DNA of 43,862 bases from assembly GCA_019240115.1 (NCBI GenBank), contig JAFAYV010000049.1, forward strand, positions 1 to 43,862, given 5' to 3'. Of this stretch, positions 1 to 43,862 are shown piece after piece (positions within the stretch are counted from its first letter, which is position 1; each line of letters starts with the position of its first letter). Origin of the DNA: Solirubrobacterales bacterium (GTDB lineage: Bacteria > Actinomycetota > Thermoleophilia > Solirubrobacterales > Solirubrobacteraceae). The position numbers were made by a program, and so were the translations under genes. A model generated the notes under the pieces. It ran no database searches, was not told the origin of the DNA, and was given only the letters and a program-made list of their open reading frames with translations.

Positions 1-28
1 GCTCTACTTCCTGATCCAGGCGACCTAG
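1..28 (+). CDS. nuoL: NADH-quinone oxidoreductase subunit L, C-terminal tail (partial)
   Basis: Only the last eight codons (LYFLIQAT) and a TAG stop at 26-28 lie inside the window. A hydrophobic end directly before nuoM is what the usual nuoL-nuoM-nuoN order predicts for respiratory complex I. The identity is inferred from position, since the visible residues alone could not name it. Confidence 0.5.
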
Positions 29-38
29 TGAGCGACCA

Positions 39-1541
39 CTGACGCTGACGATCCTCATCTGGCTGCCGCTCGCGGTGGCGCTCGTCGCCTCCCAGCTGCC
101 GGCGCGCGTCGCCGGGCGGGCGGCGGTGCTCGGCAGCCTGGCCACCCTCGGCGTCGCGATCTCGTTCGTCGTGCGCTTCCACACGGGCTCCGCCGGCCTG
201 CAGTTCGTCACCGACCGGATGTGGATCTCGGCACTCGGTATCCACTACAAGCTCGGGCTCGACGGGCTCAACGTCGCGCTCGTGCTGGTGACCGCGGTGG
301 TCTTCGTGGCGGCGACGATCTACGCCGCGCAGCGCGAGTGGGACCGCCCCCAGGTGTTCTTCTTCCACTTCGCGCTCGCCGAGTCGGGCGTGCTCGGCGC
401 CTTCTGCGCGCAGGACCTGGCCCTGTTCATCATCTTCTTCGACCTGATGCTGATCCCGTTCTTCTTCTTGAGCGGGATCTGGGGCAGCGGCGAGCGGGTG
501 CGGGCGACGACCAAGCTCGTCGTCTACACGCTCGTCGGCTCGTTCTTCATGCTGGTGGGCGCGATCGCCACGGGCGTCGAGGCCGCCGGCCAGCACGGGG
601 CCCCGCTGAGCTTCGCGTTCAGCTCGCTGCAGGCGCTGCCGCTGTCGCACAGCTCCCAGATCTGGATCTTTGCCTGCTTCGCGATCGCGTTCCTGGTCAA
701 GATGCCGCTCGTTCCGTTCCACGGCTGGCTGCCCGACGGCTATAAGGCGATGCCGATCCCCGCGGTCGCGGTGTTCTCGGCGATCCTCTCCAAGGTCGCC
801 GCCTACGGCTTTCTGCGCATCGTCCTGCCGCTGTTCCCCTATGCGGCGGTGCACTTCCAGCTGCTGATGCTGATCATCGCGCTCGCCTCGATCCTGTGGG
901 GGACCGTGGTCGCGCTGAGCACCCCCGACGCTCGGCTCGTCGTGGCCTATTCGAGCGTCGCCCAGCTCGGCTTCATCACGCTCGGGATCTTCTCGCTGCG
1001 CGCCCCGGGCGGGCAGGGCGCGCTGCTGCAGATGGTCAACCACGCGCTCGTCACCGCGCCGCTGTTCTTCATCGTCGCCGCCCTCGCCGCCCGCTCGGGC
1101 GGCTCGGAGAAGCTCGCCGACATGGGCGGCATCGCGTTCCGGGCGCCGGTCCTCGCCGCGCTGGCGCTGATCGTCACCCTGGCCACGCTCGCCATGCCGG
1201 GGTCGTCGAACTTCGTCGGCGAGTTCCTCATCCTCCTCGGCGTGTTCAACGCCAAGCTGCCGATCGCGCTGCTCGCCTCGGTCGGCGTCGTCGGCGCGGC
1301 GGTGTACGCGCTGCGGCTGTACATCCGGGCAATGCACAACCGCGTCAACCCCGACGTCACCTCCCGCGAGATCGACCGCCTCGACCTCGTCCCGGTGGCC
1401 GGGATGGTCCTCGTCATCGTCGTGCTCGCGTTCTATCCGCAGTTCGGGCTGCGGCGCTCGCAGCCGACCCTCGATCGCTCGCTCGCCGCCACCCACCAGA
1501 TCCAGGCGAGCGCGACCCGAGCGGTGGCCCAGGCGCCATGA
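39..1541 (+). CDS. nuoM: NADH-quinone oxidoreductase subunit M (complex I proton-pumping subunit)
   Basis: NuoM is one of the three antiporter-like membrane subunits of complex I that carry protons across the membrane during NADH oxidation. The protein is almost entirely membrane helices. It carries the hallmark lysine segment FLVKMPLVPFHGWLPD (Lys about residue 221) and the helix ending FFDLMLIPFFF. The conserved helix-5 glutamate of the family appears here as Asp (codon 441-443). No ATG is available. A GTG at 75 would cut the first membrane helix, whereas in-frame CTG codons at 39 and 45 add TLTILIWLPLAVAL, a good first helix. I chose 39 (500 residues, the normal NuoM length), but this start is uncertain. 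The stop overlaps the nuoN start as ATGA. Confidence 0.93.
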   Translation: MTLTILIWLPLAVALVASQLPARVAGRAAVLGSLATLGVAISFVVRFHTGSAGLQFVTDRMWISALGIHYKLGLDGLNVALVLVTAVVFVAATIYAAQREWDRPQVFFFHFALAESGVLGAFCAQDLALFIIFFDLMLIPFFFLSGIWGSGERVRATTKLVVYTLVGSFFMLVGAIATGVEAAGQHGAPLSFAFSSLQALPLSHSSQIWIFACFAIAFLVKMPLVPFHGWLPDGYKAMPIPAVAVFSAILSKVAAYGFLRIVLPLFPYAAVHFQLLMLIIALASILWGTVVALSTPDARLVVAYSSVAQLGFITLGIFSLRAPGGQGALLQMVNHALVTAPLFFIVAALAARSGGSEKLADMGGIAFRAPVLAALALIVTLATLAMPGSSNFVGEFLILLGVFNAKLPIALLASVGVVGAAVYALRLYIRAMHNRVNPDVTSREIDRLDLVPVAGMVLVIVVLAFYPQFGLRRSQPTLDRSLAATHQIQASATRAVAQAP

Positions 1542-3139
1542 CGATGCTGCTCGCCGCCACCCACCTGCAGGCGCCGCACATCGACTGGGCGTCGTTCATG
1601 CCGCTGGTCATCATCGGCACCGGGGCGCTGATCGTGCTGTTGCTCGGTCTGCTCGGCAACCCGGCGCTGCGCGCGAGCGTCGTCCCGCTCGTCACGCTCC
1701 TGGCGCTCGCGGCGTTCCTCGTCGTCTCGATCACCCGGTGGCACCATCCGGCGTCGATCATCTCGGGGGCGCTCGCCATCGACGACCTGGCGCTCCTGCT
1801 CGACCTCATCTTCGCGGTGTCGGCGATCGCCTGCGTGCTGCTGTCGCTGCGCACCCGCGCCCCCCGCAGCGCCGGCCACGGCGAGTACCACTCGCTGCTG
1901 CTGTTCTGCGTCATGGGGATGGTGGTGCTCGTCTCGGCGCAGAATCTGGTGACGCTGTTCATCGGCTTCGAGCTGCTCTCGATCCCGCTCTACATCCTGT
2001 GCGCGTCGGAGTACCGGCGCGAGGGCTCGCTCGAGGCGGGCCTGAAGTACCTCGTGATCGGCTCAGTCGGCGCGGCGACGCTCGTCTACGGGCTGGCGCT
2101 CGTCTACGGCGCCACCGGGTCGACCCAGTTTGCGACGATCGCCAGCCAGATCTCCTCGGGCGCGGGGGGCGGAGGACTGCTCGGCGACCCGCTGCTGTTG
2201 ACCGGCCTGGCGCTCGTGCTCGTCGGCTTCGCTTTCAAGGCGTCGGTGGCGCCGTTTCACCAGTGGACGCCGGATGTCTACGAGGGCGCCCCGACGCCGA
2301 TCACCGCGTTTATGGCGACCGCCACCAAGGCGGCCGCGCTCGGCGTGCTGCTGCGCTTCTTCGACGTCGCCGCGATCCACGTCCGGGACACGTGGGCGCC
2401 GGCGATGGCGACGATCGCCGCGATCACCATCGTCGTCGGCAACGTCGGAGCGCTCAGCCAATCCTCGGTCAAGCGCCTGCTCGGCTACTCAAGCGTCGCC
2501 CAGGCGGGGTACATGCTCGCCGGCGTCGTCGTCGGCACCCGGCTCGGCGTGGAGGCGACCGTGCTCTACCTCGCCGTCTATCTGATGATGAACATCGCCG
2601 CCTTCGCCGTGCTCGTCGGCGTGCAGGGTGAGCGCCGCGACGGCGACGATCTCTCCGGACTGGCCGGCCTCGGCCGCCGCAGCCCGTGGCTTGCCTGGCC
2701 GCTGACGATCGCGATGCTCGCGCTGGCGGGCATCCCGGGCACCGTCGGGTTCATCGGTAAGTTCCAGCTCATCCACGCCCTCGTCGACGGCGACTACACG
2801 TGGCTGGCGATCGTGCTCGTGATCGGGTCGATGATCTCGCTGGCCTACTACCTGCGGGTGATCGCCGCCCTGTGGATGCGCTCGGCGACGCCGAGCCCCG
2901 GACCGGGCTTCCTCGCCGACGCGCCCGGCCTCGGCGGCCTGGCCCCGATCGCCGGCGGCTCGCCCGAGGCCGACGCGCTCGCCGACGGCGACGGCTCGGG
3001 GCCGGCGCTGCCGGCGCCGCCGCCCGAGGTCACGCTCGTCGCGGTCGTGTTCGGAGGCGCGAGCATCGTGTTCGGGATCTTCCCCTCACCCCTGTTCGAC
3101 CTGGCCTCGCACGCCGGCCGGGCGCTCGGGCTCCTCTGA
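1538..3139 (+). CDS. nuoN: NADH-quinone oxidoreductase subunit N
   Basis: Third antiporter-like subunit of complex I, 533 residues, at the distal end of the nuo operon. The ATG at 1538 overlaps the nuoM stop by four bases, so translation is probably coupled. Key membrane residues are present: Glu in FIGFELLSIPLYIL (about residue 145) and Lys in FKASVAPFHQWTPDVYEGAP (about residue 234). A Gly/Ala/Pro-rich loop at about residues 455-490 precedes the last helix and looks lineage-specific. nuoN is the usual last gene, and the next gene has its own promoter-like element, so the operon likely ends here. Confidence 0.95.
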   Translation: MTMLLAATHLQAPHIDWASFMPLVIIGTGALIVLLLGLLGNPALRASVVPLVTLLALAAFLVVSITRWHHPASIISGALAIDDLALLLDLIFAVSAIACVLLSLRTRAPRSAGHGEYHSLLLFCVMGMVVLVSAQNLVTLFIGFELLSIPLYILCASEYRREGSLEAGLKYLVIGSVGAATLVYGLALVYGATGSTQFATIASQISSGAGGGGLLGDPLLLTGLALVLVGFAFKASVAPFHQWTPDVYEGAPTPITAFMATATKAAALGVLLRFFDVAAIHVRDTWAPAMATIAAITIVVGNVGALSQSSVKRLLGYSSVAQAGYMLAGVVVGTRLGVEATVLYLAVYLMMNIAAFAVLVGVQGERRDGDDLSGLAGLGRRSPWLAWPLTIAMLALAGIPGTVGFIGKFQLIHALVDGDYTWLAIVLVIGSMISLAYYLRVIAALWMRSATPSPGPGFLADAPGLGGLAPIAGGSPEADALADGDGSGPALPAPPPEVTLVAVVFGGASIVFGIFPSPLFDLASHAGRALGLL

Positions 3140-3199
3140 GCGCGCCGTCGCCAGGCGACGGTGGTTCGGCGGGCGGTGGTTGTGCGTCCGACGCGGGGG

Positions 3200-3205
3200 T
3201 AGCCT
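3200..3205 (+). promoter_or_regulatory. -10 element (TAGCCT) for a leaderless small gene
   Basis: TAGCCT is followed by exactly 7 nt and then ATG at 3213. This spacing puts the transcription start on the A of that ATG, which favours it over the in-frame ATG at 3207. No clear -35 is seen. Confidence 0.5.
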
Positions 3206-3212
3206 GATGGGC

Positions 3213-3428
3213 ATGTCCGATGATCGAGAGCAGTCCGACGCCGACGAGGAGCCGCCCGGGCCGCCCGGCTCGGTCTCCAATCAGAACGCCGAGGAGCAGC
3301 CCGAGCCCGACGAGGACGTCGACTTCGAGCGCAAGTCGCACGACGAGGCCCCGGGCGGCGACGAGCGCGCCGGCGGCGAGTCCGGCGAGGGCTCGCAGTC
3401 GACCGGCGACCCCGGCAGCGCCGGCTGA
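3213..3428 (+). CDS. Small acidic, probably disordered protein
   Basis: A 71-residue protein, extremely rich in Asp, Glu, Gly, Pro and Ser, with no hydrophobic segment, so it is probably cytosolic and intrinsically disordered. The central segment DEDVDFERKSHDEAPGGDE is the least repetitive part. I do not recognise a family. The start is chosen by the TAGCCT-N7-ATG arrangement. It lies between nuoN and the convergent ethA. Its last codons fall inside a 49-bp tandem duplication that also contains the ethA stop, so its C-terminus may have been altered recently. It could be a fortuitous reading frame, though the promoter-like element argues for a real gene. Confidence 0.5.
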   Translation: MSDDREQSDADEEPPGPPGSVSNQNAEEQPEPDEDVDFERKSHDEAPGGDERAGGESGEGSQSTGDPGSAG

Positions 3429-3511
3429 GCGCCGGCGTCAGGCGGCAGCGCCGAACTCGGGCGGCAGCGCCGGCTGAGCGCCGGCGTCAGGCGGCAGCGC
3501 CGAGCTCGGGC
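3414..3511 (+). repeat. 49-bp tandem duplication across two convergent gene ends
   Basis: Copies 3414-3462 and 3463-3511 are identical except one base (A versus G in GAACTC/GAGCTC). Each copy contains the stop of the plus-strand acidic gene and the C-terminal codons and stop of the minus-strand ethA. The duplication therefore created a spare set of both gene ends. Confidence 0.85.
3419..3486. terminator. Pair of GC hairpins at a convergent junction
   Basis: Two identical hairpins sit at 3419-3437 and 3468-3486, one in each copy of the 49-bp duplication. Each has a 7-bp stem CGCCGGC/GCCGGCG and a 5-nt loop that includes the TGA stop. No T-run follows, so this would be a bidirectional structural terminator, if it acts as one at all. 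Confidence 0.4.
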
Positions 3512-4980
3512 GGGGCCGGCTCGCTCGGGACCGGCGCGCGGGAGAACTCCATCACCCCGTCCTCCATCGCAGCGCGGCGGAAGTCGAGCAGGTCGAGCGG
3601 GTAGTTCTGGCGCACGCGCCACGGCGCTCGCGTGCCCTGCGAGGGCAACTCGTCGTGAGCGCGCAGGACGTAGCCCGAGCGCAGCGGCAGCAACGGCTGG
3701 CGCGGCACGGCGGGGTCGGCGGGTGGCATCGCCACGGCGTAGCCGCGGTCGCGCATGTGGTTGAGCAGGCGGCAGAGGTAGACGAAGCTGAGGTCGGCCT
3801 TCAGCGTCCAGGACGCGTTGGCGTAGCCGATCGCCAGCGCGAGGTTCGGCACGCCGGAGAGCATCATCCCCCGATAGGCGACCGTGTCGCCGGGTGAGAC
3901 GCGGCGGCCGTCGACGCTCAGCCGCGCGCCGCCGAACACCTGCAGCGTCAGCCCGGTGGCGGTGATGATCACGTCGGCCGCGAGCGTCTCCCCGGAGCCC
4001 AAGACGATGCCGCGCTCGGTGAAGCCCGCGATCCGGTCGGTGACCACCGAGGCGTCGCCCGCGCGCAGGGCACGGAAGAGATCGCCGCCGGGGGCGACGC
4101 ACAGCCGCTGGTCCCACGGCCCGTAGCGCGGCGCGAAGTGGGTGTCGACGTCGACGCCGGGCGGCAGCTGGGAGGCCACCGCACGGCGGATGACCGCGCG
4201 CATCATGCGCGGCCAGCGCTGGCTCAGCTGATAGCTGAGCACCATCACGAGCACGTTCTTGGCGCGGACGAGGCGATAGGCGAGCGTCTCGGGCAGGCGC
4301 GCGCGGGCGAGCTGCGCCAGCCCGTCGACGCTCGGCAGCGAGACGACGTAGCTCGGGGAGCGCTGGAGCATCGTCACGTGCCCGGCGGTCTTGGCGAGCG
4401 CGGGCACGAGCGTGATCGCGGTTGCGCCCGAGCCGATGACGACCACCCGGCGCCCCGCGTAGTGCAGGTCGTCGGGCCAGCGCTGCGGATGGATCACCGG
4501 GCCGGCGAAGCGCTCGATCCCGGGCAGCTCGGGGGTGTAGCCGGCGTCGTAGCGGTAGTAGCCGCTGCACATGAGCAGGAACGAGCAGCGCAGCGACAGC
4601 CGCTCGCCGGTGTCGGCGAGGCGGACGTGCACCGTCCAGGCGGCGCGGGAGCTGTCCCAGTCGGCGTCGGTGACCTCGTGGCCGAGGCGGACCTCGCGGT
4701 CGACGCCGTAGCGCGCGGCCGTCTCGCGCACGTAGCGCAGGATCGACGACCCCTCGGCGATCGAGCGCGAGTCGCCCAACGGCGCAAACGAGTATCCGAG
4801 CGTGTACATGTCGGAGTCCGAGCGGATCCCGGGATAGCGGAACAGGTCCCAGGTCCCGCCGGTCGCGGCGCGGCGCTCGAGGATGGCGAACCGGCGGTCC
4901 GGGCAGGAACGGCGCAGATGGCAGCCCGCGCCGAGTCCCGACAGGCCCGCGCCGACGATGAGGACGTCGAAGTGCTCCAC
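3487..4980 (-). CDS. ethA: EthA-type FAD-dependent Baeyer-Villiger monooxygenase
   Basis: A 497-residue type I Baeyer-Villiger monooxygenase, which uses FAD, NADPH and O2 to insert oxygen next to a carbonyl or to S-oxidise. Visible motifs are the FAD-binding VGAGLSG (9-15), the Baeyer-Villiger fingerprint FAGPVIHPQRWP (158-169, FxGxxxHxxxWP) and the NADPH-binding GSGATA (183-188). Segments such as GGTWDLFRYPGIRSDSDMYT, HVTMLQRSP and NASWTLKADL match Mycobacterium EthA, the ethionamide-activating enzyme, closely as I recall it. The natural substrate is unknown. The GTG start lies 6 nt after TACGCT (4987-4992), consistent with a leaderless mRNA. No TetR-type ethR regulator is next to it. It is divergent from the ThyX-like gene with a 50-bp gap. 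Confidence 0.9.
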   Translation of the reverse strand: MEHFDVLIVGAGLSGLGAGCHLRRSCPDRRFAILERRAATGGTWDLFRYPGIRSDSDMYTLGYSFAPLGDSRSIAEGSSILRYVRETAARYGVDREVRLGHEVTDADWDSSRAAWTVHVRLADTGERLSLRCSFLLMCSGYYRYDAGYTPELPGIERFAGPVIHPQRWPDDLHYAGRRVVVIGSGATAITLVPALAKTAGHVTMLQRSPSYVVSLPSVDGLAQLARARLPETLAYRLVRAKNVLVMVLSYQLSQRWPRMMRAVIRRAVASQLPPGVDVDTHFAPRYGPWDQRLCVAPGGDLFRALRAGDASVVTDRIAGFTERGIVLGSGETLAADVIITATGLTLQVFGGARLSVDGRRVSPGDTVAYRGMMLSGVPNLALAIGYANASWTLKADLSFVYLCRLLNHMRDRGYAVAMPPADPAVPRQPLLPLRSGYVLRAHDELPSQGTRAPWRVRQNYPLDLLDFRRAAMEDGVMEFSRAPVPSEPAPPELGAAA

Positions 4981-4986
4981 GCCGCG

Positions 4987-4992
4987 AGCGTA
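4987..4992 (-). promoter_or_regulatory. -10 element (TACGCT) for ethA
   Basis: On the minus strand TACGCT is followed by 6 nt and the GTG start of ethA, giving a leaderless or near-leaderless transcript. Confidence 0.4.
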
Positions 4993-5015
4993 CCCGAGGC
5001 CTCCGGGTCCGCCGC

Positions 5016-5021
5016 TACGAT
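5016..5021 (+). promoter_or_regulatory. -10 element (TACGAT) for the ThyX-like gene
   Basis: TACGAT precedes the GTG at 5031 by 9 nt. It lies in the 50-bp gap shared with the divergent ethA promoter, leaving no room for a normal 5' leader on either gene. Confidence 0.4.
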
Positions 5022-5030
5022 CCTGCGCCC

Positions 5031-6623
5031 GTGGAGTACCCGGTGCAGAGCTTCAGCGACGCCGAGCGCGCGCGCCTGAGCGCCCATTGCAGCAACCTCG
5101 ACCGGCCGGTGTTCGCGCTCCTGCACCTCCCCGAGACGGTCAAGGGCGCGCTGTTCGCCCGCTACTCGCGCTATCCGGGAACGCTGCGGCGGCTCATGCT
5201 CGACGAGTTCGCCGACGACCTGCGCGCGGCGGCGCCGACGGCGGTCCGCGCCGGCGATCCCGGCCGCGCCGAGCAGCTCTACGAGCGCATCTTCCTCGGC
5301 TACGGCGACGACTCGGTCGCCCAGCTCGGCGGCGCCCACGTCGCGTGCGAATGGGTCTCGAACATCCTCACCAAGATCCTGCAGCGCCCGCGGCTGGCCG
5401 CCTACCTCGAACAGTCGACGCGCTACATCGCCTACGACGCGCCGCTGCCCGGCGACCCGCCGCGGTACCGCTACTACCGCGACGCCGAGCTCGGCCCCGA
5501 GTACGAGCGAGCGATGGACGGGCTGTTCGCCGCCTACGCGGGGTCGATCCCGGTCGTGCAGGACTGGGCCCGCCGGGCCTTCCCGCGGATGTCGACGGAG
5601 GCGGAGGCGGCGCACGCGCGCGCGGTGCGGGCCAAGACGCTCGACCTGCTTCGCGGGCTGCTCCCCGCCGCCTCGCTCTCGCACATGGGCATCTACGCCA
5701 GCGGCCAGACCTATGAGCAGCTCATCCTGCACCTGCTCGCCCACCCCCTGCCCGAGGCCCGCCGCTACGGCGCGATGATCCTCGACGAGGTCGGAGCGGT
5801 GATGCCGAGCTTCGTTGCCCGGGTGCAGCGGCCCGACCGCGGCGGCCGCTGGATCGACTATCTGGAGTCGCGCGCGCGGGCCGGCGAGCGCTGGGCGACC
5901 CGGCTGGGCCTCAGCGATCGCGGCGGCGAGCCGGCGACCGGGCCGTCGGTCCGTCTGACCCACGTCGACGGCGACGAGGAGGACCTGCTGGCGGCGCTCG
6001 TGTTCGAATCCGGCGCCGCCGCTGACGACGAGGCGCGCCGGTCGCTGCGCGAGCTCGGCGACGCCGATCGCGCGGCGATGCTCGCCGATCTCCTCGGCGA
6101 GCGGGCCAACCGCCGCCATCGTCCCGGACGCGGGCTCGAGGCGCTGCGCTACCGCTTCGAGATCGTCGCCGACTACGGCGCGTTTCGCGATCTGCAGCGT
6201 CACCGGATGCTGACCGTGCAGTGGCAGGCGCTGACTCCCGACCTCGGCGCCGACGTCCCCGAGCAGGTCGTCGCCGCGGGCGCCGGCGACGCCTACCGGG
6301 AGGCGCTCGCGCGCTCGGCCGCCGAGTACGAGCGGCTCGTCGACGCCGGCCACGCCGCCGCGGCGTCGTACGCGCTCTGCCTCGGGTTCCGGATGCGCTT
6401 CGTCCTCGATCTCAACGCGCGGGAGGCGATGCAGCTGATCGAGCTGCGCTCGGGGCGCGAGGGGCACCCCTCCTATCGCGCGGTCGCGCACGAGATGCAC
6501 GCGCGCATCGCGGCCGTGCATCCCGCGATCGCCGGCGCGATGACCCACGTCGACGAGGAGACCGAGCCGCGGCTGGAGCGGATCCTCGCCGAGATGCGCA
6601 TCCAGGCGCGCGCGACCGGCTAG
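5031..6623 (+). CDS. Tandem ThyX-like (flavin-dependent thymidylate synthase-related) protein
   Basis: A 530-residue protein, about twice the length of ThyX, which makes dTMP from dUMP with FAD and methylene-tetrahydrofolate. Each half resembles ThyX. The N-half has ERIFLGYGDDSVAQLGG and RPRLAAYLEQSTRY (119-132), a variant of RHRxxSxxxxSxRY. The C-half has DLQRHRMLTVQWQAL (387-401) followed by NAREAMQLIELRSGREGHPS, like the substrate-binding end of ThyX. Neither half has a complete signature: His is replaced by Pro and Ser by Ala in the N-half, and the NExSxR part is missing in the C-half. It could be a diverged dimer-in-one-chain enzyme or a non-catalytic relative. The GTG start fits TACGAT nine bases upstream. 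Confidence 0.75.
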   Translation: MEYPVQSFSDAERARLSAHCSNLDRPVFALLHLPETVKGALFARYSRYPGTLRRLMLDEFADDLRAAAPTAVRAGDPGRAEQLYERIFLGYGDDSVAQLGGAHVACEWVSNILTKILQRPRLAAYLEQSTRYIAYDAPLPGDPPRYRYYRDAELGPEYERAMDGLFAAYAGSIPVVQDWARRAFPRMSTEAEAAHARAVRAKTLDLLRGLLPAASLSHMGIYASGQTYEQLILHLLAHPLPEARRYGAMILDEVGAVMPSFVARVQRPDRGGRWIDYLESRARAGERWATRLGLSDRGGEPATGPSVRLTHVDGDEEDLLAALVFESGAAADDEARRSLRELGDADRAAMLADLLGERANRRHRPGRGLEALRYRFEIVADYGAFRDLQRHRMLTVQWQALTPDLGADVPEQVVAAGAGDAYREALARSAAEYERLVDAGHAAAASYALCLGFRMRFVLDLNAREAMQLIELRSGREGHPSYRAVAHEMHARIAAVHPAIAGAMTHVDEETEPRLERILAEMRIQARATG

Positions 6624-6713
6624 CGCCTGCGCTCACGCCGATCGCCGCCGCCACCGCGGCGCTCCGTGAGGCCGAGCGCCGCGGCGGCGACTGCTGCGTC
6701 CGGGCTGCCCCGG

Positions 6714-8293
6714 TCAGCCCTGGGCCGCTTTGGCCTTCTCGGCCTCCTGCTGGCGCAGCTCGATGCGCCTGATCTTCCCGGTCAGCGTCTTGGGCAGGTC
6801 GGGCACGAACTCGATCAGCCGCGGGTAGGCGTACGCGGACAGGTGGTCGCGGACGAAGGACTTGATCTCCTCGCCGAGATCGTCGCTGCCGTCGTAGCCC
6901 GACGAGAGGACCACGAACGCCTTGACGACCATGCCGCGTCGCTCGTCGGCGACCGCCACCGCCGCCGCCTCGGCGACCGCCGGATGCTCGAGGCACGCCG
7001 ACTCGACCTCGAAGGGGCCGATCCGGTAGCCGGCGGAGATGATCACGTCGTCGGCGCGGCCCTCGTACCAGAAGTAGCCGTCCTCGTCGGCCGACGCCGC
7101 GTCCCTGCTGTGGAACCACTCGCCGCCGAACGTCTCGTCGGTGTCCTCCTGGGGCCGGTTCCAGTACCCGAGCGGGTAGTGCGGGTTGGACCGCGCCTTC
7201 AGGCAGATCTCCCCGCGCTCGCCCTGCGCCACCGGCTTCTCGTCCTCGTCGAGGATCTCCACCTCCCAGCCGGGCATGACCTTGCCCATCGAGCCCTCGC
7301 GCACCTCCATGAACGGGAAGTTCGCGCACAGCGGGTAGGACTCGGTGAGCCCGTAGTAGTCGAGCACCGTCACCCCGAACTGCTGCTTGCACCAGCGGAT
7401 CGCCTCCGGGTTCAGCGGCTCGCCCGCCGAGCAGAAGATCCGGAACTTCTGCGGGTACTTCGTGCCCGCATCCTTGATCCCCATCATCGAACGGATCGCC
7501 GTCGGGGTCCCGAACACGTTGGTGACCTCGTGGCGGGAGAGGAAGTCCAGCTGCTTGTCGGGCTGGAAGCCCCCCTCGCGCTGGTAGACGGCCTGGACCG
7601 CGCCGTAGCGCCAGGGCCCGAGCAGCGGGGCGATGCCCGCCGCCCACGCCCACTCGCCCATGCCGTGAAAGCGCTCCCCGTCCTTGACGTCGTGGCAGTA
7701 GATGAACTCCTCGTGGGCGAGGATGTAGCGGTGGGCGTGCAGGATGCCCTTCGCCAAGCCGGTCGTGCCCGAGCTGTAGTACAGCTGCGCGGGATCGTCG
7801 GCCGCGGTGTCGAGCGTCTCGAAGCTGTCCGAGCCCTTGCTCAGCAGCGCCTCGTCGAGGATCAGCACGTGCTCGACGAGCTCGCGCTCCATCCGGTCGA
7901 CGTTCGCCTCGTTGGTGAGCAGCACCGTGGCCTGGGAGTCGGTCAGCCGATGGCGGATCCCGTCGTTGCCGTACAGGATCGACATCGACAGCAGGATCCC
8001 GCCCATCTTCCAGGTACCGAAGAACGCGGCCGCGGTCTCCGGCGTCGGCGGCAGCAGCATCGCCACGCGGTCGCCGCGCTGCACCCCGAGCGAGACGAGG
8101 ACGTTGGCGAACTGGTTGGACATGTCCTGCAGCTCGCCCCAGGTCACCTCCCGGACGGTGCCCTGGGGGTCCTCGTGGATCATCGCGAGCTTGTCGCGCG
8201 GGTGCTTGTCGCACACGTCGGCGGCGATGTTGTAGCGCTCGGGCACGCGCCACTCGTGCCCGGCGACCGCCTCCTCGTAGGACTGATACGGAC

Positions 8294-8297
<4 letters not shown>
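6714..8297 (-). CDS. AMP-forming acyl-CoA synthetase
   Basis: A 527-residue ANL-superfamily ligase that activates a carboxylic acid to acyl-AMP and then acyl-CoA. The phosphate-binding motif is YYSSGTTGLAKG (173-184), the middle motif is LDYYGLTESYP, and the C-terminal catalytic lysine is in LPKTLTGKIRRIEL (Lys508). It is shorter than acetyl-CoA synthetase and more like medium-chain or aryl/acyl-CoA ligases; the substrate cannot be read from sequence. Its ATG overlaps the acs stop by four bases (ATGA), so the two are co-transcribed and probably translationally coupled. Context suggests short-chain acid assimilation. A roughly 90-bp gap separates its stop from the convergent ThyX-like gene. 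Confidence 0.88.
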
Positions 8298-10291
<1,994 letters not shown>

Positions 10292-10336
10292 GAAAAACCT
10301 CTCCTTCGGTGTAGGGCCGAGCGCCTCGCGCTCAGG

Positions 10337-10364
10337 CGGGCGCCGGGATCGATCCCGGCGCCCG
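10337..10364. repeat. 28-bp perfect palindrome between satP and acs
   Basis: A perfect 14-bp-arm inverted repeat centred on GATC (core CCGGGATCGATCCCGG). It lies 25 nt after the satP stop and 46 nt before the acs start on the minus strand. As RNA it would form a very stable hairpin able to attenuate transcription or set separate mRNA stability for satP and acs. As DNA it could bind a dimeric regulator. No T-run follows on the minus strand. Confidence 0.75.
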
Positions 10365-10388
10365 AGCCTTCACGTCATGTTGTACCTC

Positions 10389-11084
10389 TTATCTGCTGGC
10401 AGCGCCCACGTCTCGGTCCGCTGTCGGCCGGTTGAGCGCGAAGACCGGCAGCAGCGGACGGCCGAACGTCGCGGTGATGATGCCGGCGAACGACGTGTAC
10501 CAAGCCGCGATCGCGGTGGCGATCCCGACGTAGCCGCCGAGCTTGATCGTGCCGTTGGTGGCGCTCATGGTCCCGGCCAGCGCCGAGTTGCCGATCGCCA
10601 GCAGGACGAACGTGATCACGAGCAGCGCCAGCGTGATCACGATCGCTCCCGTGGTTCGCAGGGAGCAGATGAAGATGTAGATCGTGAAGATCGTCCACGT
10701 CCACAGGTACAGCCCAAGCGTGCTGCCGACGTCCGCGACGGGAATCTTGGGCAAGGCGAGCTGGACCACGAAGAAGAACGAGATCCAGAACGTGCCGTAC
10801 GCGGTGAACACCACCGCTCCGAACGTGTTCCCGGTGCGGAACTCCCAGATCCCCGCGACCAGCTGCGCGATGCCGCCGAACGCCAGCGCGATCATCGCGA
10901 CCATCGGCAGCGCCTTCGCGGTGACCAGATTGGCGTTGACGAGGCTGAGCGCGAACGTCGTGGTGGCGAACGCGGCCAGCCCGAGTGGGCCGGGATCAGA
11001 CGGGGTCCAGCCCTCGCCGCGTGCGGCGGTTGGATCCTGGTCGATGAGGACTTCCTGCTCGCGAGGCAAACGCCCTGCTTCCAT
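10389..11084 (-). CDS. satP: GPR1/FUN34/YaaH (SatP) family acetate transporter
   Basis: A 231-residue inner-membrane protein with about six helices, of the AceTr family that carries acetate or succinate. The family signature NPxPLGL appears as DPGPLGLAAFATTTF (residues 30-44), with Asp instead of Asn. FRTGNTFGAVVFTAYGTFWI is the other typical stretch. The ATG at 11084 is preceded at good spacing by AGGAGGGAGAGAGGG, so I prefer it to a longer frame beginning at 11123. It heads a satP-acs-ligase cluster on the minus strand, which fits import of acetate for activation by Acs. The residues before the first helix (1-29) are a soluble cytosolic extension. Confidence 0.88.
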   Translation of the reverse strand: MEAGRLPREQEVLIDQDPTAARGEGWTPSDPGPLGLAAFATTTFALSLVNANLVTAKALPMVAMIALAFGGIAQLVAGIWEFRTGNTFGAVVFTAYGTFWISFFFVVQLALPKIPVADVGSTLGLYLWTWTIFTIYIFICSLRTTGAIVITLALLVITFVLLAIGNSALAGTMSATNGTIKLGGYVGIATAIAAWYTSFAGIITATFGRPLLPVFALNRPTADRDVGAASR

Positions 11085-11109
11085 CCCTCTCTCCCTCCTG
11101 TTGCTTGCC

Positions 11110-11128
11110 GGTTGCCGCCGCAACCTTA
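11110..11128 (-). promoter_or_regulatory. Possible satP promoter and leader hairpin
   Basis: On the minus strand TAAGGT (11123-11128) could be a -10 element. It partly overlaps a 16-nt hairpin (11110-11125, stem GGTTGC/GCAACC, loop GGCG) lying just upstream of the satP ribosome binding site. Confidence 0.3.
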
Positions 11129-11201
11129 CCTCCTCAACGGAGCGGAGGGAACGGACGGGCTAACGGGCCGTCGGCGTCCGAGCCCGACTCCGGCGCTGCG
11201 A

Positions 11202-12164
11202 TCAGCGACGCCGCTTGCGCTTGCGCTTCGGGGTCGCCGACCGCGTCCGGGGATTGGCCGCGGGCGCGGAGTCGGCCTCGGCGGGCTCGGACCCGGGTCG
11301 CTGGCGCCCGGCCAGCCAGCCGAGCAGCCCGCCGGAGGCGCCCGACCCGCCGGCGCGGGGCGTGCCGGCGCGCGACGCGCCGGCGGACGAGCGGCCGCTC
11401 ACGGAGGCGCTGCGCTGCTCGCGCAGCTGGGTCTGGGTGGGCAGCGCCTCGGCCCGCCCGGTCCGCCACGCCGCGGGCAGGCCGCCCGGCCAGCGACCGG
11501 CGAACAGGAAGGCGAGCGCGATCAGCCAACCGAGCTGGACGATCGGCACCTGCAGGATCTGGAACAGGATGAGCGCCCCGGCGGCCGCGCCGCCGTAGCC
11601 CATCGGCCGGGTGAGCAGGCCGACCCGCATCGCCTGCAGCGCGACGAGCACGACCGCGACCGCGGTGATCAGGGCGGCGAGCTCGCCGCCGATCTGCAGC
11701 ACGAGAAGCCCGGCGCCGCTCGTCACGTGCCGCGCCTCGTCATAGGTCTGCGCGCCGGTCGTCGCGAACTGGTGGACCTTGATCGCCACCACGATCCCGT
11801 AGACGATGGTGGCGACGAAGGTCAACGCCCCCCCGATGATCGCCAGCCATCGCATGTAGCTGCGCACCTGCGTGCTGCGGGCGCGGGCGCCGCGGTACAG
11901 GAAGACGAGCGTCCAGGCGAGCAGCGCCGCCGCGAACCCGTTGAGGATCGCCGCGATCAGGTCGAGCGGAAACCGCTCGTTCGCGGTGATGAGCGCGAGC
12001 GTCAGCTCGTTGACCTTGGCGTGCGGCCCCGCCCCGCCGAGCCCGTAGGCGACGATGAGCGCCAGCCCCGCGGCTCCGGCCACGATCGCCTGCCGGATCC
12101 GCACGCGCGACTCGTAGGCCAGCACCTCCTCGGGTGCCACCGGCTGATCGACCTCGGTGCTCAT
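11202..12164 (-). CDS. Polytopic membrane protein with basic Arg/Lys tail
   Basis: A 320-residue protein of unknown family. After a short acidic N-terminus there are about six or seven hydrophobic helices (around residues 25-45, 65-90, 105-130, 150-175, 190-215 and 220-235), then a long polar Ser/Ala/Arg tail ending in KRKRKRRR. The tail is probably cytosolic and could bind nucleic acid or acidic lipids; that is inference. TAGCAT lies 9 nt before the ATG. It is divergent from the small gene at 12223 and stands alone, 117 bp from the satP start. Confidence 0.7.
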   Translation of the reverse strand: MSTEVDQPVAPEEVLAYESRVRIRQAIVAGAAGLALIVAYGLGGAGPHAKVNELTLALITANERFPLDLIAAILNGFAAALLAWTLVFLYRGARARSTQVRSYMRWLAIIGGALTFVATIVYGIVVAIKVHQFATTGAQTYDEARHVTSGAGLLVLQIGGELAALITAVAVVLVALQAMRVGLLTRPMGYGGAAAGALILFQILQVPIVQLGWLIALAFLFAGRWPGGLPAAWRTGRAEALPTQTQLREQRSASVSGRSSAGASRAGTPRAGGSGASGGLLGWLAGRQRPGSEPAEADSAPAANPRTRSATPKRKRKRRR

Positions 12165-12173
12165 CGGCGCCCG

Positions 12174-12179
12174 ATGCTA
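12174..12179 (-). promoter_or_regulatory. -10 element (TAGCAT) for the membrane protein gene
   Basis: On the minus strand TAGCAT is followed by 9 nt and the ATG at 12164, indicating a near-leaderless mRNA. Confidence 0.4.
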
Positions 12180-12209
12180 GAGGGGCGCAGGCCCGCGCGA
12201 CGGCGTGGC

Positions 12210-12215
12210 TACCAT
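12210..12215 (+). promoter_or_regulatory. -10 element (TACCAT) for a leaderless small gene
   Basis: TACCAT is followed by exactly 7 nt and the ATG at 12223. This favours that start over the upstream in-frame ATGs at 12205 and 12214. Confidence 0.45.
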
Positions 12216-12222
12216 GAGGCAC

Positions 12223-12495
12223 ATGGAAGGAAGCGGCTTCGGCGGCATGTTCGGAGATCCCGACGATCTGCAGCGCCGGCTCGGCGAGTTCGCCGAGCAG
12301 ATGCAGGGTGCGCAGCGCCTGGCCTGGGCGGACAACGCGATCAAGCTGGCCGTCGATCTCACCATGGCGGCGATCAACCGCGTCAACATCCAGGGGACGA
12401 CCGAGCAGCAGACCGAGCAGCTGCGCTCGGTGATGGCCACCGTGTTCCCCGAGGCGGTCGCCCTCGTGCGCGAGGCGCGCGAGGGCCTGCAATAA
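12223..12495 (+). CDS. Small helical protein of unknown function
   Basis: A 90-residue protein beginning MEGSGFGGMFGDPDDLQRR. A Gly-rich start is followed by amphipathic helices containing QMQGAQRLAWADNAIKLA and EQQTEQLRSVMATVFPEA. There is no signal peptide or membrane segment, so it is probably cytosolic and oligomeric. I do not recognise the family. The start is set by TACCAT-N7-ATG. A lipoprotein gene follows after 10 nt, so the two are probably co-transcribed. Confidence 0.65.
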   Translation: MEGSGFGGMFGDPDDLQRRLGEFAEQMQGAQRLAWADNAIKLAVDLTMAAINRVNIQGTTEQQTEQLRSVMATVFPEAVALVREAREGLQ

Positions 12496-12505
12496 CGCTG
12501 CGGCC

Positions 12506-12994
12506 GTGACCTCCGCCCGCATGGCGGCGCGCGGCGCCGTGGCCGTGATGGTCCTCGTCGTCGCGCTGCTCGCCGTCGCCTGCGGCTCGCAGCACTCGAC
12601 GACGGCGGCGAGCACGCACGCCCGGACCGACGCGACGACGGGGACCGCGACCGGGTCGGTCACGGCGACGAGCTCGACGGCGACCACGACCGGCGCCTCG
12701 ACGGTGACCGGCACCGTCGGATCGGGCACGGCCACGAGCTCGAGTGCCCCGCCGCCGCCGCCGACGACGACCGTCACCCGCACCCGGACCGCGCCCACGA
12801 CCACGGCGGCGGCGCCGCCGACGAGCAGCAGCTGCGGCCCCGATTGCGCCCCCACCGGCACCCCGATCGCTCCGGGCGCGAGCAGGCCCGTCGACGGCAG
12901 GTGCCGGGCGGGAACGATCTACCTGCCGCCCCAGGACAACGGTCCGGCGCTCTGCCTGCCCAGGTCGGGCGGCACCTCGCCGGGCGGGCAGTAG
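12506..12994 (+). CDS. Thr/Ser/Pro-rich putative lipoprotein
   Basis: 162 residues starting at GTG. A basic N-terminus and hydrophobic stretch lead to LLAVAC, a weak lipobox with Cys about residue 26 and Ala rather than Leu/Val at -3. About 85 residues of Thr, Ser, Ala and Pro follow, a likely extracellular and possibly O-glycosylated linker. The short C-terminal region has four cysteines in CGPDCAPTGTP and DGRCRAG...LCLP, likely two disulfides. The family is not recognised. It is probably expressed with the 12223 gene and converges on the Fpg/Nei gene. Confidence 0.65.
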   Translation: MTSARMAARGAVAVMVLVVALLAVACGSQHSTTAASTHARTDATTGTATGSVTATSSTATTTGASTVTGTVGSGTATSSSAPPPPPTTTVTRTRTAPTTTAAAPPTSSSCGPDCAPTGTPIAPGASRPVDGRCRAGTIYLPPQDNGPALCLPRSGGTSPGGQ

Positions 12995-13000
12995 CGCTCA

Positions 13001-13018
13001 GCCGCCAAGTGCGGCGGC
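13001..13018. terminator. GC hairpin at a convergent junction
   Basis: Stem GCCGCC/GGCGGC (6 bp) with loop AAGTGC, in the 48-bp gap between the lipoprotein gene and the Fpg/Nei gene. No T-run, so the terminator call is tentative. Confidence 0.35.
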
Positions 13019-13042
13019 GTCTCGAGGGACGGCGGCGTTCGG

Positions 13043-13888
13043 CTACTTCAGCAGCCGGGAGAGCCGGCGGTCCTTGAGCAGCTTGCCCTCGGTCTGGCAG
13101 GTCGGGCAGTAGCACATCACGTAATCCTCGTAGAAGACCGCCTCGAGCTCGTCGCCGCAGCGCGGACACGGCTCGCCGTTGCGGCGGTGCACCGACAGGG
13201 GCATGGGGAGCTTGTCGGGGATCGGAAGCGTGACGTGCTGCTCGTAGTACTCCAACGCGGCCCCGAGACAGGCGACGATCGCCGAGCGCAGGCGCTCGAG
13301 CTCGTCGTCGGCGAGGTCGGAGCCGCGCTTGAACGGCGAGAGCTTGGCAGCGTGCAGGATCTCGTCGACCCACGAGCGGCCGATGCCGGCGATGACGCGC
13401 TGGTCGCGCAGCAGGCCGTGCAGCGGCCGGGCGACGTGCAGCCGCGAGCGCAGCGGCGGCGGGTCGGGATAGGCCTCGGGACCCATGGTCGTGATCTGCT
13501 CGTCAGCGGCGAGGCCCTCGGGCGTGTACAGCTTGACCCAGGCCGCCTGCTTGGTCCCGAACTCGCGCAGGCGCAGCTCTCGGCCGTCGGTCAGCCGCAG
13601 CAGCAGGCGCGAGGTCTTGTCGCGCAGCGACGCGCGGGCGTGAAACAGCTGCAGCCGACCCGCCGACATGAGATGGATGAGCAGCGACAGGTCGCCGTCC
13701 ACCCCGACGATGAACAGCTTGCCGCGGCGCTCGATGCCGGTCAGCGCCCGGCCCTCGATCGTGTTCAGCGGCGGATCGAAGGTGCGCAGCGCGTTGATCC
13801 CCGGCGTCAGCGCGGACTCGATCTCCGCGCCCGCGACGGCGGCGCCGATCAGCCGTGCGGCGATCTCCACCTCGGGCAGCTCGGGCAT
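13043..13888 (-). CDS. Fpg/Nei family DNA glycosylase (variant of MutM)
   Basis: A 281-residue base-excision-repair glycosylase and AP lyase. The N-terminus MPELPEVE supplies the catalytic Pro2 and Glu3, and Lys57 is in RRGKLF. The helix-two-turn-helix motif is GIGRSWVDEILHAAKLSP (168-185), with Arg-Ser where classical MutM has Asn-Ile. The zinc finger is C241-x2-C244-x16-C261-x2-C264. Where classical MutM has the catalytic Gly-Arg hairpin before the third Cys, this protein has YVMCY, so the usual zinc-finger Arg is missing. Substrate preference may therefore differ from 8-oxoguanine; other divergent actinobacterial Fpg/Nei paralogues are the likely relatives. TACCCT lies 6 nt before the ATG. 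Confidence 0.88.
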   Translation of the reverse strand: MPELPEVEIAARLIGAAVAGAEIESALTPGINALRTFDPPLNTIEGRALTGIERRGKLFIVGVDGDLSLLIHLMSAGRLQLFHARASLRDKTSRLLLRLTDGRELRLREFGTKQAAWVKLYTPEGLAADEQITTMGPEAYPDPPPLRSRLHVARPLHGLLRDQRVIAGIGRSWVDEILHAAKLSPFKRGSDLADDELERLRSAIVACLGAALEYYEQHVTLPIPDKLPMPLSVHRRNGEPCPRCGDELEAVFYEDYVMCYCPTCQTEGKLLKDRRLSRLLK

Positions 13889-13894
13889 GCCCTG

Positions 13895-13900
13895 AGGGTA
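13895..13900 (-). promoter_or_regulatory. -10 element (TACCCT) for the Fpg/Nei gene
   Basis: Minus-strand TACCCT, then 6 nt, then ATG at 13888: a leaderless arrangement. Confidence 0.45.
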
Positions 13901-13998
13901 TCCCTCAGCGGGCCCCGCGGGCGGCCGCTTGCGTGCGACGACTCAATCATTCACGCGCCTTCAGCCTCGCTTTACGCGCCGGTTCGAGACTCACCGCC

Positions 13999-14286
13999 AT
14001 GAGCGATCTACTGGCAATCTTCGAACCCCACGACGACTACTCGGACTCCCCCCTGCTCTCGGAGATCGAGCGCCTGCGCCCGACCCGCGTCACCATCCTG
14101 ATCGAGGGCGTCGACCCGAGCTGGGTCGACGACGGCGAAGCCGTTCGCGACCGCCTCGCCGCCCTGATGGCGCTCGTGGAGCGCCGGACCGGCGCGACCG
14201 TGGTCGGCACCGCCGGCGACCGCGACCAGCTGCTCGGCTGGCGCTTCGACTGCGAGCTGTGCGGCCGGGAGCCCGTCGTCGCCTGA
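13999..14286 (+). CDS. Small acidic protein with C-terminal CxxC
   Basis: A 95-residue cytosolic protein of unknown family. The N-terminus is acidic (SDLLAIFEPHDDYSDSPLLS). A possible alpha/beta fold follows (RVTILIEGVDPSWVDDGEAV; ATVVGTAGDRDQLLGW), and the end FDCELCGREPVVA has a CxxC that could bind metal or form a disulfide. The ATG at 13999 is chosen because the hydrophilic protein begins there, and a weak -10-like GAGACT lies exactly 7 nt upstream. It precedes the HAD gene, which has its own promoter-like element. Confidence 0.6.
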   Translation: MSDLLAIFEPHDDYSDSPLLSEIERLRPTRVTILIEGVDPSWVDDGEAVRDRLAALMALVERRTGATVVGTAGDRDQLLGWRFDCELCGREPVVA

Positions 14287-14318
14287 CCCGACGCGCCGGC
14301 GCCGCGCGCCGGGTCGAC

Positions 14319-14324
14319 TAGGCT
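14319..14324 (+). promoter_or_regulatory. -10 element (TAGGCT) for the HAD gene
   Basis: TAGGCT is followed by exactly 7 nt and the GTG at 14332, predicting transcription from the first base of the start codon. Confidence 0.5.
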
Positions 14325-14331
14325 GGCCGCA

Positions 14332-14955
14332 GTGTCCGAGAGCGACGGCCCCCGCCGCGCCCTGCTCGTCGATTGGACCGGCGTGATGACCACGAGCGTG
14401 TTCGCCGCCTTCGCCTCGTTCTGCGAGCGCGAGGGCCTCGCGCCCGAGGCGCTGGCCACGACGCTGCGCACGAACCCCGAGTGCGAGCGCCTCGTCGTCG
14501 ACCTCGAGTCGGGGACGATCGGCGACGCCGAGTTCGAGCCGCGGCTCGCCGCGATCATGAGCGTCGAACCCGACCGGCTCATCGACCGGCTGTTCGCCGG
14601 CTACACCGACGACGCCGCGATGCATGCCGCCGTCGCGCGCGCCCGGGCCCGGGGCGTGCCCACCGGCCTGATCTCCAACTCCTGGGGCACCCACCGCTAC
14701 GACCGCCGGCTGCTGGGCCGCCTGTTCGACGGCGTCGTGCTCTCCGGCGAGGCAGGCGTCCGCAAGCCCGATCCGCGGATCTACGAGCTCGGCGCGGCGG
14801 CGGTCGGCGTGCCCCCGCAGCGGTGCGTGTTCGTCGACGACCTGCGCCCGAACCTCCCGCCCGCCGCGGAGCTCGGGATGGCGACGATCCGTCACCGCGA
14901 CAGCGACACCACCATCCCCGAGCTCGAGGAGCTGCTCGGCGTGACGCTGCGATGA
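14332..14955 (+). CDS. HAD-superfamily hydrolase
   Basis: A 207-residue cytosolic HAD-like phosphatase or related hydrolase. Motif I is LLVDWTGVMT, with nucleophile Asp14 but Thr16 instead of the second Asp of typical phosphatases. Motif II is ISNSWG (Ser115), motif III Lys145 in VRKPDPRIYE, and motif IV VFVDD (Asp169, Asp170). A helical cap lies between about residues 22 and 95. The substrate is unknown. The missing second motif-I Asp is also seen in dehalogenase- and epoxide-hydrolase-type HAD proteins, so phosphatase activity should not be assumed. Its stop overlaps the next start (ATGA). Confidence 0.85.
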   Translation: MSESDGPRRALLVDWTGVMTTSVFAAFASFCEREGLAPEALATTLRTNPECERLVVDLESGTIGDAEFEPRLAAIMSVEPDRLIDRLFAGYTDDAAMHAAVARARARGVPTGLISNSWGTHRYDRRLLGRLFDGVVLSGEAGVRKPDPRIYELGAAAVGVPPQRCVFVDDLRPNLPPAAELGMATIRHRDSDTTIPELEELLGVTLR

Positions 14956-15416
14956 GCCGGCGGGCCCTGTGGCGGGCGCTGGCCGCGTGCCTGTGCGCCG
15001 CGCCGACCATCGGGCTCGCGGGATGCGGCTCGGGCGCGTTGTCCGACCGCCAGCTGCACAGCCGCGCCACCGCGATCTGCAAGCGGGCCAGCGCGCGCAC
15101 CGACCGGATCGCCTCGCCTGCGATGCCCTCGGGCAGCGCGCGGTTTCTCAGCGCCGGCATCGCCGCGATCGACCCCGAGCTGACTGCGCTGCGCCGCCTG
15201 CACGCTCCCGGGGACATGGCCGACGACTACCGGGACGCGCTCAGCGCCTCGGGAGCGGAGCTGGCGGCGCTGCGCTCCAGCCTGCACGGGCTGCGCGCCG
15301 GCGACGACGCGGTGACCGCGATCAAATCGCTGCAGCAGCAGCTCGAGCCGGCCGAGGCGCGGGCGCAGGATGCGTGGAGCGCGTTGCATCTCCCCGCCTG
15401 CCAGGAGGCCACCTGA
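14952..15416 (+). CDS. Putative lipoprotein, helical
   Basis: 154 residues. The N-terminus has a signal peptide ending in lipobox GLAGC (Cys about residue 25), so the mature protein should be anchored to the outer face of the cytoplasmic membrane. The rest is predicted helical (KRASARTDRIASPAMPSGSA; ELAALRSSLHGLRAGDDAV) with two further Cys, CK near residue 43 and PACQ near the end. I recognise the general type (small secreted helical lipoprotein of actinobacteria) but no named family. It overlaps the HAD stop by four bases and so is co-translated with it. It converges on pstS. Confidence 0.72.
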   Translation: MSRRALWRALAACLCAAPTIGLAGCGSGALSDRQLHSRATAICKRASARTDRIASPAMPSGSARFLSAGIAAIDPELTALRRLHAPGDMADDYRDALSASGAELAALRSSLHGLRAGDDAVTAIKSLQQQLEPAEARAQDAWSALHLPACQEAT

Positions 15417-15477
15417 AGATCGCGCCCGGCCCGGGCGGCGGGACGCCGACCGGGCCGGAGACGGGCGGTGGCGGCGG

Positions 15478-16518
15478 CTAGATACCGCCGACCGCGCTCT
15501 TGGCAGCCTTGAGCACGATCTTCGGGATCGGCGCGAAGTCCAGCGATGCGCCGAAGTGCTGACCCGTGGTCAGGTCGTAGTTGATGAACTGCCGCAGCAA
15601 CCCGGCCTGCTTGGCGCCCTGAGGGGCGATCACGTAGGTGAACGTCGAGATCGGGTAGGCGATCTTCGCGCTCTTGGGTGGGTCGACGATGTGCAGCGCG
15701 TTGCCGGCCGGCACCTGCTTGACCGTCTGCGCGGCATTCTCGATGTTGGCGAGGTTCGGGTACTCGAACTTGCCGGCCTGGTTCTGGATCGCGACCGCCG
15801 GGATCTTGTGGGCGATCAGGTAGGAGACCGCGATGTAGGCGATGCCGCCGCTGGTGGACTGCAGCGCGGCGGTCACCCCGGAGTTGCCCTTCTGGCCGAC
15901 GCCGGTGGGAAACTGCACCGAGGTCGCGAAGTTGACCTTGCTCCTCCAGGTGCCGCTGACGTCGGAGAGGTAATTGGTGAACGCGTAGGTGTCACCTGAC
16001 CCGTCGCTGCGGTAGATCGGGGTGATCTTCAGGTTCGGCAGCCTGACGCCGGGGTTGAGCTTCTGGATCGCGGAGTTGTTCCACGTCGTGATCTGGCCGA
16101 GATAGATCTTGGCCAGCGTCGGACCGTTGAGCCGCAGCCGATTGCCGACGCCGGGCACGTTGTAGCCGACGCCGGTGGCCGACAGCGCCCACGGGATCTG
16201 CACGCAGCTGTGACATCCGGCCGCCTGGGTCGGCGTCAGCGGCGCGTCGGAGGCGCCGAAGTCGACCAGGCGCTGCGAGACGTCGGTGATCCCCGTCCCG
16301 GAGCCGACTGCCTGGTAGTTGACGGTGATACCGGTTCGAGTCTGGAATGCCGACGCCCACTCCTGCTCCAGCGGGGCGACGAGGGTGGAGCCGGCGCCGT
16401 TCAGCGTGCCCGTGGCCGCCGACGCGCTGGAGGCCAGCGCCGCCGAACCGCCAGTGGCCGCGACGGCCGCAAGTGCCAGCGGAAGCATCGTCCGCCGATT
16501 CAAGGCCAAGCCTTTCAA
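15478..16518 (-). CDS. pstS: Phosphate ABC transporter substrate-binding protein PstS
   Basis: Extracytoplasmic phosphate-binding protein feeding the PstCAB importer. 346 residues; signal peptide of about 34 residues ending ASSASAA, cleaved by signal peptidase I rather than lipid-anchored. Phosphate-site motifs: LNGAGSTLVAPLEQEW, VGSGTGITDVSQRLVDFGAS (the GSG loop and Asp) and RSDGSGDTYAFTNYL. The best start is TTG at 16518, with GAAAGG upstream at good spacing; it gives a proper signal peptide. It is transcribed divergently from pstCAB across a 169-bp gap with a PHO-box-like array. In most actinobacteria pstS is first in the same operon. Confidence 0.94.
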   Translation of the reverse strand: MKGLALNRRTMLPLALAAVAATGGSAALASSASAATGTLNGAGSTLVAPLEQEWASAFQTRTGITVNYQAVGSGTGITDVSQRLVDFGASDAPLTPTQAAGCHSCVQIPWALSATGVGYNVPGVGNRLRLNGPTLAKIYLGQITTWNNSAIQKLNPGVRLPNLKITPIYRSDGSGDTYAFTNYLSDVSGTWRSKVNFATSVQFPTGVGQKGNSGVTAALQSTSGGIAYIAVSYLIAHKIPAVAIQNQAGKFEYPNLANIENAAQTVKQVPAGNALHIVDPPKSAKIAYPISTFTYVIAPQGAKQAGLLRQFINYDLTTGQHFGASLDFAPIPKIVLKAAKSAVGGI

Positions 16519-16602
16519 CGAAGAAGCCTTTCGATTGGGAGACAGGTCGCTCTTTCATCCGGCCGACCGGAGAGCAGCGTTAGCATGCGGCGAACCCTCG
16601 GC

Positions 16603-16646
16603 CGACTTGTGACTGCGGCGTGATCAACTTTTGTCAAGGTTGTGAC
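16603..16646. promoter_or_regulatory. PHO-box-like array: four 11-bp direct repeats
   Basis: Four consecutive 11-bp units (16603-16613, 16614-16624, 16625-16635, 16636-16646) read CGACTTGTGAC, TGCGGCGTGAT, CAACTTTTGTC and AAGGTTGTGAC. The consensus end is TTGTGAC. Phased 11-bp direct repeats are the known layout of PhoB/PhoP binding sites. The array sits between divergent pstS and pstCAB, about 26 bp before the pstC -10, so it could activate both under phosphate limitation. Binding is inferred. Confidence 0.65.
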
Positions 16647-16672
16647 GCCCAGGCCGGCGAGCGCGAGATGTC

Positions 16673-16678
16673 TACCCT
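16673..16678 (+). promoter_or_regulatory. -10 element (TACCCT) of pstCAB
   Basis: TACCCT is 9 nt before the pstC ATG. No -35-like hexamer is present at the right distance; the PHO-box array ends 26 bp upstream, as expected for an activator-dependent promoter. Confidence 0.45.
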
Positions 16679-16687
16679 CGGGCGACG

Positions 16688-17662
16688 ATGTCGGTCCGCG
16701 CCTCGCTGAATCCACGGGCGGCGGCGCGCGGGCGCGTCGCGATGGAGGGCAGCCTCGGCGACCGGATCCTCCGCGGGCTGTGCATCGCGGCGGGCCTCCT
16801 GGCGGGCGGCACGCTGCTGGCCGTCGCCTACCAGGTGATCAGCGGCGCGCGGCTGTCGATCTCCACGTTCGGGCTGCCGTTCCTCGTCCACAGCGCGTGG
16901 GCCCCCAACCTCGGCCACTTCGGCGCGGCCGTGATGCTCTACGGCACCGCGGTCAGCTCCGCGATCGCGCTGCTGATCTCGACGCCGGTGGCGATCGCGA
17001 TCGCGATCTACCTGAGCATGCTGGCGCCGCGGGCGGTGCGCATCGTGGTCGGCCCGCTGGTGGAGATGCTCGCCGCGATCCCCAGCGTCATCCTGGGCCT
17101 CTGGGGGATCATCGTGCTCGCCCCGTTCATGCAGCGCCACGTCGAGCCGGCGCTGCACGGCGTCCTGGGCTTCATCCCGATCTTCGGCCCGGCGCAGACG
17201 ACCGGGCTGGGCGTGTTCACCGCGGGGGTGATCCTGACCGTGATGGTCGTGCCGATCATCGCGTCGCTGAGCCGCGACCTGTTCCTCAGCGTCCCGCGGG
17301 AGCTGACCGACGCCGCCGAGTCCGTGGGCGCGACGCGGTGGGAGGTGATCCGCGGCGTCGTGCTCCCCACCACCGTGTCGGGGGTCAGCGCCGCGATCAT
17401 GCTCGGGCTCGGGCGGGCACTCGGCGAGGCGATCGCGGTCGCCTCGGTGATCGGCGCGGGCAACGTCGTCCACGTCAGCACGTTTGAGACCGGCAACAGC
17501 CTGGCGGCGCGGATCGCGCTGGACTTCGCCTACATCGTCTCCAACCTGCACACCGCCTCGCTGTTCTACCTCGCGCTGATCCTGCTCGTGTTCGGCCTGC
17601 TCACGAATCTGATCGCCCGTCAGATCGCCTCCCGCTATGACGTCCACCGCACCTTCGCCTGA
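16688..17662 (+). CDS. pstC: Phosphate ABC transporter permease PstC
   Basis: One of two membrane subunits forming the phosphate channel. 324 residues with about six helices. The ABC-permease coupling loop is ELTDAAESVGATRWEVIRGV (EAA motif with conserved Gly), followed by VLPTTVSGVSAAIMLGLGRA and LGEAIAVASVIG, typical of PstC. The first roughly 20 residues (SVRASLNPRAAARGR) are basic and cytosolic. The ATG at 16688 follows TACCCT; MEGSLGD at residue 19 is an alternative start. It overlaps pstA by 26 bp, indicating tight translational coupling. Confidence 0.94.
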   Translation: MSVRASLNPRAAARGRVAMEGSLGDRILRGLCIAAGLLAGGTLLAVAYQVISGARLSISTFGLPFLVHSAWAPNLGHFGAAVMLYGTAVSSAIALLISTPVAIAIAIYLSMLAPRAVRIVVGPLVEMLAAIPSVILGLWGIIVLAPFMQRHVEPALHGVLGFIPIFGPAQTTGLGVFTAGVILTVMVVPIIASLSRDLFLSVPRELTDAAESVGATRWEVIRGVVLPTTVSGVSAAIMLGLGRALGEAIAVASVIGAGNVVHVSTFETGNSLAARIALDFAYIVSNLHTASLFYLALILLVFGLLTNLIARQIASRYDVHRTFA

Positions 17663-18566
17663 GCTGCAACCGGGTGCCTACGACCCGACCTCGCCGCTGG
17701 TGGCGAGCGGCAACCTGCGCCGGCGCGAGGCGGTGAGCCGCGCGATCTCGGGGTTGGCCACGGCCTCCTCGCTGGTCGCGGTGGCCGCCCTGGTGATCGT
17801 CACGGTCGCGGTCGTCCGCCACGGCGCCGGCGCGCTGAGCTTGAGCTTTCTGGTGAAGGACCCGCCCCAGTTCGGCGGCCCGGGCGGCGGGATCGCCTCG
17901 GCGATCGTCGGCACGTCGTTGATCGTCGCCATGGCCGCGATCATCGCCACCCCGGTCGGGGTGCTGTGCGCGCTCTACCTCGTCGAGTTCTCGGCCCCGG
18001 GCTCGCGTCCGGCGCGCGCGATGCGGCTCGCCCTGGACCTGATGCAGGGCCTGCCGACGGTCGTCGTGGGCCTGTTCATCTTCGGCCTCGTGGTCAAGCC
18101 GGCGCAGGCCGAGTCGGGCTTCGCCGGCTCGCTGGCGCTCGCGATCATCATGCTGCCCCTGATCGCCCGGTCCTCCCAGGAGGTGCTCCTGACCGTGCCC
18201 CGCGGGCTGCGCGACGGGACCGACGCGCTCGGCGTCGATCGCTGGCGGGCGATCATGACCGTGATCCTGCCCACGGCCCTCGGCGGGATCCTCACCGGGA
18301 CGATCCTCGCCGTGGCGCGCGCCGCCGGAGAGACCGCGCCGCTGCTGTTGATCGACGGCGCCTTTACGCCGGGGACGACGGTGCAGCTGTTCGGCCACGC
18401 GGTGCCCAACATCCCGGTGCTGATCTTCACCGCGGTCGAGTCCGCCGACCCCAGCGCCTTCGCCCGCGCCTGGGGCGCCGCGCTCGTCCTGCTCGCGCTC
18501 ATCCTGATCGCCAACGTCGGCGCGCGCGTGCTGCTGGCCCGCAGCCGTGCGAGGATGGGATTGTGA
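17637..18566 (+). CDS. pstA: Phosphate ABC transporter permease PstA
   Basis: Second membrane subunit of the phosphate importer, 309 residues, about six helices. It shows the PstA features [20 protein letters not shown], the periplasmic entrance loop, and the coupling segment [20 protein letters not shown] followed by [20 protein letters not shown] and AGETAPLL. It starts inside pstC and ends overlapping the pstB GTG by four bases (GTGA), so pstC, pstA and pstB form one coupled operon. Confidence 0.94.
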
Positions 18567-19438
18567 GCTCGTCCGGCGGCGACGCCATCCGCCCGCGCGT
18601 CCGGATCCAGGACGGGTCGGCCTCCCGCCCGGTCCCGGCCGCGCAGCGGAACGACAACGGGGGAACACGACGCGCGGCCGTGTTCGACATCCGGGACATG
18701 TCGGTGCACTACGGCGAGAACCGAGCGCTCGACTGGACGACGCTGCGGATCGACCGCAACCTCGTGACCGCGGTCATCGGGCCCTCGGGGTGCGGCAAGT
18801 CGACGTTCATCCGCAGCCTGAACCGGATGAACGACTCGATCCCCGGATTTCGCATCGGCGGGCAAGTCCTCTACCACGGCCACGACCTGTACGCGCGTCA
18901 GACCAATCGCGTCGAGGTCCGGCGGCGCATCGGGATGGTCTTCCAGAAGCCCAACCCATTCCCGAAGTCGATCTACGACAACGTCGCCTGGGCCCCGCGC
19001 AACCTCGGGATGAAGTCCGGCCTCGACGAGCGCGTCGAGCGCGCGCTGCGCCACGCCGCGATCTGGGACGAGGTCAAGGATCGGCTTCGCGCCTCGGCGC
19101 TCAGCCTCTCGGGCGGTCAGCAGCAGCGCCTGTGCATCGCCCGCTCGATCGCCGTCGAGCCCGACGTGCTGCTCCTCGACGAGCCGGCCTCAGCGCTCGA
19201 TCCGGTCGCGACGGCCGCGATCGAGGACCTGATGCACAACCTCAAGCACCGGTACACGATCGTCATCGTCACCCACAACATGCAGCAGGCGGCGCGCGTC
19301 GCCGACCGCACGGCGTTCTTCTCGCTCGACGAGCGCGATCGCACCGGCACGCTCGTCGAGTACGGCGACACCGACACGATCTTCACCAACCCGGCCGATC
19401 CTCGAACGCGCGACTACGTGACCGGCCGCTTCGGATAG
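18563..19438 (+). CDS. pstB: Phosphate ABC transporter ATP-binding protein PstB
   Basis: ATPase driving phosphate import, 291 residues. Walker [10 protein letters not shown] (about 73-81), Q-loop region [20 protein letters not shown], signature LSGGQQQR (about 182-189), Walker [14 protein letters not shown] and the switch His in [17 protein letters not shown]. The C-terminus ([20 protein letters not shown]) is typical of PstB. The GTG at 18563 overlaps the pstA stop; it gives a 40-residue polar N-terminal extension before [12 protein letters not shown], longer than usual, so a later start is possible though none has better context. No phoU follows, although phoU normally ends the operon; the next gene is on the opposite strand 8 bp away. 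Confidence 0.94.
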
Positions 19439-19446
19439 CCCGGCGA

Positions 19447-19863
19447 TCAGCCGCCGATCGTGTCCGAGGACACCTGGGGCAGGAGTGGCTGGCCGCACTG
19501 CCAGCAGAACGACGCGCCGGTGCTGTGCGGCGAGCCGCACGACGGGCAGACGCCGGCGGTGCCGGTCTCCTCGAGCCGCAGGATCCGCTCGACCTCACCG
19601 AGTTCGGCGTCGGCCTCCTGGAGCACGGCGACGCGCCTCACGAGCACGTTGACGCGGATCTGGTCGCGGATGGCCATCTCGTAGACGAGCCCGCCGAGGT
19701 CCCATTGCAGCTCGGCCACGCGCGCGGTCAGCTGATCGCGGCGCCGTCGCAGGTCGAAGGTGCGTTCGTCGTCGATCCGCGTGCTCGCCGTCAGCGGCGG
19801 CGACGAACCGTCGGAGCCCGCCGCGCCGTCGCGCCGGTTGCGCCGCAGACCCGGGATCGTCAC
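19447..19863 (-). CDS. Coiled-coil protein with C-terminal zinc ribbon
   Basis: 138 residues, no membrane segment. The N-terminus is basic (PGLRRNRRDGAAGSDG). A long helix about residues 35-100 (FDLRRRRDQLTARVAELQWD; LQEADAELGEVERILRLEE) probably forms a coiled coil. The end is a zinc ribbon, CPSCGSPHSTGASFCWQCGQ, with two CxxC knuckles. The GTG start overlaps the stop of the upstream zinc-ribbon gene (GTGA), so it is the second gene of a two-gene operon. Function unknown; an adaptor role beside its partner is inference. Confidence 0.75.
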   Translation of the reverse strand: MTIPGLRRNRRDGAAGSDGSSPPLTASTRIDDERTFDLRRRRDQLTARVAELQWDLGGLVYEMAIRDQIRVNVLVRRVAVLQEADAELGEVERILRLEETGTAGVCPSCGSPHSTGASFCWQCGQPLLPQVSSDTIGG

Positions 19864-20501
19864 TGCCCGAAGAACGAGCCGTCGAACTTGCCGCTCTTCT
19901 TGTTGAACCCGGGGCCGTGGCCCTTCTGACCGACGGTCACCGTGGCCGGCGGCAGGTTCTTCTGGCTCGAGCCGAGCACCTTGCTCGCGGCGGACGATGC
20001 CTTGGCCGCCTGCTGGGCGGTCGGCTTGGACGAGTTCTTCTGCGCGTTCCGATGGCCGCGGGACTTGCCGGGCGACCTGCCGGCGCCCGAGCGCGCGCCC
20101 GAACCGGCGCTCGCCGCCGCGGTGGTCGCGCCGGCACCCGCGCCGGCGCCACCGACCGTGACGACCGTCGGGGACGCCGCCGCCAGCTGCTTCGGGGTGC
20201 TCGCCGTGTTGTGGCCGATCAGGACGCCGACGCCCATCGCGAGCAGGAGCGTACCGACGCCGGCGACCACCGTCGCGGGCGAGGAGGAGCGCGGCACCTT
20301 GGCGGGCGGCGGCGTGACCGTCGTGGGCGCCTCGGCCGCGGCCTCGCTCGGCGCCAGCGTGAACCGGGGCTTGCCGCGGCGCTCGCCGCAGCTGACGCAG
20401 TAGCGCTGCTCGCCCGACAGCGCGGCCCCGCAGTTGACGCAGCGATCGGCGCCGTCGACGAACGTCGGAGGCGGATTCCTGGGCGGGGTCTCGTCGGTCA
20501 T
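19860..20501 (-). CDS. Zinc-ribbon single-pass membrane protein
   Basis: 213 residues. N-terminal zinc ribbon CVNCGAALSGEQRYCVSCGE (about 21-40), then RRGKPRF, a Pro/Thr linker, one membrane helix (VVAGVGTLLLAMGVGVLIGH, about 79-98), and a long Ala/Gly/Ser/Lys-rich outer segment ending GFNKKSGKFDGSFFGQ. The ribbon should be cytosolic and the tail outside. The same ribbon-RRG-helix plan recurs in the divergent gene at 20637, so they look like paralogous anchors. The 135-bp gap between them holds a PHO-box-like repeat that could serve both. Function unknown. Confidence 0.75.
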   Translation of the reverse strand: MTDETPPRNPPPTFVDGADRCVNCGAALSGEQRYCVSCGERRGKPRFTLAPSEAAAEAPTTVTPPPAKVPRSSSPATVVAGVGTLLLAMGVGVLIGHNTASTPKQLAAASPTVVTVGGAGAGAGATTAAASAGSGARSGAGRSPGKSRGHRNAQKNSSKPTAQQAAKASSAASKVLGSSQKNLPPATVTVGQKGHGPGFNKKSGKFDGSFFGQ

Positions 20502-20554
20502 CTCGGGGCGCGGTCGCGGTCGTGCCGCGGGTAGCGTAGGACGGCCCTCGCGGT

Positions 20555-20576
20555 CCGGTTGTGACCACGTCGTGAC
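20555..20576. promoter_or_regulatory. PHO-box-like pair of 11-bp repeats
   Basis: Two adjacent 11-bp units, CCGGTTGTGAC (20555-20565) and CACGTCGTGAC (20566-20576), share the TGTGAC/CGTGAC end and the 11-bp phase of the array upstream of pstC; the first shares GGTTGTGAC with the last pst unit. About 12-14 bp downstream lies a possible -10 (GATATT/TATTCA, 20589-20596) for the gene at 20637. On the other strand TACGCT (20533-20538) could serve the zinc-ribbon operon. Confidence 0.55.
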
Positions 20577-20636
20577 CGACCCGCCCGAGATATTCACACG
20601 GGCGCGGGCCCGCAAGGAGACAATCCGGGACTCGTC

Positions 20637-22592
20637 ATGGCCTCCTCGACGACGCGGTGTGACTCGTGCTCGGCGCCGCTCGCCCACGATCAGCGCTACT
20701 GCCTGCGCTGCGGGACGCGTCGCGGTCCGCTGCCGGCGCAGATCGGCGTCCTGCTCGGCGAGATCCACGAGCTCGGCCGCGAGCGGCCGGGCTCGGGCGC
20801 GGAGCTGCTGGCTGGCGCGTTCGAGGCACCGGAGCCCGCTGCGGCCGACACCAACCTGTTCGGAACCGCTCGAGCCGCCGCCGTGGCGATTCTGCTGATG
20901 CTCGCCTTCGGCTGTGTCGTCGGCTCGTTCACGAGCCCCGGCGGCGTCGGCAGCCTCGCGCACGCGCTCGTCGTCGCGGTCTCTCCGCCTCCGGCCACCA
21001 CCGTCGCCAGTACGCCGGCGCCCGGCGGCGGCGGCGGCGGAGGCGGCGGAGGAGGCGGCGGCGGCGGAGGCAGCGCCGGCGCGCCGGCCACCGGCCCCGC
21101 GTCGACTCCCGGCGCCCGGCCGCCCACGCAGCGCACGATCACGGTCGGGTCCGGCGCCAGCGGGGGCGGCGGCCAAGGTGGGGGTGGCGGCGGCGGTTCG
21201 ACGACCACGACCTCGCCGTCCTCGACGAACCTGCTCGGGCTGCCGCCGATCAAGCATGTCTTCGTGATCATGCTCTCACAGCAGGGCTACGACCAGTCGT
21301 TCGCCACCAGCCATGGCCACGCCTACCTGTCCACGACGCTGCGGCGCCAGGGGGAGCTGATCGACGACTACTACGGCGTCGCCGCCTCGCCGCTGGCCAA
21401 CGCGGTGGCGCTGCTCAGCGGACAGGGACCCACCCCGCAGACGATCGCCGACTGCCCCATGTATCAGAGCGTCGAGCCGGGCAGCATCGGCCAGCTCGGC
21501 CAGGTCCAGGGGACCGGCTGCGTCTACCCCGCGACCGGAAAGACGCTGTTCGACCAGCTGACGGCCGCCAACCTGTCGTGGCGTGCCTACGTGCAGGGAA
21601 TCGAACGCGGGAGCTCTCACCTGGCAGCCGGCGCGTCGACGACCTCGACCTCCTCGACCTCCCAGACGGAGACGGCTCCGGCGACATTGACCGAGACGAG
21701 CTCCACGACCTCCGGATCGACGACCTCCGGATCCACGAGCTCCGGATCGACGACCACGACCTCGACCACGACCACGTCGACGACCCCGGCGCCGGTGCCG
21801 GCGCCGGCGCCGCCTGCGCCCTGCGCGCACCCCCAGCTGGGGGCCGCCGACACCCATCGGGCGGTCATCGGCAGCGACGCCTACGTGACCTGGCGCAATC
21901 CGGCCGTCTACTTTCTCTCGATCCTCGGCTCGGGCGACTGCGCCTCCGACGACGTCGGCCTGCCGCAGCTGGCCTCCGACCTCGCGTCGGCGAGCTCGAC
22001 GCCGGCGTTCTCCTACATCTCCCCCGACCCCTGTGACGACGGCGCCGATCAGCCGTGCGCGACCGGCAGGCCCTCCGGGCTGAAGGCGGCGGACGCCTTC
22101 CTGCGTCGGGTCGTGCCCGAGATCGAGCGCTCCGCCGCCTATCGCGCGGACGGTCTGATCGCGATCACGTTCGACGGGGCGCCCCAGACCGGCCCCCATG
22201 CCGACCCGACGAGCTGCTGCGACCAGCCCGCGTTCCCCAACCTGCCGCCGACGACGACCACCACCACCACGAGTACGAGCACCACGCCGTCGACCACCCC
22301 CGGGACGACCGCGACCTCGACGCCGACGGGCTCGACCACCACGGGCTCGACCACCACGGGCTCGACCACCACCCTCCCGTCGGGCACCAATCCGGGCGGC
22401 GGCCAGATCGGACTGCTGCTCATCTCGCGCTACGTCAAGCCGGGGACGGTCGACGCGGTCGACGCCTTCAACCACTTCTCGCTGCTGAAGTCGATCGAGG
22501 ATCTGTTCTCGCTGCAGCCCCTCGGCTACGCGCGCGACACCGCCCTTCCGGTGCTCGACGCGGCGATCTTCAACGCCGGCCCCCGCGGTTGA
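20637..22592 (+). CDS. Membrane-anchored zinc-ribbon protein with degenerate phosphoesterase fold
   Basis: 651 residues. Order: zinc ribbon with C8, C11, C22, C25; one membrane helix (about 78-98); poly-Gly linker (about 130-147); then an extracellular domain (about 202-651) like the acid phosphatase/phospholipase C phosphoesterase family. Family features retained are IKHVFVIML, ALLSGQGPTPQTIADCP, RNPAVYF, GLKAADAFLRRVVPEIE and FNHFSLLKSIEDLF (His613). Metal and active-site positions look replaced: the usual Glu-Asn is Ser214-Gln215, Thr/Gly/His-Ser is VAASP (248-252), CxDGHD is CDDGAD (466-471), and FDE is FDG (Gly514). Two Ser/Thr-rich insertions (about 330-395 and 538-582) interrupt the domain. 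The ATG has a distant AAGGAG, 18 nt away. A PHO-box-like repeat lies upstream. It may be a pseudoenzyme acting as sensor or binding protein; this is inference. Confidence 0.72.
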   Translation: MASSTTRCDSCSAPLAHDQRYCLRCGTRRGPLPAQIGVLLGEIHELGRERPGSGAELLAGAFEAPEPAAADTNLFGTARAAAVAILLMLAFGCVVGSFTSPGGVGSLAHALVVAVSPPPATTVASTPAPGGGGGGGGGGGGGGGGSAGAPATGPASTPGARPPTQRTITVGSGASGGGGQGGGGGGGSTTTTSPSSTNLLGLPPIKHVFVIMLSQQGYDQSFATSHGHAYLSTTLRRQGELIDDYYGVAASPLANAVALLSGQGPTPQTIADCPMYQSVEPGSIGQLGQVQGTGCVYPATGKTLFDQLTAANLSWRAYVQGIERGSSHLAAGASTTSTSSTSQTETAPATLTETSSTTSGSTTSGSTSSGSTTTTSTTTTSTTPAPVPAPAPPAPCAHPQLGAADTHRAVIGSDAYVTWRNPAVYFLSILGSGDCASDDVGLPQLASDLASASSTPAFSYISPDPCDDGADQPCATGRPSGLKAADAFLRRVVPEIERSAAYRADGLIAITFDGAPQTGPHADPTSCCDQPAFPNLPPTTTTTTTSTSTTPSTTPGTTATSTPTGSTTTGSTTTGSTTTLPSGTNPGGGQIGLLLISRYVKPGTVDAVDAFNHFSLLKSIEDLFSLQPLGYARDTALPVLDAAIFNAGPRG

Positions 22593-22610
22593 GCGTCACA
22601 TCCGCTTAGC

Positions 22611-22634
22611 ACGTGGAACACGGAATGTTCACGT
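22611..22634. promoter_or_regulatory. Inverted repeat upstream of a secreted-protein gene
   Basis: GAACA (22616-22620), 5-nt spacer, TGTTC (22626-22630), with outer ACGTG/CACGT extending the arms apart from one unpaired G. It is an operator-like dyad 64 bp before the GTG at 22698. The spacing differs from an actinobacterial LexA box. Confidence 0.4.
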
Positions 22635-22697
22635 CGCGCGGCGCCGCTGCGGAGAGACTTCCCCGCCTGCATCAGTCCCTTCAGATCAGGAGCTAGC

Positions 22698-23264
22698 GTG
22701 AGGCGCATCCATCTCGCGGCCATCGCCGCGACCGGTCTGCTGACGGCCGGGTTGGTCACCATCCCGGCGTCGGCGTCCACGACGGCCCACAAGCCGCCGA
22801 AGACGAAGTCGAAGGTCGTCGCGATCACCACGAAGCTGAGCTGCCACCTCTCGCTGGCCACCGACATCCCGGCCGGCGACGTCACCGTCCCCCAGGGCGC
22901 GGCCTCGGGTCACCAGTCGGGCGCGGCCAGCTGCGGCGCGCCGCTGTTGCGCGGCGTTGAGACCAACTCGTTCACGGCGAATACCGCGGGCGACCTCGCC
23001 GGCACCTACTCGCAGTGGTTCAAGGCCGGCACGGTTTCCGGAACGTACGCGCTGACCCCGCAGAGCACCGGCCCGCCCTCGCCGACGAGCTTCGCCGCGA
23101 TCAGCTACACCGGGAAGATCTCGGTCACCGGCGGCAGCGGATTGCTGCGCCGGGCGGTCGGCGCCGGGACGCTGTCGTGCTCGAGCCCGGACGCCGCCCA
23201 CTTCGCCTGCACGGAGCGCCTGAAGCTGACCACCGTGCCGTTGACCATCGTCAGCAAGGGCTGA
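22698..23264 (+). CDS. Secreted protein, Thermoleophilia type, function unknown
   Basis: 188 residues. Clear Sec signal peptide (MRRIHLAAIAATGLLTAGLV to about residue 27, cleavage after PASASA-type site). The mature protein is Ser/Thr/Gly-rich, probably beta-structured, with four Cys (LSCHLS, ASCGAP, LSCSSP, FACTER) that could form two disulfides. Phrases such as AGDLAGTYSQWFKAGTVSGT and SFAAISYTGKISVTGGSG suggest a beta-barrel or sandwich like small secreted proteins of this lineage. The GTG start has AGGAG seven bases upstream. It stands alone, with an inverted repeat in its promoter region, and converges on the cyclophilin gene. Confidence 0.72.
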   Translation: MRRIHLAAIAATGLLTAGLVTIPASASTTAHKPPKTKSKVVAITTKLSCHLSLATDIPAGDVTVPQGAASGHQSGAASCGAPLLRGVETNSFTANTAGDLAGTYSQWFKAGTVSGTYALTPQSTGPPSPTSFAAISYTGKISVTGGSGLLRRAVGAGTLSCSSPDAAHFACTERLKLTTVPLTIVSKG

Positions 23265-23297
23265 TCGGACACGACACTCACCCGCCCGGTGCGGCTC

Positions 23298-23311
23298 TCG
23301 GCCGCGGCCGA
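23298..23311. other. 14-bp palindrome at a convergent junction
   Basis: Perfect palindrome TCGGCCGCGGCCGA immediately before the cyclophilin stop, in the 47-bp gap between convergent genes. It could limit read-through but has no loop or T-run. Confidence 0.3.
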
Positions 23312-23773
23312 TCAGGCGGGATCGAGCTCGATCGACTCGATCTTCGGGGGATCAGCGGGGCGATCCTGAGCGCGGGTCGGCGTCGCCTCGATGGCGTCGA
23401 CGGCGTCCATGCCGGCGGTCACGTGGCCGAACACGGTGTGCTTGCCATCGAGCCACGGCGCGCTCTGCGTGGTGACGATGAAGAACTGCGAGCCGTTGGT
23501 GTTCGGGCCGGCGTTGGCCATCGCCAGCGCTCCCCGAACGATCTTATGGTCGTTGATCTCGTCCTCGAACTGATAGCCCGGGCCGCCGGTGCCGGTGCCG
23601 CGCGGGCACCCGCCCTGGATCATGAAGTCGGGGATGACCCGGTGGAAGATGAGGCCGTCGTAGAAGCCGTCGGAGGCCAGCTTGCGGAAGTTGGAGACGG
23701 TCTTGGGCGCGTCGTCGTCGAAGAACTCGAGGCCGATCGTGCCCAGCGTGGTGTTCATGGTGGCTGTGCTCAT
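23312..23773 (-). CDS. Cyclophilin-type peptidyl-prolyl cis-trans isomerase
   Basis: A 153-residue cytosolic cyclophilin that catalyses proline isomerisation during folding. Active-site motifs are all visible: [13 protein letters not shown] (43-55, with His44, Arg45, Phe50, Met51, Gln53), [32 protein letters not shown] and [12 protein letters not shown]. No signal peptide. The ATG at 23773 lies exactly 7 nt after TAACGT, fixing the start and predicting a leaderless mRNA. The helicase and the secreted protein upstream are on the same strand, but the separate promoter suggests its own transcript. Confidence 0.93.
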
Positions 23774-23780
23774 CGGGCTG

Positions 23781-23786
23781 ACGTTA
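23781..23786 (-). promoter_or_regulatory. -10 element (TAACGT) for the cyclophilin gene
   Basis: Minus-strand TAACGT, 7 nt, ATG. The identical hexamer and spacing occur before lipB. Confidence 0.5.
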
Positions 23787-23850
23787 GTGGCCCGCGCTCC
23801 GAGCGGCCGCCCCCTGGCCGCTCGGAGTCCCTCGAACCGCGCCCGTGAGC

Positions 23851-24618
23851 TCAGCCGTTGCCGGCGGTCTGCAGCGCGTTGATCGCTGCCGTCACGCTCG
23901 TCGTCGGCAGCGCGCCGGTGGTCGTCGCCGCAGAGCACGCCACCGAGGAGGTGCCCGCCGCGCCGGCCACCTGCAGCGGGATCGGGACGACCGTGGTGAT
24001 GCCGGCGGTGCCCGGGGTCACGGCGGTGGCCGTGCGGGTCTGGGTACTCGACCCGACCGTCAGCACGCAGCTGATGGTGACGCGCTGGGCGGTGGCCGAA
24101 CTGGTCACCGTCGCCGTCGGATTCGCAAACGCGAGATAGGACGAGCCGGCCGGCAGGCTGATGCTGGTGACCGCAGTCGCGCTCCCGCCGATGGTGGCCG
24201 TGTTGCTCGTCGTGCCCAGCTCGGAGGGCAGCGCCGCGTTGCAGGTCACCTTGCCCTTGTTGTCGACCGCTCCGATCGCGCTGCCATTGCCGCAGGTGGT
24301 GCCGATGCGCGCCTGCAGCTGGCTGAGGTTGGCGCGCACCGTGCCGACCGCTCCCGCCTGGATCTTCGTGTAGGAGACCGAGCCTGAGGCCAGCTTGCTG
24401 TTCACCACGCCGCCGTTCGCGAGCCGCACAGCGCCGACCGCGTTGGGCACGATCTTCTGATAGGAGACCGCGTCGTTCTTCAGCTGGCTCTGGCCGACGC
24501 TGTTGTCCGGGATGGTGACGGCGGCGTAGCTGGCCCCGCCGAGCGAGATGAACAGCGCGACCAGGGCGATGACGAGCGCCGGCGAGGGACGTCGGCGAAC
24601 TGGGGAACGCAAGCGCAT
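23851..24618 (-). CDS. Signal-anchored surface protein of the 'IPDNSVG' type
   Basis: 255 residues. After a basic start ([12 protein letters not shown]) a hydrophobic segment ([20 protein letters not shown], about 14-33) acts as signal or anchor. Next comes a repetitive stretch with phrases like [20 protein letters not shown] and [20 protein letters not shown], as in a stalk or beta-helix. The C-terminal half is Thr/Ala/Ser-rich with three further Cys. I recall proteins with this N-terminus being numerous in Solirubrobacterales, function unknown. The ATG at 24618 has a near-ideal GGAGGT ribosome binding site 6 nt upstream. Confidence 0.75.
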
Positions 24619-24764
24619 GCGGGTACCTCCACGATCGATTGGCCGGGCAGGGTGCCGGGGGTCCACCGTGCGCAAACCACGACGCCGGTCAAAGTCGCGC
24701 GGCTCGGTCAGCCGGCTGACGCGCACCAACGCGGGATCGGGTCCGTGAGGCGGTCCGCGATGCG

Positions 24765-26186
24765 TCAGTTGCGCGCGAGCTCGAGCGCGAGCACGTGCCC
24801 GTGAACCTGGGTTCCGGCGGTCTGCGAGACGACCCGCTCGGCCTCTGACCCGGGCACCTCGGCGAAGGCGAAGCGCTCGAGCATGCGGACGTTGCGCACC
24901 GCCTCGCCGTCGAGCGCGGTCGCGGCGGTGATCGCGTGGATGATGTCCGACGGCTCCAGTCCGGCGGCGCGTCCGCCCGAGATGATCACCGTGCGGGCCG
25001 GCCCGCCACCGTTGGTCGCGGCGTGCGGCTTGGAGTGGCGCCGCGGCTTGGGCATCGGCGCGGTCGGCGCCACGTGGGCGTCCTTGACCCACGGGGAGAG
25101 CTTGACTCCGGCGTGGTTCTCGATCGCCTGGATGTCGCGGCGCTGCCGCGGCTCATAGAAGGTGATCGCGCGACCGCTGCGCCCGACCCGGCCGGTGCGC
25201 CCGACGCGGTGGACGTACACATCGGGCGAGGTCGGCACGTCGAAGTTGATGACGTGCGAGATCCCCGAGATGTCGAGGCCCCGAGCGGCCACGTCGGTGG
25301 CGACGAGCAGCGGCACGCGGCCCCCCTTGAAGGCGATCATGACGCCGTCGCGAGCGCCTTGGCTCATGTCGCCGTGCAGCGCGCGGACGTTCATCCCGCG
25401 GTCACGCAGCTTGCGGTAGAGCTGATCGCAGCGGATCTTCGTGCGCACGAACATGAGCGCCTGGTCGGGGCGCTCGGCCTCGAGCACCTCGATCAGCTTG
25501 TCGGTCTTGTCGCGCGGCGCGACCTCGAGCGCGAACTGCTCGACTGTGTCGACGGTCAGGGTGTCGGCGGCGACCGCGACCGTCACCGGGTCGTACAGGT
25601 ACTGGTCGGCGAGACGCCGGATCTCCGGCGGCATCGTTGCCGAGAACAGCGCCGTCTGCCGGCTCGAGGGGGTGAGGGCGAGGATCCGCTCGACGTCCTC
25701 GAGGAAGCCCAGATCGAGCATCTCGTCGGCCTCGTCGAGAACGACGAACCGGCACGCGTGCAGCATCAGCGAGTGGCGGCTGATCAGGTCCTTGACCCGC
25801 CCCACCGTCCCGACGACGACCTGCCCGCCGGCGCGCAGCTGGGACTGCTGGCTGCGGATCGGCGCGCCCCCGAACACCGCGACGACGTCGACGCCCTTGC
25901 GCTGGCCGTACGCGCGCAGCGCCTGGGTGACCTGGATGCACAGCTCGCGGGTCGGAGTGAGCACCAGGCCCTGGACGTCGCCCTCGTCGGGATCGACGTA
26001 CTGGAGCATCGGCAGCCCGAAGGCGGCGGTCTTGCCCGAGCCCGTCTGCGCCTGGCCGATGACGTCGAAGCCCGCGAGCAGCGGCGGGATCGCCTGCTCC
26101 TGAATCGGGCTCGGGGCGTCGTAGCCGACGTCCCGGAGCGCTTGCAGCAGCTCCGGAGCCAGACCGAGCTCGGCGAACGGCGTCAT
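24765..26186 (-). CDS. DEAD-box RNA helicase with DbpA-type RNA-binding C-terminus
   Basis: 473 residues. Superfamily 2 helicase motifs: Q motif (PSPIQEQA), motif I AQTGSGKT (46-53), PTREL, motif II DEAD (151-154), motif III SAT, VATDVAARGLDI and HRVGRTGRVGRSG. Motif Ib is GTVGR instead of the usual GTPGR. The C-terminal region after about residue 395 (RTVIISGGRAAGLEPSDIIH onward) resembles the RRM-like domain of DeaD/DbpA, which binds structured RNA. Probable role in ribosome assembly or RNA turnover, especially in the cold. TATCGT lies 8 nt before the ATG. It is divergent from the MFS-marR operon. Confidence 0.92.
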   Translation of the reverse strand: MTPFAELGLAPELLQALRDVGYDAPSPIQEQAIPPLLAGFDVIGQAQTGSGKTAAFGLPMLQYVDPDEGDVQGLVLTPTRELCIQVTQALRAYGQRKGVDVVAVFGGAPIRSQQSQLRAGGQVVVGTVGRVKDLISRHSLMLHACRFVVLDEADEMLDLGFLEDVERILALTPSSRQTALFSATMPPEIRRLADQYLYDPVTVAVAADTLTVDTVEQFALEVAPRDKTDKLIEVLEAERPDQALMFVRTKIRCDQLYRKLRDRGMNVRALHGDMSQGARDGVMIAFKGGRVPLLVATDVAARGLDISGISHVINFDVPTSPDVYVHRVGRTGRVGRSGRAITFYEPRQRRDIQAIENHAGVKLSPWVKDAHVAPTAPMPKPRRHSKPHAATNGGGPARTVIISGGRAAGLEPSDIIHAITAATALDGEAVRNVRMLERFAFAEVPGSEAERVVSQTAGTQVHGHVLALELARN

Positions 26187-26194
26187 ACCGCTGG

Positions 26195-26200
26195 ACGATA
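26195..26200 (-). promoter_or_regulatory. -10 element (TATCGT) for the helicase gene
   Basis: Minus-strand TATCGT, 8 nt, ATG at 26186: a leaderless-type promoter. Confidence 0.45.
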
Positions 26201-26234
26201 GACGGCCGCGTGCGACGTTGAGCTGCTACGTTTA

Positions 26235-26255
26235 GGAGCCGAATGATTCGGTTCC
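26235..26255 (+). promoter_or_regulatory. MarR-type operator, 21-bp inverted repeat
   Basis: Arms GGAGCCGAAT (26235-26244) and ATTCGGTTCC (26246-26255) around a central G match at 9 of 10 positions; the inner 13 bp are perfect. Size and symmetry fit a MarR-family dimer. It lies 20 bp before the MFS ATG and just after TACGTT (26227-26232), so bound repressor would cover the transcription start. The likely ligand is the MarR protein encoded by the second gene of the operon. Confidence 0.65.
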
Positions 26256-26274
26256 GAAACTTGGACGGCGCCGC

Positions 26275-27729
26275 ATGAGCGTGGGCGGTCGCATCGACGC
26301 CTACGTGTGGCGCATCAGCGCCGTCGTCGTGCTCGGCTCGATCATGTCGATCCTCGACACGACGATCGTCAACGTCGCGCTCGACACCCTCGGGCGCGAG
26401 TTGCACTCGTCGATCTCGAACATCCAATGGGTGGTGACCGGCTACATGCTGGCTCTCGCCGCGGTCATTCCGGTCACCGGCTGGGCGGCCCGTCGCTTCG
26501 GCGCCAAGCCGGTCTTCCTGCTCTCGATGATCCTCTTCGTCCTGGGCTCGGCGCTGTGTGGACTGGCGACCTCGAGCACCGAGCTCATCGTCTTCCGCGT
26601 GCTGCAGGGCGTCGGGGGCGGGATGATCCTCCCGGTCGGCCAGCTGATCATGGCCGAGGCCGCAGGTCCGCAGCGGATGGGCCGGGTCATGAGCATCGTC
26701 GCCGTCCCGGCGATGCTGGCGCCGATCTTCGGCCCGATGCTCGGCGGGCTCATCCTTCAGAACACCACCTGGCGCTGGATCTTCTACGTCAACCTGCCGA
26801 TCGGCATCATCGCGGTCATCGCCGCCCTGCGCATCCTGCCGCGGGTCGAGCGCCAGCGCACCGAGAACCTCGACTTCCTCGGCCTGGCGCTGATGGCCAG
26901 TGGGCTGCCGCTCGTCGTCTACGGCCTCGCCGAGATCGGCGTCACCGGCGGGCTGACGAGCGCCAAGGTGATCGTGCCGATCCTCGCCGGACTCTCGTTG
27001 GTCGCGCTGTTCGCGCGTCACGCGCTCCGCGTCGGGCGCCCGCTGCTCAACCTCCGCCTGTTCAACCGGCCGACGTTCTCCTCGGCGGCGATCGCGATGT
27101 TCTTCGTCGGCGCCGCGCTGTTCGGCGGGATGATCCTGCTCCCCCTGTACTGGCAGACGGTCCGCCACGAGTCCGTGATCCTGACCGGCCTCCTGACCGC
27201 GCCCCAGGGACTCGGGGCCGCGTTGGTGATGCCGCTCAGCGGCAAGCTCACCGACCGCTACGGAGGTGGTCCGCTGGCGCTGTTCGGCGTCGTCCTGCTC
27301 GCGGCGGCGACGATCCCGTTTGCGTTCGTGGGCGCCCACACCTCCATCCTGTGGCTGGCGATCGTCATGCTCGTCCGCGGGGCGGGCATCGGCTTCTCGT
27401 TCATGCCGGCGATGTCGGCGGCGTTCGCCTCCCTGCAGCGGTCCGAGCTCTCGGACGCGACCCCCCAGCTCAACGTGCTCCAGCGCGTCGGCGGCTCGGT
27501 CGGGACCGCGATCCTCGCCGTCGTGCTGCAGCGCGCGCTCGCCGGGGCCCACACGCTCGACGCCGCCGCCGCCGGCTACGGCACGGCGTTCTGGGCGGCG
27601 GCCGGCCTCAGCGCGCTGGCCATCGTGCCCTGCATGGTGCTCCTGCGCGCCGAGCGGGCCGCCCGGCGCAAGGTCGCGCCGACCCTGGAGGCCGAGCGCG
27701 AGGAGGCGATCGCCGAGGCGGTCGCATGA
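26275..27729 (+). CDS. MFS drug exporter, DHA2 (EmrB/QacA) family
   Basis: A 484-residue integral membrane protein with about 14 helices, a proton-driven exporter of hydrophobic or toxic compounds. Motifs are LDTTIVNVALDTLGRELH, a DHA2-typical motif in helix 1, WVVTGYMLALAAVIPVTGW, the loop AARRFGAKPVF (motif A position), VLQGVGGGMILPVGQ and the antiporter motif C region AMLAPIFGPMLGGLI. The substrate is unknown. It is the first gene of an operon with a MarR regulator (stop/start overlap ATGA), behind a palindromic operator, the classic arrangement for a ligand-induced exporter. Confidence 0.92.
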   Translation: MSVGGRIDAYVWRISAVVVLGSIMSILDTTIVNVALDTLGRELHSSISNIQWVVTGYMLALAAVIPVTGWAARRFGAKPVFLLSMILFVLGSALCGLATSSTELIVFRVLQGVGGGMILPVGQLIMAEAAGPQRMGRVMSIVAVPAMLAPIFGPMLGGLILQNTTWRWIFYVNLPIGIIAVIAALRILPRVERQRTENLDFLGLALMASGLPLVVYGLAEIGVTGGLTSAKVIVPILAGLSLVALFARHALRVGRPLLNLRLFNRPTFSSAAIAMFFVGAALFGGMILLPLYWQTVRHESVILTGLLTAPQGLGAALVMPLSGKLTDRYGGGPLALFGVVLLAAATIPFAFVGAHTSILWLAIVMLVRGAGIGFSFMPAMSAAFASLQRSELSDATPQLNVLQRVGGSVGTAILAVVLQRALAGAHTLDAAAAGYGTAFWAAAGLSALAIVPCMVLLRAERAARRKVAPTLEAEREEAIAEAVA

Positions 27730-28205
27730 CCACGGTGCAGCGGCTGGCCGAGGTCGCCGAACGCGCCCCCGCGCGCGATCTCGGGGCGTCGCTGAAGGCG
27801 CTGATGGCCGCCGTCCGGCGTCTGCGCAGCCGCGAGACCCGCCATCCGGGCGAGCTGTCCGACGCCCAGTACGGGCTGCTGTTCGGCCTCTGCGAGCACG
27901 ACCAGCTCTCGACCGGAGAGCTGGCCGCGCTCGCCGACCTCTCGCCCGCCTCGGCCACCGAGATGCTCGACGGCCTCGAGGCGGCGGGGCTCGTCCGCCG
28001 CGAGCGCTCGGCGAGCGACCGCCGGGTCGTGCTCACCGCGCTGACCGAGCGCGGCCACGGGCGGGTCCTCGAGCGCCGCGACCGCATGGCGCCGCTCTGG
28101 AACGCCGCCCTGTCGGCGTACTCCGACGAGGAGTTGCGGGCCGCCGCCGCCGTGCTCGACAGCCTCCGCGCCGTCTTCGACGAGATCGCCCGCGACGACC
28201 GCTAG
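27726..28205 (+). CDS. MarR-family transcriptional regulator
   Basis: A 159-residue winged-helix dimeric repressor. The DNA-binding helices are STGELAALADLSPASATEML (about 60-79), followed by the wing VRRERSASDRRVVLTALTER. N- and C-terminal helices should form the dimer interface. It overlaps the exporter stop by four bases, so the two are coupled, and it most likely represses the operon through the palindrome at 26235-26255. The stop codon lies in the first copy of a 26-bp tandem duplication. Confidence 0.9.
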   Translation: MTTVQRLAEVAERAPARDLGASLKALMAAVRRLRSRETRHPGELSDAQYGLLFGLCEHDQLSTGELAALADLSPASATEMLDGLEAAGLVRRERSASDRRVVLTALTERGHGRVLERRDRMAPLWNAALSAYSDEELRAAAAVLDSLRAVFDEIARDDR

Positions 28206-28245
28206 TACTGGTCGCTGGCGACGACCGCTAGTACTGGTCGCTGGC
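28194..28245 (+). repeat. 26-bp exact tandem duplication over the marR stop
   Basis: Units 28194-28219 and 28220-28245 are identical and each includes the last codons and TAG stop of the MarR gene. Each unit can fold as CGACC-9 nt-GGTCG, a small hairpin. Confidence 0.85.
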
Positions 28246-28303
28246 GACTCGCGTTGGAGGCGCCTGACGCCGCGAGCCACCAGATGAGGCGTGCCACGGC
28301 TCT

Positions 28304-28897
28304 CTAGTCCGCGCCGGTGGAGAACACCTGGTTCGATTCGTACCCGTCAAAGCTGACGCTGCGCGCGAACGGCAGATCACGCCGAACGATCACGCACCAG
28401 TAGCGCGTGTGCGCGTCGTTGGGCACGCAGGTCCGGTAGACGCTGCCGGCCTCGATCGTGAACGTGTCCGGATGACCGACGTTGCGGCGGAACGGGTCGG
28501 GCGCGCGGGCGCCGATGTACGCCTGGGCGCGGACAAGTGCGTCGCGCAGCGCGCGGTGGTTGTCCTCGATGTTGGAGCGGTTGGCGAGTCCGACCCCGAC
28601 GAAGCCGAGGCAGACGAGCAGGATCGCGAAGGTGCCCGCGTAGTTGCGCGCCACCCCGACCGGCATGTCGGACCGTACGCGGCGGACGAGCACCCCGAAC
28701 GGCCGGGAGAGGAGCAGCACGACGAGGAGGTTGAGGACGAGCCCCACGACGACTCCGCCGGTCACGCTCTGCTGATCGCCCGACACCGGCAGGGCGTGCC
28801 CGATGACGCCATCGGCAAGCGCGGTGACCACGAACATCGGCCACATCCAGGCGCCCCGGGACCGCCAGCGCGCACGGGCCAGCCAGGCAGCGTCCAT
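28304..28897 (-). CDS. Membrane protein with extracytoplasmic C-terminal domain
   Basis: 197 residues. Three hydrophobic segments (about 18-37, 46-64 and 88-106) are followed by a soluble C-terminal domain of about 90 residues. That domain has two Cys (VYRTCVPN and RYWCVIVRR), probably disulfide-bonded outside the cell, and an RSVSFDGYESNQVF end. I do not recognise the family. TAGCCT lies 10 nt before the ATG at 28897. It sits alone between the marR operon (convergent) and lipB (divergent). Confidence 0.68.
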   Translation of the reverse strand: MDAAWLARARWRSRGAWMWPMFVVTALADGVIGHALPVSGDQQSVTGGVVVGLVLNLLVVLLLSRPFGVLVRRVRSDMPVGVARNYAGTFAILLVCLGFVGVGLANRSNIEDNHRALRDALVRAQAYIGARAPDPFRRNVGHPDTFTIEAGSVYRTCVPNDAHTRYWCVIVRRDLPFARSVSFDGYESNQVFSTGAD

Positions 28898-28907
28898 CGT
28901 TGCGAAC

Positions 28908-28913
28908 AGGCTA
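28908..28913 (-). promoter_or_regulatory. -10 element (TAGCCT) for the 28897 gene
   Basis: Minus-strand TAGCCT, 10 nt, ATG; a very short or absent leader. Confidence 0.35.
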
Positions 28914-29014
28914 AACGCTGAGCTGCCCGTCGATCCCGCAAGTCAGCGCGCGCCAACGCCCGTGCGCGCTGGACAGCCTCGCCGCGGGCGGACGGAATCG
29001 CCGATGACGTCGAG

Positions 29015-29020
29015 TAACGT
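29015..29020 (+). promoter_or_regulatory. -10 element (TAACGT) for lipB
   Basis: TAACGT, exactly 7 nt, then ATG at 29028. This favours 29028 over the in-frame ATG at 29004, which lies upstream of the element. Confidence 0.5.
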
Positions 29021-29027
29021 GCTCGGG

Positions 29028-29735
29028 ATGGAGTTATGGGTGTGCCGGATGGGCGTCGTCGACTACCGCGACGCGCTCGACCTGCAGGAGCGGACCCGCG
29101 AGGCCCGCCAGGCCGGAGCCATCCCCGACGTCATGCTGCTGCTCGAACATCCGCCCACCTATACGCGGGGTCGGCGCGCGGGAGACGGCGAACTGCCGCT
29201 CGGCGAGGACTGGTACCGCGACCGGGGGATCGAGATCGTCGACGTCCGGCGTGGCGGCAAGGTGACCTACCACGGACCCGGCCAGCTCGTCGGCTATCCG
29301 ATCGTGGGGGTCGACGACGTGCTCGCGTACGTACGCACGCTCGAGAACGGCCTCGTGGCGGCCCTGCACGCGGAGGGCCTCAGCGCGGCACGGTCGCGGC
29401 CGCAGGACGGCCCCGACTACACCGGCGTGTGGGTGGCCGAGCGCAAGATCGCCTCGATCGGAGTCCATGTCCGCCGCGGCGTGGCCGCGCACGGGTTCGC
29501 GGTCAACGTGGACAACGATCTCGAGCCGTTTCGGTGGATCGTCCCCTGCGGACTGGCCGGCGTGCACATGACCTCGGTGGCCGCCGAGACCGGCCGGCCG
29601 GGCCCGCTGATGGCGTGCTTTGCCAGGCGGGTCGCGTTCGCGGTGGCCTCGGCGCTCGGACGCCGGCAGCGTCTCGTGTCACCCGCGCGGCTGCGCGCGG
29701 CGCTCGAGGCCGCGGCGCAGCCCACCGCGGCCTGA
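29028..29735 (+). CDS. lipB: Octanoyltransferase LipB
   Basis: Transfers octanoyl from acyl carrier protein to lipoyl domains, the first step of lipoate synthesis. 235 residues. Motifs: LLLEHPPTYTRGRRAG (38-52), VRRGGKVTYHGPGQLVGYPI (73-92), catalytic Lys140 in WVAERKIASIGVHVRRG, and catalytic Cys174 in RWIVPCGLAGVHMTS. The start is set by TAACGT-N7-ATG. Its usual partner lipA lies 5.3 kb downstream on the same strand, beyond a set of repetitive surface-protein genes. Confidence 0.95.
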   Translation: MELWVCRMGVVDYRDALDLQERTREARQAGAIPDVMLLLEHPPTYTRGRRAGDGELPLGEDWYRDRGIEIVDVRRGGKVTYHGPGQLVGYPIVGVDDVLAYVRTLENGLVAALHAEGLSAARSRPQDGPDYTGVWVAERKIASIGVHVRRGVAAHGFAVNVDNDLEPFRWIVPCGLAGVHMTSVAAETGRPGPLMACFARRVAFAVASALGRRQRLVSPARLRAALEAAAQPTAA

Positions 29736-29745
29736 CCAGCGCGCG

Positions 29746-29844
29746 GTCGTCGGCCTCGAGGACCACTCCGGCGGCGCGCCAGACCAAGTCGACCCGGAGC
29801 GGCGGCTCGCCGTCACCGGGGTCGATCCAGGCGTTGACCTCGGG
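29746..29844 (-). pseudogene. Fragment of a DUF559/AbiEi-type protein (C-terminal nuclease-like part)
   Basis: On the minus strand the reading PEVNAWIDPGDGEPPLRVDL continuing VWRAAGVVLEADD resembles the PD-(D/E)xK-like core (VDFLWR...LVVEADG) of DUF559-domain proteins common in Solirubrobacterales. Only about 33 codons are recognisable, with no start and no intact remainder, so it is a decayed fragment. The family is recalled, not searched. Confidence 0.45.
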
Positions 29845-30058
29845 ACAGCGGCGGTCCGGAGACTCGCAAGAGGCCAAGGGTGTCTGACCCCTCGAAGGCA
29901 ACGCAAGCTGCAGCGGGACCGACGTGCCAAACCCCCCTTGCGGCACAGGTTGGTCTCAAGCGACGGGTCGAGGCGGATCGGGGGTGAGGAGAGAACCATC
30001 CATTTATGGAACTAAGTGAGGTTTAGATCGCCGAAAATGAGAAAAAACGAATAGTGGT
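29845..30058. other. Intergenic stretch before the repeat-protein gene
   Basis: No gene seen. It holds a GGGTGTCTGACCCC-type dyad (about 29878-29888), reminiscent of REP-like sequences, and then a strikingly A/T-rich segment (about 30005-30055, roughly one third G+C by eye count) just before the GTG at 30059, probably the promoter. No clean -35/-10 pair could be chosen. Confidence 0.4.
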
Positions 30059-31321
30059 GTGAGCCGCTCTGCATCCTTGTTCACGGCGTTGGTTCTAACG
30101 GCTGTTGCGTGGATGTGCTGCTTGGTTGCGAGCGCCTCGGCGGCGGGACTTCCGGGTTCAGTCCTCCCGGGCGGGCCTGTGCCCGTAACGCCGCTGAGCA
30201 CGCCTGCCGCCAGTGCTTCGGTCAAGGCGCCCGCTTCGGCCGTGACGACTCCCGCTGCTCCGGCGGCGCCCGTCGCGCCGACCGTGACCACTCCCGCGGC
30301 GCCGGTCACGCCGACCGTGACCACGCCGGTCGCGCCGGTCGTGACGACTCCCGTTGCCCCCGCCGTGCCGGTCGTCAAGACGGTCACGGCGCCGGTCGTG
30401 CCGGTCGTCAAAACGGTCACCGCGCCGGTCGCGCCGGTCGCGCCGGTCGTCAGGACCGTCACGGCGCCGGTCGTGCCGGTCGTCAAGACCATCACCGCGC
30501 CGGTCGCGGTCGTGACGACTCCCGTTGCCCCCGCCGTGCCGACGGTCACCGCGCCGGTCGCGCCGGTCGTCAGGACCGTCACCGCGCCGGTCGTGCCGGT
30601 CGTCAAGACCATCATCGCGCCGGTCGCGCCGGTCGTCAGGACCGTCACCGCGCCGATCGCGCCGGTCGTCAAGACGGTCACCGCGCCGATCGCGCCGGTC
30701 GTCAAGACGGTCACGGCGCCGGTCGTGCCGGTCGTCAAGACCGTCGCCGCGCCGGTCGTGCCGGTCGTCAAGACGGTCGCCGCGCCGGTCGTGCCGGTCG
30801 TCAAGACCGTCACCGCGCCGGTCGCGCCGGTCAACGCAGGGATCGTTCCGGCCCGCCCCGTCCTGCCCCGGGGCGGTGCTCCGGTCGTCAGGATAACGGT
30901 GACGCCGCCGGCCGCCTCTGAGGTGGTGCGTCGGGGCAGCCTGCGGGTCGTTTCCGCGACGGGCGATCCGGTGGTGCGGTCGGTCTTGAGCGTGGTTGTG
31001 CCGTCCGCCTTGTCGGTGTCGAGGCCGGCCGCGACTGACGCGTTTGCTCTGGTTGCCCCGTTGGCGTTGAGCGGTTCTCGACACGTGGTCGTGACCCATC
31101 GGCTTCTGGCTGGCGCGTCGACCCCGGGGTCGCCGCCGGCGACCGGTGCGCCTGGCTCCTCGGCGGCTGCCGGGGCGGGGTCGGGGGGCGGGGGCGTGGG
31201 TCCCGGCGCGTTGTTCTTGTTTTTCATCGTGGCGTCGGTGTTGGGCGGCTGTCGCCTGCTGGCCGGCGGGGATCGAGTCCCGCCGGCGCCGTTCGTGTTG
31301 CTCGCTGAGCTTCCTGGCTGA
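30059..31321 (+). CDS. Secreted Pro-Val repeat protein, putative cell-surface stalk
   Basis: 420 residues from a GTG. Signal peptide [20 protein letters not shown]... ends near ASASAA (about residue 29). A Pro/Ala/Val/Thr region (about 30-265) follows, whose core is an 11-residue unit like [11 protein letters not shown], with about a dozen PVV[KR]T copies; every third to fifth residue is Pro or a charged residue. After a non-repetitive part (about 280-370) comes a Gly/Ser-rich segment and a C-terminal hydrophobic helix ([14 protein letters not shown]). This resembles an extended, wall-spanning rod anchored by its C-terminus. No LPxTG sorting signal is seen. The family is unknown. It lies upstream of and co-directional with the peptidoglycan-binding repeat protein. 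Confidence 0.68.
30370..30835 (+). repeat. 33-bp repeat array (VVKT repeats)
   Basis: About a dozen imperfect 33-bp units encoding [11 protein letters not shown]-like 11-mers, largely built from the shorter word GCGCCGGTCG. Near-identical neighbours make copy-number change by slippage or recombination likely. Confidence 0.8.
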
Positions 31322-31352
31322 CCACCCCCGGTCAGGACTCCAGAGCTCTCTC

Positions 31353-31379
31353 GCCGGAGGGCCCTTTGACCCCTCCGGC
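31353..31379 (+). terminator. Hairpin between the two repeat-protein genes
   Basis: Perfect 9-bp stem GCCGGAGGG/CCCTCCGGC with loop CCCTTTGAC, 31 nt after the stop at 31321. No T-run. It may attenuate read-through into the gene at 31414. Confidence 0.5.
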
Positions 31380-31413
31380 CAAACCAGCACACGAATGATG
31401 AAAGGACGTATCC

Positions 31414-33705
31414 ATGAGACGAGGTCTCAGTTTGCTACTGGCGGCATGGGCGTTGACAGCGCTGCTGGGGTTGGCGCTTGAGCCGACCGGAGCGCTGGCG
31501 GCCGCAGGCAGCTCGCGCGCAGCCCGGCCGAGCGCCCGTAGCAAGCAAAGCTCGCTTTCGCATCCGGTCCGCCTATCCCGGCCTCGAAGTGCCGCCATCG
31601 TGGCGACGACACCGGGTGAGGGCCTGTATGACGCGCGCGGCTCGGCGTCGGTGCGCGCATTGCAGCGAGGCCTTCAGCGGGCGGGTGACACCCCTGGTCC
31701 GATCGATGGTCGCTACGGGCCGCTCACCAAGGGGGCCGTCGAACGCTTCCAGGCCGCCCATCACCTGCAGGTCGATGGGATCGCCGGGCCGCGGACGGTC
31801 TCCTATCTACGTCGTCGGGCAATCTCTCGCCGAGCGTCGCAGAGCATCACTCCGCGTCCTCGCGCATCGACTCGTCCGCCCCAGCCGACGCTCTCACATC
31901 CGAGGACCGCACGGCCGAATGTTGCTCCACGGCCGCCGGCACGCGTGCCGGCGAAGGATCTCGCTCGAGCCCACCCGGGCGGCTCGCCGTCGTCAGGCTG
32001 GCGGGTGATCCTCGGGATCGTCGTGCTCGGGCTCTTGCTCATCGCCGCGTTCTATACGCGCCAACGGCGAGCTTCTCGCAACCAGCGATCGTTTGCCCGC
32101 GCCGGGACCGCAAGCCATGCCCAGGACCCAGCGCTGGAGCAGCACAGCGATCATGACCCCGGCTCCGAGGCCGAGAGCGACCAGGACGATGCCGAGGCGG
32201 CCTATCGGCGCGCGGACGACCGGGGGGACGCGAACGCGGTCCTCTATCTCGGTGTCCTGCTCAGTGAGCAGGGTGATCTGGCGGGCGCGGAGGCGGCCTA
32301 TCGGCGCGCGGACGACCGCGGAGATGCAAACGCGGCCCTCAATCTCGGTGTCCTGCTCAGTGAGCAGGGTGATCTGGCCGGCGCGGAGGCGGCCTATCGG
32401 CGCGCGGACGAGCGCGGCAACGTGCTCGCGGCGTTCAATCTCGGTGTCTTGCTCGAGACCCAGGGTGATCTGGCCGGCGCGGAGAGGGCCTATCGGCGCG
32501 CGGACGACGGCGGCGATGCGAACGCGGCCCTCAATCTCGGTGTCCTGCTCAGTGAGCAGGGTGATCTGGCCGGCGCGGAGGCGGCCTACCGGCGCGCGGA
32601 CCACCGCGGCAACGTGCTCGCGGCCTTCATTCTCGGTGTCCTGCTCAGTGAGCAGGGTGATCTGGCCGGCGCGGAGGGGGCCTATCGCCGCGCGGACGAC
32701 CGCGGGGACGTGCTCGGGGCGTTCAGTCTCGGGCGGCTGCTCGAGACCCAGGGTGATCTGGCCGGCGCCGAGGCGGCCTATCGCCGCGCGGACGACCGCG
32801 GGGACGCGATCGGGGCGTTCAATCTCGGGCGGCTGCTCGAGACCCACGATGATCTCGCCGGCGCCGAGGCGGCCTATCGCCGCGCGGACGAGCGCGGGGA
32901 CGCGCTTGCGGCCCTCAACCTCGGTGTCCTGCTCGAGACCCACGATGATCTGGCCGGCGCGGAGGCGGCCTACCGGCGCGCGGACGAGCGCGGGGACGCG
33001 ATCGGGGCCTTCAGTCTCGGGCGGCTGCTCGAGACCCAGGGTGATCTGGCCGGCGCGGAGGGGGCCTATCGCCGCGCGGACGAGCGCGGGGACGCGCTTG
33101 CGGCGTTCAATCTCGGTGTCCTGCTCAGTGAGCAGGGTGATCTGGCGGGCGCGGAGGCGGCCTATCGCCGCGCGGATGACCGCGGGGATGCGAACGCGGC
33201 CCTCAATCTCGGTGTCTTGCTTGAGACTCATGATCTAGCGGGCGCGGAGGCGGCCTATCGCCGCGCGGACGAGCGCGGGGACGTGCTCGGGGCGTTCAAT
33301 CTCGGGCGGCTGCTCGAGACCCAGGACGATCTAGCCGGCGCCGAGGCGGCCTATCGCCGCGCGGACGAGCGCGGGGACGCGATCGGGGCCTTCAGTCTCG
33401 GGCGGCTGCTCGAGACCCAGGGTGATCTGGCGGGCGCGGAGGGGGCCTATCGCCGCGCGGACGAGCGCGGCAACGTGCTCGGGGCGTTCAATCTCGGGCG
33501 GCTGCTCGAGACCCAGGACGATCTCGCCGGCGCCGAGGCGGCCTATCGCCGTGCGGACGAGCGCGGGGACGCGAACATCGCTCTCAAGCTCGGTGTTCTG
33601 CTGGAGACCCACGATGATCTGGCCGGCGCCGAGGCGGCCTACCGCCACGTAGATCAGCGCGACGACGATCACCCCGGAATCGCTCGTGCCCGCGATCTTG
33701 TCTGA
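31414..33705 (+). CDS. Peptidoglycan-binding, membrane-anchored Sel1/TPR-like repeat protein
   Basis: 763 residues. Signal peptide (about 1-30); PG_binding_1 domain (about 73-131: [49 protein letters not shown]); a basic Pro-rich linker; one membrane helix ([19 protein letters not shown], about 196-214). An acidic spacer leads to 15 tandem 32-residue repeats plus a degenerate last one (260-763). The unit is [20 protein letters not shown] + [12 protein letters not shown], a helix-turn-helix solenoid like Sel1/TPR repeats. Repeat 11 lacks one codon (ETHDLAG). If the signal is cleaved, the peptidoglycan-binding part faces the wall and the repeats the cytosol, linking wall state to an inner partner; this is inference. 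The ATG has AAAGGA 7 nt upstream. Confidence 0.78.
32191..33705 (+). repeat. 96-bp tandem repeat array
   Basis: Fifteen 96-bp units (one of 93 bp) plus a partial unit, highly similar at DNA level. Variants alternate between SEQGD-, ETQGD- and ETHDD-type turns, suggesting repeated duplication of blocks of units. Confidence 0.88.
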
Positions 33706-33994
33706 TTGGTTTGCGGCGATTGGTGAAGATCGGGCAGGGTGCGGCATTGGCTGGTCGTCCGAGCGGCAGACCCAAGAAGACGAAAGAGCCCCGGGAGGTG
33801 ATGATCTGATCATGCCTCTGGGCTGAGGGCGCCGATCAGCACGCAGATGGCGCCGGCGAATTGGCGTCGAGCGGATCACCGCAGCCTGGCTGCGCCGTTC
33901 TTCCTGCTGCGCCTTCGAGGTTCAAAGAGAGAACGGAGCTGGCGAGCTCGACGAGCCGGAGTCAGTCGAAGCTAGCTTGAGCTAGCGCGGCGGG
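33706..33994. other. Intergenic region with a long hairpin and GCTAGC repeats
   Basis: No convincing gene. A 38-nt imperfect hairpin at 33787-33824 (AGCCC..GAGG..ATGA/TCAT..CCTC..GGGCT) lies about 80 nt after the Sel1-like gene and may terminate it. Three copies of GCTAGC at 33971, 33981 and 33994 precede or overlap the stop of the convergent gene. A 28-codon open stretch (33723-33809) containing GRPSGRPKKTKEP looks like debris. Confidence 0.5.
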
Positions 33995-34684
33995 CTAGCG
34001 CTTGAAGCTCCCCACGAAATAGTTGTCCCAAGTCGCGGCCAGCCGGACCACCCCGCCCGGCTGTGCATGTCCCGCGACGCTCCAGTGCACGAGTCTCACG
34101 GTGGCATGCCACCCCGTCCGAATGGCCAAGATGTACAGGCGCGGTGCTGGATGCTTGAAGGACACCAGCCGGCGCGGGCCCTTGTCGGGCAGGGTGATCG
34201 TGTGGCTGCCGTTATACAGCGTGTTCGGGGCATCGATCACCCAATGCGCATCGGCGGTGACCACGCCGGTGTGGCGATCGATGCGTATCGTGCTCGGCCG
34301 CGCAGGGTCGAGCGTGATCGTCTGCGCTGCGATGGTGAGCCCGTTCGGCAACCTGATCGGAGCGACCCGATCGAGAATCCGCGTGAAGCGCACCACGTAG
34401 GCGCTCGCCGACCTGCTAAGCGTTCCGACCTTGCCGACGTCGACGCTCTCCGCCGTGGTGCGCAGAACGACCGGAAGGCCGTCGAACGACATGCTGAAGG
34501 TGATGTTTCCTCGGTCGCGCGGTTGCGCCTGGCTGACGGGCGTCGGGAAGTCGGTTTGCGGCAGGCGGTTCAGGGCCGTGATCAGCGTGGCACTCGGGGA
34601 CGGGGAGGCGTTACCGGCGGAGGACGCTGCCGCCGCCGCGCCCAGCGCGCCGAGCAAGACGAGGAGCCCCAGAAGCCTCCTCAC
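33995..34684 (-). CDS. Secreted protein of unknown function
   Basis: 229 residues from a GTG with GGAGGG 7 nt upstream. Signal peptide RRLLGLLVLLGALGAAAAAS (cleavage about residue 20-25). The mature part looks beta-rich (GNITFSMSFDGLPVVLRTTA; LTIAAQTITLDPARPSTIRI; HTGVVTADAHWVIDAPNTLY; RLYILAIRTGWHATVRLVHW), with no Cys and no obvious anchor. It resembles lipocalin-like or LolA-like secreted proteins in general character only; I cannot assign a family. It is antisense to the two repeat genes and is the last intact gene before lipA. Confidence 0.68.
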   Translation of the reverse strand: MRRLLGLLVLLGALGAAAAASSAGNASPSPSATLITALNRLPQTDFPTPVSQAQPRDRGNITFSMSFDGLPVVLRTTAESVDVGKVGTLSRSASAYVVRFTRILDRVAPIRLPNGLTIAAQTITLDPARPSTIRIDRHTGVVTADAHWVIDAPNTLYNGSHTITLPDKGPRRLVSFKHPAPRLYILAIRTGWHATVRLVHWSVAGHAQPGGVVRLAATWDNYFVGSFKR

Positions 34685-34795
34685 AGCCTCTCCCTCCGAA
34701 CGTGCTCGCCCTCCGGCACACCGCGATTCTCTGCGAAGGAAAAGCTCGCGTCAAGGTTGCTGTGCGCCCGCGTGTCGCCCTCGACGTCGATCCCG

Positions 34796-34890
34796 GTGCG
34801 CTCGGCCAAGGCGCGCTACATGGCCGCGGTCCTCGCCTGCGGCCCCGGCGCCGCGCCCATCGCTCCGCGGCCGACCTCCCTGGCCTGCGC
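34796..34890 (+). pseudogene. Frameshifted fragment of an AbiEi/DUF559-type protein (N-terminal part)
   Basis: The reading VRSAKARYMAAVLACGPGA (34796 to about 34852) continues in another frame (from 34855) as AHRSAADLPGLR. Together they match the N-terminal phrase 'RxMAAVLACGPGAxLSHRSAAALWGLR' recalled from AbiEi-like DUF559 proteins of Solirubrobacterales. The frame change and loss of the rest mark it as decayed. The remaining gap 34685-34795 shows no gene. Confidence 0.5.
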
Positions 34891-34935
34891 CACAAACGAT
34901 GGTTCTCAGGCCTGCGCCACGAACGATGGTTCGCG
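34882..34935 (+). repeat. 27-bp tandem repeat, two copies
   Basis: Units 34882-34908 and 34909-34935 (start GGCCTGCGCCAC, then AACGATGGTTC) differ at few positions. They directly follow the DUF559-like fragment and precede the lipA promoter. The stretch from here to 35041 holds no gene. Confidence 0.8.
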
Positions 34936-35041
34936 TTGACCACGTGGTCCGGGGGTCCGCCCGGCGTCGCGACCGTGTTGTCGGGGCATTCGTCCGGGGT
35001 CGCGGGAAAGGTGTGACGCGTGGGTGACCGGAGCGACGAGG

Positions 35042-35047
35042 TAGTCT
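35042..35047 (+). promoter_or_regulatory. -10 element (TAGTCT) for lipA
   Basis: TAGTCT, exactly 7 nt (TAAAACG), then ATG at 35055. This supports the longer lipA start over ATG 35103. Confidence 0.5.
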
Positions 35048-35054
35048 TAAAACG

Positions 35055-36038
35055 ATGACGGACCGGCGACATTCAACCCGCGGAAGGGCCAACCCCGGAG
35101 GCATGGACGTCCTCACCGTTCTGGGCTCGACCACGGAGCCCTACAAGGGCCGCAAGCCGCCGTGGTTCAAGGTCCCCGCCCCCGGCGGACCCCGTTATCG
35201 CGCGCTCCAGGCTCTGATCGCGCAAGAGCACCTCCACACCGTCTGCCAGGAGGCCGCGTGCCCGAACATCGGCGAGTGCTGGCAGCGCGGCACGGCGACG
35301 TTCATGATCCTCGGCGACACGTGCACCCGCCGCTGCGGCTTTTGCAACGTCAGGACGGGCAAGCCGACGTGGAACGACCCGCTCGAGCCCGCCCGGGTCG
35401 CGCGCTCCGTGGCGAAGATGGGCCTTCGCCACGCCGTCATCACCTCCGTCGACCGCGACGACCTGCCCGACTACGGCGCCGGCGCCTTCGTCGGCGTCAT
35501 CCGCCAGATCCGCCGCCAGTCGCCGCAGACCCAGATTGAGGTCCTCACCCCCGACTTCCGCGGCGCCGAGATGCCGCTGGCCAAGGTGATCGCCGAGCGC
35601 CCCGACGTGTTCAACCACAACGTCGAGGTCGTCCCTCGCCTCTACCCGGTCGCCCGGCGTGGATCGACGTGGGAGCGGTCGCTCCGGGTGCTCAGAAACG
35701 CCAAGGACTACGCGGGTGACGAGGTCACCACGAAATCTGGGCTCATGGTCGGCCTCGGTGAGACCATGGAGGAGATGGTCGACGCGCTCGGGCAGCTCAG
35801 GGGTCACCACGTCGAGGTGCTGACCGTCGGCCAGTACCTGCGCCCCACCGAGCGCCATCTGCCGATCGTCCGCTACTGGCACCCCGACGAGTTCGCAGAC
35901 CTCGAGCGCGCCGCCTACGACCTCGGCTTCACCCACGTCGCGGCGGGTCCGCTCGTGCGCTCCAGCTACCACGCCGACCAGCACGTCGCCCAGCGCCAGC
36001 CGGGCGTCGGCCCACTCAAGGTTTCCGCAGCCGGATGA
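35055..36038 (+). CDS. lipA: Lipoyl synthase LipA (radical SAM)
   Basis: Inserts two sulfurs into protein-bound octanoyl groups to make lipoyl cofactor. 327 residues. Auxiliary cluster cysteines C64, C69, C75 (CQEAACPNIGEC), radical-SAM cysteines C90, C94, C97 (CTRRCGFC), and the C-terminal RSSY (Ser303/304), whose Ser ligates the auxiliary cluster. Also ITSVDRDDLPDYGA and HNVEVVPRLYP as usual. The ATG at 35055 is chosen from TAGTCT-N7-ATG and gives a 16-residue basic extension. It works after LipB (29028-29735); here each has its own promoter. Confidence 0.96.
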   Translation: MTDRRHSTRGRANPGGMDVLTVLGSTTEPYKGRKPPWFKVPAPGGPRYRALQALIAQEHLHTVCQEAACPNIGECWQRGTATFMILGDTCTRRCGFCNVRTGKPTWNDPLEPARVARSVAKMGLRHAVITSVDRDDLPDYGAGAFVGVIRQIRRQSPQTQIEVLTPDFRGAEMPLAKVIAERPDVFNHNVEVVPRLYPVARRGSTWERSLRVLRNAKDYAGDEVTTKSGLMVGLGETMEEMVDALGQLRGHHVEVLTVGQYLRPTERHLPIVRYWHPDEFADLERAAYDLGFTHVAAGPLVRSSYHADQHVAQRQPGVGPLKVSAAG

Positions 36039-36099
36039 CCCACGCCGCCGACATACGAGCGAGCCGGGTGGGTCCGGGTCCCGAGCGGAGGCGATCAGG

Positions 36100-37494
36100 G
36101 TGAGCCCCCGGCGCCGCGTCCTGCTCATCCTCGCCGGCGCGCTGCTCGTCGCGCTGATCGTCGCTCCCGCGGCGTTCGCCGCCGCCGGCGGCGGCTCGGC
36201 CGGCTACGGCGGAGGCGGAGGCGGCGGCGGCGGAGGCGGCGGCGGCGGCAGCGGCTTCGCGCTGTACATCGTCATCGACCTGCTCATCCACATCGCGGTG
36301 CTCGGCCACGGGCTCGGCGCGATCGTCCTGGTCGCCCTGGCCGCGGCCTACTACCTCCTGACCCGCGGCGGTCCCAAAGTGCAGGAGTGGCGCGCCCGGC
36401 GCGCCGGCGGCAAGCGGCGGACCTCCAAGCGGGAGCGGCGAGTCCAGCTCGCCGCGGCCGAGGCGTCCGAGGAGGAACCGGCGTTCGCCCCCGACCGGGT
36501 CGACGCCGCGGCCCGCCGGCTGTTCATCGACATCCAGCACGCCTGGGACGCCGACGATCGCATCGCCCTGCGCAGCCTCGTCGCGCCCGACCTGCTCGTC
36601 GAGTGGGAGCGGCGCCTGGACGACTTCGAGCGCCGCGGCTGGCGCAACCGCGTGGAGCCGCTCGGCACGCCGACGATCGAGTACGTCGGCCTCACCCACC
36701 AGGGCAACGCGGACACCGACCACGTCGTGGTCAGGGTCGACGCCCGGCTCAAGGACTACGTCGTCGACCGCTTCGGCCGCCATCTGAAGCGCACCGGCCG
36801 CCTCGGGGAGACGACGCGGATCCGCGAGTTCTGGACGCTCGTGCGCCGCGGCGACCACTGGGTGCTCGCCTCGATCGAGCAGGGCGCCGAGGGCAAGCAC
36901 GCCCTCGACGAGCAGGTCGTCGCCACCCCGTGGGCCGACGAGCGGTCGATGCGCGACGCCGCGCTGGTCGAGGGTGCGGTCGCCGACGCGGTGCCCGACG
37001 GCACCCGGATCGCCGAGGTCGCCGATCTGGACTACGACGGCGACGCCCACGCCGCGGCGATGGACCTGAGCGTCGCCGACGGGCGCTTCGCCCCCGACGT
37101 GCTCGAGGTCGCGGCGCGACGCGCGATCGACGCCTGGGCTCAGGCGGTCGACGGCTCCGACGCCGCGCTGAAGCGACTGGCCACCCCCCAGGCGGTCCGC
37201 GAGCTCCTCTACGCCGGCGACACGAGCGAGCGGACCCGCCTCGTCGTCCGCGGGCCGCAGGTCAAGCGGATCCGGATCGTCAACCTCGACGCCGGGTCGC
37301 AGCCGCCGACGATGACCGTCGAGGTCGACCTCACCGGCCGCCGCTACCTCGAGCACCGCGACACCACCGCCGTGCTCGCCGGCAGCCGCACCCGGCAGAT
37401 GAGCTTCACCGAGCGCTGGACGATGAGCCTGACCGCCGACGAGCGCCAGCCGTGGCGGATCACCGCGGTCGGCGCGCCGGTCGGTCTCGTCTAG
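36100..37494 (+). CDS. Tim44-like domain membrane protein
   Basis: 464 residues from a GTG with GGAGG 8 nt upstream. N-terminal signal/helix (RVLLILAGALLVALIVAPAA), then a run of 14 glycines after GYG, a second membrane helix (about 50-88, including AIVLVALAAAYYLLTR), a basic stretch (ARRAGGKRRTSKRERRVQ), then two similar alpha+beta domains (about 130-275 and 300-464) of the Tim44/mitochondrial-L45-like type, e.g. RIREFWTLVRRGDHWVLASI and MSFTERWTMSLTADERQPWR. Such bacterial proteins are peripheral or anchored; the role is unknown. It stands alone after lipA. Confidence 0.8.
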   Translation: MSPRRRVLLILAGALLVALIVAPAAFAAAGGGSAGYGGGGGGGGGGGGGGSGFALYIVIDLLIHIAVLGHGLGAIVLVALAAAYYLLTRGGPKVQEWRARRAGGKRRTSKRERRVQLAAAEASEEEPAFAPDRVDAAARRLFIDIQHAWDADDRIALRSLVAPDLLVEWERRLDDFERRGWRNRVEPLGTPTIEYVGLTHQGNADTDHVVVRVDARLKDYVVDRFGRHLKRTGRLGETTRIREFWTLVRRGDHWVLASIEQGAEGKHALDEQVVATPWADERSMRDAALVEGAVADAVPDGTRIAEVADLDYDGDAHAAAMDLSVADGRFAPDVLEVAARRAIDAWAQAVDGSDAALKRLATPQAVRELLYAGDTSERTRLVVRGPQVKRIRIVNLDAGSQPPTMTVEVDLTGRRYLEHRDTTAVLAGSRTRQMSFTERWTMSLTADERQPWRITAVGAPVGLV

Positions 37495-37497
37495 CCC

Positions 37498-37522
37498 GCC
37501 GAGCCCGCGAGCTCGCGTCGGC
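37498..37522. terminator. Hairpin at a convergent junction
   Basis: GCCGA (37498-37502) pairs with TCGGC (37518-37522) around the 12-bp palindrome CGCGAGCTCGCG (37506-37517), filling the 28-bp gap between the Tim44-like and GNAT genes. Likely bidirectional structure; no T-run. Confidence 0.45.
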
Positions 37523-38005
37523 TCAGGCCGGGCGAGCCAGGAAGAAGCAGCCGAGCGAGGGGTCGCGCACGAGCGAGCGCGTCTCGCCGGTGCACGCAAA
37601 CCCGAGCCGCTCGTAGAACGGCGCTGCGTGCGGGCCGTCGTCGATGACGCCGAGGCGCACGACCCGGCCGCCGTGAGCGACCGCCCAGCCGCGCACCGCG
37701 CCGACGAGGCGCTCGCCGACCCGGCGGCCGCGCCACTCGGGATCGACCCACATCCCCCACAGCTGCACGATCGCCCGCTCCTGATCGAACCAGCGCGCGC
37801 ATGCCATACCGATCCACGCCGCGTCGGCGACCGCGATCTGCACGACGCCGGCGCCGGCGAGCTCCGCCCAGTGCGACTCCGCAAACGCGGCCTCGTCGGC
37901 GACCGTGCTCGCGAACGCGCGCGGCGCGTCCCCGAGCGCGCGGAGGCGAAGCTCGCGCAGCGGCGGGCCCTCCCCGGCGCGGACGGTCCGCACCGTGACC
38001 CCCAC
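37523..38005 (-). CDS. GNAT-family N-acetyltransferase
   Basis: 160 residues, cytosolic. Transfers acetyl from acetyl-CoA to an unknown amine. Acetyl-CoA-binding motif A is MWVDPEWRGRRVGERLVGAV (R-x-x-G-x-like loop RGRRVG), followed by VRLGVIDDGPHAAPFYERLG, a typical motif B. The GTG start lies one base after the stop of the PfkB gene, so the two form an operon. Confidence 0.88.
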   Translation of the reverse strand: MGVTVRTVRAGEGPPLRELRLRALGDAPRAFASTVADEAAFAESHWAELAGAGVVQIAVADAAWIGMACARWFDQERAIVQLWGMWVDPEWRGRRVGERLVGAVRGWAVAHGGRVVRLGVIDDGPHAAPFYERLGFACTGETRSLVRDPSLGCFFLARPA

Positions 38006-38006
38006 C

Positions 38007-38951
38007 TCAGCGGATGAGGTCGACGTCGAGCCGCTCGAAGCGGCCCATCCGCCACAGCGCCCCGACGCGCTCGGCGACGGCCTCGGGCGTCGCCGACTGC
38101 AGCGCCTCGGTGCCGAACTGCTCGACGTTGAACGAGGCCAGGGCGGTCCCGTAGGCCATCGCGTTGCGCAGTACGTCGCCGTCGAGGCCGCGCTCGCGCT
38201 GGCTGGCGATCAAGCCCATGAAGCCCCCGGCGAACACGTCGCCGGCGCCCGTGGGGTCCACGACCCGCTCGAGCGGGAAGGCCGGGATCGAGAAGTAGTC
38301 GTCGGCGGTGATCAGCGCCGAGCCGTGCTCGCCCTGCTTGCCGACGATCATCGACGGGCCGGCCGGGCCCCAGCTCAGGACCTCACGGGCGGCGGCGAGC
38401 AGGGTCGGCTTGCCGGTGAGCTGGCGCAGCTCCTCGTCGTTGAGCATCAGGCAGTCGACCTCGCCGATCATCTGCACGAGCTCGTCGCGGGCGATGTCGA
38501 TCCACAGGTTCATCGAGTCCATGGCGACGAACCGGGCGGCGCGGCACTGCCGGCGGACCTCGAGCTGCAGCGACGGCTGGATGTTGGCGAGGAACAGCGT
38601 GTCGGCGGACTGCGACTCCGGCGAGAGCTTGGGCTCGAAGTGCTCGAACACGTTCAACGCGGTCTCGAGCGTCTCGCGCGTGTTCAGGTCGTCGCCGTAG
38701 ACGCCGGCCCAGAAGAAGGTCTTGCCGCCGGGCACCTGCTCGACGTCGTCGACGTTGGTGTTGCGGGTGCGCAGCACCGCCATCTCAGCCTCGCCGAAGT
38801 CGTCGCCGACCGGGCCGACGATCCGGACCGGATGCAGCATCGAGGCGGCGAGAGCGAAATGCGAGGCGGCACCGCCGAGCATGCGGTCGCGGCTGCCGAA
38901 GGGCGTCCGCACCGCATCGAAGGCGATCGAACCCACGACGGTGATGCTCAC
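38007..38951 (-). CDS. PfkB-family carbohydrate/nucleoside kinase
   Basis: 314 residues, ribokinase-type fold. N-terminal GSIAFDAVRTPFG and the substrate-region LGGAASHFALAASML; C-terminal signature VVDPTGAGDVFAGGFMG with the catalytic Asp of GAGD. Also LNDEELRQLTG and IVGKQGEHGSAL as in ribokinase/adenosine-kinase relatives. The substrate is unknown (sugar or nucleoside). GTG at 38951 follows TAACCT by exactly 7 nt, so the upstream frame extension is not coding. Divergent from the MetE-like gene and followed by the GNAT gene. Confidence 0.9.
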   Translation of the reverse strand: MSITVVGSIAFDAVRTPFGSRDRMLGGAASHFALAASMLHPVRIVGPVGDDFGEAEMAVLRTRNTNVDDVEQVPGGKTFFWAGVYGDDLNTRETLETALNVFEHFEPKLSPESQSADTLFLANIQPSLQLEVRRQCRAARFVAMDSMNLWIDIARDELVQMIGEVDCLMLNDEELRQLTGKPTLLAAAREVLSWGPAGPSMIVGKQGEHGSALITADDYFSIPAFPLERVVDPTGAGDVFAGGFMGLIASQRERGLDGDVLRNAMAYGTALASFNVEQFGTEALQSATPEAVAERVGALWRMGRFERLDVDLIR

Positions 38952-38958
38952 CGCGGGC

Positions 38959-38964
38959 AGGTTA
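38959..38964 (-). promoter_or_regulatory. -10 element (TAACCT) for the PfkB gene
   Basis: Minus-strand TAACCT, 7 nt, GTG at 38951: leaderless layout, and the basis for the chosen start. Confidence 0.5.
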
Positions 38965-38994
38965 CGACACCGAGGGGCGATGGCGCTCAGTCGC

Positions 38995-39038
38995 GCTTGA
39001 CGGGCCGACGCGGACCGCTTGACCGGCCGACGCGGACC
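38995..39038 (+). repeat. 22-bp tandem duplication carrying -35-like TTGAC
   Basis: Units 38995-39016 and 39017-39038 (GCTTGAC[G/C]GGCCGACG...) differ by one base. Each contains TTGAC; the second copy (TTGACC, 39019-39024) lies 15 bp before TAGTAT. Units are two helical turns apart, so this could also be a doubled activator site. Confidence 0.8.
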
Positions 39039-39045
39039 GTAGTAT
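39019..39045 (+). promoter_or_regulatory. Promoter of the MetE-like gene (TTGACC...TAGTAT)
   Basis: -35-like TTGACC at 39019-39024 and -10-like TAGTAT at 39040-39045, spacer 15 bp (slightly short). It predicts a leader of about 85 nt before ATG 39140, one of the few long leaders here. I do not recognise a known riboswitch in it. Confidence 0.5.
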
Positions 39046-39139
39046 GTTCGCCCCCGGGAGGATGGTCGACGCGGCGCCTTCGCTGCCGCCGAGTCGCGTC
39101 GGCTGCACGCGTTCATCACAACCCCGGAGAGGACTGCAC

Positions 39140-40282
39140 ATGCCCATCCCCACCGAGCTCGTGGGGTCGCTGCCGCGACCGATGAAGCTGCAGGAGGCCT
39201 ACGCCGACTACGACGAGGGGAAGATCTCCTTCGAAGACTTGCAGGGGGCTCAGGACGAAGCCGCCGCTGACTCGATCAAGCGCCTGGAGGCGACCGGCGA
39301 GCCGATCGTCACCGACGGCGAGCAGCGGGAATCGAGCTTCGCCACGTACAACCTGACCGACACTCTGGCCGGCACCGGCCTGGCCGATGGCCTCGCCGGT
39401 GACGGTCAGTTCTTCGCGATCTTCGACGACGGCCACCACCGGCAGTTGCCGCGGATCACAAAGGGCCCGTTCCGCTACAAGACCTATGCGTCGGAGTTCG
39501 TGGCCAAGAACCGGGCCCTCGCCTCTCACCCCGTCAAGCAGGCTGTGATCTCGCCCTCGATGATGATGCTGCTGTATCCGCTCGAGGGCGAGATCGACGG
39601 CTACTCGCGCGACCAGTTCCTCGAGGACTGCGTCAACGAGGCCGAGAAGGACATCCGGCAGTGCTTCGACGCCGGGGCGGTGCGCGTGTCGGTCGACTTC
39701 ACCGAGGGCCGGCTCGCCAACAAGAACGACGCCCGCAATCCGTGGACGGGCAAGAACATGCTGCAGGAGTTCATCGACCTCAACAACCGCCTGTTCGAGC
39801 GGTTCACGGCCGAGGAGCGCCGGAACATCGGGATTCACACGTGTCCGGGCGGGGACTGCGACTCGGTGCACTCCAAGGAGGTCCCCTACGAGCTCCTGCT
39901 CGAGCACATGTTCGACATGAACGCGGGCTACTTCCTCATCCAGTGCGCGTCCGAGGACGACCGCGAGACGATCTACGAGATGTGCGGCAAGTACAGCCGC
40001 GAAGACGCCAACGGGGTCGGCCAGGTGTGCTTCATGGGCGTCATCAACCCTCTGTCGCCCGAGGTCGAGACCGCCGAGCATGTGCGCGACGAGCTGCTGA
40101 CGGCGGCGAAGCACATCCCGGTGCAGCGGCTCGGCGCGACCGACGACTGCGGCTTCTCGCCGTTCAGCCGCGACGTCAAGCCTCAGCACGGCTCGCCGGA
40201 CTTCGCCCGCGACGTCGCGATGCAGAAGATCTCGGCCCGTCTGGAGGGCGCCGCCCAGGCCTCGCAGGAGCTCGGCGTCTAG
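39140..40282 (+). CDS. Core MetE-type (cobalamin-independent) methionine synthase-like methyltransferase
   Basis: 380 residues, equivalent to the catalytic C-terminal domain of MetE only. Zinc-type ligands look present: His233 and Cys235 in GIHTCPGGD and Cys337 in TDDCGFSPF. VGSLPRP at the N-terminus is typical of the MetE C-domain barrel. Probably transfers a methyl group to homocysteine or another thiol. The methyl donor of such 'core' enzymes can differ from methyl-tetrahydrofolate, so the reaction is not certain. Start: ATG 39140 with GGAGAGG 7 nt upstream; an upstream in-frame ATG at 39044 overlaps the -10 and is rejected. Confidence 0.88.
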   Translation: MPIPTELVGSLPRPMKLQEAYADYDEGKISFEDLQGAQDEAAADSIKRLEATGEPIVTDGEQRESSFATYNLTDTLAGTGLADGLAGDGQFFAIFDDGHHRQLPRITKGPFRYKTYASEFVAKNRALASHPVKQAVISPSMMMLLYPLEGEIDGYSRDQFLEDCVNEAEKDIRQCFDAGAVRVSVDFTEGRLANKNDARNPWTGKNMLQEFIDLNNRLFERFTAEERRNIGIHTCPGGDCDSVHSKEVPYELLLEHMFDMNAGYFLIQCASEDDRETIYEMCGKYSREDANGVGQVCFMGVINPLSPEVETAEHVRDELLTAAKHIPVQRLGATDDCGFSPFSRDVKPQHGSPDFARDVAMQKISARLEGAAQASQELGV

Positions 40283-40298
40283 CAGCGGCTCCCGGACC

Positions 40299-40330
40299 AC
40301 CAGCGCTCCCGACTACCAGCGCTCCCGACA
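40299..40330 (+). repeat. 16-bp tandem repeat after the MetE-like gene
   Basis: Units 40299-40314 and 40315-40330 (ACCAGCGCTCCCGAC[T/A]) with a degenerate continuation (CCAGGGCCCC). It lies 16 nt after the stop. Confidence 0.75.
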
Positions 40331-40385
40331 CCAGGGCCCCGGCCACCGGGCTCCGATCAGGGACCGCCGCTGCCATCATGGCGGC

Positions 40386-40598
40386 GTGGCGCTGCGCGCG
40401 ATGCCGCGGGTCGGGGGGCCGGTCCGGATCGAGCACCTCGGCCTGACCGAGGGCGGGGTCGTGCGCGCCGTCGACCTGGCGGCGCGCCGCGTCGAGGTCA
40501 TGACCGACGACGGCCGGGTCGTCGGCTTCGCGCTGAACCCCGCGACCGCGACGTTCACGATCGACGGCAGTCAGACGGGCGCCCGGCTGCGCTTCTGA
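40386..40598 (+). CDS. Small protein of unknown function
   Basis: 70 residues, GTG start. The composition is protein-like: RIEHLGLTEGGVVRAVDLAA and RRVEVMTDDGRVVGFALNPA suggest a small beta-barrel; no signal peptide. A weak -10-like CATCAT lies 6 nt upstream, compatible with the leaderless pattern. Unknown family. It lies between the MetE-like and dehydrogenase genes on the same strand. Confidence 0.55.
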   Translation: MALRAMPRVGGPVRIEHLGLTEGGVVRAVDLAARRVEVMTDDGRVVGFALNPATATFTIDGSQTGARLRF

Positions 40599-40692
40599 GG
40601 CGAGGCCCGGCGCCGGTGACGACGCGCGCGCCGGCTCTCGTGCTGCGACCAGGAAACGGTTCGCCGGCCAAGCCCGGGGTAGCGCGATCCTC

Positions 40693-41871
40693 ATGAAAGC
40701 TCTCACTTGGCAGGGCGTCAGCGACGTTGCGGTCGATGACGTCCCGGATCCATCGATCGTGGATCCCACCGACATCATCGTCCGCATCACGACCACGGGC
40801 CTGTGCGGGTCCGATCTGCACCTGTACACGGTGCTGGCGCCATTCCTCGATCCCGGCGACGTGCTCGGTCACGAGCCGATGGGGATCGTCGAGGCCGTCG
40901 GCCCCGCGGTGACCGAGGTGTCGGTCGGCGACCGCGTCGTGATCCCCTTCAACGTCGCCTGCGGCGACTGCTGGATGTGCGGCCACGGGCTGCACTCGCA
41001 GTGCGAGACCACGCAGGTCCACGAGTACGGGACCGGCGCGTCGCTGTTCGGCTACACCAAGCTCTACGGGCAGGTGCCCGGCGGCCAAGCCGAGTTCCTG
41101 CGCGTCCCGTTCGGCAACTTCCTGCCGATCAAGGTGCCGGAGGGGCCGCCCGACGATCGTTTCGTGTTCCTCTCCGACGTCCTGCCGACCGCGTGGCAGG
41201 CCGTCGAGTACGCCGACGTCCCCGACGGGGGTTCGCTCGTGGTCCTCGGTCTGGGTCCGATCGGGGACATGGCCGCGCGCATCGCACATCATCGCGGGCA
41301 GCGCGTGATCGGGGTCGATCTCGTCCCCGAGCGGCTGACCCGCGTCCGGGCGCTCGGGATCGAGACGCTCGACCTCACCGAGCACGACGACCTGTCCGGC
41401 GTCATCCGCGAGATGACCGGCGGCCGCGGACCCGATGCCGTGGTCGACGCCGTCGGCATGGAGGCGCATGGCTCGCCGGCCGCCGGCATCGCCCACAAGC
41501 TCACGGGCCTGCTGCCCGACCGGGTCGCGGCCCCGCTGATGCAGAACGCCGGCGTCTCCAAGCTCGCCGCGCTGTACTCGGCGATCGACATCGTCCGGCG
41601 CGGCGGCACGATCTCGCTCAGCGGCGTCTACGGCGGCTCCGCCGACCCGCTGCCGACGCTGCAGCTGTTCGACAAGCAGATCCAGGTGCGCCAGGGTCAG
41701 GCCAACGTCAAGCAGTGGGTCGACGACATCATGCCCCTGCTCTCGGACGGCGATCCGTTGGGCGTCGACGGCTTCGCCACCCATCACCTGCCGCTCAGCG
41801 AGGCGCCGCGGGCCTACGAGCAGTTCCAGAAGAAGGAAGACGGGATGATCAAGGTCGTCTTTCACCCGTGA
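40693..41871 (+). CDS. Zinc-dependent alcohol dehydrogenase (MDR family, formaldehyde-dehydrogenase-like)
   Basis: 392 residues, NAD(P)-dependent medium-chain dehydrogenase. Catalytic zinc ligands Cys38 (TGLCGSDLH), His60 and Glu61 (GHEPMG); structural zinc Cys90, Cys93, Cys96, Cys104 (CGDCWMCGHGLHSQC). Nucleotide-binding loop VLGLGPIGDMAARIA. The extra segment GYTKLYGQVPGGQAEFLRVP and overall length resemble glutathione-independent formaldehyde dehydrogenase and related sugar/alcohol dehydrogenases; the substrate is unknown. The next gene starts 10 nt after its stop, suggesting an operon. Confidence 0.92.
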   Translation: MKALTWQGVSDVAVDDVPDPSIVDPTDIIVRITTTGLCGSDLHLYTVLAPFLDPGDVLGHEPMGIVEAVGPAVTEVSVGDRVVIPFNVACGDCWMCGHGLHSQCETTQVHEYGTGASLFGYTKLYGQVPGGQAEFLRVPFGNFLPIKVPEGPPDDRFVFLSDVLPTAWQAVEYADVPDGGSLVVLGLGPIGDMAARIAHHRGQRVIGVDLVPERLTRVRALGIETLDLTEHDDLSGVIREMTGGRGPDAVVDAVGMEAHGSPAAGIAHKLTGLLPDRVAAPLMQNAGVSKLAALYSAIDIVRRGGTISLSGVYGGSADPLPTLQLFDKQIQVRQGQANVKQWVDDIMPLLSDGDPLGVDGFATHHLPLSEAPRAYEQFQKKEDGMIKVVFHP

Positions 41872-41881
41872 GCGTCACCGG

Positions 41882-42931
41882 GTGAAGGTGATCGTCACCG
41901 GGGCGACCGGGAACGTCGGCACGAGCGTGATCCGCGCGCTGTCGGCGGACCCGGACGTGGGGGAGATCGTCGCGCTCGCGCGGCGCCCGCCGCAGCGGAC
42001 CCTCGAGCGGGCCCGGTTTCACGCGGTCGACGTCGCGGCGGGGGACCTGACCAGCGTCTTCACCGGCGCCGCGGCCGTCGTTCATCTTGCCTGGCTGATC
42101 CAGCCCGGTCGAGACGAGTCGGTGACGGCCCGCGTCAACCTCACCGGCAGCCGGCGCGTGTTCGAGGCGGTGGTCGCCGCGCGCGTGCCCGCCCTCGTCT
42201 ACGCGTCGTCGGTCGGCGCCTATTCGCCTGGCCCCAAGGACCGCGCGGTCGACGAGAGCTGGCCCACCAACGGGATCCCGAGCTCGTTCTACTCGCGTCA
42301 CAAGTCCGCGGTGGAGGGGATGCTGGACGAGCTGGCGCGCGAGCAGCCACGGCTCCGGGTCGTGCGGCTGCGGCCCGGCCTGATCTTCCAGCGCGGCGCC
42401 GCCGCCGAGATCCGCCGCCTGTTCGCCGGTCCATTCCTCCCCACCTCACTGCTGCGCGCCCGCCTGGCGCCGATCGCTCCCGACGTCGCCGGACTGCGCT
42501 TCCAGGCCGTGCATGCCGACGATGTCGGCGACGCCTATCGCCGCGCCGTGCTCGGCGATGTCGCGGGACCGTTCAACATCGCGGCCGAGCCCGCGATCGG
42601 CACCCCTGAGCTTGCGGCGATGCTCGACGCGCGGCCCGTGGCCCTCCCGCCGCGGCTCCTGCGCGCCGGCGCCGCGGCCGCATATGCCCTGCGTCTGACG
42701 CCGGTCGAGCCCGGATGGCTCGACCTGGCCCTCGGCGTACCGTTGATGGCTACCACGCGGGCGCGCCACGAGCTGGGCTGGGTCCCGACGCGCACGTCGG
42801 TGGAGGCGCTCCAGGAGCTCGTCGCCGGCATGCGTGACGGCGCCGACGACCGCACGCCCCCGCTGGCGCGCGCGACGAGCGGCCCGGGCCGCATCCGCGA
42901 ACTGCTCACGGGCGTGGGGCGGCGACAGTAG
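41882..42931 (+). CDS. NAD-dependent epimerase/dehydratase (extended SDR)
   Basis: 349 residues. Rossmann motif VTGATGNVG (5-13), Asp in VDVAAGD, Ser in YASSVGAYS, and the catalytic pair Tyr137/Lys141 (YSRHK). Extended SDR proteins act on nucleotide sugars, sterols or other carbonyl compounds; the substrate is not evident. The GTG start is 10 nt after the dehydrogenase stop, so both oxidoreductases are probably co-expressed. The last roughly 40 residues are an Arg/Gly-rich tail. Confidence 0.9.
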   Translation: MKVIVTGATGNVGTSVIRALSADPDVGEIVALARRPPQRTLERARFHAVDVAAGDLTSVFTGAAAVVHLAWLIQPGRDESVTARVNLTGSRRVFEAVVAARVPALVYASSVGAYSPGPKDRAVDESWPTNGIPSSFYSRHKSAVEGMLDELAREQPRLRVVRLRPGLIFQRGAAAEIRRLFAGPFLPTSLLRARLAPIAPDVAGLRFQAVHADDVGDAYRRAVLGDVAGPFNIAAEPAIGTPELAAMLDARPVALPPRLLRAGAAAAYALRLTPVEPGWLDLALGVPLMATTRARHELGWVPTRTSVEALQELVAGMRDGADDRTPPLARATSGPGRIRELLTGVGRRQ

Positions 42932-43010
42932 CCTTGCGTGCCGGCTCGATCGCGTATCGCAGCTCGGAAGGGGCTGAGGATCGACAGCTGCTCGTCAGCG
43001 CGCTCGGCGA

Positions 43011-43151
43011 CCACAGCTCGGGCCGGAGCACGTCGGGGGCGGATGACATCCGCGGGTCGCGGTGAAAGAATGGCGTGAAGATGACCAGCGTGGTGCCGGC
43101 AGCGAGCGTCCCGGCTTCCCACCAGTCCCGCGCGGAGGCCGCGAGGATCGG
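43011..43151 (-). pseudogene. Cytochrome P450 fragment
   Basis: Minus-strand reading ILAASARDWWEAGTLAAGTT + LVIFTPFFHRDPRMSSAPDV + LRPELW matches the P450 stretch between the ExxR helix and the heme loop ('...GTxLPAGTxVxIxxxxxHRDPxxxxxPDxFxPERW'). Neither the ExxR motif nor the heme Cys loop is found in frame beside it. It therefore appears to be a remnant in the 222-bp gap 42932-43153. The rest of that gap (42932-43010) shows no gene. Confidence 0.5.
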
Positions 43152-43153
43152 CG

Positions 43154-43862
43154 ATGACGTCACGCGGCCCCGACGCCCGCTCTGACGCCGTGAGTCGCGA
43201 GAGCGAGATCATCGACACGTTCGTCGGTCTCGCGGGCGCGATGGTCGGTCGCCTGGACCCGATCGACTACCTGCACCAGCTGTGCGAGCGCTGCGTGGCG
43301 CTGCTGACCTGTGACGAGGCCGGCGTCCTCGTCGTCGACAGCGTCGGGCGACTGCACGTCATGGGCTGCTCGAGCGAGACCACCGAAGCGCTGGAGCTGC
43401 TGCAGACGCACCACAGCGAGGGGCCGTGCGTCGACTGCATCTCCGAAGACCGCCCCGTCTGCAGCGACGACCTCGACATCGATCGGCGTCGCTGGCCTCG
43501 GTTCGCTGCGGCCGCCCTGCGGCAAGGGTTCGGCTCGGTGTACACGCTCCCGATGCGCGTGCGCACCGAGGTCATCGGGACGTTGAACCTCTTCTACGCG
43601 CGGTCGGGCGCCGCCGCCGACAGCGACCGCGGGCTGGCGCAGGGGCTCGCCGACCTGGCGGCGGTCGCACTGCTGCAGGACCGGGCGCTGCGCCGCAGCG
43701 AGACGGTCGCCGAGCAGCTGCAGGAGGCGCTCGTCAGCCGCGTGACGCTCGAGCAGGCCAAGGGAATCCTCGCCGAACGGCTCGGGGCGGACGTGGACGA
43801 GGCGTTCCGCCTGCTGAGGTCCCATGCTCGTCAGCACAACATCCGCATCGCCGACCTGGCCC
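43154..43862 (+). CDS. GAF-ANTAR transcription antitermination regulator (3' end outside window)
   Basis: At least 236 residues, cut off by the window end. The GAF domain (about 20-165: ALLTCDEAGVLVVDSVGRLH, SEGPCVDCISEDRPVCSDDL, YTLPMRVRTEVIGTLNLFYA) is followed by an ANTAR domain (about 195 onward: RVTLEQAKGILAERLGADVD, EAFRLLRSHARQHNIRIADL). ANTAR proteins bind paired hairpins in nascent RNA and prevent termination; the GAF domain is the sensor. ATG 43154 has GAGGA 6 nt upstream; a GTG at 43190 is the alternative. Only a few C-terminal residues are missing. Confidence 0.85.
   Translation, partial: MTSRGPDARSDAVSRESEIIDTFVGLAGAMVGRLDPIDYLHQLCERCVALLTCDEAGVLVVDSVGRLHVMGCSSETTEALELLQTHHSEGPCVDCISEDRPVCSDDLDIDRRRWPRFAAAALRQGFGSVYTLPMRVRTEVIGTLNLFYARSGAAADSDRGLAQGLADLAAVALLQDRALRRSETVAEQLQEALVSRVTLEQAKGILAERLGADVDEAFRLLRSHARQHNIRIADLA

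What the first reader, a model, noticed from the sequence alone, without database searches (positions are those of the whole stretch)
20501..22592. Zinc-ribbon membrane protein with an apparently inactivated phosphatase domain, under a PHO-box-like site
Seen: the protein joins a zinc ribbon, one membrane helix, a poly-Gly linker and an extracellular phosphoesterase fold. Known (recalled family pattern): the active enzymes carry Glu-Asn in the first strand, a TGHxS-type nucleophile segment, RHNP, CxDGHD and TFDE. Here these read Ser214-Gln215, VAASP, RNP with Arg420 before it, CDDGAD and FDG, while His613 and the scaffold remain. Inference: selection kept the fold and removed the chemistry. A Pho-controlled pseudo-phosphatase with a cytosolic zinc ribbon could be a phosphate or phospho-polymer sensor, a teichoic/phospholipid-binding protein, or a scaffold. 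The divergent gene encodes a second ribbon-plus-helix protein and a coiled-coil ribbon partner.
Basis: partly seen in the sequence, partly recalled or inferred. Interest (0 to 1): 0.75.

Follow-up and report, generated by a model that had tools for sequence, protein, structure and literature searches.

The report
Dead phosphatase tethered beside phosphate pump
A family of soil actinobacteria keeps, right next to the genes for a phosphate-uptake pump, a membrane-anchored protein shaped like a secreted phosphatase whose cutting residues have been replaced, which suggests it was repurposed to bind or relay something during phosphate use rather than to cut.

Summary
The 651-aa ORF (20637-22592 +) joins a CxxC...CxxC ribbon, one membrane helix, a Gly-rich linker and a PF04185 (AcpA/SapM-type) phosphoesterase fold (AlphaFold core pLDDT >90; VIA-align Z 30.1 to AcpA). 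Six catalytic residues known from SapM are replaced, and this is not decay of one copy. In 40 homologues from Solirubrobacterales the metal-ligand Glu is never Glu, the two substrate histidines are never His, and the nucleophile is Ser in only 2; the 16 nearest paralogues keep them. The pseudo-type is one branch of the tree (97/75) under purifying selection (dN/dS 0.25-0.40).
New here: the gene belongs to a conserved locus, pstS / pstCAB / coiled-coil-ribbon / ribbon-helix / pseudo-phosphoesterase. All 32 informative loci have the coiled-coil-ribbon gene. This Pst copy lacks phoU; the genome has a second, canonical pstSCAB-phoU. In one genome the coiled coil is fused to the pseudo-phosphoesterase. 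PHO-box-like 11-nt repeats are strongly enriched in the shared promoter.
Most likely it is a non-catalytic accessory of a PhoU-less Pst system, binding phosphate or a phosphorylated ligand outside and linking to cytosolic ribbon partners. Ligand and partner contacts are inferred, not shown.

The parts
20637..22592 (+). Ribbon-helix-pseudo-phosphoesterase gene, 651 aa
   Evidence: Open ATG frame; PF04185 46 bits; 39 further pseudo-type homologues compared
20658..20711 (+). Zinc ribbon C8, C11, C22, C25 (predicted cytosolic)
   Evidence: Sequence; weak Pfam ribbon hits; cysteines in 27 of 37 homologues
20874..20930 (+). Single membrane helix, about residues 80-98
   Evidence: Hydropathy; helix in 35 of 37 homologues
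21024..21071 (+). Poly-Gly linker, about residues 130-145
   Evidence: Sequence
21237..22589 (+). Pseudo-phosphoesterase domain, residues 201-651; active-site replacements S214, Q215, P252, W419, R420, A470, G514 (D513 kept)
   Evidence: AlphaFold model; AcpA match Z 30.1
20560..20577 (-). PHO-box-like direct repeat GGTCAC-N5-GGTCAC in the divergent promoter
   Evidence: Score 13 of 14; enriched in orthologous regions; consensus PMC4415409
19860..20501 (-). Ribbon plus membrane-helix protein (zrTM), 213 aa, conserved C-terminal GKFTGNFFGE-like motif
   Evidence: present at orthologous loci
19447..19863 (-). Coiled-coil plus C-terminal zinc ribbon protein (ccrib); its likely GTG start overlaps the zrTM stop (GTGA)
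   Evidence: Zn_Ribbon_1 25.6 bits; alignment of 53
18563..19438 (+). pstB
   Evidence: ABC_tran; linked to the trio
17637..18566 (+). pstA
   Evidence: BPD_transp_1
16688..17662 (+). pstC
   Evidence: BPD_transp_1
15478..16518 (-). pstS, divergent from pstC
   Evidence: PBP_like_2
16608..16625 (-). Weaker PHO-box-like repeat between pstS and pstC (GATCACGCCGCAGTCACA)
   Evidence: Score 11 of 14, not significant alone; this class of region is enriched

Best explanation
Shown: it is a conserved member of the AcpA/SapM-type phosphoesterase fold that has lost the residues needed for catalysis; it has a membrane helix and, in most homologues, an N-terminal ribbon; and it is genetically tied to a second Pst phosphate transporter that has no phoU but has two further ribbon proteins. 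Inferred: the protein is a non-catalytic accessory of this ribbon-type Pst, made under Pho control. The tethered outer domain binds phosphate or a phosphorylated ligand, or docks on the outer face of PstS/PstCA. Its cytosolic ribbon meets zrTM and the coiled-coil ribbon protein, which may act near PstB where PhoU would act in a canonical system. It would thus report or tune phosphate uptake rather than hydrolyse phosphoesters.
For: Loss of catalytic residues throughout 40 homologues against intact paralogues, with residue equivalences from SapM mutagenesis (PMC6635428) and the AcpA alignment. Fold retained. Purifying selection and clade-specific residues at the old active site: Asp of the nucleophile loop to Ala in 40 of 40, His to Arg in 84%, Arg to Trp in 72%, Glu to Gln in 75%. 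Fixed locus with pst, zrTM and ccrib. A rearranged variant keeps the trio together, and ccrib's coiled coil is fused to the pseudo-domain in L080. This Pst lacks phoU, while a separate pstSCAB-phoU exists. PHO-box-like repeats are enriched in the shared promoter.
Against: No ligand, partner contact or expression was measured. Some genomes have pst-zrTM-ccrib without the pseudo-phosphoesterase, so it is not essential to the transporter. About a quarter of homologues lack the ribbon, so a ribbon-based relay is not universal. The old nucleophile position is highly variable, which does not favour a conserved ligand contact there. One locus with full flanks (L070) has no pst within 10 kb.
Confidence: 0.6

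Rival explanations
1. Extracellular binder of a phosphorylated polymer or lipid (wall polymer, phospholipid, polyphosphate, organic P) that concentrates substrates for active secreted phosphatases and for Pst, with no signalling role.
For: Same fold as enzymes acting on phosphoesters and phospholipids; conserved Arg at the former substrate-His position; flexible Gly and Thr-rich linkers such as wall-spanning proteins have; Pst linkage.
Against: Does not explain the cytosolic ribbon, the fusion with a coiled coil that is otherwise a soluble protein, or the constant zrTM and ccrib neighbours.
Confidence: 0.2
2. Pure structural scaffold: the fold serves protein-protein contact, for instance holding the transporter or zrTM, without any small ligand.
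For: Metal ligands gone and nucleophile column among the most variable of the domain; conserved scaffold and cysteines.
Against: Clade-specific conserved residues (Trp, Arg, Gln, Ala) include the former active-site positions, more than a scaffold would need.
Confidence: 0.15
3. A still active enzyme whose catalytic residues moved or whose mechanism changed.
For: Asp513 and His613 kept; three homologues keep Glu at the last metal position, two have Ser at the nucleophile column.
Against: No sequence among 40 has the strand-1 metal Glu; SapM mutants of each of these residues are inactive (PMC6635428); no alternative conserved Ser/Thr/His/Glu set appears among clade-specific positions.
Confidence: 0.05
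4. A decaying copy of a secreted phosphatase on its way to loss.
For: Many catalytic substitutions; absent from some relatives.
Against: Shared by 40 homologues across families; dN/dS 0.25-0.40; conserved locus.
Confidence: 0.02

Closest known systems
SapM (M. tuberculosis) and AcpA (Francisella), PF04185 phosphatases
   Same: Same fold and motif order; alignable catalytic positions
   Different: Lacks metal-ligand Glu and Asn, the last acidic ligand, the nucleophile and the substrate histidines; membrane-anchored with a ribbon
Secreted PF04185 enzymes of Solirubrobacterales (L023; own-genome contig 91 paralogue)
   Same: Nearest sequence relatives, 40-46% identity over the domain, shared cysteines
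   Different: They keep the catalytic residues and have no ribbon; their pst linkage was not surveyed
Pst-PhoU phosphate signalling
   Same: Linked to pstSCAB, PHO-box-like promoter repeats
   Different: This Pst locus has no phoU; ribbon proteins occupy the accessory positions
Eukaryotic pseudophosphatases (STYX, PTPRU)
   Same: Works like: fold kept, chemistry lost, presumed regulatory role
   Different: Unrelated fold; no homology (recalled knowledge)

Membership tests
PF04185 phosphoesterase fold family | Sequence profile above the curated cut-off | tested here: met
   46 bits against cut-off 23
PF04185 phosphoesterase fold family | Alkaline-phosphatase-superfamily fold | tested here: met
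   VIA-align of the predicted model to 2d1g: Z 30.1, rmsd 2.8 over 294 residues; control model of an intact relative Z 29.1
Active AcpA/SapM-type phosphatase | Metal ligands Glu-Asn in strand 1 and Asp-Glu/Asp in the late strand | tested here: not met
   S214-Q215 and D513-G514
Active AcpA/SapM-type phosphatase | Ser/Thr nucleophile (S95 SapM, S175 AcpA) | tested here: not met
   P252
Active AcpA/SapM-type phosphatase | Substrate-binding histidines (H160 and H204 of SapM) | tested here: not met
   R420 and A470
Active AcpA/SapM-type phosphatase | Hydrolysis of phosphomonoesters | not testable with these tools
   Needs an assay
Canonical Pst-PhoU system | phoU adjacent to pstSCAB | tested here: not met
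   No phoU beside this or the orthologous ribbon-type pst copies; own phoU lies with a second pstSCAB
Pho regulon member | PHO-box direct repeats of 11-nt period in the promoter | tested here: met
   14 of 26 promoter regions score 12 or more against 0.6 expected
Pho regulon member | Induction by phosphate limitation through PhoP/PhoB | not testable with these tools
   No expression data available

The most novel reading that the evidence does not exclude
A PhoU-independent phosphate-sensing assembly: a Pst transporter whose activity is read by a trio of zinc-ribbon proteins, one of which carries a dead phosphatase domain outside the cell as the phosphate or phosphoester receptor and passes the signal through the membrane to a cytosolic ribbon/coiled-coil hub at PstB.
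Probability: 0.25. Interest if true: 0.85.

Novelty: new variant of a known kind. Interest (0 to 1): 0.64.

Why it matters
How Pst transporters report phosphate supply is still debated, and PhoU is thought central (recalled knowledge; compare the papers listed). An actinobacterial order keeps a PhoU-less Pst locus with three ribbon proteins, one carrying a dead phosphatase; if they form the reading device, it is a different solution to the same problem. It would also be a clear bacterial case of an extracytoplasmic pseudoenzyme of the alkaline phosphatase superfamily; the open library searched here held no description of one of this kind, though that library is incomplete. Cultured hosts exist (Conexibacter sp. 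DBS9H8, Paraconexibacter antarcticus), so it is testable.

Tried and rejected
Searching genomes with the full-length protein failed twice on the server, probably because of the low-complexity linkers; the N-terminal 128 residues of the domain worked. phmmer of the whole protein against PDB sequences gave mostly Gly-linker matches to antibody fragments, which are artefacts. NCBIfam gave nothing. A replacement receptor domain in genomes lacking the pseudo-phosphoesterase was looked for: in five such loci the position holds an aldehyde dehydrogenase-like and a secreted protein, so no swapped sensor domain was seen (names read from sequence). Shifted catalytic residues were considered: Ser251 next to Pro252 is the only nearby Ser and is not conserved in homologues. 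Strong hits outside Solirubrobacterales (L119, L121, L124) and L122 are of the active type without a ribbon. Coordinates of the AlphaFold models were not available in the script box, so metal-site geometry could not be measured.

Full report
The ORF and its architecture. The window holds an open ATG frame of 651 aa at 20637-22592 (+). Its N-terminus carries four cysteines (C8, C11, C22, C25) in a zinc-ribbon pattern that falls below Pfam cut-offs by itself, then one hydrophobic helix, a run of Gly, and a domain that scores 46 bits against PF04185 (cut-off 23).

Is the chemistry gone? Published mutagenesis of SapM shows that E59, N60, S95, H160, H204, D238 and E239 are each required, with K159 contributing; AcpA uses E43, N44, S175, H106, H287, H288, H350, D386 and D387 (PMC6635428). 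A profile alignment to AcpA (2d1g) places E43-N44, H287-H288, H350 and D386-D387 opposite the corresponding motifs; the nucleophile column was placed through the family alignment. In the target they read S214-Q215 (for Glu-Asn), P252 (for Ser), W419-R420 (for basic-His), A470 (for His) and D513-G514 (for Asp-acidic). Only D513 survives; six essential residues are lost.

Is it this copy alone? No. The gene recurs in relatives, and a scan of 84,980 species genomes gave 37 loci, nearly all labelled Solirubrobacterales or Actinomycetota. In 40 pseudo-type sequences the first metal Glu is Ser, Gly or Ala in all 40; the nucleophile is Ser in 2 and never Thr; the first His is Arg in 31 of 37 and never His; the second His is never His; the last acidic ligand is Gln in 27 of 36 and Glu in 3. 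All 19 compared paralogues, from relatives and from this genome, keep the metal Glu-Asn, and the 16 nearest keep the other catalytic positions wherever they are covered; the own-genome paralogue on contig 91 is one of them. The tree makes the pseudo-type one branch, bootstrap 97 and SH-aLRT 75 on a short stem; support values are rough. Pairwise dN/dS between close members is 0.25-0.40 even with the loose linkers included. Some replacements are themselves conserved (Ala for the Asp of the nucleophile loop in 40 of 40, Arg for His, Trp for the basic residue, Gln for Glu), whereas the nucleophile column is variable (residue numbers printed there are one too high). So the site was remodelled, not merely lost.

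Fold. AlphaFold with 24 aligned sequences gives a confident core (mostly above 90) and disordered Thr/Ser-rich inserts. The best PDB match is AcpA: VIA-align Z 30.1, rmsd 2.8 over 294 residues. The intact relative L023, modelled as control, scores Z 29.1 with the same entry.

The locus. The target sits beside pstS (-), pstCAB (+), then a coiled-coil plus ribbon protein (ccrib, -) and a ribbon plus helix protein (zrTM, -), with the target divergent from zrTM. The zrTM stop and the likely ccrib start overlap as GTGA, which suggests one transcript (sequence). The same order recurs across the order. Of 37 loci, 32 have enough upstream sequence to judge ccrib and all 32 have it; 26 have pstB on the fetched stretch (counted). 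A second arrangement puts zrTM and/or ccrib and the pseudo-phosphoesterase in one direction, in some cases away from pst (L070, L071, L073, L081). In L080 the coiled coil of ccrib is fused in frame, in place of the ribbon, to the helix and pseudo-domain. This fusion is the best hint that the two proteins work together.

pst-zrTM-ccrib is wider than the pseudo-phosphoesterase: it also occurs in genomes that lack the latter at this place, where unrelated genes take its position. None of these ribbon-type loci has phoU beside its pstB; where phoU lies on the same stretch (L079, L108, L110) it is beside another pst copy. The genome of the window has its own pstSCAB-phoU with a histidine kinase nearby on contig 52. 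The window therefore holds a second, PhoU-less Pst system.

Pho control. Canonical PHO boxes are two 11-nt units, with core GTTCACC in Streptomyces (PMC4415409). With one scoring scheme, 14 of 26 promoter regions score 12 or more of 14 (0.6 expected from dinucleotide shuffles) and 7 score 13 or more (0.025 expected). Arbitrary 320-nt tiles of such loci reach 12 in 5% and 13 in 1.4%, so the excess stands against that control too. pstS-pstC regions are also enriched, 8 of 21 against 0.5. Caveat: the last position of the unit was allowed to be A after seeing the target.

How it may work. Shown: catalytic residues lost, fold kept (by prediction), membrane helix, genetic linkage to a PhoU-less Pst and two ribbon proteins. 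Inferred from topology and the cysteines shared with secreted relatives: ribbon inside, domain outside. Inferred and untested: binding of phosphate or a phosphorylated ligand outside, contact with the transporter, and a cytosolic ribbon hub standing in for PhoU.

Novelty. PF04185 enzymes and pseudoenzymes are known kinds; a ribbon-anchored, pst-linked pseudo-member was not found in the literature searched, which covers open-access papers only. I rate it a new variant of a known kind.

Noticed in passing
L080 (CAJCHW010000116.1), 603-aa open frame: Coiled coil of ccrib fused in frame to the helix and pseudo-phosphoesterase, replacing the ribbon.
   Followed up: partly
G000 contig 52, L115 2255-6864: Second pst system, pstSCAB-phoU, with a histidine kinase nearby (L115 8303-9892, minus): the genome carries two Pst systems of different type.
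   Followed up: partly
window 19860-20501 and homologues: zrTM proteins share a conserved C-terminal motif (GxGYxxGKFTGNFFGE-like) on the presumed outer side, meaning unknown.
   Followed up: no
window 22698-23264: Secreted protein downstream of the target has relatives that lie next to pstS in other genomes (for example L058, L062, L066, L069), so it may be another part of this neighbourhood.
   Followed up: no
L123 (G081 contig 12): Ribbon-helix protein with a still more degraded phosphoesterase domain, near a ccrib gene and pst copies.
   Followed up: partly
L079, L080 (record titled Chlamydiae bacterium BOG_genome_mining.142): Contigs with Solirubrobacterales gene order and proteins under a Chlamydiae label, probably a mislabelled or mixed bin.
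   Followed up: no
L010 2119-4995 and L011 2017-4515 (own genome): Two further PF04185 proteins of this genome with long extra regions that look like beta-propeller-type repeats (read by eye).
   Followed up: no
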